A stretch of 64,000 bases of DNA, taken from a bacterium (lineage in GTDB: Bacteria; Patescibacteriota; Microgenomatia; UBA1406; GWC2-37-13). The position numbers and the translations under genes are program-made. The first letter of the stretch is position 1. The number at the start of each line of letters is the position of its first letter. The notes below the pieces were generated by a model. The model searched no databases and had not been told where the DNA came from. It saw nothing but the letters and a program-made list of their open reading frames with translations. Below, in pieces: positions 1 to 64,000 of this stretch. The stretch is from NCBI GenBank assembly GCA_021796235.1, contig JAJYOJ010000005.1, forward strand, positions 1-64,000, written 5' to 3'.

Positions 1-1154
1 ATGGGCAAAGGCTTGGTGCCGAAGATAATGCCTTGACCTGAACTTTTCTCGTCCTCAGTTTTAAACTCAATAAAGTCAGTTGGGCAAATCTTTTTGCCTT
101 TTTCGTAACTTTCCCAATGTGGTTTTCCTGATGTGGCAAATATCGCAGCCTCATAATCATTTTGAAGAAGCTCTATTTCTGGTTTTTCGTTCACATTAAT
201 TTTTCCTGACGTTCCAAGGACAGCAACGTCATATTTTGAGAAAAATTTATACTTTGCTGCAAATCCTTGGGTTCTGTTTGGACAATGCCATATGATGACA
301 TTTCGTATTTTCCAATATTGTTCCATAGTGACCCACATATCTTTTAGATTTTTCCAATTCTCAAAGGAGATGATTGAAAAATCATCATTTTGTATTTTAT
401 GAATGTTCGTCATCCAAAGATCCATGAAATTTGGGGACAACGATTCTGTTTCCAAATATCTTCTATCTCTTTTAAAACCAAATCCTTCAGTTGCTTTACC
501 GTGACGCTTTTTTCCTTTAAGATAATTAAGGACATATGGTTCATCGGTCAAACAGAGACGAGCTTTTTGTCCATCCATGAGTTTCAAAATATCAGTCTCA
601 ATCGTTGAGTCTCCGCACATTAGCCGGTGTGATCCTAGCTGGTAAATATCACCTTTCTGAAACTCAATCTTTTGAATATTAAGTTTTTGAAGCTCTTTTT
701 GAAGATCGAATTCCTCTGGATTTTCCTCCCAGTCAAAAACTTTATCTAATTCTTCTGATGAAAATCCAATGTTTACTAATAAATCTTCATCAAATTCAGC
801 TAAAAGTTCCCAACTCCAATCGCCAGTATTTTTATTAAGCCTGATATTGAGCTCCTTTTCACGTTCAGGATCGGTTATTGAAATGTAAGTTATAGGAGTT
901 TCTTTTATTCCAAGTTCCTTAAGCATTTGCAGGCGTAGATTTCCACCTATTACTCGGTTTTCACGGCCAGGAGCACAGTTTATAAGAAGTGGCGAAACAG
1001 TCCCAAATTCAGTAAGGCTTTTTTTCACTTGATCTTTTTGTTCCTGAGTTGCAGTTCTTGGATTTCCTTCGAACGGAAGAAGAATACTAGTTGAAACATA
1101 TTCCACTTTCAACTTGCCATATTTATCGTTTAATTTTGACTTCATGTTTATCAT
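1..1154 (-). CDS. ParB-domain DNA methylase (C-terminus outside window)
   Basis: The minus strand is open from an ATG at 1154 (or 1145) to the left edge, about 384 residues, so the C-terminus is missing. Residues ~20-115 read as the ParB-like domain often fused to phage and plasmid methylases (NPRTAT, VIGGNLRLQMLKELG, then the RLNKNTGDWSWELL linker motif). The methylase part starts with GDIYQLGSHRLMCGDST (168-184) and a motif IV region TDEPYVLNY; FGTKPLP near the edge fits the conserved KP segment of N4/N6 amino-methyltransferases. Usual motif IV is DPPY; here residue 205 is Glu. Expected role is DNA modification, as an orphan or in a restriction/defence set. Two unknown genes lie upstream on the same strand. 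Family call is firm; activity is uncertain because of the altered motif. Confidence 0.85.
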   Translation of the reverse strand, partial: MINMKSKLNDKYGKLKVEYVSTSILLPFEGNPRTATQEQKDQVKKSLTEFGTVSPLLINCAPGRENRVIGGNLRLQMLKELGIKETPITYISITDPEREKELNIRLNKNTGDWSWELLAEFDEDLLVNIGFSSEELDKVFDWEENPEEFDLQKELQKLNIQKIEFQKGDIYQLGSHRLMCGDSTIETDILKLMDGQKARLCLTDEPYVLNYLKGKKRHGKATEGFGFKRDRRYLETESLSPNFMDLWMTNIHKIQNDDFSIISFENWKNLKDMWVTMEQYWKIRNVIIWHCPNRTQGFAAKYKFFSKYDVAVLGTSGKINVNEKPEIELLQNDYEAAIFATSGKPHWESYEKGKKICPTDFIEFKTEDEKSSGQGIIFGTKPLP

Positions 1155-1224
1155 AGGTTTACCACCATTTTAGGGATATTTATGGTTATTTCATGGGGCG
1201 TTAGGAAGAGCGCTTATCTACTTA

Positions 1225-1959
1225 TTATGAAAGGTTAAGCTTGTGAAGGGCTTTTCGGCACCTGCTTATAATAAAACCTACTGAATCATCTAAGCTTTTA
1301 GGTCCATATTCTCTTTTTATTTTCTTAAACTCTGGGTGATCAAATATATGTGAATAAGGTGATTTGGAATCTTGAGTAGGATCGATTTTTATACCTCTTT
1401 TTACATTGCTTTTTACTTTGAGAAAAAGCTGATAGATTTTAAAATCCCGCTCAAATGTTTTCCACTCGCGGTTTCGTGGCTTGTATCCGATAAGGTCTTT
1501 TTGGACTCTTTTGATATGGCTCCAAACATCATCCACAACGTCATCTTTTGTTGTCCAAGGAAAAATTGTTAAGGTTATTTTCGCACTCCTCTTATCTTCA
1601 GGTAAGTCAAAACTCCATCCGTAGGGTGGTCTTAGTGGAGGTTTTTTGAAACCAAAAAGAAAGTACCAGCGAAGACCCAACTCATACAATTCATCTTTTC
1701 TATTAAGGCCAAACTCTTCAAGCACATTTTCTATTTTCTCTTGTAACTCCAAGACCTTTTCATTAACGTGAAGTTTTTCAATAAAATTATGATATTCTTT
1801 AACAGATTGAAATCCTTTTTCAGGAAGAGGAGTTCCGTTTTCTTTTAACTCTTGACGAATCTGCTCTTCAATCTTTCTAAACTTTTTTGACAGAAGGAAT
1901 GCCTGAAAAATGTAAAACTCCTCGTCATAAATTATTCGAGTTAGCCTTCGTTTTGCCAT
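1225..1959 (-). CDS. Hypothetical protein, 244 aa, accessory region
   Basis: No family recognised. The protein is soluble and charged, with no signal peptide or membrane segment. The N-terminal half is predicted helical with many Glu/Lys (possible coiled coil around residues 25-85). A central segment (FGFKKPPLRPPYGWSFDLP, then TLTIFPWTTKDDVVDDVW) is rich in aromatics and prolines, and the C-terminus is basic. It sits 70 bp upstream of the ParB-methylase on the same strand, which suggests co-transfer or a shared function in a mobile or defence island. A TATAAT at 1968-1973 would start transcription 2 nt before the ATG. Confidence 0.6.
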   Translation of the reverse strand: MAKRRLTRIIYDEEFYIFQAFLLSKKFRKIEEQIRQELKENGTPLPEKGFQSVKEYHNFIEKLHVNEKVLELQEKIENVLEEFGLNRKDELYELGLRWYFLFGFKKPPLRPPYGWSFDLPEDKRSAKITLTIFPWTTKDDVVDDVWSHIKRVQKDLIGYKPRNREWKTFERDFKIYQLFLKVKSNVKRGIKIDPTQDSKSPYSHIFDHPEFKKIKREYGPKSLDDSVGFIISRCRKALHKLNLS

Positions 1960-1967
1960 GTGACAGT

Positions 1968-1973
1968 ATTATA
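1968..1973 (-). promoter_or_regulatory. -10 element of the 244-aa gene
   Basis: TATAAT on the minus strand; position +1 would be 1961, two bases before the ATG at 1959. No convincing -35 box. Confidence 0.5.
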
Positions 1974-1981
1974 TAAAAATA

Positions 1982-2500
1982 TCAGGGATTAATTGACAGT
2001 AGTCGAAGAAGGAATGGAACAATTCTTATTGTTGGGAGTTTATATTTATATGCTATAAAGTAGTACCTGCGGTGGTAAGTCTTCTGAAGCTTAGAGAGTC
2101 TTCTTTCAAATACACGGTCATATTCTATCTCAGATAAATCATTGCCGGCAACTCGTTCAATAGCTGGATCAAGAAGAGCCCACTTATAGTCTTCTAAAAC
2201 AAAACTCTCTTTATCTCGTTTCTCTTCAATAATAGTCAACAATTCCTTTTCGATTGCAAGATAAATTTTCACCTTTTCTTTATCCTCAGTAATACTTTTT
2301 ATGATCCTAGAGAATTTACTACAACAGGTCTTGTGGAGAACAAAACAACGAATTATTTCTTCGTCCATGAATAATATCTGCGAGAGTTTCAGAATTACAC
2401 TGTCTTTATTTTTGTTTTTCTTAACATTACCTGCTAAAGCGTGGCCTGCATATGAAAAAGTAAACAATGCTACCCGTGTACTATTAAAATTGGGCTCCAT
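1982..2500 (-). CDS. Hypothetical protein, 172 aa
   Basis: No recognisable family. The sequence is mostly charged helices (residues 65-130 rich in Glu/Lys/Arg) with a basic, aromatic C-terminus (YHRRYYFIAYKYKLP) and no signal peptide. Cysteines lie at C53, C59 and C60. It heads the leftward set that also holds the 244-aa gene and the ParB-methylase and is divergent from the AbiV-like gene. The ATG at 2500 is preceded by TGaGATAAT with a predicted leader of about 2 nt, which supports this start. Its reality rests on length, spacing and the promoter. Confidence 0.55.
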   Translation of the reverse strand: MEPNFNSTRVALFTFSYAGHALAGNVKKNKNKDSVILKLSQILFMDEEIIRCFVLHKTCCSKFSRIIKSITEDKEKVKIYLAIEKELLTIIEEKRDKESFVLEDYKWALLDPAIERVAGNDLSEIEYDRVFERRLSKLQKTYHRRYYFIAYKYKLPTIRIVPFLLRLLSINP

Positions 2501-2508
2501 ACTATAAA

Positions 2509-2517
2509 ATTATCTCA
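2509..2517 (-). promoter_or_regulatory. Extended -10, leftward accessory operon
   Basis: Minus strand TGaGATAAT; hexamer 2509-2514 puts +1 near 2502, two bases before the ATG at 2500. Confidence 0.4.
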
Positions 2518-2587
2518 AGTTAATTCGCTAAAATTCACTTATGAAACCAGATGATCCAGTTCATTTAATAAAACAATCAGGATCTTG

Positions 2588-2593
2588 TAAAAT
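2588..2593 (+). promoter_or_regulatory. -10 element of the AbiV-like gene
   Basis: TAAAAT gives +1 near 2600, two bases before the ATG at 2602, so the transcript would be essentially leaderless. Confidence 0.4.
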
Positions 2594-2601
2594 GCTATCG
2601 T

Positions 2602-4143
2602 ATGGATACAGAAGAAATTTATAAAAAATACGAAAATATAAGAAAAATATGTTTAGATAATGCTGAAGATCTAATAATGTCAGCAAAAAAATTAGCAAAT
2701 TCTAATCTACAACATATTCAATATCATCTAGCGGCTCTTGCTCTTGAAGAAATAGGTAAAGCTGAACTAATAGAAATGTCTTACGTTGCTGGTTTAAACT
2801 CAAGAGATAGTTCCTTTGAAGAATCAAGCATGGAAAATCATATAAAAAAGCTATTTTGGGCTTTTTGGGGTTCTTCTTTTGGAAAAAAAGTTGTGACTAA
2901 AAAAGAAATAGAGCAACTTCAAGGACTAGCGACAGCTATTCATATACGACGTTTATCTACATTGTATGTAAACATTTCAGATCAATACGCTCCAAAAAAT
3001 AAACTAAGTCAAAAAGAAGCAGATGAAATAACTAATCTAGCCGAAGCAAGACTTGGAATGGAGAAAGGTAAAACAATGCTTAAACCAGATGACCCTTCTG
3101 TAAATAAGGAAGAATTATCATGGTTTATGAAAGCAACGGCAGATAAAGAAAAATTTACTTTAATTTTTGGTCAAAAATCTCAAAGTAAACTTATAGAATT
3201 AGGTAACGTGCGCGATTGGATTCACTGGCTAAAAGAGCAGTTTGATAAAAATGACGAAGAAATAAGAAAAATAATTGAAGAGGAATTGCATCGCAATAAA
3301 CCAGGAGGCGAACAAGCAAAAAAACCAAAATATAGAATCAAAATTAGGATAAACAGCGAATCTCATTCAATTAGAGCCAAGAAACTGAATGAATGGAATA
3401 AAAACATCAACTTCATAAAACTTTTTACTGATAATAAATCTGATTTAATTATTCAGTTTCTTTTACCAGCCTCATTACCACTTCAAGGGTTATGGGAAGT
3501 TGGTTGGGGTATGAGTAGAGCTTTTACAACAGCAATCAATATCGCAACAAAAGGTTTTTTTTGGTGGCATACACCAAAAGATAGATCAAAATATTATGAA
3601 GAAGTTTTTGATCTTGAGAGAAATATGAAATTAGACGTTAAGATGAATCCAGAATTAACAGTTAATTTCAAGGATTTACACTGGATCCTTGATGAAAAAC
3701 AATTAGCGAGAGCAAATTATATTTTCTATTATTTAACAAAAATTAAAAACAAAAAGGAAAACGAACCATTTAATTACTATGTTACAGGGTTAACTTTTGT
3801 TGCTAAAAACGACATTCATTTTAGGTGTGAACTTAATGCATTCAATTCTTTTTATAAGGCCTTTAAGAGTGCTTTTATGATTTCTGGTGATTGGGATGGA
3901 AAATCAGATTTTAAGGAAGCCGTACATAAACAGTTTAGTAAGATGGAAACGTTTGATCATTTAGATCAAACCATTCTTCTTGGCGAAGAGCAAGAAAATT
4001 CTCCTACAAAAACCACAAAAACTCCAATTACTTTAACAGAGATATTTGCGATTAAATTGTATTGTGACGTATATCTTGAAATAATAGCTAAACGAGCTGT
4101 GGATTTGTGGCAGAAAGAAGAAAAAACTAAGCCGGAAAGATAA
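2602..4143 (+). CDS. AbiV-like abortive-infection HEPN protein with long C-terminal extension
   Basis: The first ~190 residues match the AbiV family: repeated helices, AALALEEIGKAELIEMSY (residues 44-61) with the conserved EEIGKAEL signature, and a second conserved patch IHIRRLSTLYVN (113-124). AbiV proteins block phage development; the lactococcal one acts on translation. AbiV proteins are usually near 200 residues, whereas this one has 513. Residues ~240-513 form an extra region I cannot assign, with an aromatic stretch (LPLQGLWEVGWGM, GFFWWHTP) and no clear catalytic motif. It may sense infection or form an effector interface. It is divergent from the methylase set, consistent with a defence island. 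The N-terminal family call is fairly sure; function is inferred. Confidence 0.75.
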   Translation: MDTEEIYKKYENIRKICLDNAEDLIMSAKKLANSNLQHIQYHLAALALEEIGKAELIEMSYVAGLNSRDSSFEESSMENHIKKLFWAFWGSSFGKKVVTKKEIEQLQGLATAIHIRRLSTLYVNISDQYAPKNKLSQKEADEITNLAEARLGMEKGKTMLKPDDPSVNKEELSWFMKATADKEKFTLIFGQKSQSKLIELGNVRDWIHWLKEQFDKNDEEIRKIIEEELHRNKPGGEQAKKPKYRIKIRINSESHSIRAKKLNEWNKNINFIKLFTDNKSDLIIQFLLPASLPLQGLWEVGWGMSRAFTTAINIATKGFFWWHTPKDRSKYYEEVFDLERNMKLDVKMNPELTVNFKDLHWILDEKQLARANYIFYYLTKIKNKKENEPFNYYVTGLTFVAKNDIHFRCELNAFNSFYKAFKSAFMISGDWDGKSDFKEAVHKQFSKMETFDHLDQTILLGEEQENSPTKTTKTPITLTEIFAIKLYCDVYLEIIAKRAVDLWQKEEKTKPER

Positions 4144-4539
4144 ATATATCAAACTATATCATCATTTAAAATGGAACGCCCTTTTTTATAGTGTACCATT
4201 TGTTCCATTTCGCTTCAGATTATGGGACAGAACCCATTTTCATCCTGTAGACTTGGTACAATTACAGTGTAGGAGTGTATGAGAACTATTGGGACGTTTG
4301 GTTCCAGACACGGCTACACCGCTTTCACCTCGCCGGAGCTTTTTAAGCGAAGGCGGGCTTCTTAATAATATAAACTTTTTTGTTTCTAATGTTTATTCTT
4401 GTCGGCTCGGTTTCAGCGAGATAAATCTGCCTTTAATTCAATGAGGTTTATTTCAACTTAAGAATGTGACCGGCATTATTTGTTGCATGTAATCCATTGC
4501 AACCTTCCCTATGTTTTTATATTTTTTCTTTATGTTTAA
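4144..4539. other. Gene-poor stretch after the AbiV-like gene
   Basis: About 400 bp without a supported gene. Short open stretches occur on the minus strand but none has a start, family match or good length. It contains an inverted repeat at 4169-4210 and an imperfect GC-rich stem around 4330-4360 (CTCGCC paired with GGCGGG). It looks like decayed DNA at the edge of the accessory island. Confidence 0.5.
4169..4210. repeat. 9-bp inverted repeat downstream of the AbiV-like gene
   Basis: AAATGGAAC at 4169-4177 is matched by GTTCCATTT at 4202-4210, separated by 24 nt that hold a T-run. It lies 25 nt after the stop codon and could fold in the mRNA 3' end. No T-run follows the second arm, so it is not a classic terminator. 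Confidence 0.4.
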
Positions 4540-4710
4540 GGATGGGTTTATGTCTATCAGAAAGGTGAAGTTCACGAAGTGATAAATGATTCAAAGGAAG
4601 ATCTTATTTTTGTATGCTTAACAATTCCGCCAGAATCTAAAAAATACTCATTATTTATAAAGGGGACTATTGAAGAAATTATTAGTTATAATAAAATAAA
4701 TGAAAAATAA
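4540..4710 (+). pseudogene. C-terminal remnant of a cupin-domain protein
   Basis: An open stretch begins directly after an in-frame TAA (4537-4539), has no start codon and ends at TAA 4708-4710. Its translation holds VYQKGEVHEVINDSKEDLIF followed by CLTIPP, which fits the last strands of a small cupin (position of the metal-binding HxxxN). The rest of the cupin is not found upstream, so this is a 5'-truncated relic. Its last 11 bases overlap the start of the following small membrane ORF. Confidence 0.5.
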
Positions 4711-4870
4711 CGCGGGTCTCGGAGGAATTTACGGGTTAGCTTTCATCGGTGCCTTGGTCTACTACCTTCAGCACGCTACAACTTTTTGGGGAGTTATTTT
4801 AGGTCTATTTAAAGCCGTCTTCTGGCCAGCAATGATCATGTATAGAGTCCTTCAACTTTTAAAAATGTGA
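4700..4870 (+). CDS. Small membrane protein, 56 aa
   Basis: ATG at 4700 opens a 56-codon frame starting MKNNAGLGGIYGLAFIGALV. Two hydrophobic segments (about residues 8-22 and 28-48) flank a short polar stretch, with a basic residue near the C-terminus (MYRVLQLLKM), so it is probably a two-span membrane peptide. The regular hydrophobic pattern and the stop 23 bp before the NTPase suggest a real gene. Function is unknown. It overlaps the cupin remnant by 11 bp. Confidence 0.6.
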   Translation: MKNNAGLGGIYGLAFIGALVYYLQHATTFWGVILGLFKAVFWPAMIMYRVLQLLKM

Positions 4871-4893
4871 TCTGATTTTTTCACGGGAAAACT

Positions 4894-5433
4894 ATGAAAA
4901 AAGTAGAACTAATTGTGGCAGTTGGCTCTCTCAATAAAACAAAAATTACGCCGGTTAAAAAAGTTTTTTCCCACCATTTTAAAAACGTCAAGGTCGTGGG
5001 TGTTAAAGTCGACCCCGGTGTGACCGACCAACCCCGATCCGACGATGAAATGTTTAAAGGGGCGCTCAATCGCGCCAAAAATGCTCTAAAAGCCGTAAAA
5101 ACAGCTTCTTACGGGGTTGGTATCGAAGGCGGAATCCATAAATACAGTTATGGTTGGTTTGAGCGATCGATCATTGTCATTATTGACAAAAAAGGCGATA
5201 TTGGAATTGGAGCCTCGGGCGGACTGGCGCTTCCCAGAAAAGTTACCGAACAAATAATGGCGGGAAAAACTCTGGAACAGGCGGTTGATAAACTTTTTGG
5301 GACCAAAGAAATCGGTGAAGGGATTGGAATGTTCGGACTTTTCACCAAAAACGTGGTAACCCGATCCGAAGGAGTAAAACACGGCGTTGCCTTTGCACTG
5401 GCCAGATTTTTACACAAAGGACTTTACGATTAA
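4894..5433 (+). CDS. yjjX: Inosine/xanthosine triphosphatase (DUF84, YjjX-like)
   Basis: A 179-residue protein of the normal size for the DUF84 family, which hydrolyses non-canonical purine triphosphates (ITP, XTP) and keeps them out of nucleic acids. Visible motifs are VAVGSLNKTKITPVKKVF at the nucleotide-binding N-terminus, VTDQPRSDDEMFKGALNRA (acidic and Arg residues), YGVGIEGGI, and the C-terminal GVKHGVAFALA. It is a cytosolic housekeeping-type gene just right of the accessory island, 23 bp after the small membrane ORF and convergent with tRNA-Leu. No clear Shine-Dalgarno sequence is present. Confidence 0.9.
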   Translation: MKKVELIVAVGSLNKTKITPVKKVFSHHFKNVKVVGVKVDPGVTDQPRSDDEMFKGALNRAKNALKAVKTASYGVGIEGGIHKYSYGWFERSIIVIIDKKGDIGIGASGGLALPRKVTEQIMAGKTLEQAVDKLFGTKEIGEGIGMFGLFTKNVVTRSEGVKHGVAFALARFLHKGLYD

Positions 5434-5439
5434 ATATAT

Positions 5440-5528
5440 TGGTGCCGGGGAGAGGAATTGAACCTCCAAGTCCGGTTAGGGACACAGGGTCCTAAACCCT
5501 GCGCGTCTGCCAGTTCCGCCACCCCGGC
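5440..5528 (-). tRNA. tRNA-Leu (anticodon UAG)
   Basis: The minus strand folds as a class II tRNA: acceptor arms GCCGGGG (5522-5528) and CCCCGGC (5444-5450), a long variable arm, T-arm GGTTCAATTCC, and discriminator A at 5443. The anticodon stem CAGGG/CCCTG encloses TTTAGGA, giving UAG (bases 5492-5494). The 3' CCA is encoded at 5440-5442, unlike the tRNA-Gly in this window. Confidence 0.96.
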
Positions 5529-5540
5529 TACTGTCTATAT

Positions 5541-5549
5541 ATTATACCA
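5541..5549 (-). promoter_or_regulatory. Extended -10 promoter of tRNA-Leu
   Basis: TGgTATAAT on the minus strand (hexamer 5541-5546) places +1 near 5534, six bases upstream of the mature tRNA 5' end. Confidence 0.65.
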
Positions 5550-5565
5550 TCGGTCTTTAATCTAC

Positions 5566-5594
5566 TTGACAAACAACCGGATTTCAAATATTCT
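5566..5594 (+). promoter_or_regulatory. Canonical promoter of the 47-aa membrane protein
   Basis: TTGACA (5566-5571), a 17-bp spacer, TATTCT (5589-5594). It drives the small ORF at 5629 with a leader of about 28 nt and is back to back with the tRNA-Leu promoter. Confidence 0.65.
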
Positions 5595-5628
5595 GAAATT
5601 ATCGATATTAAAAGTTACATATTCTTTC

Positions 5629-5772
5629 ATGCCAAAAAGAAAAGCGTCTAAAAGAACCAGATCCGTGTCACGAAAGTCTGAACCTAGCGAGATCATAAAA
5701 CTAGGAGCGGTTGTAGTAGTAGTTGCAGCTATTGTATTGGTAGCCTACGCGGTCAAATGGTTTCTCCCCTAA
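5629..5772 (+). CDS. Small single-span membrane protein, 47 aa
   Basis: The frame is open further upstream, but that part lies across tRNA-Leu; the ATG at 5629 follows the canonical promoter and gives a sensible protein. The first ~22 residues are strongly basic and serine-rich (MPKRKASKRTRSVSRKSEP), then one hydrophobic helix (about 25-43, rich in Val/Ala) ends in KWFLP. The positive-inside rule predicts a cytoplasmic N-terminus. The size and layout resemble a SecE-like or other small membrane subunit, but there is no family evidence. Confidence 0.6.
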   Translation: MPKRKASKRTRSVSRKSEPSEIIKLGAVVVVVAAIVLVAYAVKWFLP

Positions 5773-5775
5773 TCC

Positions 5776-5804
5776 TTGATTTTCCAACTCGAGTCGTTTA
5801 ATAT
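5776..5804 (+). promoter_or_regulatory. Promoter of the tyrosine recombinase
   Basis: TTGATT (5776-5781), 17-bp spacer, TAATAT (5799-5804). The leader to the ATG at 5876 would be about 65 nt; a weak GAGG lies 14 nt before the start. Confidence 0.5.
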
Positions 5805-5875
5805 AAGAGTGTCGTAGTTGTTATTTTTATATATTTAAGCTGGTTTTAAGAAGCACGAGGGAAAATTCAAAACTA

Positions 5876-6814
5876 ATGGGCATAAACGAAGCCATTTTAC
5901 GTTTTCTTGAATATAGCGAGCTTGACCGTAATCTTTCAATAAGAACTGTCAGAATGTATGGTTATTATTTGGAATTTTTTAAAGGCTGGCTGCTTAAAAC
6001 TCAGGGATTAAAAGATTTCGAAGTAGAAAAGATTGATGACAATATCATAAGAAATTTTCGTCTCTATCTTTCGCATCAATATAAAAATCCCTTTAAAGGT
6101 GATTTAAAAAGACAGACGCAAAACTATTTTTTAGTTGCACTCCGTTCATTTTTTCGTTATCTGGTTAAACAAAAATTTAATGTCATTTCTCCAGAGATGA
6201 TCGAGCTTGGGAAACTTCGAGACCGGAACATTAAATTCCTCCAGCCTGAAGATCTGGAGCGGATGTTCAGAATTGTGGCTGTGGACGATCTGATGGGAAT
6301 TCGAGACAGGACGATTCTTGAAGTCTTATTTTCAACAGGTCTTCGTGTCTCCGAACTTGTAGCGCTTAATCGCGAACAAGTTAATATTGATTCAGGTGAG
6401 TTTGGAGTTATCGGAAAGGGTGGAAAAGCCCGAGTTGTTTTCTTATCAAAACATGCTAAAGATTGGTTAAGTCGTTATCTACAAAAACGTAAGGATCCCT
6501 ATAGACCGCTTTTTATCCGCTATTCCGGGCCAAAACCCGGGGAGGGTCTAAGCGATGAAAAGTTTCGTTTGTCGGCTCGTTCGGTTGAACGGATGGTAGA
6601 TAAATACCGCAAACAAGCCGGAATACTCTTTCGGATAGGTCCGCATGTTCTAAGACATTCCTATGCGACGGACTTGCTTACACACGGGGCAGATTTGCGA
6701 TCTGTGCAGGAGATGCTTGGTCACAAAAATATAGCAACCACACAAATCTATACGCATATTACCAATCTCAGGCTTAAAGAAGTACATGAAAAATATCATT
6801 CAGGCAATAAGTAG
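5876..6814 (+). CDS. Tyrosine recombinase, XerC/XerD type
   Basis: The protein has 312 residues, normal for Xer recombinases. The N-terminal SAM-like core-binding domain (~1-110) is followed by a catalytic domain with all key residues visible: Arg in FSTGLRVSEL, Lys in GKGGKAR, HxxR in HVLRHSYATDLL, His in MLGHKN, and the nucleophile Tyr in TTQIYTH. Likely work is chromosome dimer resolution, since CPR genomes often carry a single Xer protein; integration of the neighbouring accessory DNA is the alternative. No dif-like site was recognised nearby. The last 29 bp overlap the next gene. It has its own promoter. Confidence 0.9.
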   Translation: MGINEAILRFLEYSELDRNLSIRTVRMYGYYLEFFKGWLLKTQGLKDFEVEKIDDNIIRNFRLYLSHQYKNPFKGDLKRQTQNYFLVALRSFFRYLVKQKFNVISPEMIELGKLRDRNIKFLQPEDLERMFRIVAVDDLMGIRDRTILEVLFSTGLRVSELVALNREQVNIDSGEFGVIGKGGKARVVFLSKHAKDWLSRYLQKRKDPYRPLFIRYSGPKPGEGLSDEKFRLSARSVERMVDKYRKQAGILFRIGPHVLRHSYATDLLTHGADLRSVQEMLGHKNIATTQIYTHITNLRLKEVHEKYHSGNK

Positions 6815-8360
6815 TAAGATCAAAGATCAAAGATCAAAGATCAAAATTATCCTGTGGTTTTTTATTCTTGCATATATCTCCTACTTTTCCTACTTTACCG
6901 TTCTTCGTTATAAAACTCTTTATGCTTCTTATTATGATTTGGGTATCATGAATCAGGTTGTCTACAACAGCTATATGGCAATTAAGACAAAAGATCCGTC
7001 GCGCCTTTTGGAACTTACGGATACTGATAGCTCAATGCAGATCAAACGGATGGCTATCCATAACGACCCTCTTCTCGCCTTGCTGTCAGTATTTTATTTT
7101 ATTTATAAAGGACCCGAGACGCTTCTAATAATTCAAACAGTTGTTTTAGCGCTTGGTGCTTTAGCCGTATTCAAAATTACTGAATTTGTTTTTGCTAAGG
7201 CAAAGCATGTAGATTTTCTGGCGCTGAGTTTTTCTTTAGCTTATTTATTTTATAGCCCTATGCAACGGGCCAATAGCTTTGACTTTCATGCCGTTGTTTT
7301 AGCAACGACGTTCCTCTTGTTTATGTTCTATTTTTTTTTAAAAAAACGCTTCGTATTAAGTTACTTATTTTTTGTTTTAAGTCTTCTCTCTAAAGAGGAG
7401 GTGGGTCTAACAACAGCATTTTTTGGTGTTTATGCCCTTTTTTCAAATACAACTCTTCTACCCCTAAATAGACTTAAAAAGCCAAAAAAAATCTTGCAAG
7501 ATATCATGAAAAATCATAAAAATTTAATCTTTTCTCTGATTGTTATTATAACGAGCCTTGTCTGGTTTGACTTATCTGTATCAGTTATCACACCATACTT
7601 TCGAGGCAGTCACCCCTTTGCCCTTGAATATTATGGAGATTTTGGTGATTCACCCATAAGAATTATTATAGGTATATTCAAAAACCCCTATAGTATTGGA
7701 AAGTATATCTTCCGTTTTGATACCTTCACATATTTTTTATATCTTTTGGGGCCGTTAGGTTTTTTATCACTTTTTTCCCCGATCCAACTTCTTATTTCTC
7801 TACCTGAGTTAGCAATTAATCTTCTGTCTAATAACTACAATTTGCGGAATGTAGTTTTTCACTACACCTCAGTTATTCAGCCGTTTGTTTTTATTTCAGC
7901 AATTTATGGAGCTCGAGCTTTAACAAAGTTCAAAAGTTTTAGTCAAAATACGAAATATTTAAAGACGATCTCCCTTGGCATATTGATAATTTCTTTTATT
8001 TTCAGTTATTTTAAGAGTCCATTACCCTACTCTCGAGAGGCCGACATCCATCCTTTCAAATATCCGCAGATTGCCTATAAGGAAGCTGAGATCTGGGCAG
8101 CGATTTTAAGAGACGATAATACGAAAGTCTCTACGACCGGACAACTAGCACCTTACTTTACTATGAGGCGCTATTTCTATATATTTTCTTCAAATTACAT
8201 TTATGCCGACTATGTTGTTTTGCGGCCGACCGAGATCTATGATTATCCGGAGAAACATGAGCTCATACCGGTGTATAATAGGCTGCAAAAAGACACAAAT
8301 TTTAAGTTGATCTATAAAAGCCATGAGCTTGAGGTGTATAAAAAAATAAAAGCAATATGA
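6786..8360 (+). CDS. DUF2079 membrane protein, probable GT-C glycosyltransferase
   Basis: A 524-residue polytopic protein with about 10 hydrophobic segments. The first external loop carries the DUF2079 signature YYDLGIMNQVVYNS followed by AIHNDPLLALL; such Asp residues are typical of GT-C enzymes that move sugars from polyprenyl-phosphate carriers outside the membrane. The start overlaps the recombinase by 29 bp; no later Met fits well. Codons 12-20 are encoded by four copies of a 7-bp repeat, so slippage would break the frame (see repeat). The next gene, overlapping by 4 bp, is a GT2 enzyme that could make the lipid-linked donor. Confidence 0.8.
   Translation: MKNIIQAISSKIKDQRSKIKIILWFFILAYISYFSYFTVLRYKTLYASYYDLGIMNQVVYNSYMAIKTKDPSRLLELTDTDSSMQIKRMAIHNDPLLALLSVFYFIYKGPETLLIIQTVVLALGALAVFKITEFVFAKAKHVDFLALSFSLAYLFYSPMQRANSFDFHAVVLATTFLLFMFYFFLKKRFVLSYLFFVLSLLSKEEVGLTTAFFGVYALFSNTTLLPLNRLKKPKKILQDIMKNHKNLIFSLIVIITSLVWFDLSVSVITPYFRGSHPFALEYYGDFGDSPIRIIIGIFKNPYSIGKYIFRFDTFTYFLYLLGPLGFLSLFSPIQLLISLPELAINLLSNNYNLRNVVFHYTSVIQPFVFISAIYGARALTKFKSFSQNTKYLKTISLGILIISFIFSYFKSPLPYSREADIHPFKYPQIAYKEAEIWAAILRDDNTKVSTTGQLAPYFTMRRYFYIFSSNYIYADYVVLRPTEIYDYPEKHELIPVYNRLQKDTNFKLIYKSHELEVYKKIKAI
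6818..6845 (+). repeat. 7-bp tandem repeat, four perfect copies, inside a start region
   Basis: GATCAAA occurs four times without a mismatch at 6818, 6825, 6832 and 6839. The unit length is not a multiple of three and the tract sits about 33 bp after the ATG of the DUF2079 gene, the arrangement seen in phase-variable surface genes. Confidence 0.9.
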
Positions 8361-9238
8361 TAAGCATCATTATACCGTTTTACAATGAAAGAGAAAGTCT
8401 TCCAAAGCTTTACGACAGACTAATTGCTGAACTGACAAAGCTTAAGGAATCTTATGAAATTATTCTTGTTGATGACGGATCGACAGATAACTTGAAACCG
8501 GTTGTCAAAAAAAATACGATCCTAGTTACTCACAGGAAACGTTTAGGCAAGGGAAAAGCCTTGGCCTCCGGTTTCACGGAATCCAAAGGGAATATTATTA
8601 TTTTCATGGATGCAGATCTTCAGGATGACCCGTCCGATCTTAAAAAGTTTATTGCAAAAATAAATGAGGGATACGATTTGGTTAATGGCTGGCGCCAAGA
8701 CAGAAAAGACAGTTTGACAAAAACGATACCTTCAAATATCCTTAATAACATTCTTTTAAAGCTTTTTTTTGGTTCGAAATTTCATGACATTAACTGCGGA
8801 TTTAAAGCAATGCGAAGAGAAGTGTTAGAAGAGATTTCTCTTTACGGAGATAATTTTAGGTTCCTTCCGGCAATTGTTGAGAAAGAAGGATTTAACACTA
8901 CTGAGATTGTTGTCAATCACCATCCGCGGCGGTTTGGCGTTTCTAAATACGGATACACAAAAGGGCTTCTTGGTTTTCTTGATGTTTTGACAACCTTCTT
9001 TCTTTTGGAATATTTTGATCGCCCGATACATTTTTTCGGGATTGTTGGTGCATTTATTTTTGCAATTGGATTTGTTATTCTTTTGATATTAGGAATCCAG
9101 CGGATTTTTTTCGGGATGCTTTTGTACCGGAGGCCAATACTTTTTGTCGGTATAGTATTAGTCATTATAGGAGTCCAAATTATCATGAGCGGATTTATTG
9201 GCGAACTGCTGGTCTATTTACATAAGAAGAAAAAATGA
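8357..9238 (+). CDS. GT2 polyprenyl-phosphate sugar synthase (GtrB/DPM-like)
   Basis: The GT-A domain covers residues ~1-215: SIIIPFYNERESL at the start, VDDGSTD, and the DXD-type FMDADLQDDP. Two C-terminal membrane helices (about 225-255 and 262-285) follow, the GtrB layout. Such enzymes transfer glucose or a similar sugar from a nucleotide donor to polyprenyl phosphate on the cytoplasmic face. Overlap of 4 bp with the DUF2079 gene before it and the EamA gene after it indicates one operon: synthase, possible flippase, GT-C transferase. Confidence 0.85.
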   Translation: MISIIIPFYNERESLPKLYDRLIAELTKLKESYEIILVDDGSTDNLKPVVKKNTILVTHRKRLGKGKALASGFTESKGNIIIFMDADLQDDPSDLKKFIAKINEGYDLVNGWRQDRKDSLTKTIPSNILNNILLKLFFGSKFHDINCGFKAMRREVLEEISLYGDNFRFLPAIVEKEGFNTTEIVVNHHPRRFGVSKYGYTKGLLGFLDVLTTFFLLEYFDRPIHFFGIVGAFIFAIGFVILLILGIQRIFFGMLLYRRPILFVGIVLVIIGVQIIMSGFIGELLVYLHKKKK

Positions 9239-10191
9239 ATCCTGTTCTTGCTTTAATTATTGTAAATATTATTTGGGGAGCGGCCTTTCCTATATTTAAG
9301 TTTGCTCTATTAAACATTCCACCCTTCACCTTGGCTTTCATCAGATTCTTCTTTGCTGGTTTGATTTTTATACCTCTGGTCGTAAGAAAATGGCAGAAAT
9401 TAACTTTACAACAGTGGAGAGATCTTCTAATATTCAGTTTTTTCGGAATAACGATAAACATATCAACTTTTTTCTTGGGAATAAAAAGAACCGACAGCAT
9501 CAATGCAGCGGTCATTGCCTGCTCCGGCCCGATATTTATCTATTTTTTTTCCTTGATTTTTCTTGGTGAAAAAGCAAAGTTAAGAGTTTTTTTTGGAATG
9601 ATAGGGGCTCTGATGGGTGTTTTGCTTATAATATTTGCCCCGATATTTAAAGACGGACAAAGGCTGGTCCTTGGTCAGATAGAGGGTAACGCGCTTGTTC
9701 TTATTGCGACATTGGGAGCAGTGATACAAACAGTAATCGGAAACAAAATGTTAAAAACGATTAACTCCTACCAGGCGCTTGTTGTTAGTTTTCTTTTTGG
9801 GGCCGTTACTTTTCTGCCTTTTATGCTCGGTGAATTGCAACGTTGGAGCTTCTCGGAGTTGAATATTCAGGGAGTTTCGGGCATAGTGTTTGGGATTTTT
9901 CTGTCTTCGGCGCTTGCATATTATCTTTTCTATAATGCCGTAGCGAAAATAGAAGGTCAAGAAGTGGGCATTTTTACTTATATTGATCCCGTAGTGGCTG
10001 TTATTTTAGCAATACCCCTTCTTAATGAATATCCAAACATATATTTCTATCTAGGCAGCATTTTGGTTTTTGGCGGTATTTATGTTGCCGAAAAAAGGAT
10101 TCACTGGCACCCATTTCATAAGCTCAAGAATCAAAGCTTAAAGCTCTCTCCTACGCTAGAGTTTCGGAAGGAAAGCAAAACCACTACCTAA
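9235..10191 (+). CDS. EamA-family membrane transporter
   Basis: A 318-residue protein with two repeated EamA units (NIIWGAAFPIFKFAL near the start; the second repeat from about residue 150) and about ten membrane helices, typical of the drug/metabolite transporter superfamily. Substrate cannot be read from sequence. The 4-bp overlap with the polyprenyl-phosphate sugar synthase allows a role in export or flipping of a glycan precursor, but a general metabolite exporter is equally possible. The basic C-terminal tail (~290-318) is low complexity. Confidence 0.85.
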   Translation: MNPVLALIIVNIIWGAAFPIFKFALLNIPPFTLAFIRFFFAGLIFIPLVVRKWQKLTLQQWRDLLIFSFFGITINISTFFLGIKRTDSINAAVIACSGPIFIYFFSLIFLGEKAKLRVFFGMIGALMGVLLIIFAPIFKDGQRLVLGQIEGNALVLIATLGAVIQTVIGNKMLKTINSYQALVVSFLFGAVTFLPFMLGELQRWSFSELNIQGVSGIVFGIFLSSALAYYLFYNAVAKIEGQEVGIFTYIDPVVAVILAIPLLNEYPNIYFYLGSILVFGGIYVAEKRIHWHPFHKLKNQSLKLSPTLEFRKESKTTT

Positions 10192-10193
10192 CT

Positions 10194-10202
10194 TGATAAA
10201 AT
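10194..10202 (+). promoter_or_regulatory. -10 element before galE
   Basis: TAAAAT at 10197-10202, with an upstream TG, puts +1 at 10209, exactly the A of the second ATG. This favours that ATG as a leaderless start. Confidence 0.55.
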
Positions 10203-10208
10203 ATGAAT

Positions 10209-11219
10209 ATGGCAAACAAAATTTTAGTCACAGGTGCGGGCGGTTATATAGGATCTATTGCCACATATATGCTGCTCCAGGGCGGTTATGAAGTTGCGGC
10301 AGTGGATAATTTTCTAAGAGGATTCAGACAACCTTTGGAAACTTTACAACAAAAATATGGAAAAGAAAAGTTTCGTTGGTATGAGGCTGATTTAACCAAA
10401 GACATTTCAGCGGTTTTTGATCGGGAGAAAAACATAGATGCAGTGCTGCATTATGCTGCGCTTTGTAATGTTGGCGAGTCGTCCCTTAATCCCGGACTTT
10501 ATTTTTTCAACAATACCTTAGGCTGTGTTAATTTAATTGAATCTCTTACAAAATTTAACGTAAAAAATATCGTGTTTTCTTCTACCTGTGCGGTTTATGG
10601 CGAGTCAAAATATGTTCCGATAGATGAAAAGCATCCTATAAATCCGATAAGTCCTTACGGTGAATCAAAAAGAATGTCGGAAAGCGTTATTGAATGGTAC
10701 GGTAAGTTAAAGGGGCTGCGATTTTTATTGCTTCGCTATTTTAATGTTTGTGGAGCGTCTGACGACGGAATGTTTGGCGACTCAAAAAAACCCTCGTTTC
10801 ATCTGATGCAAAATGCAATCCGTGGTGTTTTGGGTATCGAACCGTTTCAACTAACTTATCCGGAGGTTGATACTCCTGACAAAAGCCCAATTCGAGACTA
10901 CGTAAATGTTGTCGATCTGAACCGTGCCCATATCCTGGGGTTAGAATATCTTTTAAAAGGTGGGAAAAGCGAGGTAATTAATCTCGGAACGGGCTCGGGT
11001 AATTCGGTTTTGGAAATAATTAAAAAAGTCGAAGAAATGACAGGAAAAAAGATTGATTTTAAAAAAGGGCCTACTAGAATCGGTGATCCGGAGAGGCTAA
11101 TTGCATCTACCGCAAAAGCCAAAGAGGTTTTGGATTGGGAACCCAAACACTCGCTTGAGGATAGCGTTGAGACACTTCTTACTTGGTATAAAGTGCACCC
11201 AAAAGGGTGGGAGAAATAA
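10209..11219 (+). CDS. galE: UDP-glucose 4-epimerase
   Basis: Extended SDR protein of 336 residues. NAD-binding GAGGYIGS is at the N-terminus, the catalytic Ser/Thr lies in FSSTCAVYGESK, and YxxxK is in SPYGESKRMSE; RYFNVCGA and the C-terminal substrate region (IGDPERLIAS) are as in GalE. It interconverts UDP-glucose and UDP-galactose (or the GlcNAc pair) for glycan synthesis. ATG 10203 would add MN; I prefer 10209 because the -10 box places +1 there. The stop codon lies 4 bp from the 3' end of the opposing tRNA-Gly. Confidence 0.92.
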   Translation: MANKILVTGAGGYIGSIATYMLLQGGYEVAAVDNFLRGFRQPLETLQQKYGKEKFRWYEADLTKDISAVFDREKNIDAVLHYAALCNVGESSLNPGLYFFNNTLGCVNLIESLTKFNVKNIVFSSTCAVYGESKYVPIDEKHPINPISPYGESKRMSESVIEWYGKLKGLRFLLLRYFNVCGASDDGMFGDSKKPSFHLMQNAIRGVLGIEPFQLTYPEVDTPDKSPIRDYVNVVDLNRAHILGLEYLLKGGKSEVINLGTGSGNSVLEIIKKVEEMTGKKIDFKKGPTRIGDPERLIASTAKAKEVLDWEPKHSLEDSVETLLTWYKVHPKGWEK

Positions 11220-11223
11220 GCAG

Positions 11224-11295
11224 AGCGGCGGAGGGGATTTGAACCCCTGACCTTCTCCTTGGAAGGGAGACATTCTACCACTGAACTACCGCCGC
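11224..11295 (-). tRNA. tRNA-Gly (anticodon UCC)
   Basis: Minus strand acceptor arms GCGGCGG (11289-11295) and CCGCCGC (11225-11231), D-loop AGTTCAGTGGTAGA, T-arm GGTTCAAATCC, discriminator U at 11224. The anticodon loop CTTCCAA gives UCC (bases 11261-11263). No CCA is encoded; the next bases read CTG. Confidence 0.96.
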
Positions 11296-11304
11296 AATAC
11301 TCTA

Positions 11305-11313
11305 AGTATATCA
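11305..11313 (-). promoter_or_regulatory. Extended -10 promoter of tRNA-Gly
   Basis: TGaTATACT on the minus strand (hexamer 11305-11310) gives +1 near 11298, three bases before the tRNA. Confidence 0.55.
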
Positions 11314-11319
11314 AACGAG

Positions 11320-11835
11320 TTATCTTAATAATTTTATTTTTCGTAGATATTTTTGAGCAAGACGCAGATATACCTGGGGATTAAAATGGACAAGATAAAG
11401 GGCGATTAAAATATTTATTGCAATATAAACTACCTTAAGTGAAGTTGGATGTAGAAAAAAGTCAACAAGATCAAAAGGCAGAAGTACAAGAATGAGACCA
11501 ATTAAAAGATCCATTCCCCAATGTTTTTTATAATAAAGACCGAGAGCTCCAGCGATTTTTGTTACTCCTAATAAAAGTAGAAAAGTAATTACATATATGC
11601 GGTGTTGCAGAAAAAAAGGAACAAATTTCTGCGTTACTCGTATTAGTAAATCATGTGGATCTTCTAAAAGTTCCTGCGCCTTAAAAGCATGATAAATTTG
11701 AATTATTTGTCTACCAAAGATAAGTATTCCGAAGCCCAGGACAAGCTCCAATATCCCTGAAATCAATTCATAAAGAACGATAATTTGCGGTATTTCATTT
11801 TCAATTGACTCAATTGACGCTGACTGTTTAATCAT
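11320..11835 (-). CDS. DUF2127 membrane protein
   Basis: A 171-residue protein with four hydrophobic segments (about 18-42, 78-102, 107-128, 133-152) and a basic C-terminus (RLAQKYLRKIKLLR). The pattern, including HRIYVITFLLLLGVTKIAGALGL cut here into its conserved start, and the YKKHW loop, matches DUF2127, a small integral membrane family of unknown function. It is divergent from the GT39 gene with overlapping -10 boxes. No link to glycan synthesis beyond location. Confidence 0.75.
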   Translation of the reverse strand: MIKQSASIESIENEIPQIIVLYELISGILELVLGFGILIFGRQIIQIYHAFKAQELLEDPHDLLIRVTQKFVPFFLQHRIYVITFLLLLGVTKIAGALGLYYKKHWGMDLLIGLILVLLPFDLVDFFLHPTSLKVVYIAINILIALYLVHFNPQVYLRLAQKYLRKIKLLR

Positions 11836-11845
11836 AAGTTAACTT

Positions 11846-11855
11846 ATTATAAAAT
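11846..11855. promoter_or_regulatory. Overlapping divergent -10 elements
   Basis: Minus-strand TATAAT (11846-11851, +1 near 11839) and plus-strand TAAAAT (11850-11855, +1 near 11862) share bases. Leaders would be 4 nt for the DUF2127 gene and 1 nt for the GT39 gene, so the two promoters should exclude each other. Confidence 0.5.
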
Positions 11856-11862
11856 AATGCTC

Positions 11863-13173
11863 ATGAAGAATAAATTAGCTGCTTTGTTTATTGTAGCATT
11901 CTTAATAAGATTAATCGCTTTAAATCAGTCGTTGTGGCTCGATGAAGGAACTACTGCTAGAGTAGCAAAAGACTTTAGTTATTTAAATATAGTTACTAAG
12001 TTCTCACCCTTTGATTTTCATCCGCCCTTATATTATTGGACGATTAAAGCTTGGATGAGTATTTTCGGCAATTCAGAAATTGCTATTCGCTTCCCTTCAG
12101 TTATATTTTCGCTTTTGGCCGGATGGTTTGTATATCTCTTAGGTGGTTTTTGGTCTGCAGCATTTTTTCTTTTCAATCCGCTCATTGTTTATTATTCCCA
12201 AGAAGCTCGTATGTATATGATGGCAACTTTTTTTTTAACTGCAGCACTTTATTATTTATTTAAATTATTGCGTAAAAACGATACTGTCTGCGATTTAGTT
12301 TTATTCTTATTTTTTTTAAGCTTTAGTTTTCTTACATTTTACGGCGCGGTTTTTTTAATAGTTCCAATGTTTATAGTTCTGTTTTATAAAAAAAAATATA
12401 AGGCTTTTATCATTTCATGTATCCTTTTTAGCGCTATTTGTTTGAGTCTTTCACCCCTTTTACTTGCGCAATTTATTCATTCAAGAGAGGCTTTAAAAAT
12501 TGTCGTTAACTGGCATCAGATTTTAGGCGGTGTTAATTTAAAAAACTTACTGCTTATTCCCATAAAGTTCGCAGTCGGAAGGATTTCATTTAGCCCGAAG
12601 ATAGTTTATTACTTCAGTTCAGCGATCTGGACTTTATTTATTTTTTATTTTGTAATTCGCGGAAGTTTTAAAGATAAATTCCTAGCTTTTTTATTAATCG
12701 GACCAATTCTTTTAGGCATAATTTTTTCGTTCTTCTCTCCCCTGCTCCAGTATTTCCGATTCCTATATCTTGTTCCGTTGGTGTCGATGCTTGTATTTAT
12801 CGGAACAAATAAAAATAAATTATTTCGCTATATTATTATTTCCGGTTTTGTATTTTTATCTTTAGTTTATCTTTTAGATCCGGTATATTGGCGAGAGGAC
12901 TGGAAGAATCTTGTCAAGATATTACCGGGCAATGAGGTTTACATGGTTCCCTCATCTTCTAATCCGCTTCTTTATTATAGTCCGAATCTAAAAATTAAAA
13001 ATTTACTAGATGTTCGGAAAATCAGGCCAATCGCTAAGGAAATTACAGTTGTACCTTACACGGCAGACATTTATGGTTTTAATTATAAAGAAGCGCTGAA
13101 AGAAAACGGCTTCAGCCTTAAAAGTGAAAAAAGCGTTAGAGGTTTGAGCTACGAAGTTTGGAAGCATTTATAG
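11863..13173 (+). CDS. Glycosyltransferase family 39 membrane protein
   Basis: A polytopic protein of 436 residues with about ten membrane helices. The first outer loop holds SLWLDEGTTARVAK with the Asp-Glu pair typical of PMT/ArnT-like GT-C enzymes, then FHPPLYYW, another family hallmark. It should transfer a sugar from a polyprenyl-linked donor to a glycan or protein outside the membrane. The ATG at 11863 is preferred over 11857 because the -10 box predicts transcription from 11862. The C-terminal ~100 residues are a soluble domain. The last 38 bp overlap the convergent flippase. Confidence 0.83.
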   Translation: MKNKLAALFIVAFLIRLIALNQSLWLDEGTTARVAKDFSYLNIVTKFSPFDFHPPLYYWTIKAWMSIFGNSEIAIRFPSVIFSLLAGWFVYLLGGFWSAAFFLFNPLIVYYSQEARMYMMATFFLTAALYYLFKLLRKNDTVCDLVLFLFFLSFSFLTFYGAVFLIVPMFIVLFYKKKYKAFIISCILFSAICLSLSPLLLAQFIHSREALKIVVNWHQILGGVNLKNLLLIPIKFAVGRISFSPKIVYYFSSAIWTLFIFYFVIRGSFKDKFLAFLLIGPILLGIIFSFFSPLLQYFRFLYLVPLVSMLVFIGTNKNKLFRYIIISGFVFLSLVYLLDPVYWREDWKNLVKILPGNEVYMVPSSSNPLLYYSPNLKIKNLLDVRKIRPIAKEITVVPYTADIYGFNYKEALKENGFSLKSEKSVRGLSYEVWKHL

Positions 13174-14446
13174 GTAGCGAGCGAAATTCTTTTACCGCCG
13201 CAACGGCTTGTATCAAGCCTGTAATCGCTAAAGATATAAATGCTGCATAAGGTGGGCCAAAGACTCCAATCTTTGGTATGAGATACAGACACCCAAACGA
13301 AAAAACTAGAAAAAAAACAACATTTGACACTAATATATATCCGGGCTTTCTTACGGTGTAGAGAAGAAACAAGGTAGGCAGGTTTATCAGCGTATAGATA
13401 ATAAACGGTAAGCTTAGAGCCCGCGTAATATCAGCGGTTTTTGCAAATTTTGTTGTAAAAAAAAGATAAAATATTTGGTTTGGCGTTATAAATAAAGCTA
13501 CGAATATTGCGCTGGGCAAAAGGAGATACAAGAAAGCTTTTTTAAGCTGGGATAAAATTTCCTGTTTAGTTTCTGCCTTTGAAAACGCCGGCGACAATAC
13601 CTGAGTGATACTTGCGACTGTAGTTATGACTGCCAAGATTATTTTTTGCGCTAAGCCGTAATATCCTACATCGTTACGGAGCTTAAAAAATGATAAGAGA
13701 AAAAGGTCCATCCGAAGACCCAGATTCATAAACTGTGAACCAAGAAAATATGTGAGCGTGTATCCAAAACGAAACTCCTCGCGTTTCACCTCCGATTTTA
13801 AAAGCACAAACATGAGATCCTTTTTTTCGAGGAAAAGCAGGAGGAAAAAAACTAATTGACCAAAAATACCGAAAGTAAATATAACCGTACCAACAGATAC
13901 GGAATGTGTTAAAGCTAACGCAAATAGAACAAGCGTTTTTGCGGCATTTGCCAAATTATTATAAATATTAGCTTTTAAGAAGCGCTTTGCGGCAAAAAGA
14001 CAGTTTGACACAAAGTTTTGCCAGATAAAGAATAATACGGAAAGGGCCGTAAGATATAGTTCCCAAATAGGGGCATCGGTTTTGAAAAAAACTTTATCTA
14101 GATAAGGAAAAGTAATAAGGAGCGTTCCAATAACAATTGCCGAGAAAAGAGATTGATAAAAAAACATACTTTTGATGAAGCGATAAATATTCTCCGATCT
14201 TTTTTCAATAAGTGGCGGAAGATAAGAATAAATAGTTGCAGTTGTACCAAAATCCAAAACATTCGCCAGAACATATGCAATGCCCAAAAGCACACTCAAT
14301 ACACCATATTGCTCAGGATTTAAAATCCTAACCAGAATAAGCGCAAAAAGAGCGGTAAAAAATATATTGAGATAATTCCCAAGCGTATTAATAATAACGT
14401 CAATGCTGGTTGGATGCCTAAGAAAACGCCAGAGTTTTGAGAGCAT
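13136..14446 (-). CDS. Oligosaccharide flippase (Wzx-like)
   Basis: The protein has 436 residues and about 12-14 hydrophobic helices in the MOP/MATE polysaccharide-export pattern, with NILGNYLN-type start (NTLGNYLNIFFTALFALIL) and VRILNPEQYGVLS in the first loop. Such proteins flip lipid-linked oligosaccharide units across the membrane. It is the first of three flippases in the cluster. Its 3' end overlaps the GT39 gene and its 5' end faces gmd across a 50-bp double promoter. The substrate cannot be told. Confidence 0.85.
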   Translation of the reverse strand: MLSKLWRFLRHPTSIDVIINTLGNYLNIFFTALFALILVRILNPEQYGVLSVLLGIAYVLANVLDFGTTATIYSYLPPLIEKRSENIYRFIKSMFFYQSLFSAIVIGTLLITFPYLDKVFFKTDAPIWELYLTALSVLFFIWQNFVSNCLFAAKRFLKANIYNNLANAAKTLVLFALALTHSVSVGTVIFTFGIFGQLVFFLLLFLEKKDLMFVLLKSEVKREEFRFGYTLTYFLGSQFMNLGLRMDLFLLSFFKLRNDVGYYGLAQKIILAVITTVASITQVLSPAFSKAETKQEILSQLKKAFLYLLLPSAIFVALFITPNQIFYLFFTTKFAKTADITRALSLPFIIYTLINLPTLFLLYTVRKPGYILVSNVVFFLVFSFGCLYLIPKIGVFGPPYAAFISLAITGLIQAVAAVKEFRSLPINASKLRSSNL

Positions 14447-14453
14447 AGGATAT

Positions 14454-14462
14454 ATTGTAACA
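14454..14462 (-). promoter_or_regulatory. Extended -10 of the flippase gene
   Basis: TGtTACAAT on the minus strand (hexamer 14454-14459); +1 near 14447, one base before the ATG. Confidence 0.5.
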
Positions 14463-14480
14463 TTTTAAAAATTCTTGCTG

Positions 14481-14486
14481 TATAAT
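14481..14486 (+). promoter_or_regulatory. -10 element of gmd
   Basis: TATAAT gives +1 near 14493, four bases before the ATG at 14497. Confidence 0.5.
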
Positions 14487-14496
14487 AAAACCTTAT

Positions 14497-15474
14497 ATGG
14501 CAAAAGTTGCTTTGATAACTGGAATTCTAGGACAGGACGGGCCTTATCTTGCTGAATTGCTACTTAAAAACGATTACAAGGTTTACGGGTTGATGCGCAG
14601 ATATTCTAACCCAAACTTTGAGAATTTGGATTATCTGGGATTAACAAATAAGATTGAGTTTGTCGAAGGAGATTTGATAGATGAAGCATCTTTGATGAAC
14701 ATAGTCAAAATCATCCAGCCAGATGAGTTGTATAACCTAGCCGCCCAGTCGTTTGTGGGGGGTTCATGGCACCAAGCAAAACTTACTACGGAGATAAATG
14801 CATTCGGAGTTTTATACCTTCTGCATGCACTTAAAACTTTTAGCCCGACTACACGTTTCTATCAGGCTTCAACTTCAGAAATGTTTGGATTGCAACACGT
14901 TGGAGGATATCAAGACGAGACTACGCCCTTTCATCCCAGAAGTCCCTATGGTATTTCTAAAGTTTATGCCTATTGGATGACCGTGAACTTCCGAGAGTCT
15001 TACGGTCTTTTTACGTGCAACGGTATCCTATTTAATCATGAATCACCACTTAGAGGAATCCAGTTTGTTACAAGGAAGATAACCGACGGTGTGGCTCGCA
15101 TTAAAGCTGGGTTAGCAAAAGATTTACATCTTGGTAATCTTGAAGCCAAACGTGACTGGGGATTCGCCGGCGATTATGTCGAAGCAATGCATCTGATGCT
15201 TCAAAAATCTAAACCAAGTGATTATGTTGTTGGTACAGGAGATAACCACAGCGTTCAGGAATTTGTTGAATTAGCTTTTAAATATGCTGATATTCCTGAC
15301 TGGAAAAAGTATGTTGTTATCGATCCGCGTTTTAAAAGACCTGCCGAAGTACCAGTATTAAGGGCAAAGGCTGCTAAAGCAGAAAAAATTTTAGGTTGGA
15401 AAGCCAAACTATCCTTTGATAAATTAGTTAAGATGATGGTTGATGCGGACTTGAAAAGATATAACGCGAAATAG
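14497..15474 (+). CDS. gmd: GDP-mannose 4,6-dehydratase
   Basis: A 325-residue SDR enzyme converting GDP-mannose to GDP-4-keto-6-deoxymannose, the entry to GDP-fucose, GDP-rhamnose and related sugars. Motifs seen: GILGQDGPYLAELLL (cofactor), LYNLAAQSFVGGSW, STSEMFG, SPYGISKVYAYW (YxxxK), and LFNHESPLRG. These distinguish Gmd from other dehydratases. No reductase or epimerase using its product is obvious next to it. It abuts the flavodoxin stop codon with no spacing, and convergent transcription is expected. Confidence 0.92.
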   Translation: MAKVALITGILGQDGPYLAELLLKNDYKVYGLMRRYSNPNFENLDYLGLTNKIEFVEGDLIDEASLMNIVKIIQPDELYNLAAQSFVGGSWHQAKLTTEINAFGVLYLLHALKTFSPTTRFYQASTSEMFGLQHVGGYQDETTPFHPRSPYGISKVYAYWMTVNFRESYGLFTCNGILFNHESPLRGIQFVTRKITDGVARIKAGLAKDLHLGNLEAKRDWGFAGDYVEAMHLMLQKSKPSDYVVGTGDNHSVQEFVELAFKYADIPDWKKYVVIDPRFKRPAEVPVLRAKAAKAEKILGWKAKLSFDKLVKMMVDADLKRYNAK

Positions 15475-15927
15475 TTATTCTGAAACCAATTTTTCTGCCC
15501 AAGACTGTAAGCGTTTAGTTTCGGCTTCCTGATTAAAATAGAATCGGTCAATACGTAACGAATCTTTGATTTTTTGTCCTTTAACATCTGCAACTATCTT
15601 TTCGAGGTGATCAACCGCGGCGCAAAAATGCGTATAGGTTTTATCTCCGAGCCCAAATACTGCAAACTTTTTTTGTGAGAAATCTTTACCTTGTAATTTT
15701 TTGGCAAAATCCACAAAATAAGAGTGAAGTTGACCTTCTAACCCGCTGAAGTCCCATGTACAAGAGCCAAGAACGACAAGATCGTAATTATTCATCTCGC
15801 TGGGGTCGGCCTCATTCGCACTTTTCAAAGTTACGGCGTGTCCTTTTCTTTTTAACACCGCTTCTATAAGTTGCGCGGCGGTAAGCGTGCTGCCCGAAAA
15901 AGTTGCATAGATAATAAGGACATTCAT
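15475..15927 (-). CDS. Flavodoxin
   Basis: A 150-residue protein of flavodoxin size. The FMN phosphate loop is YATFSGSTLTAA, the second loop LGSCTWDFSG supplies the conserved Trp, and FGLGDKTYTHFCAA is the third FMN-contact segment. It is a cytosolic one-electron carrier; a possible client here is the radical SAM protein, but that is inference. A perfect 16-bp palindrome (15922-15937) covers the start codon and overlaps a TATAAT at 15936-15941 that would give a 2-nt leader. Confidence 0.9.
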   Translation of the reverse strand: MNVLIIYATFSGSTLTAAQLIEAVLKRKGHAVTLKSANEADPSEMNNYDLVVLGSCTWDFSGLEGQLHSYFVDFAKKLQGKDFSQKKFAVFGLGDKTYTHFCAAVDHLEKIVADVKGQKIKDSLRIDRFYFNQEAETKRLQSWAEKLVSE

Positions 15928-15936
15928 AATTATGAA

Positions 15937-16542
15937 TTATATGAAATTATTAGAGCGCGGATCAGTTTTCCAAGTAGCTATGGACAGACCGTTTTTATCT
16001 TTTTCCGAAAAAAGAGGCTGATTTTTGACAAGCGCGTTAAACTGTTCTTTTAGACCAGGGTCAAAAAGCGTCCAATCAATATCATTGGCAATCGGTGAGA
16101 TGCAGACTTCTCCAGCGGGATTGTAATCTCCTGTACATAGATATTCGATAGTTGTTTCACTTGGGTAAAAATTACCATGAGCAAACCCGATAGGCACCCA
16201 AATCCATTCTCCGAAGTCTTTATCATAAGTTTGGGGCATATCGTAGGCGATTATCTTACCAAATGTTTTTGAGTTTTTTCTCGCGTCAAGGACAAGGTCT
16301 ACCATGTGGCCCTGGATTGTACGAATTAGTTTTCCCATAAAGGGATTAAACTGTAAGTGCAGTCCGCGCACTGTCCCTTTTTGGGAATGGCTCTCATTGG
16401 CCTGGATAAATTCCTTATCGGCAAAAAAAATTTCACTTTTACGGAAGGTTTCTGTAAAATACCCTCTCTCATCCGAGAAACGCTGGAATTTGATGACCTT
16501 AACTTCCGGGAGTTCGAGATTTTTTATTTCAATAATTTTCAT
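15937..16542 (-). CDS. rfbC: dTDP-4-dehydrorhamnose 3,5-epimerase
   Basis: A 201-residue cupin-fold epimerase. It shows ESHSQKGTVRGLHLQ with the catalytic His, KLIRTIQGHMVDLVLDARK, and the active-site Tyr region EYLCTGDYNPAGE followed by ND and DW near the C-terminus. It acts in dTDP-L-rhamnose synthesis. RmlA, RmlB and RmlD are not in this window, so its substrate may be made by enzymes elsewhere or it may serve a different dTDP/GDP-keto sugar. It lies 9 bp upstream of the flavodoxin gene on the same strand. Confidence 0.9.
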   Translation of the reverse strand: MKIIEIKNLELPEVKVIKFQRFSDERGYFTETFRKSEIFFADKEFIQANESHSQKGTVRGLHLQFNPFMGKLIRTIQGHMVDLVLDARKNSKTFGKIIAYDMPQTYDKDFGEWIWVPIGFAHGNFYPSETTIEYLCTGDYNPAGEVCISPIANDIDWTLFDPGLKEQFNALVKNQPLFSEKDKNGLSIATWKTDPRSNNFI

Positions 16543-16550
16543 TATTATAA

Positions 16551-18104
16551 TTAATTATACTCAAAATAAGCTTTCATAATCCCTGAAATATTTCTCAGCC
16601 TCTCCAAAAAAAGCAGAGGCAAATATTTTACAGTTTTTCTAATACCCCAATTTTTTAATATTACCAAAATCCAGTTTTTAAAGTCTAAAAAAGCTTTTTT
16701 TTGCCTGAATTTTTTTGAAGTGGTTTGGCCGAGATGAGTGATCTTTGAAGAAGTACAAACGATATTTTTGAATCCTTTGCGTCTAAGCCTAAGAGACAGG
16801 TCTATATCCTCGAGATACGAACCGAAGAGTTCGTCAAATAAACCGACGGTGTTTAATGCCTCTTTCTGGTATAAAATTGCAGCTGCATTGGTTGAATCAA
16901 CCTCAATACAATGTTTTGCAGAAGCTGTTTTTTTAGGGACGGCTTTACCTTCCGGCAGGATATCAATTCCTGCACTTTCAATTTCACCTGAGGTATTATA
17001 AATTACAGGGTTTAGTGATCCGATATCGGTGCTTTTACAGGAAAGTAAGTTTTTCAGCCAATCATTATTTAGAATTACGTCGTCATTAACAGTACCGATC
17101 CATTCGCCGGATGAAACGCGAAAACCGAGGTTAACTGTCGTAGCAAAACCCGGGTTGTATTTTATGTTTATGAAACGTATACCAGGATATTTTTTTCGCC
17201 AGTCCCAAATTTCTTTGTTATCTACAGATGAAGTAACCACGATAAGTTCAGGAATACAAGACAAAAAATTTTTATTATTGGCAAAAAAGTCACGTAAGTT
17301 CTCCTTATACATATTTGGTACGGTTATACTCAATCCCCTACTAAATATAGGTAAAAGGTATCGCCTAGAATAACGTTCCTTTATTTTTTTTATAACCTGC
17401 CTGCCAAAAAAGGAGAAATATTTCCTTGCATAAATTTCCATTGAATTAAAAAAGATTTCCTTTCTTTCCTGATTTTTTAGCTTGTTAAACGATGACCCGC
17501 CGGTATGAGTTAGGGAAAAATTAAACCAACCAATTTTATATCCTGAATTAACTAAACGCTTCGTCAGATCGCTATCCTCAAACCATAAAAAAAAGCGCTC
17601 ATCCCAACCTCCCAAATCAACGAGTACAGACTTTTTTATCAAAAGACACCCCCCAAAGAGAGTTTTTGGTGAAAACCAACTTAACGAAAAGAGGCGGTTT
17701 AAAGGTGAAAATTCTATCAGAAGAGTTATCCAAGTCGGCAAAGGTTTTTGGTACGCGTCTGTAGTTTTAATGGATGCGGCGTCAAATTTTTGCTTATCAG
17801 TTGCTTCAACCATGCGTAATATTTTTTCCTCATTCATCTCTACATCGGGATTTAAAAATAAGCACCATTCATTCTTTGCAACAATTAGACCTTGATTGCA
17901 GGCCGCGGCATAACCTCGATTAAATTTATTTTCAATTAGTATTGTTGAAGGAAAACTTTCTTTAATCCACGAAACAGACTCGCTTGAATTATTATCTATA
18001 ATTATAAGTTCGAGATTATCAGATCTGCTTAATATTTTTAGGCTGTTTCTAAGCTTACGTGGCGTATTCCAGTGAACAATAATTACTGAAACGGCTATTT
18101 TCAT
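16551..18104 (-). CDS. Tandem GT2 glycosyltransferase (two GT-A domains)
   Basis: A 517-residue protein with two GT2 domains. Domain 1 (~1-250) has SVIIVHWNTPRKLRNSL, IIDNNSS and the metal site LNPDVEMNE, then GGWDERFFLWFEDSDL. Domain 2 (~270-500) has IKYNPGFATTVNLGF, NDDVILNN and GLFDELFGSYLEDIDLSLR. Such didomain proteins add two successive sugars, for example rhamnosyl residues, to a growing glycan in the cytoplasm. The start lies under an operator-like palindrome. No membrane segment is seen. Confidence 0.88.
   Translation of the reverse strand: MKIAVSVIIVHWNTPRKLRNSLKILSRSDNLELIIIDNNSSESVSWIKESFPSTILIENKFNRGYAAACNQGLIVAKNEWCLFLNPDVEMNEEKILRMVEATDKQKFDAASIKTTDAYQKPLPTWITLLIEFSPLNRLFSLSWFSPKTLFGGCLLIKKSVLVDLGGWDERFFLWFEDSDLTKRLVNSGYKIGWFNFSLTHTGGSSFNKLKNQERKEIFFNSMEIYARKYFSFFGRQVIKKIKERYSRRYLLPIFSRGLSITVPNMYKENLRDFFANNKNFLSCIPELIVVTSSVDNKEIWDWRKKYPGIRFINIKYNPGFATTVNLGFRVSSGEWIGTVNDDVILNNDWLKNLLSCKSTDIGSLNPVIYNTSGEIESAGIDILPEGKAVPKKTASAKHCIEVDSTNAAAILYQKEALNTVGLFDELFGSYLEDIDLSLRLRRKGFKNIVCTSSKITHLGQTTSKKFRQKKAFLDFKNWILVILKNWGIRKTVKYLPLLFLERLRNISGIMKAYFEYN
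16554..16559 (-). promoter_or_regulatory. -10 element of rfbC joined to the upstream stop codon
   Basis: TATAAT is formed by the last two codons (Tyr-Asn) of the upstream glycosyltransferase and is followed directly by its TAA stop. Predicted +1 near 16547 gives a 5-nt leader. Confidence 0.45.
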
Positions 18105-18110
18105 AAATTC

Positions 18111-18116
18111 ATGTTA
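18111..18116 (-). promoter_or_regulatory. -10 element of the tandem GT2 gene
   Basis: TAACAT on the minus strand places +1 at 18104, exactly the A of the start codon. It lies partly inside the 26-bp palindrome. Confidence 0.4.
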
Positions 18117-18138
18117 CTGCGCAATATTGCACAGTAAC
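18113..18138. repeat. 26-bp palindrome, operator-like
   Basis: GTTACTG-c-GCAAT meets ATTGC-a-CAGTAAC; all pairs match except one. It fills most of the 37-bp gap between two co-directional genes and spans the predicted -10 to -35 region of the downstream glycosyltransferase. No T-run follows on either strand, so a terminator is unlikely. Confidence 0.75.
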
Positions 18139-18141
18139 AAA

Positions 18142-19329
18142 TTAGAAAGAATACAACTTTTTGATAAAGTACAAATTAATTATTAATCCAGTAATTTCAG
18201 TCGTTAGCATCACATAAGCGGCAGCAGTAATTCCAAAGAAAGGGACGAAACAAAGATTGAGTACAATATTGACAATCGTGTTTAGCGCTCCAAACGGAAG
18301 AAAACGTTCTACGAGTTTGGAACTTTGAACCACCGTGGCCAGGGGCGAATTCAAGAAGAATAACAGCAAAACAACGGAAAAAATTCTTAGGATTGGGACT
18401 GCCGCAATATAACTCTTTCCCAGGAGCGTTACAATCAGAAAATTGCTAAAGAAAAAAGTCAGTATCATAAAAACTATTCCGGCCAGAAAAGTAACGCTTA
18501 CGATTTTTAGCAACTGTTCAGATGTGATGCCTTTTTTTTGGGCCGAAACCGGAAATAAATTTTGCGATAGAGCCGTTGGTATAAGGCTTAAACTTTCAAG
18601 GTACCGATAAGCTGCTCCGTAAATACCTAATGCCGTACTGTTTAGAACATACCCTATGACCAGCGAATCGCCTCTTGCGTAAGCAAATGAGGTTAGAATG
18701 AGGAATGCATAAGCGAATGAATTCCGCAGAGTTGAAAAGATTCCTTCGAATTGCAGAGTCAAATGTTTAAGTTTTTTCCAGGGGAAATACCACAAAAGAG
18801 TTAGGCAGGAAGCAATTAAATAAAGACTGATAGCGTGGTTCAAAGAAAATCCTTTACTGAATAATAAATATCCCACGAAAAGAATTGCCATCCTTACTGA
18901 TATTTTCATCGATACCCTAAAAGGTTTTTTCAAAACGAGATAGTATCCATCAACAACCGAAAGAAACGCCTCAGGAATAAGAGTAAGTAAAAGAATTGTC
19001 GATATTAAAGGAGAAAAGCTGTTTGTTAGTTTAAGAAATAAAAGGCTAAAAAAAAGAGAAACAAGTAAGGTAAGTAATCTGGCGTTTATTATTTTGGAAA
19101 ATAAAATATCTTCAGATTCCTCATCCGTTCTTTTTTGATACCATTGATTTAGCCCAAAATCAGAAAAAAAAGTTATGACTTGGAGAAGAGTCACAAACAG
19201 CACAAAATAACCAAACCTTTGAGGCAGGAGCGTACGAGCGAAAAGAATGAATACGAGAACACTTAGTCCCTTACTGAGAATTGATCCAAAAAAATAGATT
19301 CCCGAATGTTTAAATAAATCTTTTAGCAT
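18142..19329 (-). CDS. Oligosaccharide flippase (MOP superfamily)
   Basis: A 395-residue protein with about 12 membrane helices. The family-typical N-terminus GIYFFGSILSKGLSVLVFILFA is cut here after the signature start; the first loop reads RTLLPQRFGYFVLF and the second has SDFGLNQWYQKR. It probably flips an undecaprenyl-linked repeat unit. It is 3 bp downstream of a GT39 gene on the same strand, suggesting a flip-then-transfer unit. It is somewhat shorter than the other two flippases in the cluster. Confidence 0.85.
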   Translation of the reverse strand: MLKDLFKHSGIYFFGSILSKGLSVLVFILFARTLLPQRFGYFVLFVTLLQVITFFSDFGLNQWYQKRTDEESEDILFSKIINARLLTLLVSLFFSLLFLKLTNSFSPLISTILLLTLIPEAFLSVVDGYYLVLKKPFRVSMKISVRMAILFVGYLLFSKGFSLNHAISLYLIASCLTLLWYFPWKKLKHLTLQFEGIFSTLRNSFAYAFLILTSFAYARGDSLVIGYVLNSTALGIYGAAYRYLESLSLIPTALSQNLFPVSAQKKGITSEQLLKIVSVTFLAGIVFMILTFFFSNFLIVTLLGKSYIAAVPILRIFSVVLLLFFLNSPLATVVQSSKLVERFLPFGALNTIVNIVLNLCFVPFFGITAAAYVMLTTEITGLIINLYFIKKLYSF

Positions 19330-19332
19330 TTA

Positions 19333-20880
19333 TTATTTAAATCCCCAACTATATAAAGTAGCTGGCCAGATTGAATATGGGTTATCGTCAAGCGGGTAGT
19401 GATCAAGATAAAGCTGTTTTTTTAGGTGAGAGTTTGCGTAACTGATTACATCGGCAGGCAGGCTTGCGTCATCGATAAAGATAAATCCCTTAGAATATTT
19501 TTGCATAACCTTTTTGAAGTCGGTTAAGTTACCGACAAGAACAAGGTGATTGGTTCTGGGGATGATTTTGTCCCCGTTTTTGTCTACGACAAAGTTTGTT
19601 TGCTTCCCTAGTCCGTTGACTGTTCCCGGTTCATTTATCCAGTGAAAAAAATAAGTTGGTTGATAATCTAGACCAAAATACCAGTAGACTCTGGCCGGCC
19701 AGGTTTCGATTATGGCAACTGGAGTTTTTGAATTGGCGACCGCGGTTTTCATTATGTCATAAATTTGCTGATAGTCAACAAGTGCAATCTCTCTAAAATC
19801 GTGATTTACAGAGTAAAAACTTTTGGGTTTATTCACAAACTTATAACCGCTTCCGATAATAAATAAGGTAAGTAAAATTGCGATAATTGTTGGATAGCTG
19901 ATCTTTTTTATACGACAAAAAATATCTGTTAAATAACTTATCGCATATGCCATAAAAATAAAAAGGAACGGGAAAATCGGAAGTAAATAACGGGAGGTAT
20001 ACGGAGCAAAGAAGAACGAAATGAATATAAGATTAAAAAATATATAAACAAGCGGAAATAGTGTTAGTTTAAAGTTTGTCTTTAGAGCCATAAGTAAGCC
20101 GACTAAGGCGAGGAAAGTTATCAGGCCATATTCTCTCCAAAGAAATGAGTGGTAATACCACAGATTATTTGCCTTGATAAGTCCTCCCTTAAAGGAATTT
20201 ATTACAGCCAGAAGCAAACCTGTTCTAAAAATGATAATAATAACTACCAGTGAAAGTACGTAAAAAAGCGGAGTTTTTAATATTTTTCTCTCCCGATAGA
20301 ACCAATGTAAGATGAGAGTAATTAGAAACAATAGGAAGAGGGCGTGTGATAGAACGCCTGCCACAATAGTTGCAAAAAAAATAAATCTCTCCCAAATATT
20401 TAACTTATTTTTTAACAGCATTTTGTTGTAAAGATACAAAAGAAGTAAAATAAGTAGCTGAATTAAGACGTAGTCACGAGCTTGTCGTGACCAGGTTATT
20501 TCAATGTATGAAAATGTTGAAAGCAAGGCAGATATAACTGCCGTACGATTTCCATACATTTGTTTTGCGACTAAAAAGATAAATAAAGTAACAAACGAGC
20601 CGATTATTACGAATGGCAGACGCGCGGCATATTCATGAAAACCAAGGACTTTAAAAAAAAGAGCAACTATTATATGCGTTGTAATGTTGTGAGGCTCAAA
20701 AAAAATATTGGGATTTGTGAAGACACCTAATCCATAGTGCATAAACAATTTTGCCTGAGCGGCTGTTGCAAACTCATCTACCCAGAAAGGATTGTTATTT
20801 TTAAGTCCGTAATAGCGTAAAAAAAAAGCAACCAATGTTATAGAGAGCAGGAAAAACGGAGCTATAAACCTCTTTCTCAT
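19333..20880 (-). CDS. Glycosyltransferase family 39 membrane protein
   Basis: A 515-residue GT-C protein. The first external loop has NPFWVDEFATAAQAKLF with the catalytic-type Asp-Glu, followed by a long loop FEPHNITTHI. About 11 membrane helices precede a C-terminal soluble domain of ~150 residues, with IETWPARVYWYFGLDY and LVGNLTDF. It probably transfers a sugar from a lipid carrier on the outer face. It heads an operon with a flippase, and its ATG coincides with the predicted transcription start. Confidence 0.83.
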   Translation of the reverse strand: MRKRFIAPFFLLSITLVAFFLRYYGLKNNNPFWVDEFATAAQAKLFMHYGLGVFTNPNIFFEPHNITTHIIVALFFKVLGFHEYAARLPFVIIGSFVTLFIFLVAKQMYGNRTAVISALLSTFSYIEITWSRQARDYVLIQLLILLLLYLYNKMLLKNKLNIWERFIFFATIVAGVLSHALFLLFLITLILHWFYRERKILKTPLFYVLSLVVIIIIFRTGLLLAVINSFKGGLIKANNLWYYHSFLWREYGLITFLALVGLLMALKTNFKLTLFPLVYIFFNLIFISFFFAPYTSRYLLPIFPFLFIFMAYAISYLTDIFCRIKKISYPTIIAILLTLFIIGSGYKFVNKPKSFYSVNHDFREIALVDYQQIYDIMKTAVANSKTPVAIIETWPARVYWYFGLDYQPTYFFHWINEPGTVNGLGKQTNFVVDKNGDKIIPRTNHLVLVGNLTDFKKVMQKYSKGFIFIDDASLPADVISYANSHLKKQLYLDHYPLDDNPYSIWPATLYSWGFK

Positions 20881-20886
20881 GGAGTT

Positions 20887-20892
20887 ATTATA
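20887..20892 (-). promoter_or_regulatory. -10 element giving a leaderless GT39 transcript
   Basis: TATAAT on the minus strand; +1 at 20880 is the A of the start codon. Confidence 0.6.
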
Positions 20893-20933
20893 ATCAAAAA
20901 TGGTTCCTCTGTCTAGCTACAACTAACAATTTA

Positions 20934-21932
20934 TCATCTAGCTACAAATTCCTGTAGGACAGTCGTGAAAAAGAAGACGAAAGTCCAGATTCCAATTTTT
21001 TGAGAATAATCCGTAAGCTTTAGCAACGAAAATACAACGCTTAGGAAAAAAAACATAAGGCAGACAATTCCGGTATATTTTTTGACAAATTTAAAGTTTA
21101 TTGCCATAATAACCCACAAAATTATAACCATAATAATTATTAAATCGGTAGTCTCTAACGCAAAAAGAATATCAGTAATAATAAGAAGGCTAATTGTGAA
21201 CAATATCACAAATAAAAGGGAGTCAGCTAATTGCCCGACAGTGATATCAATATTTTTTGGCTTATGAGGAATGGAAATGACTAGCTGATTAAAATACCTT
21301 TTGGTTATAAATCTTAAAGATAAATAAAGAAGTAACGGTAACAGATAGATCAAGGAAGAAAAAAAGAGTGTGCCGTCTTTAAACGCGTAGTACGTTTTTT
21401 TTGCAAAAAAAATAAAAAATTTATGAACGTTATCAAGAATGTTTTCTTTAGGATATTTATAACGGGTAGCTACAACTGGCAGATGGTTTTCAATCTGAAC
21501 TATATTATCGCCAATTCCTTGTAAGGACTCTAGCTGAACTTCATAAATTTTCCCTTTTGAGTTATTAATTATAGGAAAACCAAACGGATACGGGTTGATA
21601 TGATAAAACTGTCTGGCATCATATAACGTATTGTAATACCAACTTTTATTCCCTTTTTCTCTCAGACGAAAATAAATCTTATCGTTAATAGGCTCTGAAC
21701 TATTGGTAAAATGAATTGTGATTATACCTAGATAGTTGTCTACGGCCTTAAATGAGAATAAAACCTTTTCTCCTTTTATTAATTGCCGTGAGGCGATTTT
21801 TTTAATTGATAAGTTTTCCTGATTAACAGATAAAACTGAAAGGCTAGCAACTGAGGTTAAGACATAGTTAGACGATAAGATAAACCAGATAAAAAACAAA
21901 AAAATAATAATGAATTTTTCTTGAACTTTCAT
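20934..21932 (-). CDS. Membrane protein of unknown function, 332 aa
   Basis: One N-terminal hydrophobic helix (~8-30) is followed by an extracytoplasmic domain (~35-165) with a beta-rich look (VLFSFKAVDNYLGIITIHF, VQLESLQGIGDNIVQIE), then about five membrane helices (~185-325). The outer domain resembles the jelly-roll-like domains found in the C-terminal parts of large GT-C proteins. It lies 1 bp after the 819-aa GT-C gene, so it may be its partner. No family name can be given. Last gene of a ten-gene leftward operon. Confidence 0.65.
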   Translation of the reverse strand: MKVQEKFIIIFLFFIWFILSSNYVLTSVASLSVLSVNQENLSIKKIASRQLIKGEKVLFSFKAVDNYLGIITIHFTNSSEPINDKIYFRLREKGNKSWYYNTLYDARQFYHINPYPFGFPIINNSKGKIYEVQLESLQGIGDNIVQIENHLPVVATRYKYPKENILDNVHKFFIFFAKKTYYAFKDGTLFFSSLIYLLPLLLYLSLRFITKRYFNQLVISIPHKPKNIDITVGQLADSLLFVILFTISLLIITDILFALETTDLIIIMVIILWVIMAINFKFVKKYTGIVCLMFFFLSVVFSLLKLTDYSQKIGIWTFVFFFTTVLQEFVAR

Positions 21933-21933
21933 A

Positions 21934-24393
21934 CTATTTAGTTATTTTCAAATAGCGTTTAATTAATATGATTAACGTTGCCAAAACAATCAGTACGCTT
22001 ATAAAAGAAGTTAGATAAAAAACTAGCTGCGGCCAAAATTCGATAATAAACTCAAGGGTATAGGTTCCATCAGGATTTTTAATACAAAAGTTATTGTTAC
22101 TGCATAGTTTTTTCGGATCAATAATCCAAGCGTTCGCATTGCCATTTACTAAAATATGATTAGTTTTACTGATGGTAATAGTTTGGTTTGGAAGCCATAC
22201 CTCAAAAATAGATCCGTCACTTAAGTTATTATTTTGGATTGTTCCATTAAAATTCTTGGAAATAAATTGGTTACCTAATTTAGATAAGAAGTTCTGATTG
22301 ATAAATTTACTAACTTCTTCCCTTGTAGCTTGATCCTGGCTGTTACCAGGTAATATTTTATAACTATTTGATACAACTTTTGGAGAACCACGCAAAGGGT
22401 CAATCTTTTTAAGATAAAGAGCCCATAGATCATGATAAAGTTCGGAAAATACCAGGGGAAAGGGTTTCTTTATATTGTGAATAATTATTCTGTATTTTGT
22501 ATTATCAATTTTTTTGTACTCAACTTGAGGATTGTTTGCTAAGTAAGCTTTGGCAGATTTTTTATTAGTAAAAAAATAAGGAATATTTTCTGAAGAATTA
22601 TAGATGGCGGATTTTATATTAAAGGAAGAGGAGCCGGTAATTTGTGGTAATTTTTCAACAGGCAGATTGCTTTTTATTAAAACCGATGGGACATAGATAT
22701 GCGGTAGAAAATATGGATTCGTATAGACCCGAAGATCGCCATAGTCGGCAAGAAGAGGATATTTATGGTCCAGTATATTTTGAACGTCAGCGATTGACTG
22801 ATCAGTCAGTTTGGCGATCCAGGGTACCTGGTCTTTATTTAAGACGATATACCGAATTGAAGCCGGCGCAAGCATTTTTGCGTGATTGTTCGAATCTAGG
22901 TTTTGAAAAAGACCAATAAAATCGTTGCTTGAATAATCCGCTATAAACGCTTGCGGGATGTTGAGAAGAAGCGGATCAACTCCCAAGAAATATTTATTGT
23001 CGTAAAGATGAATCATAACAGCGTAGTTTAAATAACTAGGTAGCGAAAGAATTCGACCATCTAAAAATTTAAGTTCCATATCCGTACGAAACTTTTTAAA
23101 AGCTGGTTTGTCAACAAACTTTTGAGTCGAGTAGTTATTTTTGGTTATTTTATCGTCGGGTATGAAGGCTCCTGTAAAAAAAGGCAAGATGTTTACTGTA
23201 AGATATAAAACGAAAATAATCAAGAAAAAAGAGTTCTTTAAACTTTTTAAAATATAGAATAAGACTAGTGAAAAGATAAAAACAAAGAAAACTCCGAATT
23301 TTTCTGGAGCGGTTTTGAAAACTGTGCAAAAAGGAACATAATTAAAACAAGCGGTTAATAAATTCCTAAATGGAGCGTTTACTCCTTTAAGAAGTAGAAT
23401 AACAAAAGCAAGGAGTAAAAGCAGAAAATATATTATTTCGTAGTTCTCTCTTTTTGTTTTCCTTACAGTCAACCAATAGAAAATAATAAAAAAGGGTATA
23501 AATAATAAAAAGCGAACGTATGGCAAGCTTGATAGAAATGAAAGAAAATTATAATCAGGCGAAGGTGATGTAATCCATAAAAACGAAAAAAGTTGGGTAA
23601 AAAAATCCTTCGATCCACCAGATACGGTTATAAGCCAGGAACGTGCTACAGTAATAGGAAATGATTGAATAGCTGATTTAAGCGCTAACATCCATTGTAT
23701 GATCCACCAAAGATGAAACAAGAAAAGAGCTGTATACAAAATAAAAGTTTTTTTAATAAAATCTTTCCGAGTTAAAGAACTTTGCTTTATTTTTGCAGCA
23801 ATAAAAACATATAGAGGCAGTGACAAAGTTATGAGTACCATATGGGGGGGATTGGTAAAGGTATAGGCAAAAAATAGGGAAACAATACCGTATGAAGCAA
23901 ACAACTTAAAATCATCTTCATAAGTTTTGTAAACAACTAGGAAATAAAGAGGATAAATAAAAAGCGTGTGGGTAGCCCACGGGTTTAGACCGCTTAAAAA
24001 AGTGACGCTGAAAGGGTTAACTATAAAAAAAATTGCTACAAGTAGTGCTATTAATCTATTCTTCGGGCTAATCGTCGTAAGGAGAAAGTACATTACCGAA
24101 AACGGAAGCGTATAAGTACTCGAAACAATTATAAAGGACCTTATAGTTTCATTTTTAATTAAAAGCATCAATGCAGGATAGCTAAAGATTGAGTTCATTG
24201 TGGTTGCGATCTGACCATTCATGTTGTTTTGCCACGTGTAACCGAAGTTTTTAAAGTAGATAGAAAAGTCAAGCCAGTAGTTCCCTTCCCCGCCCAGAAC
24301 GATTGTGCCATGCGAAAAGTAATAATAGTAGATAAGAAAATTAAGCACCAAAAGTGTAATAAAAAAAGCGAAGTGCAGCTTAATTATTTTCAT
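21934..24393 (-). CDS. Large GT-C membrane glycosyltransferase, 819 aa (AftD/YfhO-like layout)
   Basis: About 12 membrane helices in the first 420 residues are followed by a long external domain and one C-terminal helix (~780-812). Early external loops (GGEGNYWLDFSIYFKNF; SGLNPWATH) fit the GT-C fold seen in arabinosyltransferase-like (DUF3367) and YfhO-like proteins. The external part has KKPFPLVFSELYHDLWALYL and ends with the block NANAWIIDP, two Cys, IKNPDGTYTLEF, FWPQ. The same block occurs in the 699-aa protein nearby, so the two are paralogues. Likely donor is a polyprenyl-linked sugar. Overlaps the next gene upstream by 4 bp. Confidence 0.72.
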   Translation of the reverse strand: MKIIKLHFAFFITLLVLNFLIYYYYFSHGTIVLGGEGNYWLDFSIYFKNFGYTWQNNMNGQIATTMNSIFSYPALMLLIKNETIRSFIIVSSTYTLPFSVMYFLLTTISPKNRLIALLVAIFFIVNPFSVTFLSGLNPWATHTLFIYPLYFLVVYKTYEDDFKLFASYGIVSLFFAYTFTNPPHMVLITLSLPLYVFIAAKIKQSSLTRKDFIKKTFILYTALFLFHLWWIIQWMLALKSAIQSFPITVARSWLITVSGGSKDFFTQLFSFLWITSPSPDYNFLSFLSSLPYVRFLLFIPFFIIFYWLTVRKTKRENYEIIYFLLLLLAFVILLLKGVNAPFRNLLTACFNYVPFCTVFKTAPEKFGVFFVFIFSLVLFYILKSLKNSFFLIIFVLYLTVNILPFFTGAFIPDDKITKNNYSTQKFVDKPAFKKFRTDMELKFLDGRILSLPSYLNYAVMIHLYDNKYFLGVDPLLLNIPQAFIADYSSNDFIGLFQNLDSNNHAKMLAPASIRYIVLNKDQVPWIAKLTDQSIADVQNILDHKYPLLADYGDLRVYTNPYFLPHIYVPSVLIKSNLPVEKLPQITGSSSFNIKSAIYNSSENIPYFFTNKKSAKAYLANNPQVEYKKIDNTKYRIIIHNIKKPFPLVFSELYHDLWALYLKKIDPLRGSPKVVSNSYKILPGNSQDQATREEVSKFINQNFLSKLGNQFISKNFNGTIQNNNLSDGSIFEVWLPNQTITISKTNHILVNGNANAWIIDPKKLCSNNNFCIKNPDGTYTLEFIIEFWPQLVFYLTSFISVLIVLATLIILIKRYLKITK

Positions 24394-24821
24394 TTTTTAA
24401 GCAGCTTAAAAATATTGTTAATTACGTAAGAAATAAGTTCTATGGAGTATGTCACAAATATATAACTAATGACTATTAATAATAAGAGAGAAAAAGGTCC
24501 GACACTTAAAAGTAGTTTTCGCCAAAGATAAAACCCCAGTATGAGTGAAGCGATAATGTGCCACCCAGCGTCTTCGCGTTCAAAAAGATTAAAAGATAAT
24601 ATTTGTTTTGGATTATTGTAAAGCATAAAAAGAATATATAGGAAAGAAATTGACAGGATAAATCTAGGCTTATAAAATAGAACTACGACTTTTGTAAATA
24701 GATTTGAAGATATTTTTAAATCGGGAAACAAAAGAAATATAAATGATAGCAGCGTCGATATAATCAGTATAAAAAATATTGTTAAGATGAGACAAGCAAA
24801 GCCTCTTTTAATTAATTTCAT
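24390..24821 (-). CDS. Small membrane protein, 143 aa
   Basis: Four hydrophobic segments (about 8-32, 42-66, 85-103, 106-132) joined by short loops and a basic C-terminal end (FKLLKK). No recognised family. It lies between two large GT-C genes, overlapping the one after it by 4 bp and the 110-aa membrane gene before it by 14 bp, so translation is probably coupled. It may be an accessory subunit of the membrane transferases. Confidence 0.55.
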   Translation of the reverse strand: MKLIKRGFACLILTIFFILIISTLLSFIFLLFPDLKISSNLFTKVVVLFYKPRFILSISFLYILFMLYNNPKQILSFNLFEREDAGWHIIASLILGFYLWRKLLLSVGPFSLLLLIVISYIFVTYSIELISYVINNIFKLLKK

Positions 24822-25140
24822 ATATTACAGAAAGAAAATGTTTTACTAAATTTTGGATTATCCCAATTGTTAGAAAGCCAAAAGCTATAATAACAAAAAT
24901 TTCAGCTTCACTTATGAACCCGATTTGAGCCATGAAGGCAGTGAGCAAAAGAAAGATAAGTGTTAAGATAGTGTGAGTCTTGGCAGATATTTTAAAAAGT
25001 TGGATTGCAGGAAAATACATGATGAGAAAAATACAGCCAATACCGATGTGATTATCGATAAAAGAATAATCTTTTAAAAGGATTACTAAGGACGACCAGA
25101 TGCAGATGAAAACAATGTTTTTTATTTTTTTAGTTTCCAT
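24808..25140 (-). CDS. Small membrane protein, 110 aa
   Basis: A small protein with four closely packed hydrophobic segments (about 7-23, 29-48, 53-72, 78-100), almost no soluble part, and no recognised family. It overlaps the 3' end of the 699-aa GT-C gene by 19 bp and the next small membrane gene by 14 bp. The position and translational coupling point to a membrane complex with the GT-C enzymes, but this is inference. Confidence 0.55.
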   Translation of the reverse strand: METKKIKNIVFICIWSSLVILLKDYSFIDNHIGIGCIFLIMYFPAIQLFKISAKTHTILTLIFLLLTAFMAQIGFISEAEIFVIIAFGFLTIGIIQNLVKHFLSVIYEIN

Positions 25141-27221
25141 ATTAAAAAATGATAAAAAAAATAAAAAATTATAAGAAAAAATGTAACAAAGCTAACAAAC
25201 ATTTCCATATTTAAGAAACGTTGCGGGAAGAAATCTAAAACGATCTTAAAATTATAACTTCCATCAGGATTTTTTATGCAGTCACTTGCTTGCTGACATG
25301 CTTGTAAAGGATTAATTATCCAAGCATTTGCGTAGCCATTGACAATTGTGTGGTTTGAAGCTGAAAGTTGAATTTCCGTTTTTTTGCCTTGCGGCATAAG
25401 ATAGATGCGCCATAAGGGGTCAAAACTTTCGAAGAAAATCAATTTGAAAGGAAAAAGCGCATGAGAAATATTGACTTCGTATTTTGCGCTATTAATTTTT
25501 TTGTACGTTATAGAGATTGGTCTTGTGGTTTGAATAAAAATATGAGGGTTATATTTGTTTACTTGATAAAGAGCTATTTTATCATTGTCGAGAAGCATTG
25601 TAATTTTATGTTTATCGACCAACATTTTAAGATTGTTATAGAGATCTAGATCATTTGGTTGCAATGCATTTTTCCTTACTGCGATATATTTTATATCCGT
25701 TAGACTTACCTGGCTTAAAATATCTTTATGAATCTTAACGCTAATAGAGTTTAAAAAATCATTGATATATGGCACTTTTCGATCGCTAATTGTTATAGAG
25801 CCCGGGACAGAAGAGAAGCCGGAAAATATGTCCCATGTTCCATCACATAATCCATGAAATTTTTTATCATCATTAAATGCAATTACTCCACTGCCTGCTG
25901 GTAAAAAAAGAGCTTTTGCTCCGTCTTTCTTATTGTTGAAATATGTCTCAACATTATAATAAGCTTGGGGGAATAGTTTGGTGCGAAGTCTTAGATCACA
26001 TCCCCTTCCTGGATACCAGTTCCCAACATTGTCAGTAATCCAAGGAGAAAAAAGCACTAAAAGGATAACTAAGCATAAGGGAATAATGAAACGATACTTT
26101 TTAAATAGTTGAGAAATAAAATCAAGAGTAAAGCTAGCCAGGACGATATAGGCGAAACTTGACAATGAAATAAATCTCAAGAAATCTCGGATAACATTAG
26201 AAAAAGGTATTTCTAACAAAAGAAATCGGTAAAAATTGAGAATGTAAAGAAAAAAGGGAATAAGACCGATTAACCAAAAAGAAAGAATAAGGGATCTATT
26301 TTTTTTTAATAAAAGAGCACTAATTGCTATAAAAGGGACAATAAATGAAAGCAAAATCATATGAGAACGATTGACTGCTAGTTCATACATATAATTTGAC
26401 AGCGTTCCCCATAGGCGAATAAAATCAAGAGGTTGGAATCTGTCCATGAGTCCGAGACTCACGGCGCTATTGACGATATCAGAACCGGATATGACTTTAT
26501 CGGGGAAGATGACAAGATTCAATATCCAGTATAAGTTCAGCAATAAAAAAAGCCCAAAAATTATACTTACCTGTTTTATATACTTTTTTAAAGTATTTCT
26601 GTCTTTTATAAGATATACGCTTAATGCTAAAAAAATCAGTGGAATCCAAATAATCGCTTGAGATTGCATCACAGCCAAGGAAAATGATAGAGCCGTAATT
26701 AGTGAGAAGCTAAACGAATCTTTTTTAACCGCCTGGATAAAACAGAAAGTAATAAGCGGAAAAAGAGCTAATGTAAGTAAAGCATACTGCCAACCCATTA
26801 TTGAATAGTTAAAAAAAATCGGCAACGTAATATACAGAAGTCCGCCCAAAAAAGAAATAAACGGTGTTATTTTAAGATATTTAAGTAAAAGAAACATCGA
26901 AAAAGCCGCCAAGACAAACAAAAAAACAAGCAAGAACTTGGTATAAAATTCTCCATTAATATTAAAAAGCGAAAATAATTTAATAACAAAAATAAAAGGA
27001 AGATCATTAATAGTAGATTGACGGGTTCCAAATAAAAACCCCTGGTTGGTCCATGTAAAAAATTTGTTCTGTACGGCTTGATTCATTTGGGAAACCGTAA
27101 CGGGTAGACCCCAGTCGGCACCAACTATAGCTCCAGGTGAAAAAATAACAGTTCTAAAGAAATAGACTGTTGTTAAAATAAAAATCAATAGAGTAAGAAG
27201 TGTTGTTCTAATCGATTTCAT
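25122..27221 (-). CDS. Large GT-C membrane glycosyltransferase, 699 aa
   Basis: Paralogue of the 819-aa protein. About 11 membrane helices fill residues 1-400; an external domain (~410-660) has FPLFIFFESF-type text (FPFKLIFFESFDPLWRIYL), then NGYANAWIINP, a Cys pair, IKNPDGSYNF and FFPQ, and one last helix. The first loop GADWGLPVTVSQMNQAVQNK and NDLPFIFVIKLF fit GT-C enzymes. Expected role is sugar transfer from a lipid carrier outside the membrane. It overlaps the upstream methyltransferase by 4 bp. Confidence 0.72.
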   Translation of the reverse strand: MKSIRTTLLTLLIFILTTVYFFRTVIFSPGAIVGADWGLPVTVSQMNQAVQNKFFTWTNQGFLFGTRQSTINDLPFIFVIKLFSLFNINGEFYTKFLLVFLFVLAAFSMFLLLKYLKITPFISFLGGLLYITLPIFFNYSIMGWQYALLTLALFPLITFCFIQAVKKDSFSFSLITALSFSLAVMQSQAIIWIPLIFLALSVYLIKDRNTLKKYIKQVSIIFGLFLLLNLYWILNLVIFPDKVISGSDIVNSAVSLGLMDRFQPLDFIRLWGTLSNYMYELAVNRSHMILLSFIVPFIAISALLLKKNRSLILSFWLIGLIPFFLYILNFYRFLLLEIPFSNVIRDFLRFISLSSFAYIVLASFTLDFISQLFKKYRFIIPLCLVILLVLFSPWITDNVGNWYPGRGCDLRLRTKLFPQAYYNVETYFNNKKDGAKALFLPAGSGVIAFNDDKKFHGLCDGTWDIFSGFSSVPGSITISDRKVPYINDFLNSISVKIHKDILSQVSLTDIKYIAVRKNALQPNDLDLYNNLKMLVDKHKITMLLDNDKIALYQVNKYNPHIFIQTTRPISITYKKINSAKYEVNISHALFPFKLIFFESFDPLWRIYLMPQGKKTEIQLSASNHTIVNGYANAWIINPLQACQQASDCIKNPDGSYNFKIVLDFFPQRFLNMEMFVSFVTFFLIIFYFFYHFLIWKLKK

Positions 27222-27958
27222 AGTTTATTTTTTATTCTAAAAACAATGCCGATACAAAGGCACAGATATGGAGCAAGGAATGATTTTTCGATATATTTAG
27301 AGAATAAATTATAACTTCCTGATTTTAGTATTTTTGGGAATCTGGAAAGAATGTCAGAGTCTCTCCCGTAAATAAGAAAAACCTCTTGCCTCAAGCGATT
27401 GGCTAATTTTATAAGATCACTTTTTGAATACTCTGTTTCCCAACCGAAAGGGTGGGTATTTTTTATCATTCTTATATGTTTTGCAATTGTATAAGGCGTA
27501 AATTTTTGCGGCACATCAATAAGTAAAAATCCTCCAGGTTTAAGAACTCTTATTTGTTCCTTAAATAACGGTAAAGGATTAACAAAATGTTCCATAAGAC
27601 CAACGGAATACACGCAGTCGAAATAATTGTCAGGGAAAGGAATTTTTTCAGCGGTTGCTTTTACAATATTTAGATCCACGTCTTTTTTTGTTGCCCAGTA
27701 GTTCATTGTCCATAGAGATTCTTTAGAAAAATCCAAGCCGTAACCAATCGCCCCTTTTTTAATAAGAGATATAATGTCAGATCCGGATCCCGCTCCGAGC
27801 TCGATTATTTTCCTACCTTTTAGCGTACCCCTGAAACATTCGGCAATTACTTCTACAACCCGTTTATTGGGTTTAAAATAAGGACGGCGATTATATTTTT
27901 TCCACTCGCTGTCCCAAGTTCTTTTAACAGGATCGGTTTTATTTTTTTTGACAGACAT
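27218..27958 (-). CDS. Class I SAM-dependent methyltransferase, 246 aa
   Basis: Methyltransferase fold with motif I IIELGAGSGSDIISLIKKG, acidic residue after beta-2 (YGLDFSKESL), and the post-core FDCVYSVGLMEHFVNP, VLKPGGFLLIDVPQ. It belongs to the broad Methyltransf_11 group; the substrate is unknown but a glycan hydroxyl or acid is likely from context. The start overlaps the upstream methyltransferase by 20 bp, so two methylases are translated in tandem. The SAM supply genes metK/ahcY lie about 18 kb to the right. Confidence 0.82.
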   Translation of the reverse strand: MSVKKNKTDPVKRTWDSEWKKYNRRPYFKPNKRVVEVIAECFRGTLKGRKIIELGAGSGSDIISLIKKGAIGYGLDFSKESLWTMNYWATKKDVDLNIVKATAEKIPFPDNYFDCVYSVGLMEHFVNPLPLFKEQIRVLKPGGFLLIDVPQKFTPYTIAKHIRMIKNTHPFGWETEYSKSDLIKLANRLRQEVFLIYGRDSDILSRFPKILKSGSYNLFSKYIEKSFLAPYLCLCIGIVFRIKNKL

Positions 27959-28550
27959 AAATGAATTGAAAGGCCGTTAGAGTTGATAAAATTTTGATTT
28001 TGTGGCCTAGTCCGGTTGGAATTATTTTTTTTACCTCAAAGCCGCAGTTTTCGATCATCTCAATCGCACTTTTTTTTGTAAAGAATCTTAGGTGATCTGG
28101 TCCAATTATGCCCGGTTGGTAATCAAAGCTTCCTAGTAATAATTGTAACCTTATCTCAAATCGGGCTATATTAGGTAATGAAACAATTATTCGGCCGTCT
28201 TTTTGTAGGTATTTTTTAGCGTCGTTAATAATAATATCTGGTCTTGGTAGATGCTCAAGTATATCGGCGAAAACAATATAATCATATTTATTTTTACCAA
28301 GATTCAATTTCTCGCGATATAAATCTCTTATATAGGTGTTTCTGTAATAAGCTTTCGCGGCTGCCAACGCTTCTTCATTAATATCAATCCCATCAATTTT
28401 TACTCTCTTTTTATTTAATAACTTACCGAGGAAACCAGTATTGCAGCCAACATCTAAAACTGTGGAATGTTCCTTAATTAAAGCAGGAATAATGTTATGG
28501 GGGCTGTGAGGAGACGGGTCGTATTTTAATAGCTGATCTTTAACAAACAT
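27939..28550 (-). CDS. Class I SAM-dependent methyltransferase, 203 aa
   Basis: Short single-domain methyltransferase: VLDVGCNTGFLGKLLNKK (motif I), IDGIDINEEAL (motif II), DYIVFADILEHLPRPD and GRIIVSLPNIARFEIR. It resembles the O-methyltransferases often placed among glycosyltransferases. There is no membrane segment. It is 3 bp downstream of a GT2 gene and overlaps the 246-aa methyltransferase, so it could cap or modify the same glycan. Confidence 0.82.
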   Translation of the reverse strand: MFVKDQLLKYDPSPHSPHNIIPALIKEHSTVLDVGCNTGFLGKLLNKKRVKIDGIDINEEALAAAKAYYRNTYIRDLYREKLNLGKNKYDYIVFADILEHLPRPDIIINDAKKYLQKDGRIIVSLPNIARFEIRLQLLLGSFDYQPGIIGPDHLRFFTKKSAIEMIENCGFEVKKIIPTGLGHKIKILSTLTAFQFIYVCQKK

Positions 28551-28553
28551 AGG

Positions 28554-29603
28554 TTAATCATTATACGCTGTTTCAAATTTGATATCAGTAAGTCCTTTTG
28601 CCAAGAAATGCCTTTTGTAGTTATCGGTCAGAAATATTAAAGTCTTTTTTGGTAAAAATAAGGTGATTATGACGTAAAACCAGAATTTCGGATGTAAAAT
28701 ACTTATCCATCTATATTTTAAAAGAATTAATATCTCCTTCATTAACGCTCCTTTTGGGGCAAAGTTTTTAATCTGTACTAAGCCAGTATAATGCGTTACG
28801 ATATGCTTGATACAGAGCTTCTGTATGTTATTATATTTTTTATCCGAGTAAATAGTCTGAAACATTCTAACCCAAGTTTCGGTTGGTGATTTGTTATAAA
28901 TCCAGGAAACATGCCTGGTCTGGCTTTCTTTTATTCCAATTGCTACCGTGAAATCTTTTAGAAATATACATCTGTGTTTCTTTAAAATGCTAGCAAAAGG
29001 ATAGATGTGTGTAGTAAATACGTCTTCATTGAAAGGCACATCAATGTATTTTCTAATATAGGCGAGTCCAGAGAGTTGGCCAACCGATCCAAAAATGGCG
29101 GTTATAGCCCGATTGCCGTCCTGCAAGCTGAGAATTGTGTTTTTTGTTTTATCCGGAGGATAGACGGCGCGGACCGGTTTATTAATATCAGTTTCATACC
29201 AAAAATATGGCCTGGTTATTGCCCCGATATTTTTTCCCGAAAAAAAAGCGTCATGGGTTTTTTGCAGTGCGTCTTTTGCTAAAATATCATCCTGGCCCAT
29301 AAGAAAAAGGACATCATTTTTGGCTCGCAAAGCAATTTTTTTTATATTTTTCGGGTAACCGAGATTTTTTTTATTTTTAAAGTATCTTATTCTATTATCA
29401 TGATATGATTCAATAATCTTTCTAGTCTTCCCTATTTCTTCCTTAAGTTCTGGTGGATTATCGTCGCCGATAATAATTTCGTAGTTGTTGAATTTTTGCT
29501 TTACTATGCTGTTTAAGGCATGTTTTAATAGGTGAGAACCTTTGTAAACGGGTATTACGATGCTAAATGATAGAGATTTTTTTTTAGAACTTATTGCTTC
29601 CAT
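28554..29603 (-). CDS. GT2 glycosyltransferase, 349 aa
   Basis: The GT-A domain begins SFSIVIPVYKGSHLLKHAL, with IIGDDNPP replacing the usual VDDGS and LMGQDDILAKDAL as the metal-binding region. An amphipathic helical C-terminal third (~270-349) ends in a hydrophobic stretch (FWFYVIITLFLPKKTLIFL), which may tie it to the membrane. Acceptor and donor are unknown. The stop and the neighbouring start are 3 bp apart, and the upstream GT4 gene shares a single base with it. Confidence 0.82.
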   Translation of the reverse strand: MEAISSKKKSLSFSIVIPVYKGSHLLKHALNSIVKQKFNNYEIIIGDDNPPELKEEIGKTRKIIESYHDNRIRYFKNKKNLGYPKNIKKIALRAKNDVLFLMGQDDILAKDALQKTHDAFFSGKNIGAITRPYFWYETDINKPVRAVYPPDKTKNTILSLQDGNRAITAIFGSVGQLSGLAYIRKYIDVPFNEDVFTTHIYPFASILKKHRCIFLKDFTVAIGIKESQTRHVSWIYNKSPTETWVRMFQTIYSDKKYNNIQKLCIKHIVTHYTGLVQIKNFAPKGALMKEILILLKYRWISILHPKFWFYVIITLFLPKKTLIFLTDNYKRHFLAKGLTDIKFETAYND

Positions 29604-30712
29604 TATATTATTTTATTTAAAAAAAGCGACTCTCTTTTGACGCAGGCGTTCCAACTTAACTCCTTACCGAAAATATTTCCAGAGTCATTGATTGCAACTT
29701 TTTCTTTTTCTGCTTCTAATATTTTGTTGGCTTTATCAGCAAAGAGAGCGATATTAAAACGAGGAACAACAGTGATAAGTTTAACAAAAATATCGCGATA
29801 AATAGGTAAATCATAAGCAATAACCGGTATTCCACACGCCAGCGCTTCTGCAAGAACCAGACCAAAGCCCTCCTCTTGACTCGGAAAAATAAAAAGGCGA
29901 CCCGACTTAATTATGGAAAACGCTTTTTTATCTTCAAGATAACCGAGCAGAACAATATTGTTTTGAAGTTTTGCCAACCTGACTTTTTTCTTTAGTTTAA
30001 TTAAGGTTGATTCATCTCCTTTTCCTATAACGGCAAGCTTCGCATGCGGTAATTTAGTTACAACTTTTTCCCAAATTTCAACCAAATCAAAAATTCCTTT
30101 AGAAGGGTGGAGGCGGGCCATAAAAACAGCGTCGTATTTTTCTTTTGCCGGTTTAATTTTGCTTAAAAAATGCAAATCAACTCCCAAATGATTAATAAAC
30201 AATTTGTTTTTTTGAAAACCATTGCGCTCTAGTTCTTCCTTCAGCAAATTATTATCAACAATAATTAAATCGGCAAAGCGTTTTATTAGGAATAAACTTA
30301 TTGCCTGAGAATAATGCGAAATTGATCGCTCAGCTGGAATCAGATGAAAAATCTTTTGAACCCATTTTACCCGCTTATTTCTTAACTTAAGGATAAAAAT
30401 AGGAAAAGTATCAGGCAACGCATCGGAAGTTGCATAAAGAATATCTCTACTACATATTTTGATTCTTAAAAATAAAGCTTTTAAAACTCTTTGTATATAA
30501 ATTGCAAAAATATTTTTGAATTTTCTTTCTTTCGTTGTCAAAATAAAGTTTGCCTTTAACTTTGAATCAATACAGAGTTTTTTCCCGAGATATGACGTAA
30601 TAACAAATAAATTGCGATTTTTTATTCTTTTGAAAATTTCAATAAAAGCAATATCTCCCCCGCTCTTTCCTTGCGTATAGGCGTTCATGAAAGCGTAGAT
30701 AGTTTTGCTCAT
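29603..30712 (-). CDS. GT4 glycosyltransferase, 369 aa
   Basis: A GT-B enzyme. The N-terminal half has MNAYTQGKSGGDIAFIEIF, the C-terminal half FMARLHPSKGIFDLVEIWEKV, AVIGKGDE, VLLGYLEDKKAFSIIKSGRLF and the nucleotide-sugar motif PSQEEGFGLVLAEALACGIPVIAYDLP with the conserved EX7E spacing. This is a retaining transferase acting on the cytoplasmic face. It overlaps the upstream GT2 gene by 4 bp, within the ten-gene leftward operon. Confidence 0.88.
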   Translation of the reverse strand: MSKTIYAFMNAYTQGKSGGDIAFIEIFKRIKNRNLFVITSYLGKKLCIDSKLKANFILTTKERKFKNIFAIYIQRVLKALFLRIKICSRDILYATSDALPDTFPIFILKLRNKRVKWVQKIFHLIPAERSISHYSQAISLFLIKRFADLIIVDNNLLKEELERNGFQKNKLFINHLGVDLHFLSKIKPAKEKYDAVFMARLHPSKGIFDLVEIWEKVVTKLPHAKLAVIGKGDESTLIKLKKKVRLAKLQNNIVLLGYLEDKKAFSIIKSGRLFIFPSQEEGFGLVLAEALACGIPVIAYDLPIYRDIFVKLITVVPRFNIALFADKANKILEAEKEKVAINDSGNIFGKELSWNACVKRESLFLNKII

Positions 30713-31644
30713 AAATTAAAAAGTTTTTTGCCAGATCCTTTAATTAAATAAATAAAACCAACTAAGATGCTACTTACATACTCAAGGTTTCTCCTAATAA
30801 ATGCGAAGCTGATGTAAAAGATAAGTTTTATTTTTTCGATTGTATTGAATTCGCTTTTTAAAGTGTAGAATATGGAATAAACTAAATTGAAAGCAAAAAA
30901 AATTGGAAAGCAGGCATAACGCAATATAACCTTTAAGATTTTTTTATCAAATGTGAGATTCTTTAATATTTCAAAGCGCCTAAAGTGATAACCCGTATCG
31001 CGCTTAAAAAATAAGACGTCATCCGTTTTTACCATTTTTCCTCGAAGTAGTACTCTAAGAATTGTTAAATAATCGCTGCTTTTAAAAAAAGGCCTCGAAT
31101 CAATTTGATAGCCGCCAATTTTTTTTAACACCTCAGTCCTGTGCAGGCCGTAGAAGAATGAAAGTTCCCCGGTTTTAATAAAATATAACAATGTATCTAA
31201 CCGGGATGAACTATTTAAGAAAGCTAATTTTTTATGTCTAATTAATGTGCTCGCTCCGACGTTTGCAAATCTTGAGACTGCCAAAACAGCATCTTTGTTC
31301 TTTTTTAACAAATTAGCCAGTTTTTCCAAGAAACTCTTATCCCAATAGTCGTCTTGAGCCGCCCAAACGAAATATTTTCCTTTGGCTTGATTCAATACAT
31401 AATTAAAATTATTTGCAAATCCAAGATTTTTTCTTTGCCTTATATATTTAATTCTCTTATCTTTGCTAAGATAATTCTCGCACAGAGTTTCGGTTTTATC
31501 GTTTGAGGCATCATCCGAAATAATAAGTTCAAAGTGGGTATAAGTTTGGTTTAACAAAGAAGAAATTGCTTGTTTGATATTTTTTTCCCCATTGTAAGCT
31601 GGCATTCCAATGCTTATTAGTTCTTTGGACTCTGGATTTTTCAT
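30709..31644 (-). CDS. GT2 glycosyltransferase, 311 aa
   Basis: GT-A fold with ISIGMPAYNGEKNIKQAISSLL, IISDDASNDKT, and the metal site FVWAAQDDYWDKSFLEKL. The C-terminus (~215-311) has an amphipathic or hydrophobic stretch (ILRYACFPIFFAFNLVYSIFY). The frame is open to a TTG at 31650, but the ATG at 31644 fits: TACAAT at 31652-31657 predicts transcription one base before it. It is the first gene of a ten-gene leftward operon of transferases, methylases and GT-C proteins. Confidence 0.85.
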   Translation of the reverse strand: MKNPESKELISIGMPAYNGEKNIKQAISSLLNQTYTHFELIISDDASNDKTETLCENYLSKDKRIKYIRQRKNLGFANNFNYVLNQAKGKYFVWAAQDDYWDKSFLEKLANLLKKNKDAVLAVSRFANVGASTLIRHKKLAFLNSSSRLDTLLYFIKTGELSFFYGLHRTEVLKKIGGYQIDSRPFFKSSDYLTILRVLLRGKMVKTDDVLFFKRDTGYHFRRFEILKNLTFDKKILKVILRYACFPIFFAFNLVYSIFYTLKSEFNTIEKIKLIFYISFAFIRRNLEYVSSILVGFIYLIKGSGKKLFNL

Positions 31645-31651
31645 TAGCAAT

Positions 31652-31657
31652 ATTGTA
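31652..31657 (-). promoter_or_regulatory. -10 element of the ten-gene glycan operon
   Basis: TACAAT on the minus strand; +1 near 31645, one base before the ATG at 31644. It likely drives genes down to 20934. Confidence 0.45.
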
Positions 31658-31689
31658 CTATAGACGTGTTGTTTTTATTTTGATCATAA

Positions 31690-32943
31690 ATGTTGGTCCC
31701 CAAAGTCAAAAAATACAAAGTTAGTAACTGTAGAATTTGCGGTAGTAATAAACTCTACAATTTTTTGTCTCTAGGTACGATGCCGATACCCAACGGCTTT
31801 ATAACAAAAAAAGAACTTAAGCAAAAAGAGCTTCATTACCCACTAGCAGTCTGTGTGTGCGAAACTTGCTGGCTAGTTCAGCTTACTCACGTCATACCGG
31901 CAGATATTATGTTCAAAAACTATTTGTATATACCTTCCACATCAACAACAATGCTTGAACATTTTAAGTCTATGGCGCAAGGAATTATTAAAGAATACGG
32001 TCTGGAATCAAACGATTTTGTTATTGATATCGGTAGCAACGATGGCACACTCCTCGTTTTTTTTAAAGAGCAGGAAATGCAGGTTTTAGGTATCGATCCG
32101 GCGTCGAATTTGGCCCAGGTTGCAAGACTAAAAGGCATAGAGACAATCGATAAACTATTTGGGGAGAACCTCGCTAAAGAGATCGTTAAAGATAAGAGTA
32201 AGGCAAAGATAATAACCGCGACAAACGTTGTTGCGCATATCGATAATCTTCACGATTTATGTCGGGGTATAAACTTACTTCTCGACAAAAACGGCATTTT
32301 CATTATCGAATTTCCTTATGTTATTGATCTACTTGACAGAAATGAGTTCGATACGATTTATCACGAGCATCTTTCCTACTTTGCCATAAGGCCACTGGTC
32401 GAACTTTTCAAAAAATACAGCATGCAAATTATTGATATTAAAAGAATGCCGGTACACGGAGGTTTGATGCGGATTTATGTGAGTAAAACTAACTCAAATC
32501 ACAAGCCAAAAAAGATAGTTAAAGAATTTATTACCCAGGAATTATTGAAAAAACTGGATAGAAGAGATACGTATGACGAATTTGCCCGAAGAGTAAAGAA
32601 TATTCGCAGAGACCTGGTTTTATATTTGAAAAGACTGCGAAAACGCGGCAAAAAAATTGTAGGATATGGAGCCTCTGCCAAAGGCAACGTTCTTACCAAT
32701 TATTGTAAGATCGGAACAGATCTTCTGGATTACATTGTTGACTCAATTCCCTATAAGCAAGGCCGATATACCCCGGGTACCCACATTCCCATATTCCCCG
32801 AAAACAAACTAGAAAAAGAAATGCCGGAATATGCCTTATTGTTATCCTGGAACTTTGCCGAAGAAATTCTTCGTAAACAAGTTAGTTATCGGGAAAAAGG
32901 AGGCCAGTTTATAATCACGATCCCCTATTTACGGATTGAGTAG
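31690..32943 (+). CDS. Sugar C-methyltransferase (zinc-binding, NovU/TylC3-like)
   Basis: A 417-residue three-domain enzyme. The N-terminal zinc domain has NCRICGS and CVCETCWL; the central SAM domain has [15 protein letters not shown] and FIIEFPYV followed by the catalytic-region YHEHLSYF; the C-terminal domain has [14 protein letters not shown] and [12 protein letters not shown]. This family adds a methyl to carbon 3 of dTDP-4-keto-deoxysugars to make branched sugars. It is the only forward gene between two leftward operons, with a weak TATTTT just upstream. Substrate may link to the RmlC-type epimerase, but this is inference. Confidence 0.88.
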
Positions 32944-32945
32944 TT

Positions 32946-33497
32946 TTACTTTTTTCTTACTTTGATTAATTTAGCGGGATTTCCGCCAATAACCGAATAG
33001 GGTGGAAAGGATTTGGTCACGACGCTGTTTGCTCCAACAATACAATGTTTTCCAAGATGTACTCCTTTAAGGATAAAGCTGTGTGTACCAATAAAACAAC
33101 CATCATTTATTTCAACAGGCTTGCCTGCAGATACTTGTGTGTCCATCGGTGTTAATTCACGATTACTAAAATCATGATCATGATCAAAGAGTGAAACGTT
33201 ATATGATAAAAGACATTTTTTTCCAATTGAAATCTTTTTAACTGCCGAGATCGTAAAATTTCTACCAATTTGAGTACCGTTGTCTATAAAGATTAAATTT
33301 TTTTTTCCGTCATTAGGATAAGTTTGGAGCCAGGCATTTTTTCCTATAAGAACATTGTCGCCGAGTGTTATGCCTTTTAAACTAACAAATAAAAAATCAT
33401 AACCCGGTCCAATAAAACTGTTTTTTCCAATTTTTAATCCTTTAAGGCGAGCTGGAAGCGTATTTAAATACGCTAGTATTTTTACAATTAAATTCAT
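32946..33497 (-). CDS. Hexapeptide-repeat acyltransferase
   Basis: A left-handed beta-helix protein of 183 residues with repeats such as IGKNSFIGPGYD, LGDNVLIGKNAW, IGRNFTISA, IGKKCLLSYNVSLFDHDH and the C-terminal LGKHCIVGANSVVTKSFPPYSVIGGNPAKLI. His at the DHDH turn is the usual catalytic base of sugar O-acetyltransferases. Its N-terminus is nearly the same as that of its neighbour, from which it arose by tandem duplication. Overlap of 4 bp. Confidence 0.88.
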   Translation of the reverse strand: MNLIVKILAYLNTLPARLKGLKIGKNSFIGPGYDFLFVSLKGITLGDNVLIGKNAWLQTYPNDGKKNLIFIDNGTQIGRNFTISAVKKISIGKKCLLSYNVSLFDHDHDFSNRELTPMDTQVSAGKPVEINDGCFIGTHSFILKGVHLGKHCIVGANSVVTKSFPPYSVIGGNPAKLIKVRKK

Positions 33498-34048
33498 ATT
33501 TTTTTTATTAATCTTGCAGGTGACCCGGCAATAATTGAGTAAGCGGGAAATGATTTGGTTACAACACTATTTGCCCCAACCACACAATGTTTACTTAAAT
33601 GTACGCCTTTTAAGATAAAACTATGAGCTCCTATAAAACAATCATCTTCAATAATTACTTCTCTTATTTTCGTAAATCCGCTCTTTGTAGGCGGAATTTT
33701 ACGATTATATACATTATGTTCATGATCGTAAACGGAAACATTGTGCGAAATTTCACAATTTTTTCCGATTCTAATTTTTTTACAGCTAACACAAATAAAA
33801 TTTCGTCCAATTTTAGTTCCATCTCCAATTATTATTTCGTTATCACTCCCAACATTCGCCAACCTTCCTATTAAGCTAATTTGTGCATTTCTGTCGATAT
33901 AAACATCCTTGCCTAATCTAACACCATTAAAGTTACCAAAAATATAATTATAACCAGGCCCCAAAAAACTATTCTTTCCTACTTTTAATCCCTTAAAACG
34001 GGCAGGAAGTGTATTTAAAAATGCCAGAAACCTTACCAGTGTATTCAT
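33494..34048 (-). CDS. Hexapeptide-repeat acyltransferase (tandem paralogue)
   Basis: A protein of 184 residues. Beta-helix turns are IGRNFICVSCKKIRIGKN, HNVSVYDHEHNVYNR (catalytic-type His), IIEDDCFIGAHSFILKG and HCVVGANSVVTKSFPAYSIIAG. The N-terminal stretch FLNTLPARFKGLKVGKNSFL matches the neighbour in almost every position, and both have the same ending, so this is a recent tandem duplicate with drift in the middle. Probably two O-acetylations at different sites of one glycan. Confidence 0.88.
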   Translation of the reverse strand: MNTLVRFLAFLNTLPARFKGLKVGKNSFLGPGYNYIFGNFNGVRLGKDVYIDRNAQISLIGRLANVGSDNEIIIGDGTKIGRNFICVSCKKIRIGKNCEISHNVSVYDHEHNVYNRKIPPTKSGFTKIREVIIEDDCFIGAHSFILKGVHLSKHCVVGANSVVTKSFPAYSIIAGSPARLIKKI

Positions 34049-34734
34049 TAGTACTCTTTTAAATTTTTAACACAAAATAATTCAAATGCAAATTTCGGAT
34101 ATCTATAAGTAAATAGTTGACTTATTGCGGCGATTACAAACCAGAAGAGATGCGGTCTGAATCTGATTGAGCTTGTCAGATCTGCATCCTTCGTATCGTG
34201 CACCCTGCCAGTTCGTAAAAATTTAAGTCCGGCCAGTCCGAATATTTTGAATCCCATTTTGCCCAACTTTTTAGCATTCCATCCAGATAGATGTTTTTGA
34301 AAAGGATTATGGTCAACCTCTTGTTGTTCTATATAACCATTAGGTGTCGAAATTATAATCTTCTTTTTTGCCCATTTATTTATTTTTTTTAGCAAAGTAT
34401 AGCCGTCTTTTTCTTTAAGGTGTTCTATGACTTCCAATATTACAACCGCGTCAAAACTTTCAGAGGGAAAAGAAACGGAAAGTAATCTTTTATTAATATA
34501 CTTGTTATGAATTTTTTTCTTTTTTGAAATATTGATATATGGTTTAAAAGTTTCCACTCCAACACTATATTTAACATTTTTGCAAAATTGTAAGGGTGAA
34601 TCGGCGCCACATCCTAAATCAAGGATCGTCTCGCAATCAGAAAGACTGTTTTTTAAACAAGAAACGGTTGTCGGAAAAAATCTTTCAATGACCGGGTGAT
34701 GATATAACGTAATCAGTAAATCTTTAATTTTCAT
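34048..34734 (-). CDS. Class I SAM-dependent methyltransferase, 228 aa
   Basis: The motif I region TILDLGCGADSPLQFCKN and VVILEVIEHLKEKDGYTLL place this in the Methyltransf_11/23 group; KKIIISTPNGY is the beta-5 strand. A hydrophobic segment near the C-terminus (FWFVIAAISQLF, ~200-215) suggests membrane contact. It shares one base with the following acyltransferase and overlaps the epimerase gene before it by 4 bp. The substrate is unknown; a glycan or its lipid carrier is likely. Confidence 0.8.
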   Translation of the reverse strand: MKIKDLLITLYHHPVIERFFPTTVSCLKNSLSDCETILDLGCGADSPLQFCKNVKYSVGVETFKPYINISKKKKIHNKYINKRLLSVSFPSESFDAVVILEVIEHLKEKDGYTLLKKINKWAKKKIIISTPNGYIEQQEVDHNPFQKHLSGWNAKKLGKMGFKIFGLAGLKFLRTGRVHDTKDADLTSSIRFRPHLFWFVIAAISQLFTYRYPKFAFELFCVKNLKEY

Positions 34735-35810
34735 ATGTTGAAGTAGTCTATCAAGATACTACTATTATTTCTGATCCAGATATAAATGTCTTTAGCAATT
34801 ATTTCAATTCCCTTCTTTGGTTTCCAACGACAAAATTCGAAAATTTTAGAATTGTCGGTTACAAAAATTTTTAAATCAGCCGGTCGTTCTTTTGCCTGTT
34901 TTTTAATAACGATTTTATTGCCGGTAATGTGTTCGCAAAGCTTTGTTAATTCCAACAGTGAAACAGTGTTTTTTAATCCTCCTCCGACATTAAAGGTTTT
35001 GCCGTTAAATTTATCAAGTTGCCGTAGCTGTAATTTAATTAAGTTATATAAATCGTCAATATGTAAGACGTCTCTTACTTGTTTACCATATCCGCCAAAG
35101 CCGATATAAGACAGATTCTTTTTGAAATAATGTGCCGCTACCCAAAGAGCAACTACTCCCTGATCAACTTTACCCATTTGCCAGGGGCCCGATATCATCC
35201 CACAACGGTTTACAACAGTTTTTAATCCATAAAATGCGTGGTATTCATTTATCAGAAGCTCACTAGCAAGTTTGGTTGCTCCGTAGAACGAGCGCGTGCC
35301 CCCAAGCGGCAATTTCTCAGAAATACCTTGATTAGAAATGCCAGCCGTTTTCTGTTTCCTGTTAAATTTAAAACGCGTATTTGTTTCCGATACTGCCGCA
35401 GTTGCGATTGCTTCTAGAGGATAAACCCGACTGGTTGATAAAAATATAAAAGCGGCCTTATTAATCCGTGCAAACTCGAGGCAGTTAACCGTCCCAAACA
35501 AGTTTGTTTGTATTACATACTCGGGTGAACCGGATAAGCCGGCTAAGACAGATGGTTCGGCAGAACATTCAATAAGGCTGTCAATATTGCCTATCTGTTC
35601 GAAATCTTCCTTGTTTCTAATGTCACCATGAATAAATTTTATTCCGGAGGTTTCCAATCTTTTGACATTTAAGATCGAACCACGCCGGCTGAGATTGTCA
35701 AAACAGGTAATATTGAGTTTGGGAAAATCTTTTTTTAAGGAGATTGCAAGATTTGATCCGATAAATCCTGCGCCGCCGGTAATTAATATATTACTGTGTG
35801 AAATGTCCAT
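34731..35810 (-). CDS. NAD-dependent sugar epimerase/dehydratase
   Basis: Extended SDR of 359 residues. [14 protein letters not shown] binds [14 protein letters not shown] holds the Ser/Thr, and [10 protein letters not shown] is the YxxxK motif; [17 protein letters not shown] and [16 protein letters not shown] resemble CDP-paratose/UDP-glucose epimerase relatives. The frame is open 50 codons further up, but that part lies within the preceding gene and has no family similarity; the ATG at 35810 starts at the fold. A GAAGAAA lies upstream of it. It pairs with the next epimerase, overlapping by 20 bp. Confidence 0.86.
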
Positions 35811-36846
35811 ATTTGCAGATTTCTTCGATAATTTGATCTCCATTATATGTGAAGTTCCATTTCGGATAGTGCTTTTGGAACTTTGACACGTCGGAAACAT
35901 ACCAGATATGATCACCAATGCGAGGTTTATCGATGTACTCGATTTTGGCCTTTTTACCAAGAATTGTTTCAGCTTTTTTTATGGCTTCGAGCATTGATAC
36001 GTTTGAATGACGTGATCCGCCCATATTGTAAGCTTCTCCCTGCCGCGGTGCTTTATACACATGATAAAATGCATTAACCAGATCGTAAGAATGGATATTA
36101 TCGCGTACCTGTTTGCCTTTGTAACCGAAAATCGTATATTTTTTAGCGGTTGCTATACACTTAATAAGATAAGCTAAAAATCCATGAAGTTTTGTTCCCG
36201 AATGGGCCGGTCCTGTTAAACACCCTCCTCTGAAGACCGTCGTGTTTAAACCAAAATATTTTCCGTACTCCTGAACCATGATGTCGGCCGCCACCTTTGA
36301 GGCACCGAAAATACTGTGAATTGAGTTATCGATCGTCATTGTTTCATCAATTCCTTTATAATAGCGGTGGTTTTTTGGAAGCTCGTATCTGGTTTCCATC
36401 TCAATTAAGGGAAGAGTATTTGGCGTATCACCGTACACTTTGTTGGTTGAGGTAAAAATAAACGTAGCTTCGGGCGAGTATTTACGAAAATTCTCAAGAA
36501 GAATAAGAGTGGCATAGGCATTAACGGAAAAATCAGTTAAAGGCTCGCGAACTGCCCAATCGTGAGATGGTTGCGCTGCCGTATGAATAATTAGATCAAA
36601 ACGGTATTTTTTAAATATGGCTTCGATTTTCTTTGCATTTCTTATATCGACCGAAAAATGCGTATATTTTTGGGATAGTTTCTTTTCCAAAAGCTTCTGG
36701 TTCCACTTTGTACTTGCTTCTTTTCCAAAAAAATACTGTCGCATATTGTTGTCGATGCCATAGATATGAAAACCTTTTTCCGCAAAGAACTTGGCTGCTT
36801 CGGAGCCGATAAGGCCGGCCGAACCTGTGATAAGAACCTTTTTCAT
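35791..36846 (-). CDS. CDP-paratose 2-epimerase-like NAD-dependent epimerase
   Basis: A 351-residue SDR with [56 protein letters not shown] and [15 protein letters not shown]. These stretches are hallmarks of the CDP-tyvelose/CDP-paratose 2-epimerase group (TstsNKVYGD, [12 protein letters not shown]). The YxxxK Tyr is replaced: the motif reads FGASK with Phe, as expected for this group. It would interconvert a 3,6-dideoxy or related nucleotide sugar. No CDP-sugar synthesis genes are seen here, so the true substrate is open. Confidence 0.85.
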
Positions 36847-37859
36847 ATTACTTTTTTAAAATCCCCAAATAGTTTTAGTTTAAGACTGGAATGGATCATA
36901 ATTTTTTCGATATTATTTCGTTTTTTAAGCTTTTGGATTTTTATTCTCTCCAGGATTGTTTCAGGTAAGTATACGATATTCCATAAAAGCGCTTTCAAAT
37001 CCGCCATAAATAGTGAAAACCTTCTTCTGTATATAAAATAACCCATTTCCCCAAAAAGAATCAGAAAATAAACCGGCAATCTTTTTACAAGGCTAATATT
37101 ATCATAGTTTTTTAGGATTGTCCGTAGAGCATTCCTTTCGCTCCAATAGCGTTTAATTGACCGGTTGAAAAGCGTTCCCAGTGTTGCCGAAACTTTATGG
37201 TATATTATTGACTTTTTTGTATAAATTATCTTATATCCTAAAAGTCTTACTCGCCAGGAAAGATCAATATCGTCGTTTAAAGTAAAATAACGGTTGTCAA
37301 AACCGTGAATTTTATTGAATAATTTACGGGGTATTATAAATGACCCGCCATAAGAAAAGAATACCTCTTCTTTATTTGGAATTTTTTTTATCGATATAAA
37401 TGGATGATTCTGCATCCCAAATCCATAGACGTCGGCGATTCCACCAGCGTTATCTATAAAGTGCTCTCCTGTTTTTCTATCGGGAGAGTAATTTAAGAGT
37501 ACGCTTGTAACGATTCCAACTTCTTTTTCTTTATTAATTGTTTTCGCTAATTCTTCAATGCAGTGCCGGTCCAAACGCATGTCATTGCTTTGAAAAATAA
37601 GATAATCGCCTTTTGCAGAAGACGCAGCTATGTTTGAACCCTGAGCTGTTCCAGCATTATAGGTGTTTCTGACAATTCTAACCTGAGGAAAATATTTTTC
37701 TACATACTCCGAACTTCCGTCGGTCGAAAGATTATCGAGCATAATTACTTCGTCCGGCACAACTGTTTGGTTAAAAACGGAAGTAAAGTATTCTTTTAAA
37801 TGCTTTACGCCATTGTAGTTTAAAACGATAAGTGAAACTGTTTTTTTAGTTACCGGCAT
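36843..37859 (-). CDS. GT2 glycosyltransferase, 338 aa
   Basis: A rhamnosyltransferase-like GT-A enzyme: [51 protein letters not shown] (metal-binding position) and [17 protein letters not shown]. The C-terminus (~240-338) has one hydrophobic segment ([17 protein letters not shown]) and a basic tail. Overlaps the upstream GT2 gene by 14 bp and the epimerase after it by 4 bp, second gene of a seven-gene leftward operon. Confidence 0.87.
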
Positions 37860-38673
37860 ATTTCTTTTTGAGGTAGATTAATCCTACAAGAAATTTTAAA
37901 TATAACATGCCAAACGTTAGAATAGGATGGCTAAATATTTTCTTCCACTTTTTATTTTCTATAAATACACCTATAAATCGATAATAAAAACCAAACTGTT
38001 TTTTTACATCGGGATCATTGCTTCCCCACTTTTTGACGTAGATAGAAAAATTATTACTGTAATAGGCTTTTTTATTCAAATAATTTTTTAAACTGAGGTT
38101 CGACTCGTTATGTGATAGTGGTCCGGCAACAAAACCAGTTTTTCCAAGCTTTTTTATTCTCTTATCAAGATCCCAGTCCTCACAGGCATAAAGGGATTCA
38201 TCAAACCCCTGAACTTTTTCGAATATTTCCCGGCGAAAGAATCTTAAGCCATCAATCGCTGTTTCATTGTAAAAACTCCGTTCAAAATTGCGAACCCTGC
38301 TTAAGAAACCGCTTCCTGCAATTTTTTCAGCTATGTAGAGAGCTACAATATCTTTAGCAGGCTCTATTTTTTTTACGCAGTTTAAGATCGTATTACCCGC
38401 AACTCTCATGTCCGCATCCAAAAAAATCAGATATTTGCCTTTGGCTTTTTTGAGCATCCCGTAGTTTCTTTGCGCCGACCTTTCCGGACCGAAATCGAAT
38501 ACTTTATTGGTATATTTTCTTGAAATAATTTTAGTTCTGTCGGAAGAGTTATTGTCTACAACGATAATCTCGATATTTTTATAAGCTTGTTTTTTAATCG
38601 ATTCTAGACAGTCCTGAATATTTTTTTCTTCATTTTTCGTCGCGATTACGACCGATACTAAAGGATTTTTCAC
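37846..38673 (-). CDS. GT2 glycosyltransferase, 275 aa
   Basis: GT-A domain: VSVVIATKNEEKNIQDCL, IIVVDNNSSDRT, FLDADMRVAGN and FDESLYACEDWDLDKR. A hydrophobic C-terminus (LTFGMLYLKFLVGLIYL) suggests membrane contact. The frame is open to an ATG at 38709, but those 12 extra codons cross a -10 box. The GTG at 38673 fits the fold and lies one base after the predicted start of transcription. First gene of a seven-gene leftward operon, down to 32946. Confidence 0.83.
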   Translation of the reverse strand: MKNPLVSVVIATKNEEKNIQDCLESIKKQAYKNIEIIVVDNNSSDRTKIISRKYTNKVFDFGPERSAQRNYGMLKKAKGKYLIFLDADMRVAGNTILNCVKKIEPAKDIVALYIAEKIAGSGFLSRVRNFERSFYNETAIDGLRFFRREIFEKVQGFDESLYACEDWDLDKRIKKLGKTGFVAGPLSHNESNLSLKNYLNKKAYYSNNFSIYVKKWGSNDPDVKKQFGFYYRFIGVFIENKKWKKIFSHPILTFGMLYLKFLVGLIYLKKKYAGN

Positions 38674-38680
38674 GTTAAAT

Positions 38681-38690
38681 ATATTATCAT
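38681..38690. promoter_or_regulatory. Overlapping divergent -10 elements
   Basis: Minus-strand TGaTAATAT (hexamer 38681-38686, +1 near 38674) and plus-strand TATCAT (38685-38690, +1 at 38697) share two bases. Both would give transcripts with no or one leader base, for the GT2 gene and the TMTC-like gene. Confidence 0.5.
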
Positions 38691-38696
38691 ATAAAA

Positions 38697-40340
38697 ATGC
38701 AGATAACACGATTGAGAAATTATTTAAAATCTAACTGGTTATACCTCATTTTTTTACCAGTGCTAACATCCGTGGCTTATCTTAACGCCCTGACCGGTGG
38801 TTTTGTTTCAGATGACCGGGGAGCAATACTCCAAAATCCCAATATCGGGAATTTCAACTGGGTTTTGAGTGCAGGATTTTCATTTGTCCAGCCGCTAATC
38901 TATTTTGTTATTTATTCTTTGGCCGGTTTAAGCGCTCCCCTTTTTCACCTACTCAATTTATTTCTTCATCTGGGAATTGTATTGCTGGTTTATACCCTAG
39001 TATTTCTTCTTTCAAAAAAAAAGAATTTAGCTTGGATTGCTGCGGCAATATTTGCAGTTCATCCAATTTTAACCGAGGCAGTCACGTGGATTTCGGGTGT
39101 GCCCTACTTGCTGTCTGCCTTCTTTTTACTTGCCGGTCTGATAGTTTACATCGAAGCAAAAAACTCGGTAAAAGCGCTAGCAATATCTGCTATTTTGTTT
39201 CTTTTGGCGTTATCTTCTTCGAACAAAGCGATAGTATTCTTCCCTTTGGTTTTAGTTTATGAATTATCTTATGGTGATGTAAAAAAAAATTGGAAAAGAC
39301 TGACTTTTTTTCTGACATTGACGCTTGTTTTTTTTATCTCGCTAATACCCGCAATTAATCTAAGAATAATTAACGTTACTGGAGCCCCGATATCCGCAAA
39401 AAGTTCGGTTGTCAATCCTTTAATACTTATCCCTTTTTCAGTAACTACTTACCTAAGTCTAATATTCTTTCCTTATAAGTTATCGTTCTATCATACCTAC
39501 GGAGTAATCCCAATGTATCAGTTCATTTTTCAACTGATTGTATTCATTGCTTTTATAATATTTATTCTTCTGATGTATAGAAAAAATAGGAACATTTTTT
39601 TTTGGTTAAGCTTTTTTATCATTGCACTTCTTCCAGCCCTTACACCGTTTAAAATCGCCTGGATTGTTGCCGAACGCTATGTCTATTTAGGATCAATCGG
39701 AATAATTGCTGCGGTTTCTTACTTAATAGTTTGGTTGTGGGAACAGAAAAAATTAAAAGCCGTCGGGTATTTTATGTTTGTATTGATATTATTAATTTTT
39801 ACGTTTCGAACAATACTTAGAAATTTCGATTGGCAAAACCAAGATACTCTTTGGATAGCAACGGCGAAAACCGATCCTTTAAGTCAGCTGAATCATAATA
39901 ATTTAGGGGACATGTATGGCCGCCATGGCGATCTTCAAAAAGCTCTACAGGAATTTAGGGTTGCGATAGAACTCGATCCCAACTATGCCGACGCCTATCA
40001 TAATTTAGGAAACACATATAGACAGCTTCACCAAGACGATAAAGCTATAGCGAGTTATCAAAAGGCTCTTCAAATAGATCCGAACCTTTGGCAGTCGCAT
40101 GAAGAACTGGCGGGTATTTATTTCGAGCAAAAATTATATAAAGAGGCTTTAGGCGAAATAAAAAAAGCGATAAATATTTCTCCTAACAGTTCTCTACTCT
40201 ACTCAAATCTGGGAATAATTTATCTACAACTCAAGGATAAAAGTTCGGCAGAGCAAGCATTTCTTAAAGCGCTGGGTCTGGATCCCAATAATCAAATAGC
40301 AAAATCTGCTTATATTCAAATAGCTGGTTCAGGTAATTAG
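38697..40340 (+). CDS. TMTC-like membrane protein with C-terminal TPRs, probable protein O-mannosyltransferase
   Basis: About ten membrane helices (residues ~15-375) are followed by four TPR units (~398-540: NHNNLGDMYGRHGDL, AYHNLGNTYRQLHQDD, HEELAGIYFEQKLYKE, LYSNLGIIYLQLKDKS). The first external loop LTGGFVSDDRGAIL has the paired Asp of TMTC/PMT GT-C enzymes, and HPILTEAVTWISGVPYLLSA is the conserved second loop. In eukaryotes such proteins O-mannosylate cadherins; bacterial relatives are uncharacterised. The TPR part may bind acceptor protein. ATG coincides with predicted +1. Confidence 0.83.
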   Translation: MQITRLRNYLKSNWLYLIFLPVLTSVAYLNALTGGFVSDDRGAILQNPNIGNFNWVLSAGFSFVQPLIYFVIYSLAGLSAPLFHLLNLFLHLGIVLLVYTLVFLLSKKKNLAWIAAAIFAVHPILTEAVTWISGVPYLLSAFFLLAGLIVYIEAKNSVKALAISAILFLLALSSSNKAIVFFPLVLVYELSYGDVKKNWKRLTFFLTLTLVFFISLIPAINLRIINVTGAPISAKSSVVNPLILIPFSVTTYLSLIFFPYKLSFYHTYGVIPMYQFIFQLIVFIAFIIFILLMYRKNRNIFFWLSFFIIALLPALTPFKIAWIVAERYVYLGSIGIIAAVSYLIVWLWEQKKLKAVGYFMFVLILLIFTFRTILRNFDWQNQDTLWIATAKTDPLSQLNHNNLGDMYGRHGDLQKALQEFRVAIELDPNYADAYHNLGNTYRQLHQDDKAIASYQKALQIDPNLWQSHEELAGIYFEQKLYKEALGEIKKAINISPNSSLLYSNLGIIYLQLKDKSSAEQAFLKALGLDPNNQIAKSAYIQIAGSGN

Positions 40341-42002
40341 TTAGACCTTTACAATACTATCGACGAATTGGATGGCGTCTTTTTCTGCATCAACCGAGGT
40401 TTTTGGAGTTACAAAATGCTTACCAAGTTTTGCTCCGGCATCTTTCCAGAAAGTTAGAGACAGATAATTAACCTTTGTCTGATTCGGATCAAAATCTAGC
40501 AAATGACCCAGAAGTTTCTTTGCCATATAAAAAAGATAGGTAAAATCATGTATACTCCTCACTCCCAAAATTTTTCTAGTCATATACTGCGGAGTCATAA
40601 AAGCCGAATAGAGGTCTTGCTCCAGATCTAAAAGTTTTTCTTTTGGGAAAGGGGTTTTCATAACCGGTTCGCGCATATCAAATCTGTCATAATCTTCGAA
40701 TAAAAGCCAGCCGTTTTCTTTGCATTGCCTATAAAGCGGTGTTCCCGGATATGGGATCACAATTGTCGCCTGCATAGTTTCATAATAGCCTTTCTTAAAA
40801 GCATATTTAGCCACCGCAATCGTCCGTTTCGCCTCTTTCAACGTTTCCCAGGGATAACCTAACATTATCGTTACATGCGGATCCAGGCCAGCACGGCGGG
40901 CCATTCTCGGTCCTTTTATTGCATCGATTTCTTTTGTACCCTTGTCAAGTTTATCGAGAGTTTTTTGATTTGCCGATTCCATGCCGTAAAGTATAAAGCG
41001 AAAGCCGGCGCGACCCATTAAATCATAAGATTCTTGAGTCAAAGCATTAAATCTCATGTTGCATCCATAGCGAACTTTTTTGTTATAACCGCTTTCAATC
41101 ATAAGTTCGCAAAATCTTTTGAGCTTTGGTCCAATAAAGAGCGTGCCGGCGTCATCGAAAATTTCTTTGACACCATATTTGTCGACAACGTGTTTAACCT
41201 CAGCAAACAATCTTTCCGGAGAAAAACTCCGGTAACTCCCTAAAGGGTTTATAGTATGGTCCCAGACACAGAACGTACAGCGGTTCCACCAACAATCGCG
41301 ACCGGAATACATATAAGTGCCCGGAAAGTATTTATAGTTTCCGTTTTCATAGGCGTATAGATACCATTTAGTCAAATCGCGATCCACAAACGGTAATGCG
41401 TCAAGCATATGTCTTAGAGATGCCGGCCCAGAATTGTAAACTGTTTTTCCGTTTTTAAGAACCGCTGTTCCCTTTGGTTGAGCTTTTACCTCCTTATTGC
41501 CTTTTCTCCAATAAACCCCCCCCTCAAGTTTTTCACCTTTATAAATATGATTTAGTAGATTAACAACAACGAAATCATAATCCCCCCCAGTTATTGCATA
41601 ATCAACTTTGCTATTCGCGAAAATTTCTAATGGTAGATAACTAATATGATCTCCTACCCAAATGAGTTTTAGTTTAGGAAATCTTTTTTTTAAATCATTA
41701 ATCTGTTTCCAATGGGTTTTGACAACCGGTGATTTTGTTTCAACCAACAGATAGTCAACTTTATTTTTTTTAAGTTCCTTAGTCCATTGTTCATATATTT
41801 GACGAGACGCAATTCCGTCGAGCCAAAAAACTTTATAACCATGAGCCTGAAGGTTGGAGGCAGCATAAGCGGGTACCATCGGATAGATGTAGGTTGGAGC
41901 ATTAAAATATTGGAACTGACGATTTTGCGACAACAGGGCTACGCCCTTTTTCGATTCAATAGGCGGATAACCAACTGCAACTCTGATTTTTTTGGTAGGC
42001 AT
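40341..42002 (-). CDS. B12-binding radical SAM protein
   Basis: A 553-residue protein: cobalamin-binding-like domain (~35-165: APTYIYPMVPAYAASNLQAHGYKVFWL, cut here into its recognisable parts, and VGDHISYLP), then a radical SAM barrel (~225-450) with the cluster motif CWWNRCTFC, and a C-terminal domain (~470-553). The spacing is C-x4-C-x2-C, not the common C-x3-C-x2-C. FDDAGTLF and YGMESANQKTLDKLDKG are typical of the family. Class members methylate or rearrange unactivated carbons, so this could tailor a glycan or lipid. It has its own promoter, and the flavodoxin is a possible reductant. Confidence 0.85.
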   Translation of the reverse strand: MPTKKIRVAVGYPPIESKKGVALLSQNRQFQYFNAPTYIYPMVPAYAASNLQAHGYKVFWLDGIASRQIYEQWTKELKKNKVDYLLVETKSPVVKTHWKQINDLKKRFPKLKLIWVGDHISYLPLEIFANSKVDYAITGGDYDFVVVNLLNHIYKGEKLEGGVYWRKGNKEVKAQPKGTAVLKNGKTVYNSGPASLRHMLDALPFVDRDLTKWYLYAYENGNYKYFPGTYMYSGRDCWWNRCTFCVWDHTINPLGSYRSFSPERLFAEVKHVVDKYGVKEIFDDAGTLFIGPKLKRFCELMIESGYNKKVRYGCNMRFNALTQESYDLMGRAGFRFILYGMESANQKTLDKLDKGTKEIDAIKGPRMARRAGLDPHVTIMLGYPWETLKEAKRTIAVAKYAFKKGYYETMQATIVIPYPGTPLYRQCKENGWLLFEDYDRFDMREPVMKTPFPKEKLLDLEQDLYSAFMTPQYMTRKILGVRSIHDFTYLFYMAKKLLGHLLDFDPNQTKVNYLSLTFWKDAGAKLGKHFVTPKTSVDAEKDAIQFVDSIVKV

Positions 42003-42011
42003 TCAATTAAA

Positions 42012-42039
42012 GTATTACAAAAATAGTATGAGTTGTCAA
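42012..42039 (-). promoter_or_regulatory. Promoter of the radical SAM gene
   Basis: TTGACA (42034-42039 on the minus strand), 16-bp spacer, TAATAC (42012-42017), +1 near 42005, leader about 3 nt. The -35 box overlaps the last codons of the upstream GT2 gene. Confidence 0.55.
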
Positions 42040-43082
42040 TATAGCTTTTCTTTTTTCACTAAACCGACAATGAAACCTTTCACAAACATTATACCATAGA
42101 CAAGATGGGTAAGAAAAAGTACGGCAGCTGCAGCAAGGGCTAAAAGCGGATTTTTTGTGTTTATTAAGCTTTTAATTAAAAAGTAAAGTTGAATGAAGAG
42201 ATAAAGTATAAGCGGCATAGAGACAAGATAGTATTGGCTTAAGGAAATAGGGTGCAGAAAAAAAGCAAAAGTTGCGTAAATAAAAATTAATAGATAAAAA
42301 ATAAAAAATGTTGGCGCAAGATAAGTAATTCGTCTTGAATTTTTGTCTCCATGGGCAAAAAATGCGCCGCGGTGAAAACCATAACTTGCGTGCTGACGAA
42401 GGTATCCTTCAATATTTTTTCTTCGGTGATGAAATACGATGATATTCGGCCGATAGAGAATATATTTTTTTTCTTTATACACTAAATCATTGCAAAGTTT
42501 GCTGTCCTCACCCGGCCAGTAATTATTGTTAAATCCGCCAAGTTGAGTAAAGATTTTTTTATAAATAAAAAAATTCATCGAGGGATAATCATCAACGAAT
42601 CTTTGTTCCTCTTTACTAAATCGGTAGGTATACTGTCCCGCACCCAAATTAGATTTAAGAACCTCATCAAATATTTTTTCCCACAGTTCTGAATCTTTAG
42701 GCAATAACCCGGGGCCGCAAACAGCTGCCAATCTTTCATGATGTCTTATTTTTAAATTTTGCAATATCTGAACCGCATTTTGTAACCACAGTTGATCCGG
42801 ATAAGCATCGTCATCGATAAAAGCCAAAACTTCTCCTCTTGCCAGCTTCGAACCGATATCACGTTTTTGAGCCGGACGTGTAATTTTTTCGGTCGCAATA
42901 ATTTTAAGCCATCGGTATTTCTTTAAAAGAGTTATATCGTATAAAGAATGTTCATTTACTAAAGCAATTACCTCGAACCTTTTATAAATTTGATTATTTA
43001 AGGCCGGCAAAGCCTCATACATAAAGTAATAACTTAAATTATTCATCGGGATAATGATAGAGACAAATAAGTTTTTCATCAT
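42036..43082 (-). CDS. GT2 glycosyltransferase with C-terminal membrane segments, 348 aa
   Basis: GT-A domain (~1-230): VSIIIPMNNLSYYFMYEAL, FIDDAYPDQLW carrying DDD-type metal ligands (FIDDDAYPD) and the acceptor motif GGFNNNYWPGEDSKL. Three or four membrane helices (~245-345) end the protein. Members of this layout act on lipid-linked acceptors or make exported polysaccharide. It follows a polyprenyl-phosphate synthase-like gene by 4 bp, so the two may share a pathway. The second ATG is an equally likely start. Confidence 0.83.
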   Translation of the reverse strand: MMKNLFVSIIIPMNNLSYYFMYEALPALNNQIYKRFEVIALVNEHSLYDITLLKKYRWLKIIATEKITRPAQKRDIGSKLARGEVLAFIDDDAYPDQLWLQNAVQILQNLKIRHHERLAAVCGPGLLPKDSELWEKIFDEVLKSNLGAGQYTYRFSKEEQRFVDDYPSMNFFIYKKIFTQLGGFNNNYWPGEDSKLCNDLVYKEKKYILYRPNIIVFHHRRKNIEGYLRQHASYGFHRGAFFAHGDKNSRRITYLAPTFFIFYLLIFIYATFAFFLHPISLSQYYLVSMPLILYLFIQLYFLIKSLINTKNPLLALAAAAVLFLTHLVYGIMFVKGFIVGLVKKEKLY

Positions 43083-43086
43083 AGCT

Positions 43087-43842
43087 TTATTTGCTTTTTT
43101 TATCGTAATAATGAAGAATATTTTTTCTATAATAAATCGCCAGTGTATCTATAAATATACCGGCTATTGATCTTAGTGTAGCCGCGGAGGTGATGGAGCT
43201 TAGATTGAAATCGAGTTTAATAGGCGCTTCATAAATTCTGTTAAAGCCAAAACTTTCCGCGGCCACCAACATTTCCAAATCTCCAGCAAATTTTTTTTCT
43301 AAGAGGACTGGTAAAATTTTCTCCAGCACTTTTTTTCTAAAGACTTTTATCCCGGCTTGCGTATCGTGTATTCTTAAACCAAAAAGTAATTTAACAAGAA
43401 AGTAATATCCATCGCTTAGTATTTTTCGCTGGAGCGGGTAATTGACTTTAGACGCTAAGTGACGCTTTGAACCAACGATAATATCTGCATCATACCATTC
43501 CATATGTTCGAGTAACATGGATATACCATTTGGATCAATTTCAAGGCCCGAATCAAGAAACATAACATAACTTCCAATCGCCTCCTTCATACCTATCTGT
43601 ATTGCATGGGCTTTACCTTGATTTTTTAGGTAACCGATATGCTTTACTTTTTCGATCCGGGCTGCCTTAATTTTTCGGAGCGATTTGTCATGAATTCCAT
43701 CAACAACTGTTATGATTTCATAATCATAGCGAATTTTATCAAGCACTTTTTTAATTTGCTGAAGGTTTTTTACAATCGTTTTTTCCTGTTTATAAACAGG
43801 AATAATTAGGCTTAAAAAATATTTAAGTTGTTTTTCTTTCAT
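43087..43842 (-). CDS. GT2 polyprenyl-phosphate sugar synthase-like (DPM1-like)
   Basis: A 251-residue protein with LSLIIPVYKQEKTIVKNLQQI, ITVVDGIHDKS, KNQGKAHAIQIGMKEA, MFLDSGLEID (DXD position is DSG, a weaker version), and DTQAGIKVFRKKVL. The last is the DPM/GtrB hallmark. There is no C-terminal membrane domain. It probably makes a polyprenyl-phosphate sugar for the GT-C enzymes. It overlaps the flippase gene by 20 bp. Confidence 0.82.
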   Translation of the reverse strand: MKEKQLKYFLSLIIPVYKQEKTIVKNLQQIKKVLDKIRYDYEIITVVDGIHDKSLRKIKAARIEKVKHIGYLKNQGKAHAIQIGMKEAIGSYVMFLDSGLEIDPNGISMLLEHMEWYDADIIVGSKRHLASKVNYPLQRKILSDGYYFLVKLLFGLRIHDTQAGIKVFRKKVLEKILPVLLEKKFAGDLEMLVAAESFGFNRIYEAPIKLDFNLSSITSAATLRSIAGIFIDTLAIYYRKNILHYYDKKSK

Positions 43843-45097
43843 TGGTTGATATTATAGCAGCAAAGAAAAGGGAGAATATTAGAATTAATGAAGAGAAAAT
43901 AAGATCTATATTAACTACCATATCGATCGTTTTTCCCCAGAAAAAAAGTCCAAGCCCGTAGAAAGGAATAATAATAAGACTTGTTAAGGATGCCGGAGAG
44001 TGTTTGGCAATAAAATAATTATTTAGAATAATAATTAGGCTGTAAAGCAGCCCAAATAAGGCCGCTCGCGGAAGAAGACTCAAAATTTCGAAATAGCGGC
44101 TATTAAATATTAGACTTAAGACAAATTTACCAAAAAAAGTGTAGGTTAGGAAAAAAATAAGCCCGCCAAGCAGAAAAACTCCAATGCTTATGGCAAGGCT
44201 TTTTCTATGATTTTTAGACTGGTCGCGGTCTGCAAAAAAAATATAAGCGAGAGAAATAATAGGCCCGAAAATGTAAAAGATAATTTTGCCGTAGAGACTC
44301 CAGGCTCCATAAACACCGGCAATATTAGCTGTAAAAAATTTTTTAACGTACATTATATCCAGATTATTAAGAAGATTTAAGGCTATAAGCGAGAGACTCA
44401 TTATAAGAAGTTGTTTAGTAAATACGAGTTTTATAACCTGTGTTTTAAAACTTTTGATCCGAGTCGCAGCTTTCGAAAAAATTTTATCTAAAAGAAATTT
44501 TCCAAAAACAAATGAACTTAAGGCGGAAAATATCAACATTATCCCAATTGTTGAAATTCCGTCGATATGAAAATAAACAAGAACCGGACCAAAGAGTTTT
44601 ATCAGAACCGGTGCCAGTGCAAGGACTGAATACCAAAAAAATTCGTGAATTCCTTGCAGGGAAGTTAGGTAAAAGGTTGACATCAGTGAGGCCAAAAGAA
44701 CCATTAAAAGAACAAATGAAAAAAGCAGAGATAGATTGGTAAGATTAGGAAGAATTAAAATTAACAAGAAATAGGGTATTGCTAAAAATTTCCATTTTTT
44801 TACTTCTGTCGTAAGCCAAAACTCCCATTCGCGTAGAACGATTATTCTTTTTTCGCCTTTTTGGCCAAGCCTTCGAATAAGCTCATAGGAAGCAATCTGG
44901 ATAGGTATAGAAAAAATTGTTAAATAAGCGGAATAAGCCGCGATTTCTCCGTAGCCAACCGGACCAAGTAGTTTACCGCTTAAAGAATTGAAAAGATAGT
45001 TTAAAAATCCGCCAATAAAGTTGCTGACTGTAAAAAAAAAGCCACCCCGAAAAAATTTGTTATTTAATAAATTTTTAATTTTTGTACTTGCATCCAT
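43823..45097 (-). CDS. Oligosaccharide flippase (Wzx-like)
   Basis: A third MOP-superfamily protein, 424 residues and about 12 helices. FFTVSNFIGGFLNYLFNSLSG is the conserved first helix, cut here; then KLLGPVGYGEIAAY and LASLMSTFYLTSLQGIHEFF. Substrate would be a lipid-linked oligosaccharide. Expressed leftwards with two GT2 genes. Its first codons overlap the -35 box (45088-45093) of the forward metK riboswitch promoter, so the two units compete at this site. Confidence 0.85.
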   Translation of the reverse strand: MDASTKIKNLLNNKFFRGGFFFTVSNFIGGFLNYLFNSLSGKLLGPVGYGEIAAYSAYLTIFSIPIQIASYELIRRLGQKGEKRIIVLREWEFWLTTEVKKWKFLAIPYFLLILILPNLTNLSLLFSFVLLMVLLASLMSTFYLTSLQGIHEFFWYSVLALAPVLIKLFGPVLVYFHIDGISTIGIMLIFSALSSFVFGKFLLDKIFSKAATRIKSFKTQVIKLVFTKQLLIMSLSLIALNLLNNLDIMYVKKFFTANIAGVYGAWSLYGKIIFYIFGPIISLAYIFFADRDQSKNHRKSLAISIGVFLLGGLIFFLTYTFFGKFVLSLIFNSRYFEILSLLPRAALFGLLYSLIIILNNYFIAKHSPASLTSLIIIPFYGLGLFFWGKTIDMVVNIDLIFSSLILIFSLFFAAIISTNERKTT

Positions 45098-45116
45098 TTT
45101 ATTAGTATGTTATCAT
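45088..45116 (+). promoter_or_regulatory. Promoter of the SAM riboswitch/metK operon
   Basis: TTGCAT (45088-45093), exactly 17 bp, then extended TGtTATCAT (hexamer 45111-45116). Predicted +1 is 45123, the first bases of the riboswitch P1 stem. Confidence 0.7.
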
Positions 45117-45121
45117 AAAAA

Positions 45122-45235
45122 ATATTATTAAGAGAGATAGGTGAAGGGAACTGGCCCAATTTGGCCTATCCAGCAACCGATTCCGATTAATCGGAACACG
45201 GTGCTAAATCCAGCCCGAAAAGGGAAAGATGAGAT
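45122..45235 (+). ncRNA. SAM-I (S-box) riboswitch
   Basis: The conserved S-box core is readable in order: AAGAGAG then GGTGAAGGGAACTGGCCC, CCAGCAACC, a P3 hairpin (CCGAT/ATCGG), CGGTGCTAAATCC, a P4 hairpin (CCCGAAAAGGG) and AAAGATGAG. P1 would pair 45122-45129 with 45228-45235 (one mismatch, two G-U). It binds SAM in known members and ends transcription when SAM is high. Location ahead of metK, and a terminator 30 nt downstream, agree with this. Confidence 0.9.
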
Positions 45236-45252
45236 CCCGCCGAAGGCGGGAT
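45233..45252 (+). promoter_or_regulatory. Hairpin between aptamer and terminator, possible switch element
   Basis: ATCCCGCC (45234-45241) and GGCGGGAT (45245-45252) form a perfect stem with loop GAA. Its right arm GGCGGGAT can pair instead with ATCCTCCC (45262-45269), the left arm of the terminator, with one mismatch, a plausible antiterminator. Confidence 0.5.
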
Positions 45253-45263
45253 AAAAATATCAT

Positions 45264-45286
45264 CCTCCCACACGGGAGGTTTTTTT
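45264..45286 (+). terminator. Riboswitch-controlled intrinsic terminator
   Basis: Stem CCTCCC (45264-45269), loop ACAC, GGGAGG (45274-45279), then seven T. It lies between the aptamer and the first gene. Confidence 0.85.
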
Positions 45287-45308
45287 ATAAGTTTTATAAT
45301 TAATACTT

Positions 45309-45518
45309 ATGAACAGTGTTGATTATGCTCACGATAAATGTCCAGGTTCAGCAACTGGTAGAACAATTTTCAGGGTCTTAAGTGGTAACGCGCCAAAATG
45401 TCCGGCTTGCGGCGCATATCTTGAAGTCAAACCAATGACTTTCGAAGGATCTACAGGGAAACCTAACGATCGGGGATGGTTTTCTCATTTTAGAGGCAGA
45501 AACAGAGAAAGAGTTTAA
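45309..45518 (+). CDS. Small zinc-ribbon-like protein, 69 aa
   Basis: A 69-residue protein with CPGSATGRTIF near the start and a CPACGAYLEV knuckle (CxxC at ~34-37), plus an earlier single Cys, so it may bind one zinc ion. The C-terminus is basic (HFRGRNRERV). There is no family name. It is the first gene after the SAM riboswitch and terminator, 14 bp before metK, so it is SAM-regulated. A TATAAT at 45295-45300 could also start a near-leaderless transcript here, bypassing the riboswitch. Confidence 0.55.
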   Translation: MNSVDYAHDKCPGSATGRTIFRVLSGNAPKCPACGAYLEVKPMTFEGSTGKPNDRGWFSHFRGRNRERV

Positions 45519-45532
45519 TTTATTTTTATATT

Positions 45533-46639
45533 ATGTCAAATACTTTTACTTCCGAATCAGTGTGCGCCGGGCATCCCGATAAAATTTGCGATCAGGTTTC
45601 CGACGCCATAGTTGACGCAGCTCTTAAAAAGGATAAATATTCGAGGGTCGCCGTCGAAACAATGGTCACAAAAAACTTTATTGCAATGGCGGGCGAAGTG
45701 ACAACTAAAGGAAAAATTAACTATCAAAAAATTGCCCGGGACGTAATAAAAAAATTAGGCTATACGAAAAAAGAATTAGATTTTACTTACAATGCACCCA
45801 TGACGATAAAAATTCACACTCAATCTGCTGAGATTGCAGTCGGAGTTGACGCTCAAGGAGCTGGAGATCAAGGCATGATGTATGGTTATGCCTGCGAGGA
45901 AACTAAATCGCTGATGCCCCTTCCCATCTCAATTGCCCATCGCCTGGCGGAAAGAGTTGACGAGGTCCGTGAAAAAAAACTTTTAACTTATCTTAGGCCT
46001 GATGGAAAAACGCAAGCAACTGTAACTTATGACCGCAATAGACCAGTTAGCGTCGAAGAAATTGTTTTGGCAATCCCCCACTTTGAAAATATGAAAATAA
46101 GAGACGTAAAAGAGGATTTGTATAAAATTGTAGTTGTACCGGTTCTTAGAGAGTTTGGTTTTAAAATTGCTGAGTCTGATGTTATTGTTAATGGTACGGG
46201 TGTTTGGCATTTTGGTGGGCCGGCCGCCGACACAGGTGTTACCGGAAGAAAAATCGTTGTCGATACCTATGGTGGAATGGCCAGAGTTGGCGGTGGCGCA
46301 TTTTCCGGCAAAGATCCCACCAAAGTTGATCGATCGGGAGCGTATGCGGCCCGATTCTTAGCTAAAAATATTGTTGCGAATAAATTGGCAAGTCGATGTG
46401 AGGTAAGACTTGCCTATTTTATAGGTGCAAAAAAACCAATTATGCAGGAAGTAGAAACGTTTGGCACAGAGAAAAAAAGCAAAAAGCTCATCAATGACTT
46501 TATGGAAAAAATTCTTGATACCTCAGTCTCAGGAATTTTGGAAGGCTTAAATCTTAGAAGACCTATCTATTTAAAAACAGCCGCCTACGGTCATTTTGGA
46601 CGTGACAACTTTCCTTGGGAAAAGATTGTAAAGCTATGA
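45533..46639 (+). CDS. metK: S-adenosylmethionine synthetase
   Basis: A 368-residue enzyme making SAM from methionine and ATP. Visible motifs: SVCAGHPDKICDQVSDAI, the hexapeptide-type GAGDQGMMYGYA, FVIGGP-type region (WHFGGPAADTGVTGRK), and DTYGGMARVGGGAFSGKDP with the P-loop-like glycines, then KVDRSGAY. It is slightly shorter than the usual 380-400. It is controlled by the upstream S-box and overlaps the PfkB kinase by 4 bp (ATGA). The product feeds the methyltransferases and radical SAM protein of the neighbouring glycan cluster. Confidence 0.96.
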   Translation: MSNTFTSESVCAGHPDKICDQVSDAIVDAALKKDKYSRVAVETMVTKNFIAMAGEVTTKGKINYQKIARDVIKKLGYTKKELDFTYNAPMTIKIHTQSAEIAVGVDAQGAGDQGMMYGYACEETKSLMPLPISIAHRLAERVDEVREKKLLTYLRPDGKTQATVTYDRNRPVSVEEIVLAIPHFENMKIRDVKEDLYKIVVVPVLREFGFKIAESDVIVNGTGVWHFGGPAADTGVTGRKIVVDTYGGMARVGGGAFSGKDPTKVDRSGAYAARFLAKNIVANKLASRCEVRLAYFIGAKKPIMQEVETFGTEKKSKKLINDFMEKILDTSVSGILEGLNLRRPIYLKTAAYGHFGRDNFPWEKIVKL

Positions 46640-47586
46640 TGCTTAATTATCGCTATGATTCTGCAGTTATAGTCGGAGCGATTGCCTACGACGAAATCAT
46701 GGATTTTCCGGGTAAGTTTGTTGACTATCTCGATCCAAAAAAGCTTCACCAGATCAATGTTTCGTTCGTTGTGGATCGTCTAGAAAAACAGTTAGGGGGC
46801 GTTGCTACCAATATTGCTTATAATCTTTCACTTTTGACCACAAAAAAAATTAGCATCGTAGGAGCGGTAGGAAAAGACGGAAAACAGTTTATTCATTTTT
46901 TTAAAAAAAATAACATTAACACAGAAAATTTAATAACAGATAAAAATCTATACACTTCAACCGGAAAAGTCATTACGGACAATCTAGATAACCAAATTTG
47001 GGGATTTTATTACGGAGCAAGCGGAAGCGCCAAAAAAATACAGCTTACCAAAACAATTAATCAGAGTTCACTTTTTGTCCTTACCGCTACTCACCCCGAT
47101 GTTTTCCTAAAGTTTCAAAATCAACTTAGCAAATCTGGAAGAGATTTTTTATATGATCCAGGTATGGTTTTGACCTGGATAGATAATAAAGATTTGAGAC
47201 AAGGAGTAAAAAACTGCCGCTGGCTGGTTGGCAATGATTATGAAATAGGAATGATTTTGAAAAGATTAAGTACGACGGTTAAGGAATTAACAAAAAGTTT
47301 TAACTTACGAATTATTACAACCTTAGGAGAAAAAGGCGTCATTTATGAGGCAAAGTCAGAGAGATATAGAATCAAAAGTTATAAAGTCAAAAAAATTGTC
47401 GATCCAACCGGAGCCGGTGACGCCTGGCGGGGCGGTTTCACAGCCGGAATTTTAGAAGGTAAGTCTATTGCCGAGTCACTTCGGCTCGGAAATGCCTTGG
47501 CTAGTTTTGCAATTGAAAATTACGGAACCGTAAATCATCGGCCGAATAAAAAAGATATTTATAAAAGGTTCCAGACTTTGCTATAA
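46636..47586 (+). CDS. PfkB-family kinase, probable adenosine kinase
   Basis: A ribokinase-like protein of 316 residues. VIVGAIAYDEIMDFPGKF is the N-terminal substrate loop, GGVATNIAYNLSLL follows, and DPTGAGDAWRGGFTAGIL is the PfkB signature with the catalytic Asp. The family includes ribo-, fructo-, inosine and adenosine kinases. Its position between metK and ahcY argues for adenosine as substrate, since AhcY releases adenosine. The start at 46636 shares ATGA with the metK stop; a second ATG follows at 46639. No direct evidence for substrate. Confidence 0.82.
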   Translation: MMLNYRYDSAVIVGAIAYDEIMDFPGKFVDYLDPKKLHQINVSFVVDRLEKQLGGVATNIAYNLSLLTTKKISIVGAVGKDGKQFIHFFKKNNINTENLITDKNLYTSTGKVITDNLDNQIWGFYYGASGSAKKIQLTKTINQSSLFVLTATHPDVFLKFQNQLSKSGRDFLYDPGMVLTWIDNKDLRQGVKNCRWLVGNDYEIGMILKRLSTTVKELTKSFNLRIITTLGEKGVIYEAKSERYRIKSYKVKKIVDPTGAGDAWRGGFTAGILEGKSIAESLRLGNALASFAIENYGTVNHRPNKKDIYKRFQTLL

Positions 47587-47587
47587 T
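47579..47587 (+). promoter_or_regulatory. Internal extended -10 ahead of ahcY
   Basis: TGcTATAAT; the hexamer 47582-47587 includes the TAA stop of the PfkB gene (47584-47586). +1 near 47594 is five bases before the ahcY ATG. Confidence 0.55.
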
Positions 47588-47598
47588 GTTGTCCACTT

Positions 47599-48858
47599 AT
47601 GTCTATTAAATATGATGTTAAAGATCTTTCACTTGCAGAGGAAGGAAAAAAACTAATTCTTTGGGCGAAGCGAGACATGCCCGTGCTTCAACTCATCCGT
47701 GCGAGATTTAAAAAAACTAAATTTTTAAAAGGAGTCAGATTGGCAGCCTGTTTACATGTAACATCCGAAACCGCCAACTTAGTAATTACACTAAAAGAAG
47801 GAGGCGCCGAAGTTTTTTTATGCGCCAGCAATCCTTTATCAACAAATGACAAAGTGGCTGCTTCGCTGGTTAAAAATTATTCCATCCCAGTTTTTGCAAT
47901 TAAAGGGGAAGACACAAAAGTTTATTATTCACATTTAAATTCAGTTCTTGATGCTGAACCAAACCTTACAATGGACGACGGAGCCGATTTAGTAAGTTTA
48001 ATTCATAAAAAGCGCCAGGAATTAATAAAAAACGTCTTTGGTTCAACTGAAGAAACAACCACAGGTGTCATACGGCTAAGAGCAATGGAAAAAGACAGTT
48101 CCTTAAAAATTCCTGTTATCGCAGTAAATGACAATTTAACCAAACATTTATTTGATAATCGATACGGTACCGGCCAATCGACTATTGATGGAATTTTACG
48201 CTCAACCAATATTCTGCTTGCCGGTAAAACTTTTGTTGTTTGCGGTTATGGTTGGTGCGGTAGAGGGGTAGCCATGCGGGCGCGTGGAATGGGAGCGCGC
48301 GTAATCGTTTGCGAAGTTGACCCGATAAAAGCTCTTGAAGCAAAAATGGACGGGTATGAAGTTATGCAACTTGTCACCGCCATAAAAACTGCAGATATTG
48401 TTTTGTCTACAACCGGAGATAAACATGTCATCGACACGGAAGATTTTAAAGCCGCTAAAGATGGTGTAATCCTGGCCAATTCAGGACATTTTGATGTCGA
48501 AATTAACAAGGAGGCTTTGGGTAAGTTAGCTAAAAAAGTTAGAAAAATACGGCCAATGGTTGATGAATATGATCTGGGAAACAAAAAAATATATTTATTA
48601 GCAGAAGGCAGACTAGTTAATCTGTCAGCTGCAGACGGGCACCCTGCTTCAGTCATGGACATGAGTTTTTCCGGACAAGCTTTAGCCGCTGAGTATGTTT
48701 GGAAAAATAAAAAAAATCTTGAAAATCGTGTCTATTCTTTACCCTATGCAATAGATGAACAAATAGCTAAAATGAAACTTAGAAGCGAAAATGTGAATAT
48801 CGATAGTTTGACAAAAGAGCAAAAAAAATACTTAACTTCCTGGCAAGAAGGGACCTAA
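47599..48858 (+). CDS. ahcY: Adenosylhomocysteinase
   Basis: A 419-residue NAD-dependent enzyme that splits S-adenosylhomocysteine into adenosine and homocysteine, removing the product inhibitor of methyltransferases. Seen: [55 protein letters not shown] (substrate), [15 protein letters not shown], and NAD motif [18 protein letters not shown]. The length and missing C-terminal insert resemble the archaeal/Thermotoga type. It sits with metK and a PfkB kinase, giving most of a SAM cycle, and has its own -10 box. Confidence 0.95.
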
Positions 48859-48859
48859 T

Positions 48860-50284
48860 ATGGATAAACTTACTAAAATTATAGCGACTATTGGTCCAGC
48901 CTGTAATAGTGAGGAGACTATAGCCGGTTTAATTTCTGCCGGGGTTGACGTTTTTCGCTTCAATTTTAAACACAATACCCCAAAATGGCATAATGATCAG
49001 ATCTTGTTGGTTAACCGTGTAGCTAAAAAATTGGACAAACATGTGGGTACCCTTATTGATCTCCAGGGACCTGAAATCAGGATAAATATGCCAACCGAAG
49101 AAATTAAGATTTTTAAGGATGAAGTTTTACTTTTTGGCGAGGAGGCATTCAATTCAAAACAAAAAGGCTTTTCAATCTCGAGCCCGCAAATAATTTCCAA
49201 TATTAAAGTCGGGCAAAGAATTGTCGCGGACGACGGAAATTTTAATTTCAGTTTTGAAAAACAGCACGACAAGTATTATTTACGCTCAAACTCTCAAGGT
49301 ATTTTAAAAAATCGTAAATCCCTAAATATTCCCGGGGCCGACTTTCCTTTTCCAGTTTTAATCAGCCGAGATTTTCAAGCTTTGGAAATCGCTCAAAGAA
49401 ATCAGATCGATTTTGTTGCACTCTCATTCGTCAGAACCGAAGAAGATATACAAATGCTCCGGCGAGAAATGAAAAAATATAATCTTCAAGCAAAAGTTAT
49501 AGCCAAAATTGAGACAAAGAAAGTATTTGATCATCTCGATAAAATAATCGCTTTGAGCGACGGAATAATGGTGGCGCGTGGCGACATGGGAGTTGAACTA
49601 CCTGTTGAGGAAGTCCCTTACTATCAAAAATTAATAATTAAACAAACAATCAAAAGAGGTATTCCAGTTATTACGGCAACTCAAATGCTTCAATCAATGA
49701 CTGAAAACCCGGTGCCAACCCGGGCGGAAGTTTCCGACATCGCCAATGCAACCTATGATCTAACCGATGCCATAATGCTTTCGGCAGAAACAGCCATCGG
49801 AAAGTATCCGATAGAGGCAGTTGACATAATGCGAAAAACCGCTTCTTTTAATGAACAAAAAAACCAAGTCGACAGCCGGGTAAGATTTCAGTTTGAAGTT
49901 AACGACACGCGAAGCGTTATTTGTGACGCAGCCTATGGAATTTATATGATACTGAAGAATCAGAAGAAGCAAATAGCCGGATTTTTAGTGTTTACGGAAA
50001 GTGGGAAAACCGCTCAATTGGTCTCACGCTACAGGCCGTTAGCGCCGATTTTTGCGCTAGCCCCAAACAAAAAAGTTGCCGACTCACTTACCTTGAGTTT
50101 TGGAGTATTACCGTTTGATCGTACTCTAATTTTCAAAAAAATAAGCAAAAAAGATGAAATAGTAAAAACTATAAACTTCCTTTTACAAAAAAAACTGATC
50201 AAAAGGAGTCAAATTCTTATCGCTCTGTTTGGGGATTTTGGTAAAAAAGGAAATACTTCATCCCTAAGGATAATTGAAATATGA
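48860..50284 (+). CDS. pyk: Pyruvate kinase
   Basis: A 474-residue enzyme making pyruvate and ATP from phosphoenolpyruvate and ADP, the last step of glycolysis. Motifs: TKIIATIGPACNSEET, FNFKHN (usually FSH), LIDLQGPEIR, AKIETKKVFDHLDKI with the catalytic Lys, VARGDMGVELPVEEVP, and TATQMLQSMTENPVPTRAEVSD. The C-terminal regulatory domain (~350-474) is present. It starts 1 bp after ahcY, and GAAGGGA lies about 7 bp before the ATG. It overlaps lepA by 4 bp. Confidence 0.95.
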   Translation: MDKLTKIIATIGPACNSEETIAGLISAGVDVFRFNFKHNTPKWHNDQILLVNRVAKKLDKHVGTLIDLQGPEIRINMPTEEIKIFKDEVLLFGEEAFNSKQKGFSISSPQIISNIKVGQRIVADDGNFNFSFEKQHDKYYLRSNSQGILKNRKSLNIPGADFPFPVLISRDFQALEIAQRNQIDFVALSFVRTEEDIQMLRREMKKYNLQAKVIAKIETKKVFDHLDKIIALSDGIMVARGDMGVELPVEEVPYYQKLIIKQTIKRGIPVITATQMLQSMTENPVPTRAEVSDIANATYDLTDAIMLSAETAIGKYPIEAVDIMRKTASFNEQKNQVDSRVRFQFEVNDTRSVICDAAYGIYMILKNQKKQIAGFLVFTESGKTAQLVSRYRPLAPIFALAPNKKVADSLTLSFGVLPFDRTLIFKKISKKDEIVKTINFLLQKKLIKRSQILIALFGDFGKKGNTSSLRIIEI

Positions 50285-52026
50285 AAGAATTTACCAAAAT
50301 AAGAAATTTTGCAATCATTGCTCATGTTGACCACGGAAAATCAACTTTAGCCGATAGATTGTTGGAACTGACCGGCGTAGTTAAACCAGGTCATCACGCC
50401 GAACAACTCTTGGACAGGAATCCAATATCAAGAGAGAGAGGGATAACGATTAAGTTGGCGCCGGTTCGCATGGAATATAGAATTAGTAATTTAGAATCAT
50501 TAATTTTAAATTTAATTGACACGCCCGGACATGTGGATTTTTCCTATGAAGTAGACCGAACCTTAGCTTGTGTAGAAGGGGTGATTCTTTTGGTTGATGC
50601 AACGCAAGGCGTCCAGGCGCAGACAATTTCGAATGCGTATAAAGCCTTAGCTAAAAATCTAACCATAATTCCGGCAATCAATAAAATTGACCTAGCCGGA
50701 GCAGACCCGGAAAAAACCTCTGGAGAACTTGTTGATTTTTTAGGGATAAATAAGAGTGAAATTTTTAAAATATCAGCTAAAACTGGCGCAGGCGTTTCAA
50801 CTTTATTAAATACTATCATTAAAAAAATTCCTCCACCCAATAGTTCCCTACAAATAACTGGAGTCCAGGCGTTAATTTTTGACTCTTATTATGATTCGCA
50901 TCGCGGGGTTATAGCATTTGTCCGGGTTTTTTCTGGTTCCTTGAAAAAACAGACAAAAATCCGATTGTCTGCAACTTCTGAGTCGTTTGAAATTAAGGAG
51001 GTCGGGTATTTTGTTCCCGAGCTTTCGCCCACAGAAGAAATTTTTCCGGGAGAAATTGGATATGTCGTAACCAACCTTAAGGACATTCGTCAAGTACGAG
51101 TTGGCGATACAATGCTTGATCAAGCGTCGCGCGCCTTTGTATTGTCTGGTTATAAAAAAGTTCACTCGATGGTATATGCTTCTGTTTTCCCAACTGATAC
51201 GAACGATTATCTCAATTTAAAAAAAGCTCTGGAAAAGTTATATTTGAACGATTCATCATTAGAGTTTCAGGGGATCCATAGTCAAGCTTTGGGAGCGGGT
51301 TTTCGAGTCGGATTTCTGGGACTTCTTCATGCCGATGTTGTGAGAGAACGACTTGAGCGCGAATTTGGGTTAGATCTGGTTCTAACACCGCCCCAAGTAG
51401 ACTATGAACAAGACGAATCTGGGTTCAAAGAACCATATATAAAGATTTTTATTATTACTCCCCAAAAATATTCAGGCCCCGTAATGCAACTTTTAGAGCA
51501 TTACAGAAGCCGTTTTGTTACTATGGATAATAAAAATCAGATAACACTGACTTACGAAATGCCCTTGAGCGAAATGATTTCTGATTTTTTTGACCGTTTA
51601 AAAAGTGTTAGCTCGGGATACGCTTCTTTAGACTGGGAAGTATTACGATATGAACATGTCTTAGCCGATAAATTGACTCTCCTTTTAAATGACGAGCCGG
51701 TCGAGGAGTTTTCTGAGATAGTTGTTGAAGAACGAGCCTATGAGAAGGCTCAGCAATTAGTTTCAAAATTAAAAGAGTTTATTCCCCGCCAGCAATACGA
51801 AGTCAAGATTCAAGCGAAATATAAAGGAAAAATTATTGCCTCCTCGCGAGTTGCTCCGTTTAGAAAAGACGTGCTTGTTAAAAGCGGAAAGGTTCTTGGT
51901 TCTGGAGATGTTGGGCGGAAAAAGAAACTTTTAGAGAGGCAAAAAGAAGGAAAAAAACGAATGAAAATGATCGGAAAAGTCGAAATCCCCAAAGAAGCCT
52001 TTGTCAGACTCTTTAAGAGAGGTTAG
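50281..52026 (+). CDS. lepA: Elongation factor 4 (LepA)
   Basis: The translational GTPase LepA, 581 residues, which acts on stalled or mis-translocated ribosomes. G1 AHVDHGKSTLADRLL, G2 RERGITIK, G3 DTPGHVDFSYEV, G4 NKIDL; the LepA-specific C-terminal domain ends VEIPKEAFVRLFKRG after the basic RKKKLLERQKEGKKRMK. AAGGA lies 10 bp before the ATG. Last gene of the forward block; its end meets the convergent repeat protein with a 9-bp gap. Confidence 0.97.
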   Translation: MKEFTKIRNFAIIAHVDHGKSTLADRLLELTGVVKPGHHAEQLLDRNPISRERGITIKLAPVRMEYRISNLESLILNLIDTPGHVDFSYEVDRTLACVEGVILLVDATQGVQAQTISNAYKALAKNLTIIPAINKIDLAGADPEKTSGELVDFLGINKSEIFKISAKTGAGVSTLLNTIIKKIPPPNSSLQITGVQALIFDSYYDSHRGVIAFVRVFSGSLKKQTKIRLSATSESFEIKEVGYFVPELSPTEEIFPGEIGYVVTNLKDIRQVRVGDTMLDQASRAFVLSGYKKVHSMVYASVFPTDTNDYLNLKKALEKLYLNDSSLEFQGIHSQALGAGFRVGFLGLLHADVVRERLEREFGLDLVLTPPQVDYEQDESGFKEPYIKIFIITPQKYSGPVMQLLEHYRSRFVTMDNKNQITLTYEMPLSEMISDFFDRLKSVSSGYASLDWEVLRYEHVLADKLTLLLNDEPVEEFSEIVVEERAYEKAQQLVSKLKEFIPRQQYEVKIQAKYKGKIIASSRVAPFRKDVLVKSGKVLGSGDVGRKKKLLERQKEGKKRMKMIGKVEIPKEAFVRLFKRG

Positions 52027-52035
52027 AAAACTTTT

Positions 52036-52890
52036 TTATAGTAATAATCCAAGCAAAAGTAACGCACCAGGAATTATATAAACTGGTGCACTCACTCCAG
52101 TTGAAGGAATAGTTGGTTTAGCAGCAACCGCAACCGTTGTAGGCGTTGCCGATGGTCCAGGCCCAGGAGTTGCGCTTGGTCCCGGGGTTGGTGTTGCAGA
52201 GGGCCCGGGTGTTGGCGTTGCCGATGGTCCCGGGGTTGGCGTTGCTAAAGGCACGGGGGTTGGTGTTGCAGAGGGCACGGGTGTTGGCGTTGCTGAAGGT
52301 CCTGGTATTGGTGTTGCCAATGGTCTCGGGGTTGGTGTCGCAGATGGCCTGGGGGTTGGAGTAGGGGGGGGAGAGGTAGGAGAGGGGATCGGTGAACTTG
52401 CAACAACATTACAACCGCCACAATTCTTACCGTTTGCACTTCCGGCGAGTATTGAACCCGGAATTGGATAAGCTTGATTGACGCAATCAAACTGCATAAC
52501 TGAACAAATAGGTGTTGATGCGGTTAGGCCGCAGCCTTTTCCTGTTGGACAACTTCCTCCACTTCCATCGCAAGAATTGCCCTCGACACCTTGGTAGCCT
52601 GGTTGACCAGGACACTGGCTCAAAGTCCCGGCCCACATTTTTATACAATCAGAATCACACTTATCACATTCGGACTGCGCGTTCGGACCGGAAAAGGTGT
52701 GAATTATTCTCCAGCCGTGGATGGTTTCACTTGGGTATGCGGGGGCAGGACAAGAAATAGAAACCTCTCCGGCTGCTGGAACAGCTTTCCTAATAGGTTT
52801 TTGTAGAACAATAAGGTAAAGTACCAATCCAATCATCGAGACCAACATCACGATGATCCCGATAATAATTCTTGTGTTTATTTTATTCAC
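52036..52890 (-). CDS. Cys-rich, Pro/Thr-repeat surface protein with C-terminal anchor
   Basis: A 284-residue protein with an N-terminal hydrophobic segment (~8-28, signal or anchor), a Cys-rich domain (~45-160, 12 Cys, CDKCDSDC and NCGGC), nine octapeptide repeats of the PTPGPSAT type (178-249), and a C-terminal hydrophobic helix (267-284) after IPSTG. The layout fits a protein displayed on a stalk. IPSTG resembles a sortase motif, but no basic tail follows the helix. Pro/Thr/Ser stalks are common O-glycosylation sites, matching the TMTC-like gene. GTG at 52890 follows TAAAAT at 52899-52904. Function unknown. Confidence 0.75.
   Translation of the reverse strand: MNKINTRIIIGIIVMLVSMIGLVLYLIVLQKPIRKAVPAAGEVSISCPAPAYPSETIHGWRIIHTFSGPNAQSECDKCDSDCIKMWAGTLSQCPGQPGYQGVEGNSCDGSGGSCPTGKGCGLTASTPICSVMQFDCVNQAYPIPGSILAGSANGKNCGGCNVVASSPIPSPTSPPPTPTPRPSATPTPRPLATPIPGPSATPTPVPSATPTPVPLATPTPGPSATPTPGPSATPTPGPSATPGPGPSATPTTVAVAAKPTIPSTGVSAPVYIIPGALLLLGLLL
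52144..52359 (-). repeat. 24-bp tandem repeat, nine units, in a coding region
   Basis: 216 bp coding for nine octapeptides (PTPRPSAT, PTPVPLAT, PTPGPSAT and variants). The unit keeps frame, so changes in copy number alter stalk length only. Confidence 0.9.
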
Positions 52891-52928
52891 TAATTATTAT
52901 TTTAGTCAATTTCTTTTGTAAAATACAA

Positions 52929-53789
52929 CTATAATTCGATCCAGTGAATTTGAGGATCCTTTTTCATAAATGTATACTGGCGTTTCGCATACTGTATTTC
53001 TTTATTTTTCCATTGAGTTACTGCTTCTTGTTTTGCAATTTTACCTTTTAAATATGAAATAATCTCTTTATAGCCGATAGTATTTAATCCCGGATCAGTT
53101 TCTGAATACCCTTTTTTCAGTAAAGCTTTAACTTCGTCGATTGCTCCTTTTTCTAACCTCTCTTCCACTCTCTTTTCTATAGCAGTCCTTAATTTATCTT
53201 TATCTTTGAATCTAAGTCCGATAAACTCAATTTCCGCTGGTAATAATTTTAACCTCAATCGATTGGAATTAATTGATTTCGCACTTTTTCCAGATTGGGC
53301 AATCTCAATTTTTCTAATTAATCTTTGCGGGTTGTTTATATCACTTTGATTAAGTTGATTAAATAGCTGAAGACTTGTTTTCTTAAGAATTTTTTGTAAG
53401 AATGCAATTTGTTTAGTTCCAAGCTTTTTTCTAAGCTGCCAGTTCGGGGGAATATTTTCTGTTCCGAATCCATATAACAGATGTTTTAAATAGAGATATG
53501 TACCGCCAACAATTATTGGAGTAATGTTTTTTTCCCGGAGTTTATGGATAAGCGGTACTGCCAATTTTACGTAATCATAGGAAGAAAAATGTTCATGGGG
53601 ATCAACGACATCATAAAGCCATATTTTATTTTTTGCCGGTTTATCTTTTCCGGTTATAATATCAAGATACTTATAAATTTGGCGCGAGTCACAATTTATG
53701 ACCTGACCTTTGTATTTTTTTGCATATTTAACTGCCAGTTTTGTCTTCCCGGTTCCGGTTTGACCAGTAATAATGAAGATATTAGTCAT
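52929..53789 (-). CDS. miaA: tRNA dimethylallyltransferase
   Basis: A 286-residue enzyme adding dimethylallyl to A37 of tRNAs reading UNN codons. P-loop TGQTGTGKTKLAVKYA, INCDSRQIYKYLDIITGKD (matching the family DSxQvYxxldIgT), DVVDPHEHFSSYDYV, PIIVGGTYLYLKHLL and TIGYKEIISYL. Length is slightly under the bacterial norm of ~310. Its start shares ATGA with the folD stop. MiaB, the next enzyme in the pathway, is not in this window. Confidence 0.94.
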   Translation of the reverse strand: MTNIFIITGQTGTGKTKLAVKYAKKYKGQVINCDSRQIYKYLDIITGKDKPAKNKIWLYDVVDPHEHFSSYDYVKLAVPLIHKLREKNITPIIVGGTYLYLKHLLYGFGTENIPPNWQLRKKLGTKQIAFLQKILKKTSLQLFNQLNQSDINNPQRLIRKIEIAQSGKSAKSINSNRLRLKLLPAEIEFIGLRFKDKDKLRTAIEKRVEERLEKGAIDEVKALLKKGYSETDPGLNTIGYKEIISYLKGKIAKQEAVTQWKNKEIQYAKRQYTFMKKDPQIHWIEL

Positions 53790-54655
53790 CGCTTCAATTT
53801 GGCGCCATCAAGAAGATTTTTGTAAAGATACAGAACATCAATTGGCCCGATCCCTCCCGGTGTTGGCGTATAGTAACCAGCGATATTTTTCACTTCCTTT
53901 GCATCGTAGTCGCCTTTTAGTGAGCCTTTCTCTTTTCGCACGCCAACATTTATTAGAATAACGCCAGGTTTTAAAAATTGAGGCAAAAGAACTTTATTTC
54001 CAACCGCTGTGATTATTACGTCGGCCTCGCGGTAATAGCTTTCTGGTTCGGGAGTGGTTGAATTAATGCCTATATAATTGATTCTAGCCTCAGATAAGGT
54101 TTTGCCGATTGGACCGCCACCAGTCAATCCCCTGCCAACTAAAACAATTTTTTTATTGCGAAGAGCGTATTTAAAAAAACGCCGATCTTTTGACCAGTCG
54201 ATAAGTAAATTTTTCGTAATCTCTCGATTTGCGGAAAATACATGTTTCAAAATTGTTAATACGGCAAGACCGATTGGCGGATAAAAAGGCGTTTTTCGTT
54301 TGTGGCCTTCAATTTCTTTCGCCGTATCTATATATTCATAGATGCTTTCAGTCGAAAGTTGAGCCGGCAAAGGTTGCTGGATGATTATTCCTGTAACTGT
54401 TTTGTCTAGCGATTTAATTTTAATCTTATGCATGAACTCTTCGAACATTGGAGTTTCTTTGAAGTGAATAAACTCGAATTTTATACCGAGGCGGCTAGCT
54501 GTTTTTGCTTTTATTTTTACGAATGAAAGCTGATCCGGAGATGAACCAACTAGAAAAACCACTAATTTGAGCTTCTCTTTCTTGCTTATTTTTTTGACTT
54601 CTTTTTTAAGAACGGCTTCTATTGTCTTGGAGATTTTTTTTCCATTAATTTCCAC
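53786..54655 (-). CDS. folD: Divergent FolD (methylene-THF dehydrogenase/cyclohydrolase)
   Basis: A 289-residue FolD relative. The catalytic-loop motif YVxxKxK reads FVKIKAK (45-51): Lys49 is kept, Tyr is Phe. IIQQPLPAQL and YYTPTPGGIGPIDVLYL match well. The folate-binding KDVDGF is KEIEGH (113-118), and the dinucleotide-binding loop is GRGLTGGGPIGKTL. It should interconvert methylene-, methenyl- and formyl-THF, but these changes make one activity uncertain. GTG start at 54655; the extended -10 lies one leader base upstream. Confidence 0.85.
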   Translation of the reverse strand: MEINGKKISKTIEAVLKKEVKKISKKEKLKLVVFLVGSSPDQLSFVKIKAKTASRLGIKFEFIHFKETPMFEEFMHKIKIKSLDKTVTGIIIQQPLPAQLSTESIYEYIDTAKEIEGHKRKTPFYPPIGLAVLTILKHVFSANREITKNLLIDWSKDRRFFKYALRNKKIVLVGRGLTGGGPIGKTLSEARINYIGINSTTPEPESYYREADVIITAVGNKVLLPQFLKPGVILINVGVRKEKGSLKGDYDAKEVKNIAGYYTPTPGGIGPIDVLYLYKNLLDGAKLKR

Positions 54656-54662
54656 TTTACCT

Positions 54663-54671
54663 ATTATATCA
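54663..54671 (-). promoter_or_regulatory. Extended -10 of folD, with gyrA stop codon as TGn
   Basis: Minus strand TGA-TATAAT: the TGA (54669-54671) is the gyrA stop and TATAAT (54663-54668) follows directly. +1 at 54656, one base before the GTG. Confidence 0.6.
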
Positions 54672-57128
54672 CACGAAAGTGGCGCTCACAACCTTATCGT
54701 TTTTATCGGAAAAGCGCATCAGAATAACCCCTTTTGCAGTACGAGAGCGGGAGGGAATAGATTTTAAAGGGATTTTTACCACCTGACCGAGCAGGCTGGT
54801 TATAATAATTGTTGAATCTGCCGAGCCTAAAATCTGCGAAAAGGCGATTTTCCCAAATTTCTGGTCAACCGACGCAATTTTTACACCTTTCCCGCCGCGA
54901 TGCTGGCCTTTGAAATTCGATAATTTTGTTATTTTGCCAATACCTTTTTCACCGATAACAAAGATATCTTTTTTAAACTGATCGTCGGAAAAAACATCCG
55001 CGGAAATTACTTCATTCTCCTGATCCAATTCAACGCCTTTGACGCCTATTGAAGCTCTTCCGGTTGGTCTGATTTCTTTTTCCTTAAAGACGATAGCTTT
55101 GCCATTTTTAGTGACTAAAATGACATTTTCACGGCCTCCACTTAGTTTAACCCATAAAAGCTCATCATTTTTTTCCAACCGGATTGCGATAATCCCATTG
55201 GTTCTGATATTTGCGTAATCTTTAAACGGCGATTTTTTAATCGTACCTAATTTTGTTGACATTACAATAAACTTATTCTCTAGATTTTCTTTGTTGGTAT
55301 TGTCAAAAGTGAGAATTGAGGTAATTTTTTCTTCGGGGCGAAGCGAAATGAGATTGATAACCGCCTTCCCTTTTGAAGTACGCGAGCCTTGAGGAATATC
55401 CCAAACTCTAGTTTGGAAAACACGGCCTTGATTAGTGAAAAAAAGCATATAGTCGTGAGTCATTGCGGTAGTAATGTAATAGACATTGTCAGTATCCTTC
55501 GTTTCCATCCCGGCTACACCTTTTCCACCCCTGTTCTGGACCCTAAAGGTTTCTCTCGGAATCTGTTTTATATAGCCTTCTTTGGTTAAAACAACTATCA
55601 CTTCTTTATTTTCGATCAACTGTTCGTCGGTAATTTCACCCGGTTTACTGATGACGATTTTGGTTTTACGTTCATCTCCGTATTTTTGTTTCAAATAAAG
55701 CAGTTCATCTTTGATGACCTTTAATACTTTAAAAATATCTTTCAAAAGCGATTCCAAATATGCGATTGTTTCTTTTAACATAGATAGCTCGTCCTCTATT
55801 TTTGTCCGCTCCAAACCAGTAAGCCGGCGAAGCTGCATTTCGAGAATTGCCTGGGCCTGAAGCTCTGACAGTCCAAATTTTTTCTGAAGTAAAGCCTTAG
55901 CGGTGGGTTCGTCTTTTGATTTTTTAATTACGGCGATAACCTCATCGATATGGTCGAGCGCAATAAGATATCCTTCCAGGATATGAGCACGACTTTTGGC
56001 TTGAGCCAATTCATATTCCGAACGTTTTGTGACGATCTCAACCCGGTGTTTTATATAGATTTCAAGAATTGATTTCAGTCCTAAAGTTTGGGGAATTCCA
56101 TCAACCAAACAGACAATATTTGCCGGGAAAGAGGTTTGCAGCTCAGTGTATTTGAAAAGATTATTTAATACTTTTTTATAAGAAGCATCACGCTTGAGCT
56201 CAATGACTACGCGGATTCCGTCGCGATCCGATTCATCGCGAAGATCTGAAATACCAACAATTTTCTTATCATTGGCAAGCTGCGCAATTTTTTCAACCAG
56301 GTTAGATTTATTTACTTGATATGGCAGTTCGTCGACTATGATTGCCATTTTGCCTTTACCTAAATCTTCATCACTTATCTTGGCTCGAACCAGAATTGAG
56401 CCGCGGCCTGTTGCATACATTTGTTTGAGATCTTTTGCGCCATAGATTATGCCACCGGTTGGGAAATCCGGACCCTTGATATGATTTAACAAATCATCAA
56501 GCTCTACATTAAATGTCAAAACTTTTTCTTTTGCTTGAGCTTTATCAATTATCAGGCAGATGGCATCGATTAATTCAACTAAATTGTGGGGAGGAATCTT
56601 TGTCGCCATTCCAACTGCAATTCCTTCTGCACCCATAAGGAGAAGGTTGGGTAATTTTGCCGGTAAAAAAACAGGTTCCTGCAAAGTTCCATCGAAGTTA
56701 TCAATCCAAGGAACAGTTTCTTTATCGATGTCTGCCATCATCTCATCGGCAATTTTTGCCAGTTTTGCTTCGGTGTAACGCATAGCGGCCGGGGGATCGC
56801 CGTCTATTGAGCCAAAGTTTCCCTGACCTTTAATCAAAGGATAACGCATAGAAAAGTCCTGAGCTAACCTGGCTAGCGCCTCATAGACTGGAGCATCACC
56901 ATGAGGATGAAATTTTCCCAAAACCTCTCCGACGACCTTTGCACATTTAGAATAGCGAGCGCCAGAGGTCAATCCCATTTTATACATTGCATACAAAATT
57001 CGACGGTGTACCGGTTTTAGTCCGTCGCGGACATCCGGGAGTGCGCGCTGTACGATTACTGACATCGCATAATCCAGATAGGCCCGTTTCATCTCGGTCG
57101 TAATTTCGGTGTTTTGGATATTTGACAT
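54669..57128 (-). CDS. gyrA: DNA gyrase subunit A
   Basis: An 819-residue type IIA topoisomerase subunit. Catalytic Tyr118 is in [10 protein letters not shown]. The GyrA box in the C-terminal domain reads QNRGGKG (usual QRRGGKG), followed by further beta-pinwheel blades ([49 protein letters not shown]). This supports GyrA over ParC. The quinolone region reads [11 protein letters not shown]: Ala at the usual Ser83 and Glu at the Asp87 position. It starts at a predicted leaderless promoter fused to the ppa stop. Confidence 0.96.
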
Positions 57129-57134
57129 TTTAGA

Positions 57135-57140
57135 ATTTTA
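57135..57140 (-). promoter_or_regulatory. -10 element of gyrA containing the ppa stop codon
   Basis: TAAAAT on the minus strand; its first three bases (57138-57140) are the TAA stop of ppa. +1 falls at 57128, the A of the gyrA ATG. Confidence 0.5.
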
Positions 57141-57650
57141 GATTAGAGCTTTCTTAATTGCCTCCAAGGCTTTTTCTTTGGTTAAAAAGTTACGTGTTTT
57201 TACCCACTTGTTGGGTTCAAGTTCTTTATAATGATCAAAAAAATGTTTGATTTTTTTCTTGGTAAGCTCGTCCACATCATTTATATCTTTTACATTGGAA
57301 TAAAACGGATCGACCTTCACTGTCGGTACTGCCAGTATTTTCGTGTCGATGCCCTCTTCATCTTCCATTTCAAGCATTCCGATTGGACGGGCCGGGATCA
57401 CGGTACCAGTTGCAACAGGGTAGGTTGAGATAACCAATACGTCAACAGGATCGCCGTCTTCGGCAGAAGTACCCGGGACAAATCCGTAATTAAAAGGATA
57501 AAACATTGCAGTATAGGCAAAACGGTCAACCATAACCACGCCCGATTCTTTATCAAGCTCATATTTTATAGACGAGCCTTGAGGAATCTCGACAAATACG
57601 TTAATATCCTCCGGAGGATTTTTGCCAGCTGAAAGTTTTTTTATGTTCAT
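57138..57650 (-). CDS. ppa: Inorganic pyrophosphatase
   Basis: A 170-residue family I enzyme that hydrolyses pyrophosphate and pulls biosynthesis forward. The metal ligands are in [12 protein letters not shown], and the entry has [29 protein letters not shown] and [13 protein letters not shown]. The length matches the bacterial hexameric form. It lies 25 bp after gyrB and 9 bp before the gyrA start on the same strand. No strong Shine-Dalgarno sequence is seen. Confidence 0.96.
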
Positions 57651-57675
57651 ATTTATTTAAAGTAATTTATAACTT

Positions 57676-60023
<2,348 letters not shown>

Positions 60024-60031
<8 letters not shown>

Positions 60032-60566
60032 CTTTACTCACCCCCTTTGCTTTTAGAATGTAAACAAGTTTATTCGTATTAAATTTGAGAGCATAGACTA
60101 ATTTTATCGAAGGATTTTTCATACCACCAAGAATCTTGGCTATCAATTGATCCTTTCCCGGAAGTTTTGCAATTTCGCCAGTTTTTGTTTCGTCGTAACT
60201 TACGCCATCCAGAAAGGCAAACTTAAAGTCCAGGGTTTTTTCTTTTTGGATAAATTGATAAAAAGCATTAAGGCCCCGACTCCAATCACCTGTGAAGGTT
60301 AAGATTGCGGAGTTATGTGTCAAAGGAAAGAATTTTTTTCGGATTTCGGCAAATACCTTGTTAGTTACCGAAAGCTTGTTGATGGTTTTTTCGAAAAGAG
60401 AATTCTTGACAATTTTGATCTCGCTGCCGGATTTTTTTAGCTCTTTGCGGAGTGTTTCTAAAGCTTGATGAGGAGTTTTTTCAAAATGCACCACTACAAA
60501 ATTGTTACTCTTTACTAAAGAAGTTGTTATTCTTTCTAGAAGGCTAGTTTTTTGTTCAGCTACCAT
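60024..60566 (-). CDS. rplJ: Ribosomal protein L10
   Basis: The stalk base protein, 180 residues: [20 protein letters not shown] at the start, [20 protein letters not shown] as the rRNA-binding region, and a C-terminal helix (~150-180) that binds L7/L12 dimers. Both are co-expressed with a structured 88-nt leader, the classical site of L10 autoregulation. The start (ATG 60566) has no Shine-Dalgarno sequence; hairpins lie directly upstream. Confidence 0.94.
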
Positions 60567-60654
60567 GGGTATTACCGATCCCGAATTTTAACTCGGGAAT
60601 TCCTCTCGGAATTGTTTTACAGCCTCGAAACTTGGCCAACCGAAAGTCTTAGGT
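60567..60654 (-). promoter_or_regulatory. Structured leader of rplJ-rplL, candidate L10 autoregulation site
   Basis: Of the long leaders in the window, it has two adjacent stems: AATTCC-GAGA-GGAATT (60598-60613) and TCCCGA/TCGGGA (60579-60598), plus AACC...GGTT near the 5' end. Position and compact stems fit the L10 leader class, but I cannot match the consensus base by base. Confidence 0.5.
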
Positions 60655-60660
60655 TAAATA

Positions 60661-60666
60661 ATTATA
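60661..60666 (-). promoter_or_regulatory. -10 element of the rplJ operon
   Basis: TATAAT on the minus strand, 8 bp after the rpmE stop codon; +1 near 60654. Confidence 0.55.
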
Positions 60667-60674
60667 CTCTTTTT

Positions 60675-60974
60675 TTAACTTTCTTCAAGTAGTTCGCGTA
60701 ACGACTTAACTTTTTTCTCGCTTTTTTCTTCCTTTTTCTTCTTTGCTGTTCCTGACGATTGATATTTTAAGGCTGCTTGCTGTTTCTTCTGGAATGCGTC
60801 TACCCTACCTTTGGAATCGACAAATCGATGTTCACCCGTATAAAAAGGATGGCATTTGTAGCAGACCTCGACAGTAATGCTTTGTTTAGTTGAACCAGTT
60901 GTGAAAGTATTGCCACAGGAAGCGCAGGTTACGACCGCTTCATTGAAATAGCTTGGATGAATTTTTCCTTTCAT
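60675..60974 (-). CDS. rpmE: Ribosomal protein L31, zinc type, with basic tail
   Basis: L31 core (residues 1-~70): [20 protein letters not shown], the second knuckle [10 protein letters not shown], so two Cys pairs bind zinc, and RVDAFQKK. A ~30-residue Lys/Glu-rich tail ([14 protein letters not shown]) is added, giving 99 residues against about 70 in most bacteria. The frame is open to 61019, but the ATG at 60974 starts the conserved core and lies 3 nt after the predicted +1 (TGgTATAAT at 60984-60992). Confidence 0.93.
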
Positions 60975-60983
60975 AAGTGAAAT

Positions 60984-60992
60984 ATTATACCA
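60984..60992 (-). promoter_or_regulatory. Extended -10 of rpmE, overlapping the prfA stop
   Basis: TGgTATAAT on the minus strand; hexamer 60984-60989, +1 near 60977, three bases before the ATG. It lies in the last codons of prfA (stop 60985-60987). Confidence 0.55.
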
Positions 60993-61671
60993 TAACTTTT
61001 TCCCACTTCCCATCCTCAATTATTTCTTCCAGGTTATGAAAACTTTTTCCCAGGCGGTGATCGGTTAGGCGGTTCTGCGGGAAGTTGTAGGTTCGGATTT
61101 TATCGGCGCGTTCTCCTGTTCCAACATTTTTTACAAATGAATACACCATACCCTTTTTTTTCTCTTCCTCGAGCTGATAGAGTTTGCCGGCAAGAAGTTC
61201 GAGAGCGATTTTCCGGTTTGCCTCCTGATAACGCTCTTGACTGGCCGTCACGACAATTCCAGTAGGTTTATGAGTGAGCCGGACCGCGGTTGAAACCTTA
61301 TTCACATTTTGTCCGCCGTGTCCGCCGCTTCGGTAGAACTGCCATTCAAGGTCATTGGGATTTATCCTTATATCGGATGAAATGATTTGGGGCAAAACAA
61401 CAATTACGGCGGTTGATGTATGAATTCTTCCTTTTCTTTCGGTCTCGGGAATCCTTTGAACCCTATGCACTCCGGTTTCGTTCTTAAAAAGCCTATAAGA
61501 ATTTTCTCCCGAGAGTTTGAGAACATCTTCGTTAAGATAGGAATATTTAAATCCCTTTCGTTGGGCAAAACGGATGTAGGAAATCAGAAGTTCCCGCATC
61601 CACAATTTTGCTTCATCTCCCCCCACCCCGGGCAAGGCCTCAATTATTGCGATGTTCGGATTGATTTGCAT
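60985..61671 (-). CDS. prfA: Peptide chain release factor 1, lacking domain 1
   Basis: A 228-residue class I release factor. The codon-recognition tripeptide is PET (75-77) in [18 protein letters not shown], matching the PxT of RF1 (UAG/UAA). GGQ (119-121) sits in [20 protein letters not shown]. About 100 residues of the normal N-terminal domain 1 are missing: the protein starts just before the conserved [14 protein letters not shown]. The frame starts inside the end of hisS (28-bp overlap), leaving no room for domain 1. Around GGQ it also resembles PrfH/ICT1-type factors. Confidence 0.88.
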
Positions 61672-62891
61672 AATAAATTAATTAACTGATTTATTGTGAG
61701 TTCTTTCTGTTCCCCCGTCTTCATATTTTTAAGCTTAATTACATTTTTTTTAATCTCTTCAGGACCGACGATTATAACGTATTGAATCCCTTTTCGATCG
61801 GCATATTTGAGTTGCTTATCGAGTTTGATTGAGGCTTTATCGTATATTTCTGAATTTATTCCAGTCTTCCGAAGTTCATTAACAACCTTGACCGAATCGT
61901 TTAAAAGTCCTTCATTGAAAATCGTAACCAATACATCTGTTGATGAATCTGAAACGCTTTGAGGGAAGAGTTTCAGTTCCTCCATCGCATTTATTATTCT
62001 GTCAAATCCGAACGCAATTCCAGTAGCCGGTGTTTCAACCCCTATAAATTGACCTATAAGCTTGTCGTAGCGGCCTCCTCCTGCTAATGATCCAGTCTTA
62101 TACTCATTAACTTTAAGTTCAAAGATAGTGCTTGTGTAATATTCCAATCCGCGAGCTAAAAAGGGATCAAAAACAAAATCTCTTCCTTCCGTAAATCCGT
62201 AAGAGGTTAAGACGGAAAAAATTTCATTCAATCGAGAATTTTTTTGTGAGGTCTCTAGTGAAGCAAATATTTTATCTGCCTCCTGGAAATTTTTTTGTTG
62301 CAGTTCTTTTATTACTTTCTCTTTCCCGATCTTTTCCAATTTGTCCAAAGTTATTATTGCAGTTTTTGTAAGTCCTAAGTCATCAAATATACTACGGTCA
62401 TTTATGCGCATCGTGGCATTTTTAAATCCTAGTTTTTTAAAAGCTTCTAAAGTACAAGCAATTATTTCGGCATCTGATAATGATGAAGAGGCTCCAACAA
62501 TGTCGATGTCGCACTGAAGAAATTCGCGATATCGACCAGATTGCGGGTTGTCGGACCGCCAAACCGGTTGGATTTGGTAGCGTTTGAAAGGTTTTGGCAA
62601 ATCTGAATACTGAGCGACCAATCTAGCCAGGGGAACGGTTTGGTCGTAGCGCATCCCAACCTTTCTTTTTCCTCTATCCTCAAATAAATACATTAATTTA
62701 TCGGCCTCATCTCCATATTTACCAAGAAGTGTTTCGGCATACTCAAGGGCAGGCGTTTCTAACGGCTCAAAACCGAAAAGCTCAAAGGTTTGTCTGATTT
62801 TTTCCACAGCAAAATCACGTTTTCGTTTTTCTTCGGGTAAAAAATCACGGAAACCTTTTAACGTCTGTGGTTTTATCTTTTGGGTTGCCAT
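61644..62891 (-). CDS. hisS: Histidyl-tRNA synthetase
   Basis: A 415-residue class II synthetase. Motif 1 region: [20 protein letters not shown]; motif 2: [26 protein letters not shown]; histidine-A motif [15 protein letters not shown]; motif 3: [11 protein letters not shown]. The anticodon-binding domain (~325-415) is present. It charges tRNA-His. It is the first gene of a leftward set with prfA and rpmE, with a TATAAT two bases plus leader upstream. Confidence 0.96.
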
Positions 62892-62899
62892 ATGAGTGA

Positions 62900-62905
62900 A
62901 TTATA
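62900..62905 (-). promoter_or_regulatory. -10 element of hisS
   Basis: TATAAT on the minus strand; +1 near 62893, two bases before the ATG at 62891. Confidence 0.5.
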
Positions 62906-62928
62906 CAATAAAGTTTGAAGGTAAATTG

Positions 62929-62937
62929 TGCTAAAAT
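62929..62937 (+). promoter_or_regulatory. Extended -10 giving a leaderless phosphatase transcript
   Basis: TGcTAAAAT; hexamer 62932-62937 puts +1 at 62944, exactly the A of the ATG. Confidence 0.6.
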
Positions 62938-62943
62938 GACCAA

Positions 62944-63540
62944 ATGACAACGCTATATTTCGTCAGGCACGGAACATATGAAAATCCAAAGGGTATAAAC
63001 CCGTTCCGATTACCTGGTTTTCCGCTAGCTAACGAAGGTGTCAAACAGGCTGAAGAAGACGGAAAATATTTTCTGGACAAAAATATTGCGGCAATTTATA
63101 CAAGCCCGATTCTTAGGACCAGGCAGACAGCGAAAATTATCGGTACAAAAATTAACCTAAAGCCGAGGATTACTGATTTATTAATCGAGGTACGTACGCC
63201 GTTTCAGGGATACGACAAAGAGTATATAAGTAAAGTTATTAAAAATATTTATCAAAATAAACTGCATCGAGAGAAGAAGGGAGAAAGCATTAAGGATATT
63301 CAAAACAGAGTACGGCAATTTATTGAAAAGGTTTTAGGAACAAGCAAAGATAAGAATATTATTGTTGTATCACACGGAGATCCAATTATGTTTTATCTAA
63401 TGAAAGAAGTTGGTAATAAAATAACTGGTGGCGACAATGAACTGCACTGGAAAAATTTCACTTACATTCCGATGGGAGGTATTTTAAAAGCCCAATATCG
63501 AAAAAATAAACTTCAATCGTTGCAGCAGGTTAATTACTGA
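62944..63540 (+). CDS. Histidine phosphatase family protein
   Basis: A 198-residue phosphoglycerate mutase-like protein. The catalytic RHG is in LYFVRHGTYENPKG, the second His in VVSHGDPIMFYLM, and the Arg in SPILRTRQTAKI. The family covers broad phosphatases, CobC and SixA; the specific substrate cannot be told. The start codon coincides with the predicted transcription start. It is convergent with the S41 protease, with a 3-bp gap. Confidence 0.9.
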   Translation: MTTLYFVRHGTYENPKGINPFRLPGFPLANEGVKQAEEDGKYFLDKNIAAIYTSPILRTRQTAKIIGTKINLKPRITDLLIEVRTPFQGYDKEYISKVIKNIYQNKLHREKKGESIKDIQNRVRQFIEKVLGTSKDKNIIVVSHGDPIMFYLMKEVGNKITGGDNELHWKNFTYIPMGGILKAQYRKNKLQSLQQVNY

Positions 63541-63543
63541 ATG

Positions 63544-64000
63544 TTATTTGGAACTTAAAACCTGTTGGATTGCTGCATCAAGCTGTTTGTCATCCTGTCG
63601 AGTCAAGGTATTACCCGCTTTGATCTGATTGGTTACGGTTATGTCGGGCTGGATGCCTTTTCCATTGATCCATTCACCGTTGGGCAGGATCCATTTGGCT
63701 ACGGTGACATGCAGGCCAGATCCACCATTTAGATCGAGAGCTTCCTGGACCGAACCTTTTCCGAAGGTCTTTTCGCCAATAAGTTTTGCGCGTTTATAAT
63801 CTTGCAGAGCTCCGGATAGTATTTCTGCCGCCGAAGCCGAGCCTTTATTAACTAAAACAATTAAAGGAATATTGAGTAATCGACCCTGTCTGGTTACATA
63901 GTAATCTTTTGATTCACTGGGCGTTGTCGATTCCTGTTTTACAATAAGTTTTCCTTGCGGTAAAAAGTCGGAAGCGAGATAAACTGCACCGTCCAAAAAT
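63544..64000 (-). CDS. S41-family C-terminal processing peptidase (N-terminus outside window)
   Basis: C-terminal ~150 residues of a Ctp/Prc-like protease; the frame runs on past the right edge. The catalytic Ser lies in NKGSASAAEILSGAL and the Lys in GEKTFGKGSVQE; PNGEWINGKGIQPDI is the conserved end. Such proteases are exported and process periplasmic or surface proteins; in this organism a role at the cell surface is likely. The PDZ domain and signal peptide would lie beyond the window. Confidence 0.92.
   Translation of the reverse strand, partial: FLDGAVYLASDFLPQGKLIVKQESTTPSESKDYYVTRQGRLLNIPLIVLVNKGSASAAEILSGALQDYKRAKLIGEKTFGKGSVQEALDLNGGSGLHVTVAKWILPNGEWINGKGIQPDITVTNQIKAGNTLTRQDDKQLDAAIQQVLSSK

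Follow-up and report, generated by a model that had tools for sequence, protein, structure and literature searches.

A SAM-I-type riboswitch that probably controls a metK operon by transcription termination in a Microgenomates bacterium, and its variable relatives

The metK operon in the window, i.e. the whole stretch of 64,000 nucleotides analyzed here, is preceded by an RNA that is very probably a SAM-I-type riboswitch turning off its own operon by premature transcription termination. Judged by its sequence, the RNA at 45122-45235 is almost certainly an aptamer of the SAM riboswitch clan; binding of SAM, the direction of control (OFF at high SAM) and the extent of the operon are predicted on the same grounds. 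The elements of the leader are as follows.

45088-45116, plus strand: candidate promoter read from the sequence, with a -35 element TTGCAT (45088-45093), 17 nt and an extended -10 element TG-T-TATCAT (TG at 45108-45109, -10 at 45111-45116)
45122-45235, plus strand: predicted SAM-I (S-box) riboswitch aptamer (RF00162, 43.8 bits, E = 3.7e-9 genome-wide, single match)
45122-45129, plus strand: 5' strand of P1, pairing with 45228-45235 (Rfam alignment and pair listing)
45130-45134, plus strand: core AAGAG (sequence)
45136-45170, plus strand: P2, made up of P2a, a joint and P2b
45136-45141 and 45165-45170, plus strand: P2a, GAUAGG/CCUAUC (pair listing)
45146-45148 and 45155-45157, plus strand: P2b, GGG/CCC, with loop AACUGG
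45151-45154, plus strand: 5' half of PK-1, CUGG in the P2 loop, pairing with CCAG at 45210-45213
45171-45178, plus strand: predicted SAM-binding core CAGCAACC (CAAC at 45174-45177; pocket positions according to PMC6890682)
45177-45201, plus strand: P3 hairpin (Rfam alignment, fold)
45200-45213, plus strand: GGUGC core (GGTGC at 45200-45204, UGC at 45202-45204) and J3/4 with the 3' half of PK-1 (45210-45213)
45214-45224, plus strand: P4, CCC-GAAAA-GGG, 3 bp (Rfam alignment, fold)
45222-45269, plus strand: predicted antiterminator, GGGA-aa-GAUGA (45222-45232) with UCAUC-c-UCCC (45260-45269) (MFE, pairing statistics)
45228-45235, plus strand: 3' strand of P1, GAUGAGAU, competing with the antiterminator
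45234-45252, plus strand: intervening hairpin AUCCCGCC-GAA-GGCGGGAU, directly 3' of P1 in a P5-like position
45264-45286, plus strand: intrinsic terminator CCUCCC-ACAC-GGGAGG followed by U7 (sequence, terminator scan)

The SAM-I model RF00162 aligns with this RNA over its full length (1-108) at 43.8 bits, with E = 5e-9 in an E-value scan of 45050-45350 (301 nt) and E = 3.7e-9 as the sole match in the 922-kb genome. The original prediction had named an S-box core in its usual order, and AAGAG, CAGCAACC and GGTGC are all found, as are the P3 hairpin and the short P4 that it described. It had also proposed a score above the gathering level as confirmation, and this was narrowly missed, the RNA lying 0.6 bits below the 44.4 bits set for RF00162. 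The gathering score is a curation cut-off and not a structural feature; despite the shortfall, chance is excluded as the source of the match because of its E-value. At gathering level, Rfam accordingly lists just two tRNAs across the window, and the riboswitch appears only with an E-value threshold. The leader also folds unusually well (z = -5.6), none of 200 shuffles doing so to the same degree.

The SAM-I core set AAGAG, CAAC, UGC and GAUGAG occurs in order, helices P1-P4 surround a four-way junction, and PK-1 (CUGG:CCAG) connects the P2 loop with J3/4. When the nucleotides lying within 5 Å of SAM in the SAM-I structure (list from PMC6890682; sequence from PMC5393176) are traced in the window, A6, U7, G11, A12, CAAC and UGC are all present in SAM-I terms, the only change being C8 to U, a residue that forms the terminal wobble pair of P1. 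P1 itself is weak, seven of its eight positions pairing, two of them as G-U, with one A-G mismatch. The assignment to the SAM-I class is supported by the core, PK-1 and P1-P4, but the internal joint of P2 departs from the SAM-I kink-turn. The two strands of this joint, UGAA and AAUUUGG, form no kink-turn G-A pairs; they can be drawn as an internal loop, or else UGAA:UUUG can be paired to give a bulged, almost uninterrupted helix. A standard kink-turn requires G-A on its bulged strand (PMC4316175, PMC5061560); the 3' strand of P2, CCC-AAUUUGG-CC, has no G1b-A2b, so that the canonical kink-turn (G-A, A-G) is not formed. In the SAM-I RNA of T. tengcongensis, SAM binding is lost when the kink-turn carries the mutation A1nC; an engineered replacement, the pk-turn, retains binding (PMC5061560), and because of this a missing kink-turn does not exclude SAM-I membership. 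Its absence probably accounts for the near-miss score.

What would such an aptamer act upon? The predicted terminator, a 6-bp stem followed by seven T residues, was verified at 45264-45286, and it is complemented by an antiterminator that the original prediction did not describe and that cannot form together with P1, P4 or the terminator. Its upstream arm, GGGAaaGAUGA, is composed of the 3' strands of P4 and P1, such that P1 and the antiterminator compete for the same bases, and its downstream arm, UCAUCcUCCC (45260-45269), contains the 5' arm of the terminator. The duplex, at -11.7 kcal/mol, is matched by only 0.25% of shuffled arms (0.0025) and by 1.9% of shuffled aptamer ends. It is the MFE structure of transcripts that stop before the 3' arm of the terminator (e.g. 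at 45275), and when folding of the growing transcript is followed, its pair probability reaches up to 0.92 at an RNA end of 45275 and is 0.05 after the terminator 3' arm has been made. Without ligand, the full-length RNA folds in favor of the terminator (-63.5 vs -59.5 kcal/mol); because the terminator already prevails in this thermodynamic fold, antitermination has to be kinetic. The platform for control by transcription termination that had been proposed is supported, and by analogy the arrangement of P1, antiterminator and terminator is that of known S-box OFF switches.

At low SAM, the nascent RNA would thus pair GGGAaaGAUGA with UCAUCcUCCC and sequester the 5' arm of the terminator, and RNA polymerase would read into a small ORF, metK, a kinase gene and ahcY, perhaps also pyk and lepA. 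At high SAM, binding of the ligand would close P1 around the four-way core, GAUGA would no longer be free, the CCUCCC-GGGAGG-U7 terminator would form, and transcription would end near 45286. The points that speak against this reading are the sub-gathering score, the P2 without a kink-turn, the weak P1, and the terminator winning the ligand-free fold. A further such point is a set-wide antiterminator test across the leaders from the Candidate Phyla Radiation (CPR), which gave 13.75 vs 12.64 in swapped controls (maximum 13.53), only slightly above them; the statistics barely exceed the control because a GGAAAGAU/UCUUUCC theme is common to all members.

The promoter fared less well. TTGCAT-N17-TGtTATCAT is there as originally described, but the -35 element matches TTGACA at only three of six positions, the promoter scanner does not list the pair, and shuffled upstream DNA equals the best promoter score of the locus 12% of the time, i.e. 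the single locus is no better than chance and the promoter was rejected as independent evidence here on account of the scanner miss and the shuffles. The set of 18 related leaders does support a promoter, its mean score being 8.8 vs 6.9 in shuffles, and several of these leaders have clear TTGACA-N17-TATATT-like pairs.

The surrounding genes are arranged as follows.

43823-45097, minus strand: multi-pass membrane ORF of 424 aa, flippase-like by reading, without a Pfam or NCBIfam match
45309-45518, plus strand: 69-aa ORF with one CPxC motif and no family match, between the terminator and metK
45533-46639, plus strand: metK, methionine adenosyltransferase (Pfam; TIGR01034, 476 bits)
46636-47586, plus strand: PfkB-family kinase (Pfam), possibly an adenosine kinase; NCBIfam gives no assignment
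47599-48858, plus strand: ahcY, S-adenosylhomocysteine hydrolase (TIGR00936, 634 bits)
48860-50284, plus strand: pyruvate kinase (Pfam), 1 nt after ahcY
50281-52026, plus strand: lepA-like GTPase ORF, assigned by reading, overlapping the pyruvate kinase stop and last of the run

The metK operon of the original prediction is borne out by the 476-bit TIGR01034 match and by the order metK-kinase-ahcY downstream of the aptamer; from the 69-aa ORF to the lepA-like ORF, neighbors overlap or are separated by gaps of at most 15 nt. The 69-aa ORF, which the original prediction did not mention, was rejected as a conserved part of the system: it has no family match, and a search of 362 genomes returned one weak match of 47% identity that carries a stop, the ORF not being conserved at this place. 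An unrelated small ORF occupies the same place in the related leader L176. The start codon of the divergent membrane ORF lies inside the promoter region of the riboswitch.

Which member of the SAM clan the aptamer belongs to deserves closer consideration, given that SAM-I, SAM-I/IV and SAM-IV share a common pocket and differ in their outer parts (PMC6890682). With SAM-I (RF00162) the window shares the four-way core, the pocket nucleotides, P1-P4, PK-1, the terminator/antiterminator platform and metK as target; what sets it apart is the UGAA/AAUUUGG joint, the weak P1, an extra hairpin between P1 and the terminator, and the score just under gathering. From SAM-IV (RF00634), with which it has in common the pocket, PK-1 and a P2a/P2b split by a non-kink-turn joint, it differs in having P4, which SAM-IV is without, and in having no PK-2. 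A SAM-I/IV aptamer (RF01725, structure 4L81) would have the same pocket, but its P2 would be free of an internal loop, P5 would follow as a hairpin, and the P3 loop would form a second pseudoknot with the 3' tail; SAM-I/IV variants of this kind, with no loop inside P2, were at first gathered chiefly from metagenomes (PMC2864571). The hairpin right after P1, where P5 would sit, and the absence of a canonical kink-turn fit this class, and in the same bacterial family, two metK-associated relatives score above its cut-off (L188, 45.9 bits; L186, 43.4 bits). The best model for the window is nevertheless SAM-I, its P4 is short and SAM-I-like, its P2 probably keeps an internal joint, together with PK-1, and inspection finds no complement to the P3 loop UUAA between 45253 and the terminator, hence no recognizable PK-2. 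SAM-I/IV was rejected for the window, since RF01725 has no match at E <= 0.001 in its own genome, and we consider this class unlikely here.

Could the element instead be a decayed S-box, no longer responsive to SAM, leaving a constitutive terminator (or terminator/antiterminator) before metK? Its sub-threshold score, weak P1 and missing kink-turn would be expected of such a relic, and loss does happen, as seven of the 25 readable metK leaders in the family are without any aptamer. The intact core and PK-1, an antiterminator complementarity better than chance, and relatives with even odder P2 joints that keep both the core and a covarying PK-1 make decay quite improbable. Even less credence can be given to S-adenosylhomocysteine or another SAM derivative as the ligand, which the presence of ahcY two genes downstream of metK, the first enzyme gene, might bring to mind: in fold and pocket the RNA belongs with the SAM-I clan and not with the SAH riboswitch family, no SAH family appeared in Rfam scans of the window, the same aptamer in CPR genomes usually stands ahead of metK, and an SAH-driven OFF switch on ahcY would be counterproductive.

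The SAM-I-type riboswitch favored here is real but not unusual in its phylum. Among the 380 genomes that represent the phylum here, 84 have an RF00162 match (E <= 0.001), about one in five, and 59 of these exceed the cut-off; metK lies just downstream of 76 of the 94 oriented CPR matches, and the window is no exception. Within the window's family, 9 of 72 genomes have a match (four over the cut-off) and 31 of 72 have metK; in over half of the family's genomes SAM synthesis may thus be missing, and SAM would have to be imported. Among the 25 readable metK leaders of the family, 18 have the core motifs in order by reading, of which RF00162 detects six and RF01725 seven, 12 together. A recognizable terminator is found in about 38 of 106 leaders, and in the family in only five metK leaders (the window, L176, L177, L188 and L194), L194 having the same platform design as the window. 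In terminator-less metK leaders of the family, the gene begins no more than a few dozen nucleotides from the aptamer, a spacing suggestive of start-codon masking.

The P2 joint varies widely among the relatives. In 100 parsed CPR aptamers, a kink-turn of the NNNGA form was assigned to 58 and a recurrent CGYUA joint to 10, the rest being plain hairpins or others, although these counts are approximate as the automatic classes are rough, with 23 'other' and some leaders mis-parsed (e.g. L020, L150, L186). Five metK leaders (L163, L166, L170, L183, L188) have an intact S-box core and a P2 reduced to a plain short hairpin without a kink-turn and mostly without PK-1, and relatives with stranger joints than the window's retain the core and a covarying PK-1. 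The two halves of PK-1 are complementary in 88 of 99 parsed CPR aptamers, vs a mean of 55 (maximum 64) with partners swapped between sequences, and the pairings are diverse (CUGG:CCAG, CUAG:CUAG, UUGG:CCAA, UCGG:CCGA, ACGG:CCGU). It is conceivable, if somewhat doubtful, that the metK riboswitch of the family forms a continuum from SAM-I to SAM-I/IV, in which the pocket is kept, the P2 joint is freely swapped, and moves between transcription termination and start-codon masking have been repeated; the window would then be a natural, working SAM-I aptamer without a kink-turn. Under this tentative reading, the swapped forms of P2 would include the kink-turn, the recurrent GYUA joint, three-way junctions, plain hairpins without PK-1 and possible PK-2-like contacts.

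A few members of the wider set occur in other surroundings. In genome G388 of the same class, the SAM-I riboswitch L167 stands ahead of a gene for a Cys/Met PLP-dependent enzyme (PF01053, E 3e-21) rather than metK, the first ORF beginning 59 nt past the aptamer end. L002 and L003 (genomes G005 and G034; RF00162, 73 and 71 bits) stand away from metK, ahead of a protein of about 135 aa (MSIQDSINKGVFYGF...) with no Pfam match, whose function may be related to SAM or methionine. In two genomes of the window's family, FMN riboswitches (RF00050) lie just downstream of metK, at L176:2637-2761 (plus strand, 98 bits) and L177:1345-1468 (minus strand, 95 bits), followed, by reading, by an EamA-like transporter ORF and a RibF/riboflavin-kinase-like ORF in L176 and by an ECF substrate-specific component and an ECF ATPase in L177. 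With the Rfam model then available, an early survey had detected no riboswitch of the FMN class in Parcubacteria (PMC4508563).

The proposed Microgenomates (CPR) host is supported: the genome is of 0.92 Mb and 96% complete, small genomes occur in the same phylum, and the closest named metK genes are from CPR lineages, namely Ca. Daviesbacteria (67% and 65%), Woesebacteria, Levyibacteriota and Shapirobacteria. A family-by-family search of this 96% complete genome found no MetE C-domain (PF01717), PF02574 methyltransferase or MetQ lipoprotein (PF03180), whereas the controls for these tests gave positives in between 7 and 10 of the 14 reference genomes. Because PF01717 and PF02574 were not found, neither route seems available for turning the homocysteine from AhcY back into methionine, and methionine is presumably imported. 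The genome is thus compatible with the imported methionine of the original prediction, but no importer was found in it; dependence on imported methionine is plausible, and the switch might then report the host methionine supply.

The literature searched, which covered only a minority of subscription papers, contained no paper on SAM riboswitches in Patescibacteria/CPR, and CPR members may already be listed in Rfam itself. What is new is modest, i.e. the frequency of these RNAs in CPR, the number of family versions missed by Rfam models, and the lability of P2. Ultrasmall, pathway-poor bacteria very probably retain classic metabolite sensing for SAM synthesis, and commonly so in this phylum; where methionine synthase is absent, the switch would read imported methionine together with SAM. 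Many such RNAs are missed by standard models, as the joint yield of RF00162 and RF01725 in the family illustrates, and the leader set lends itself, as a natural collection, to the question of which outer parts a SAM-I fold requires.
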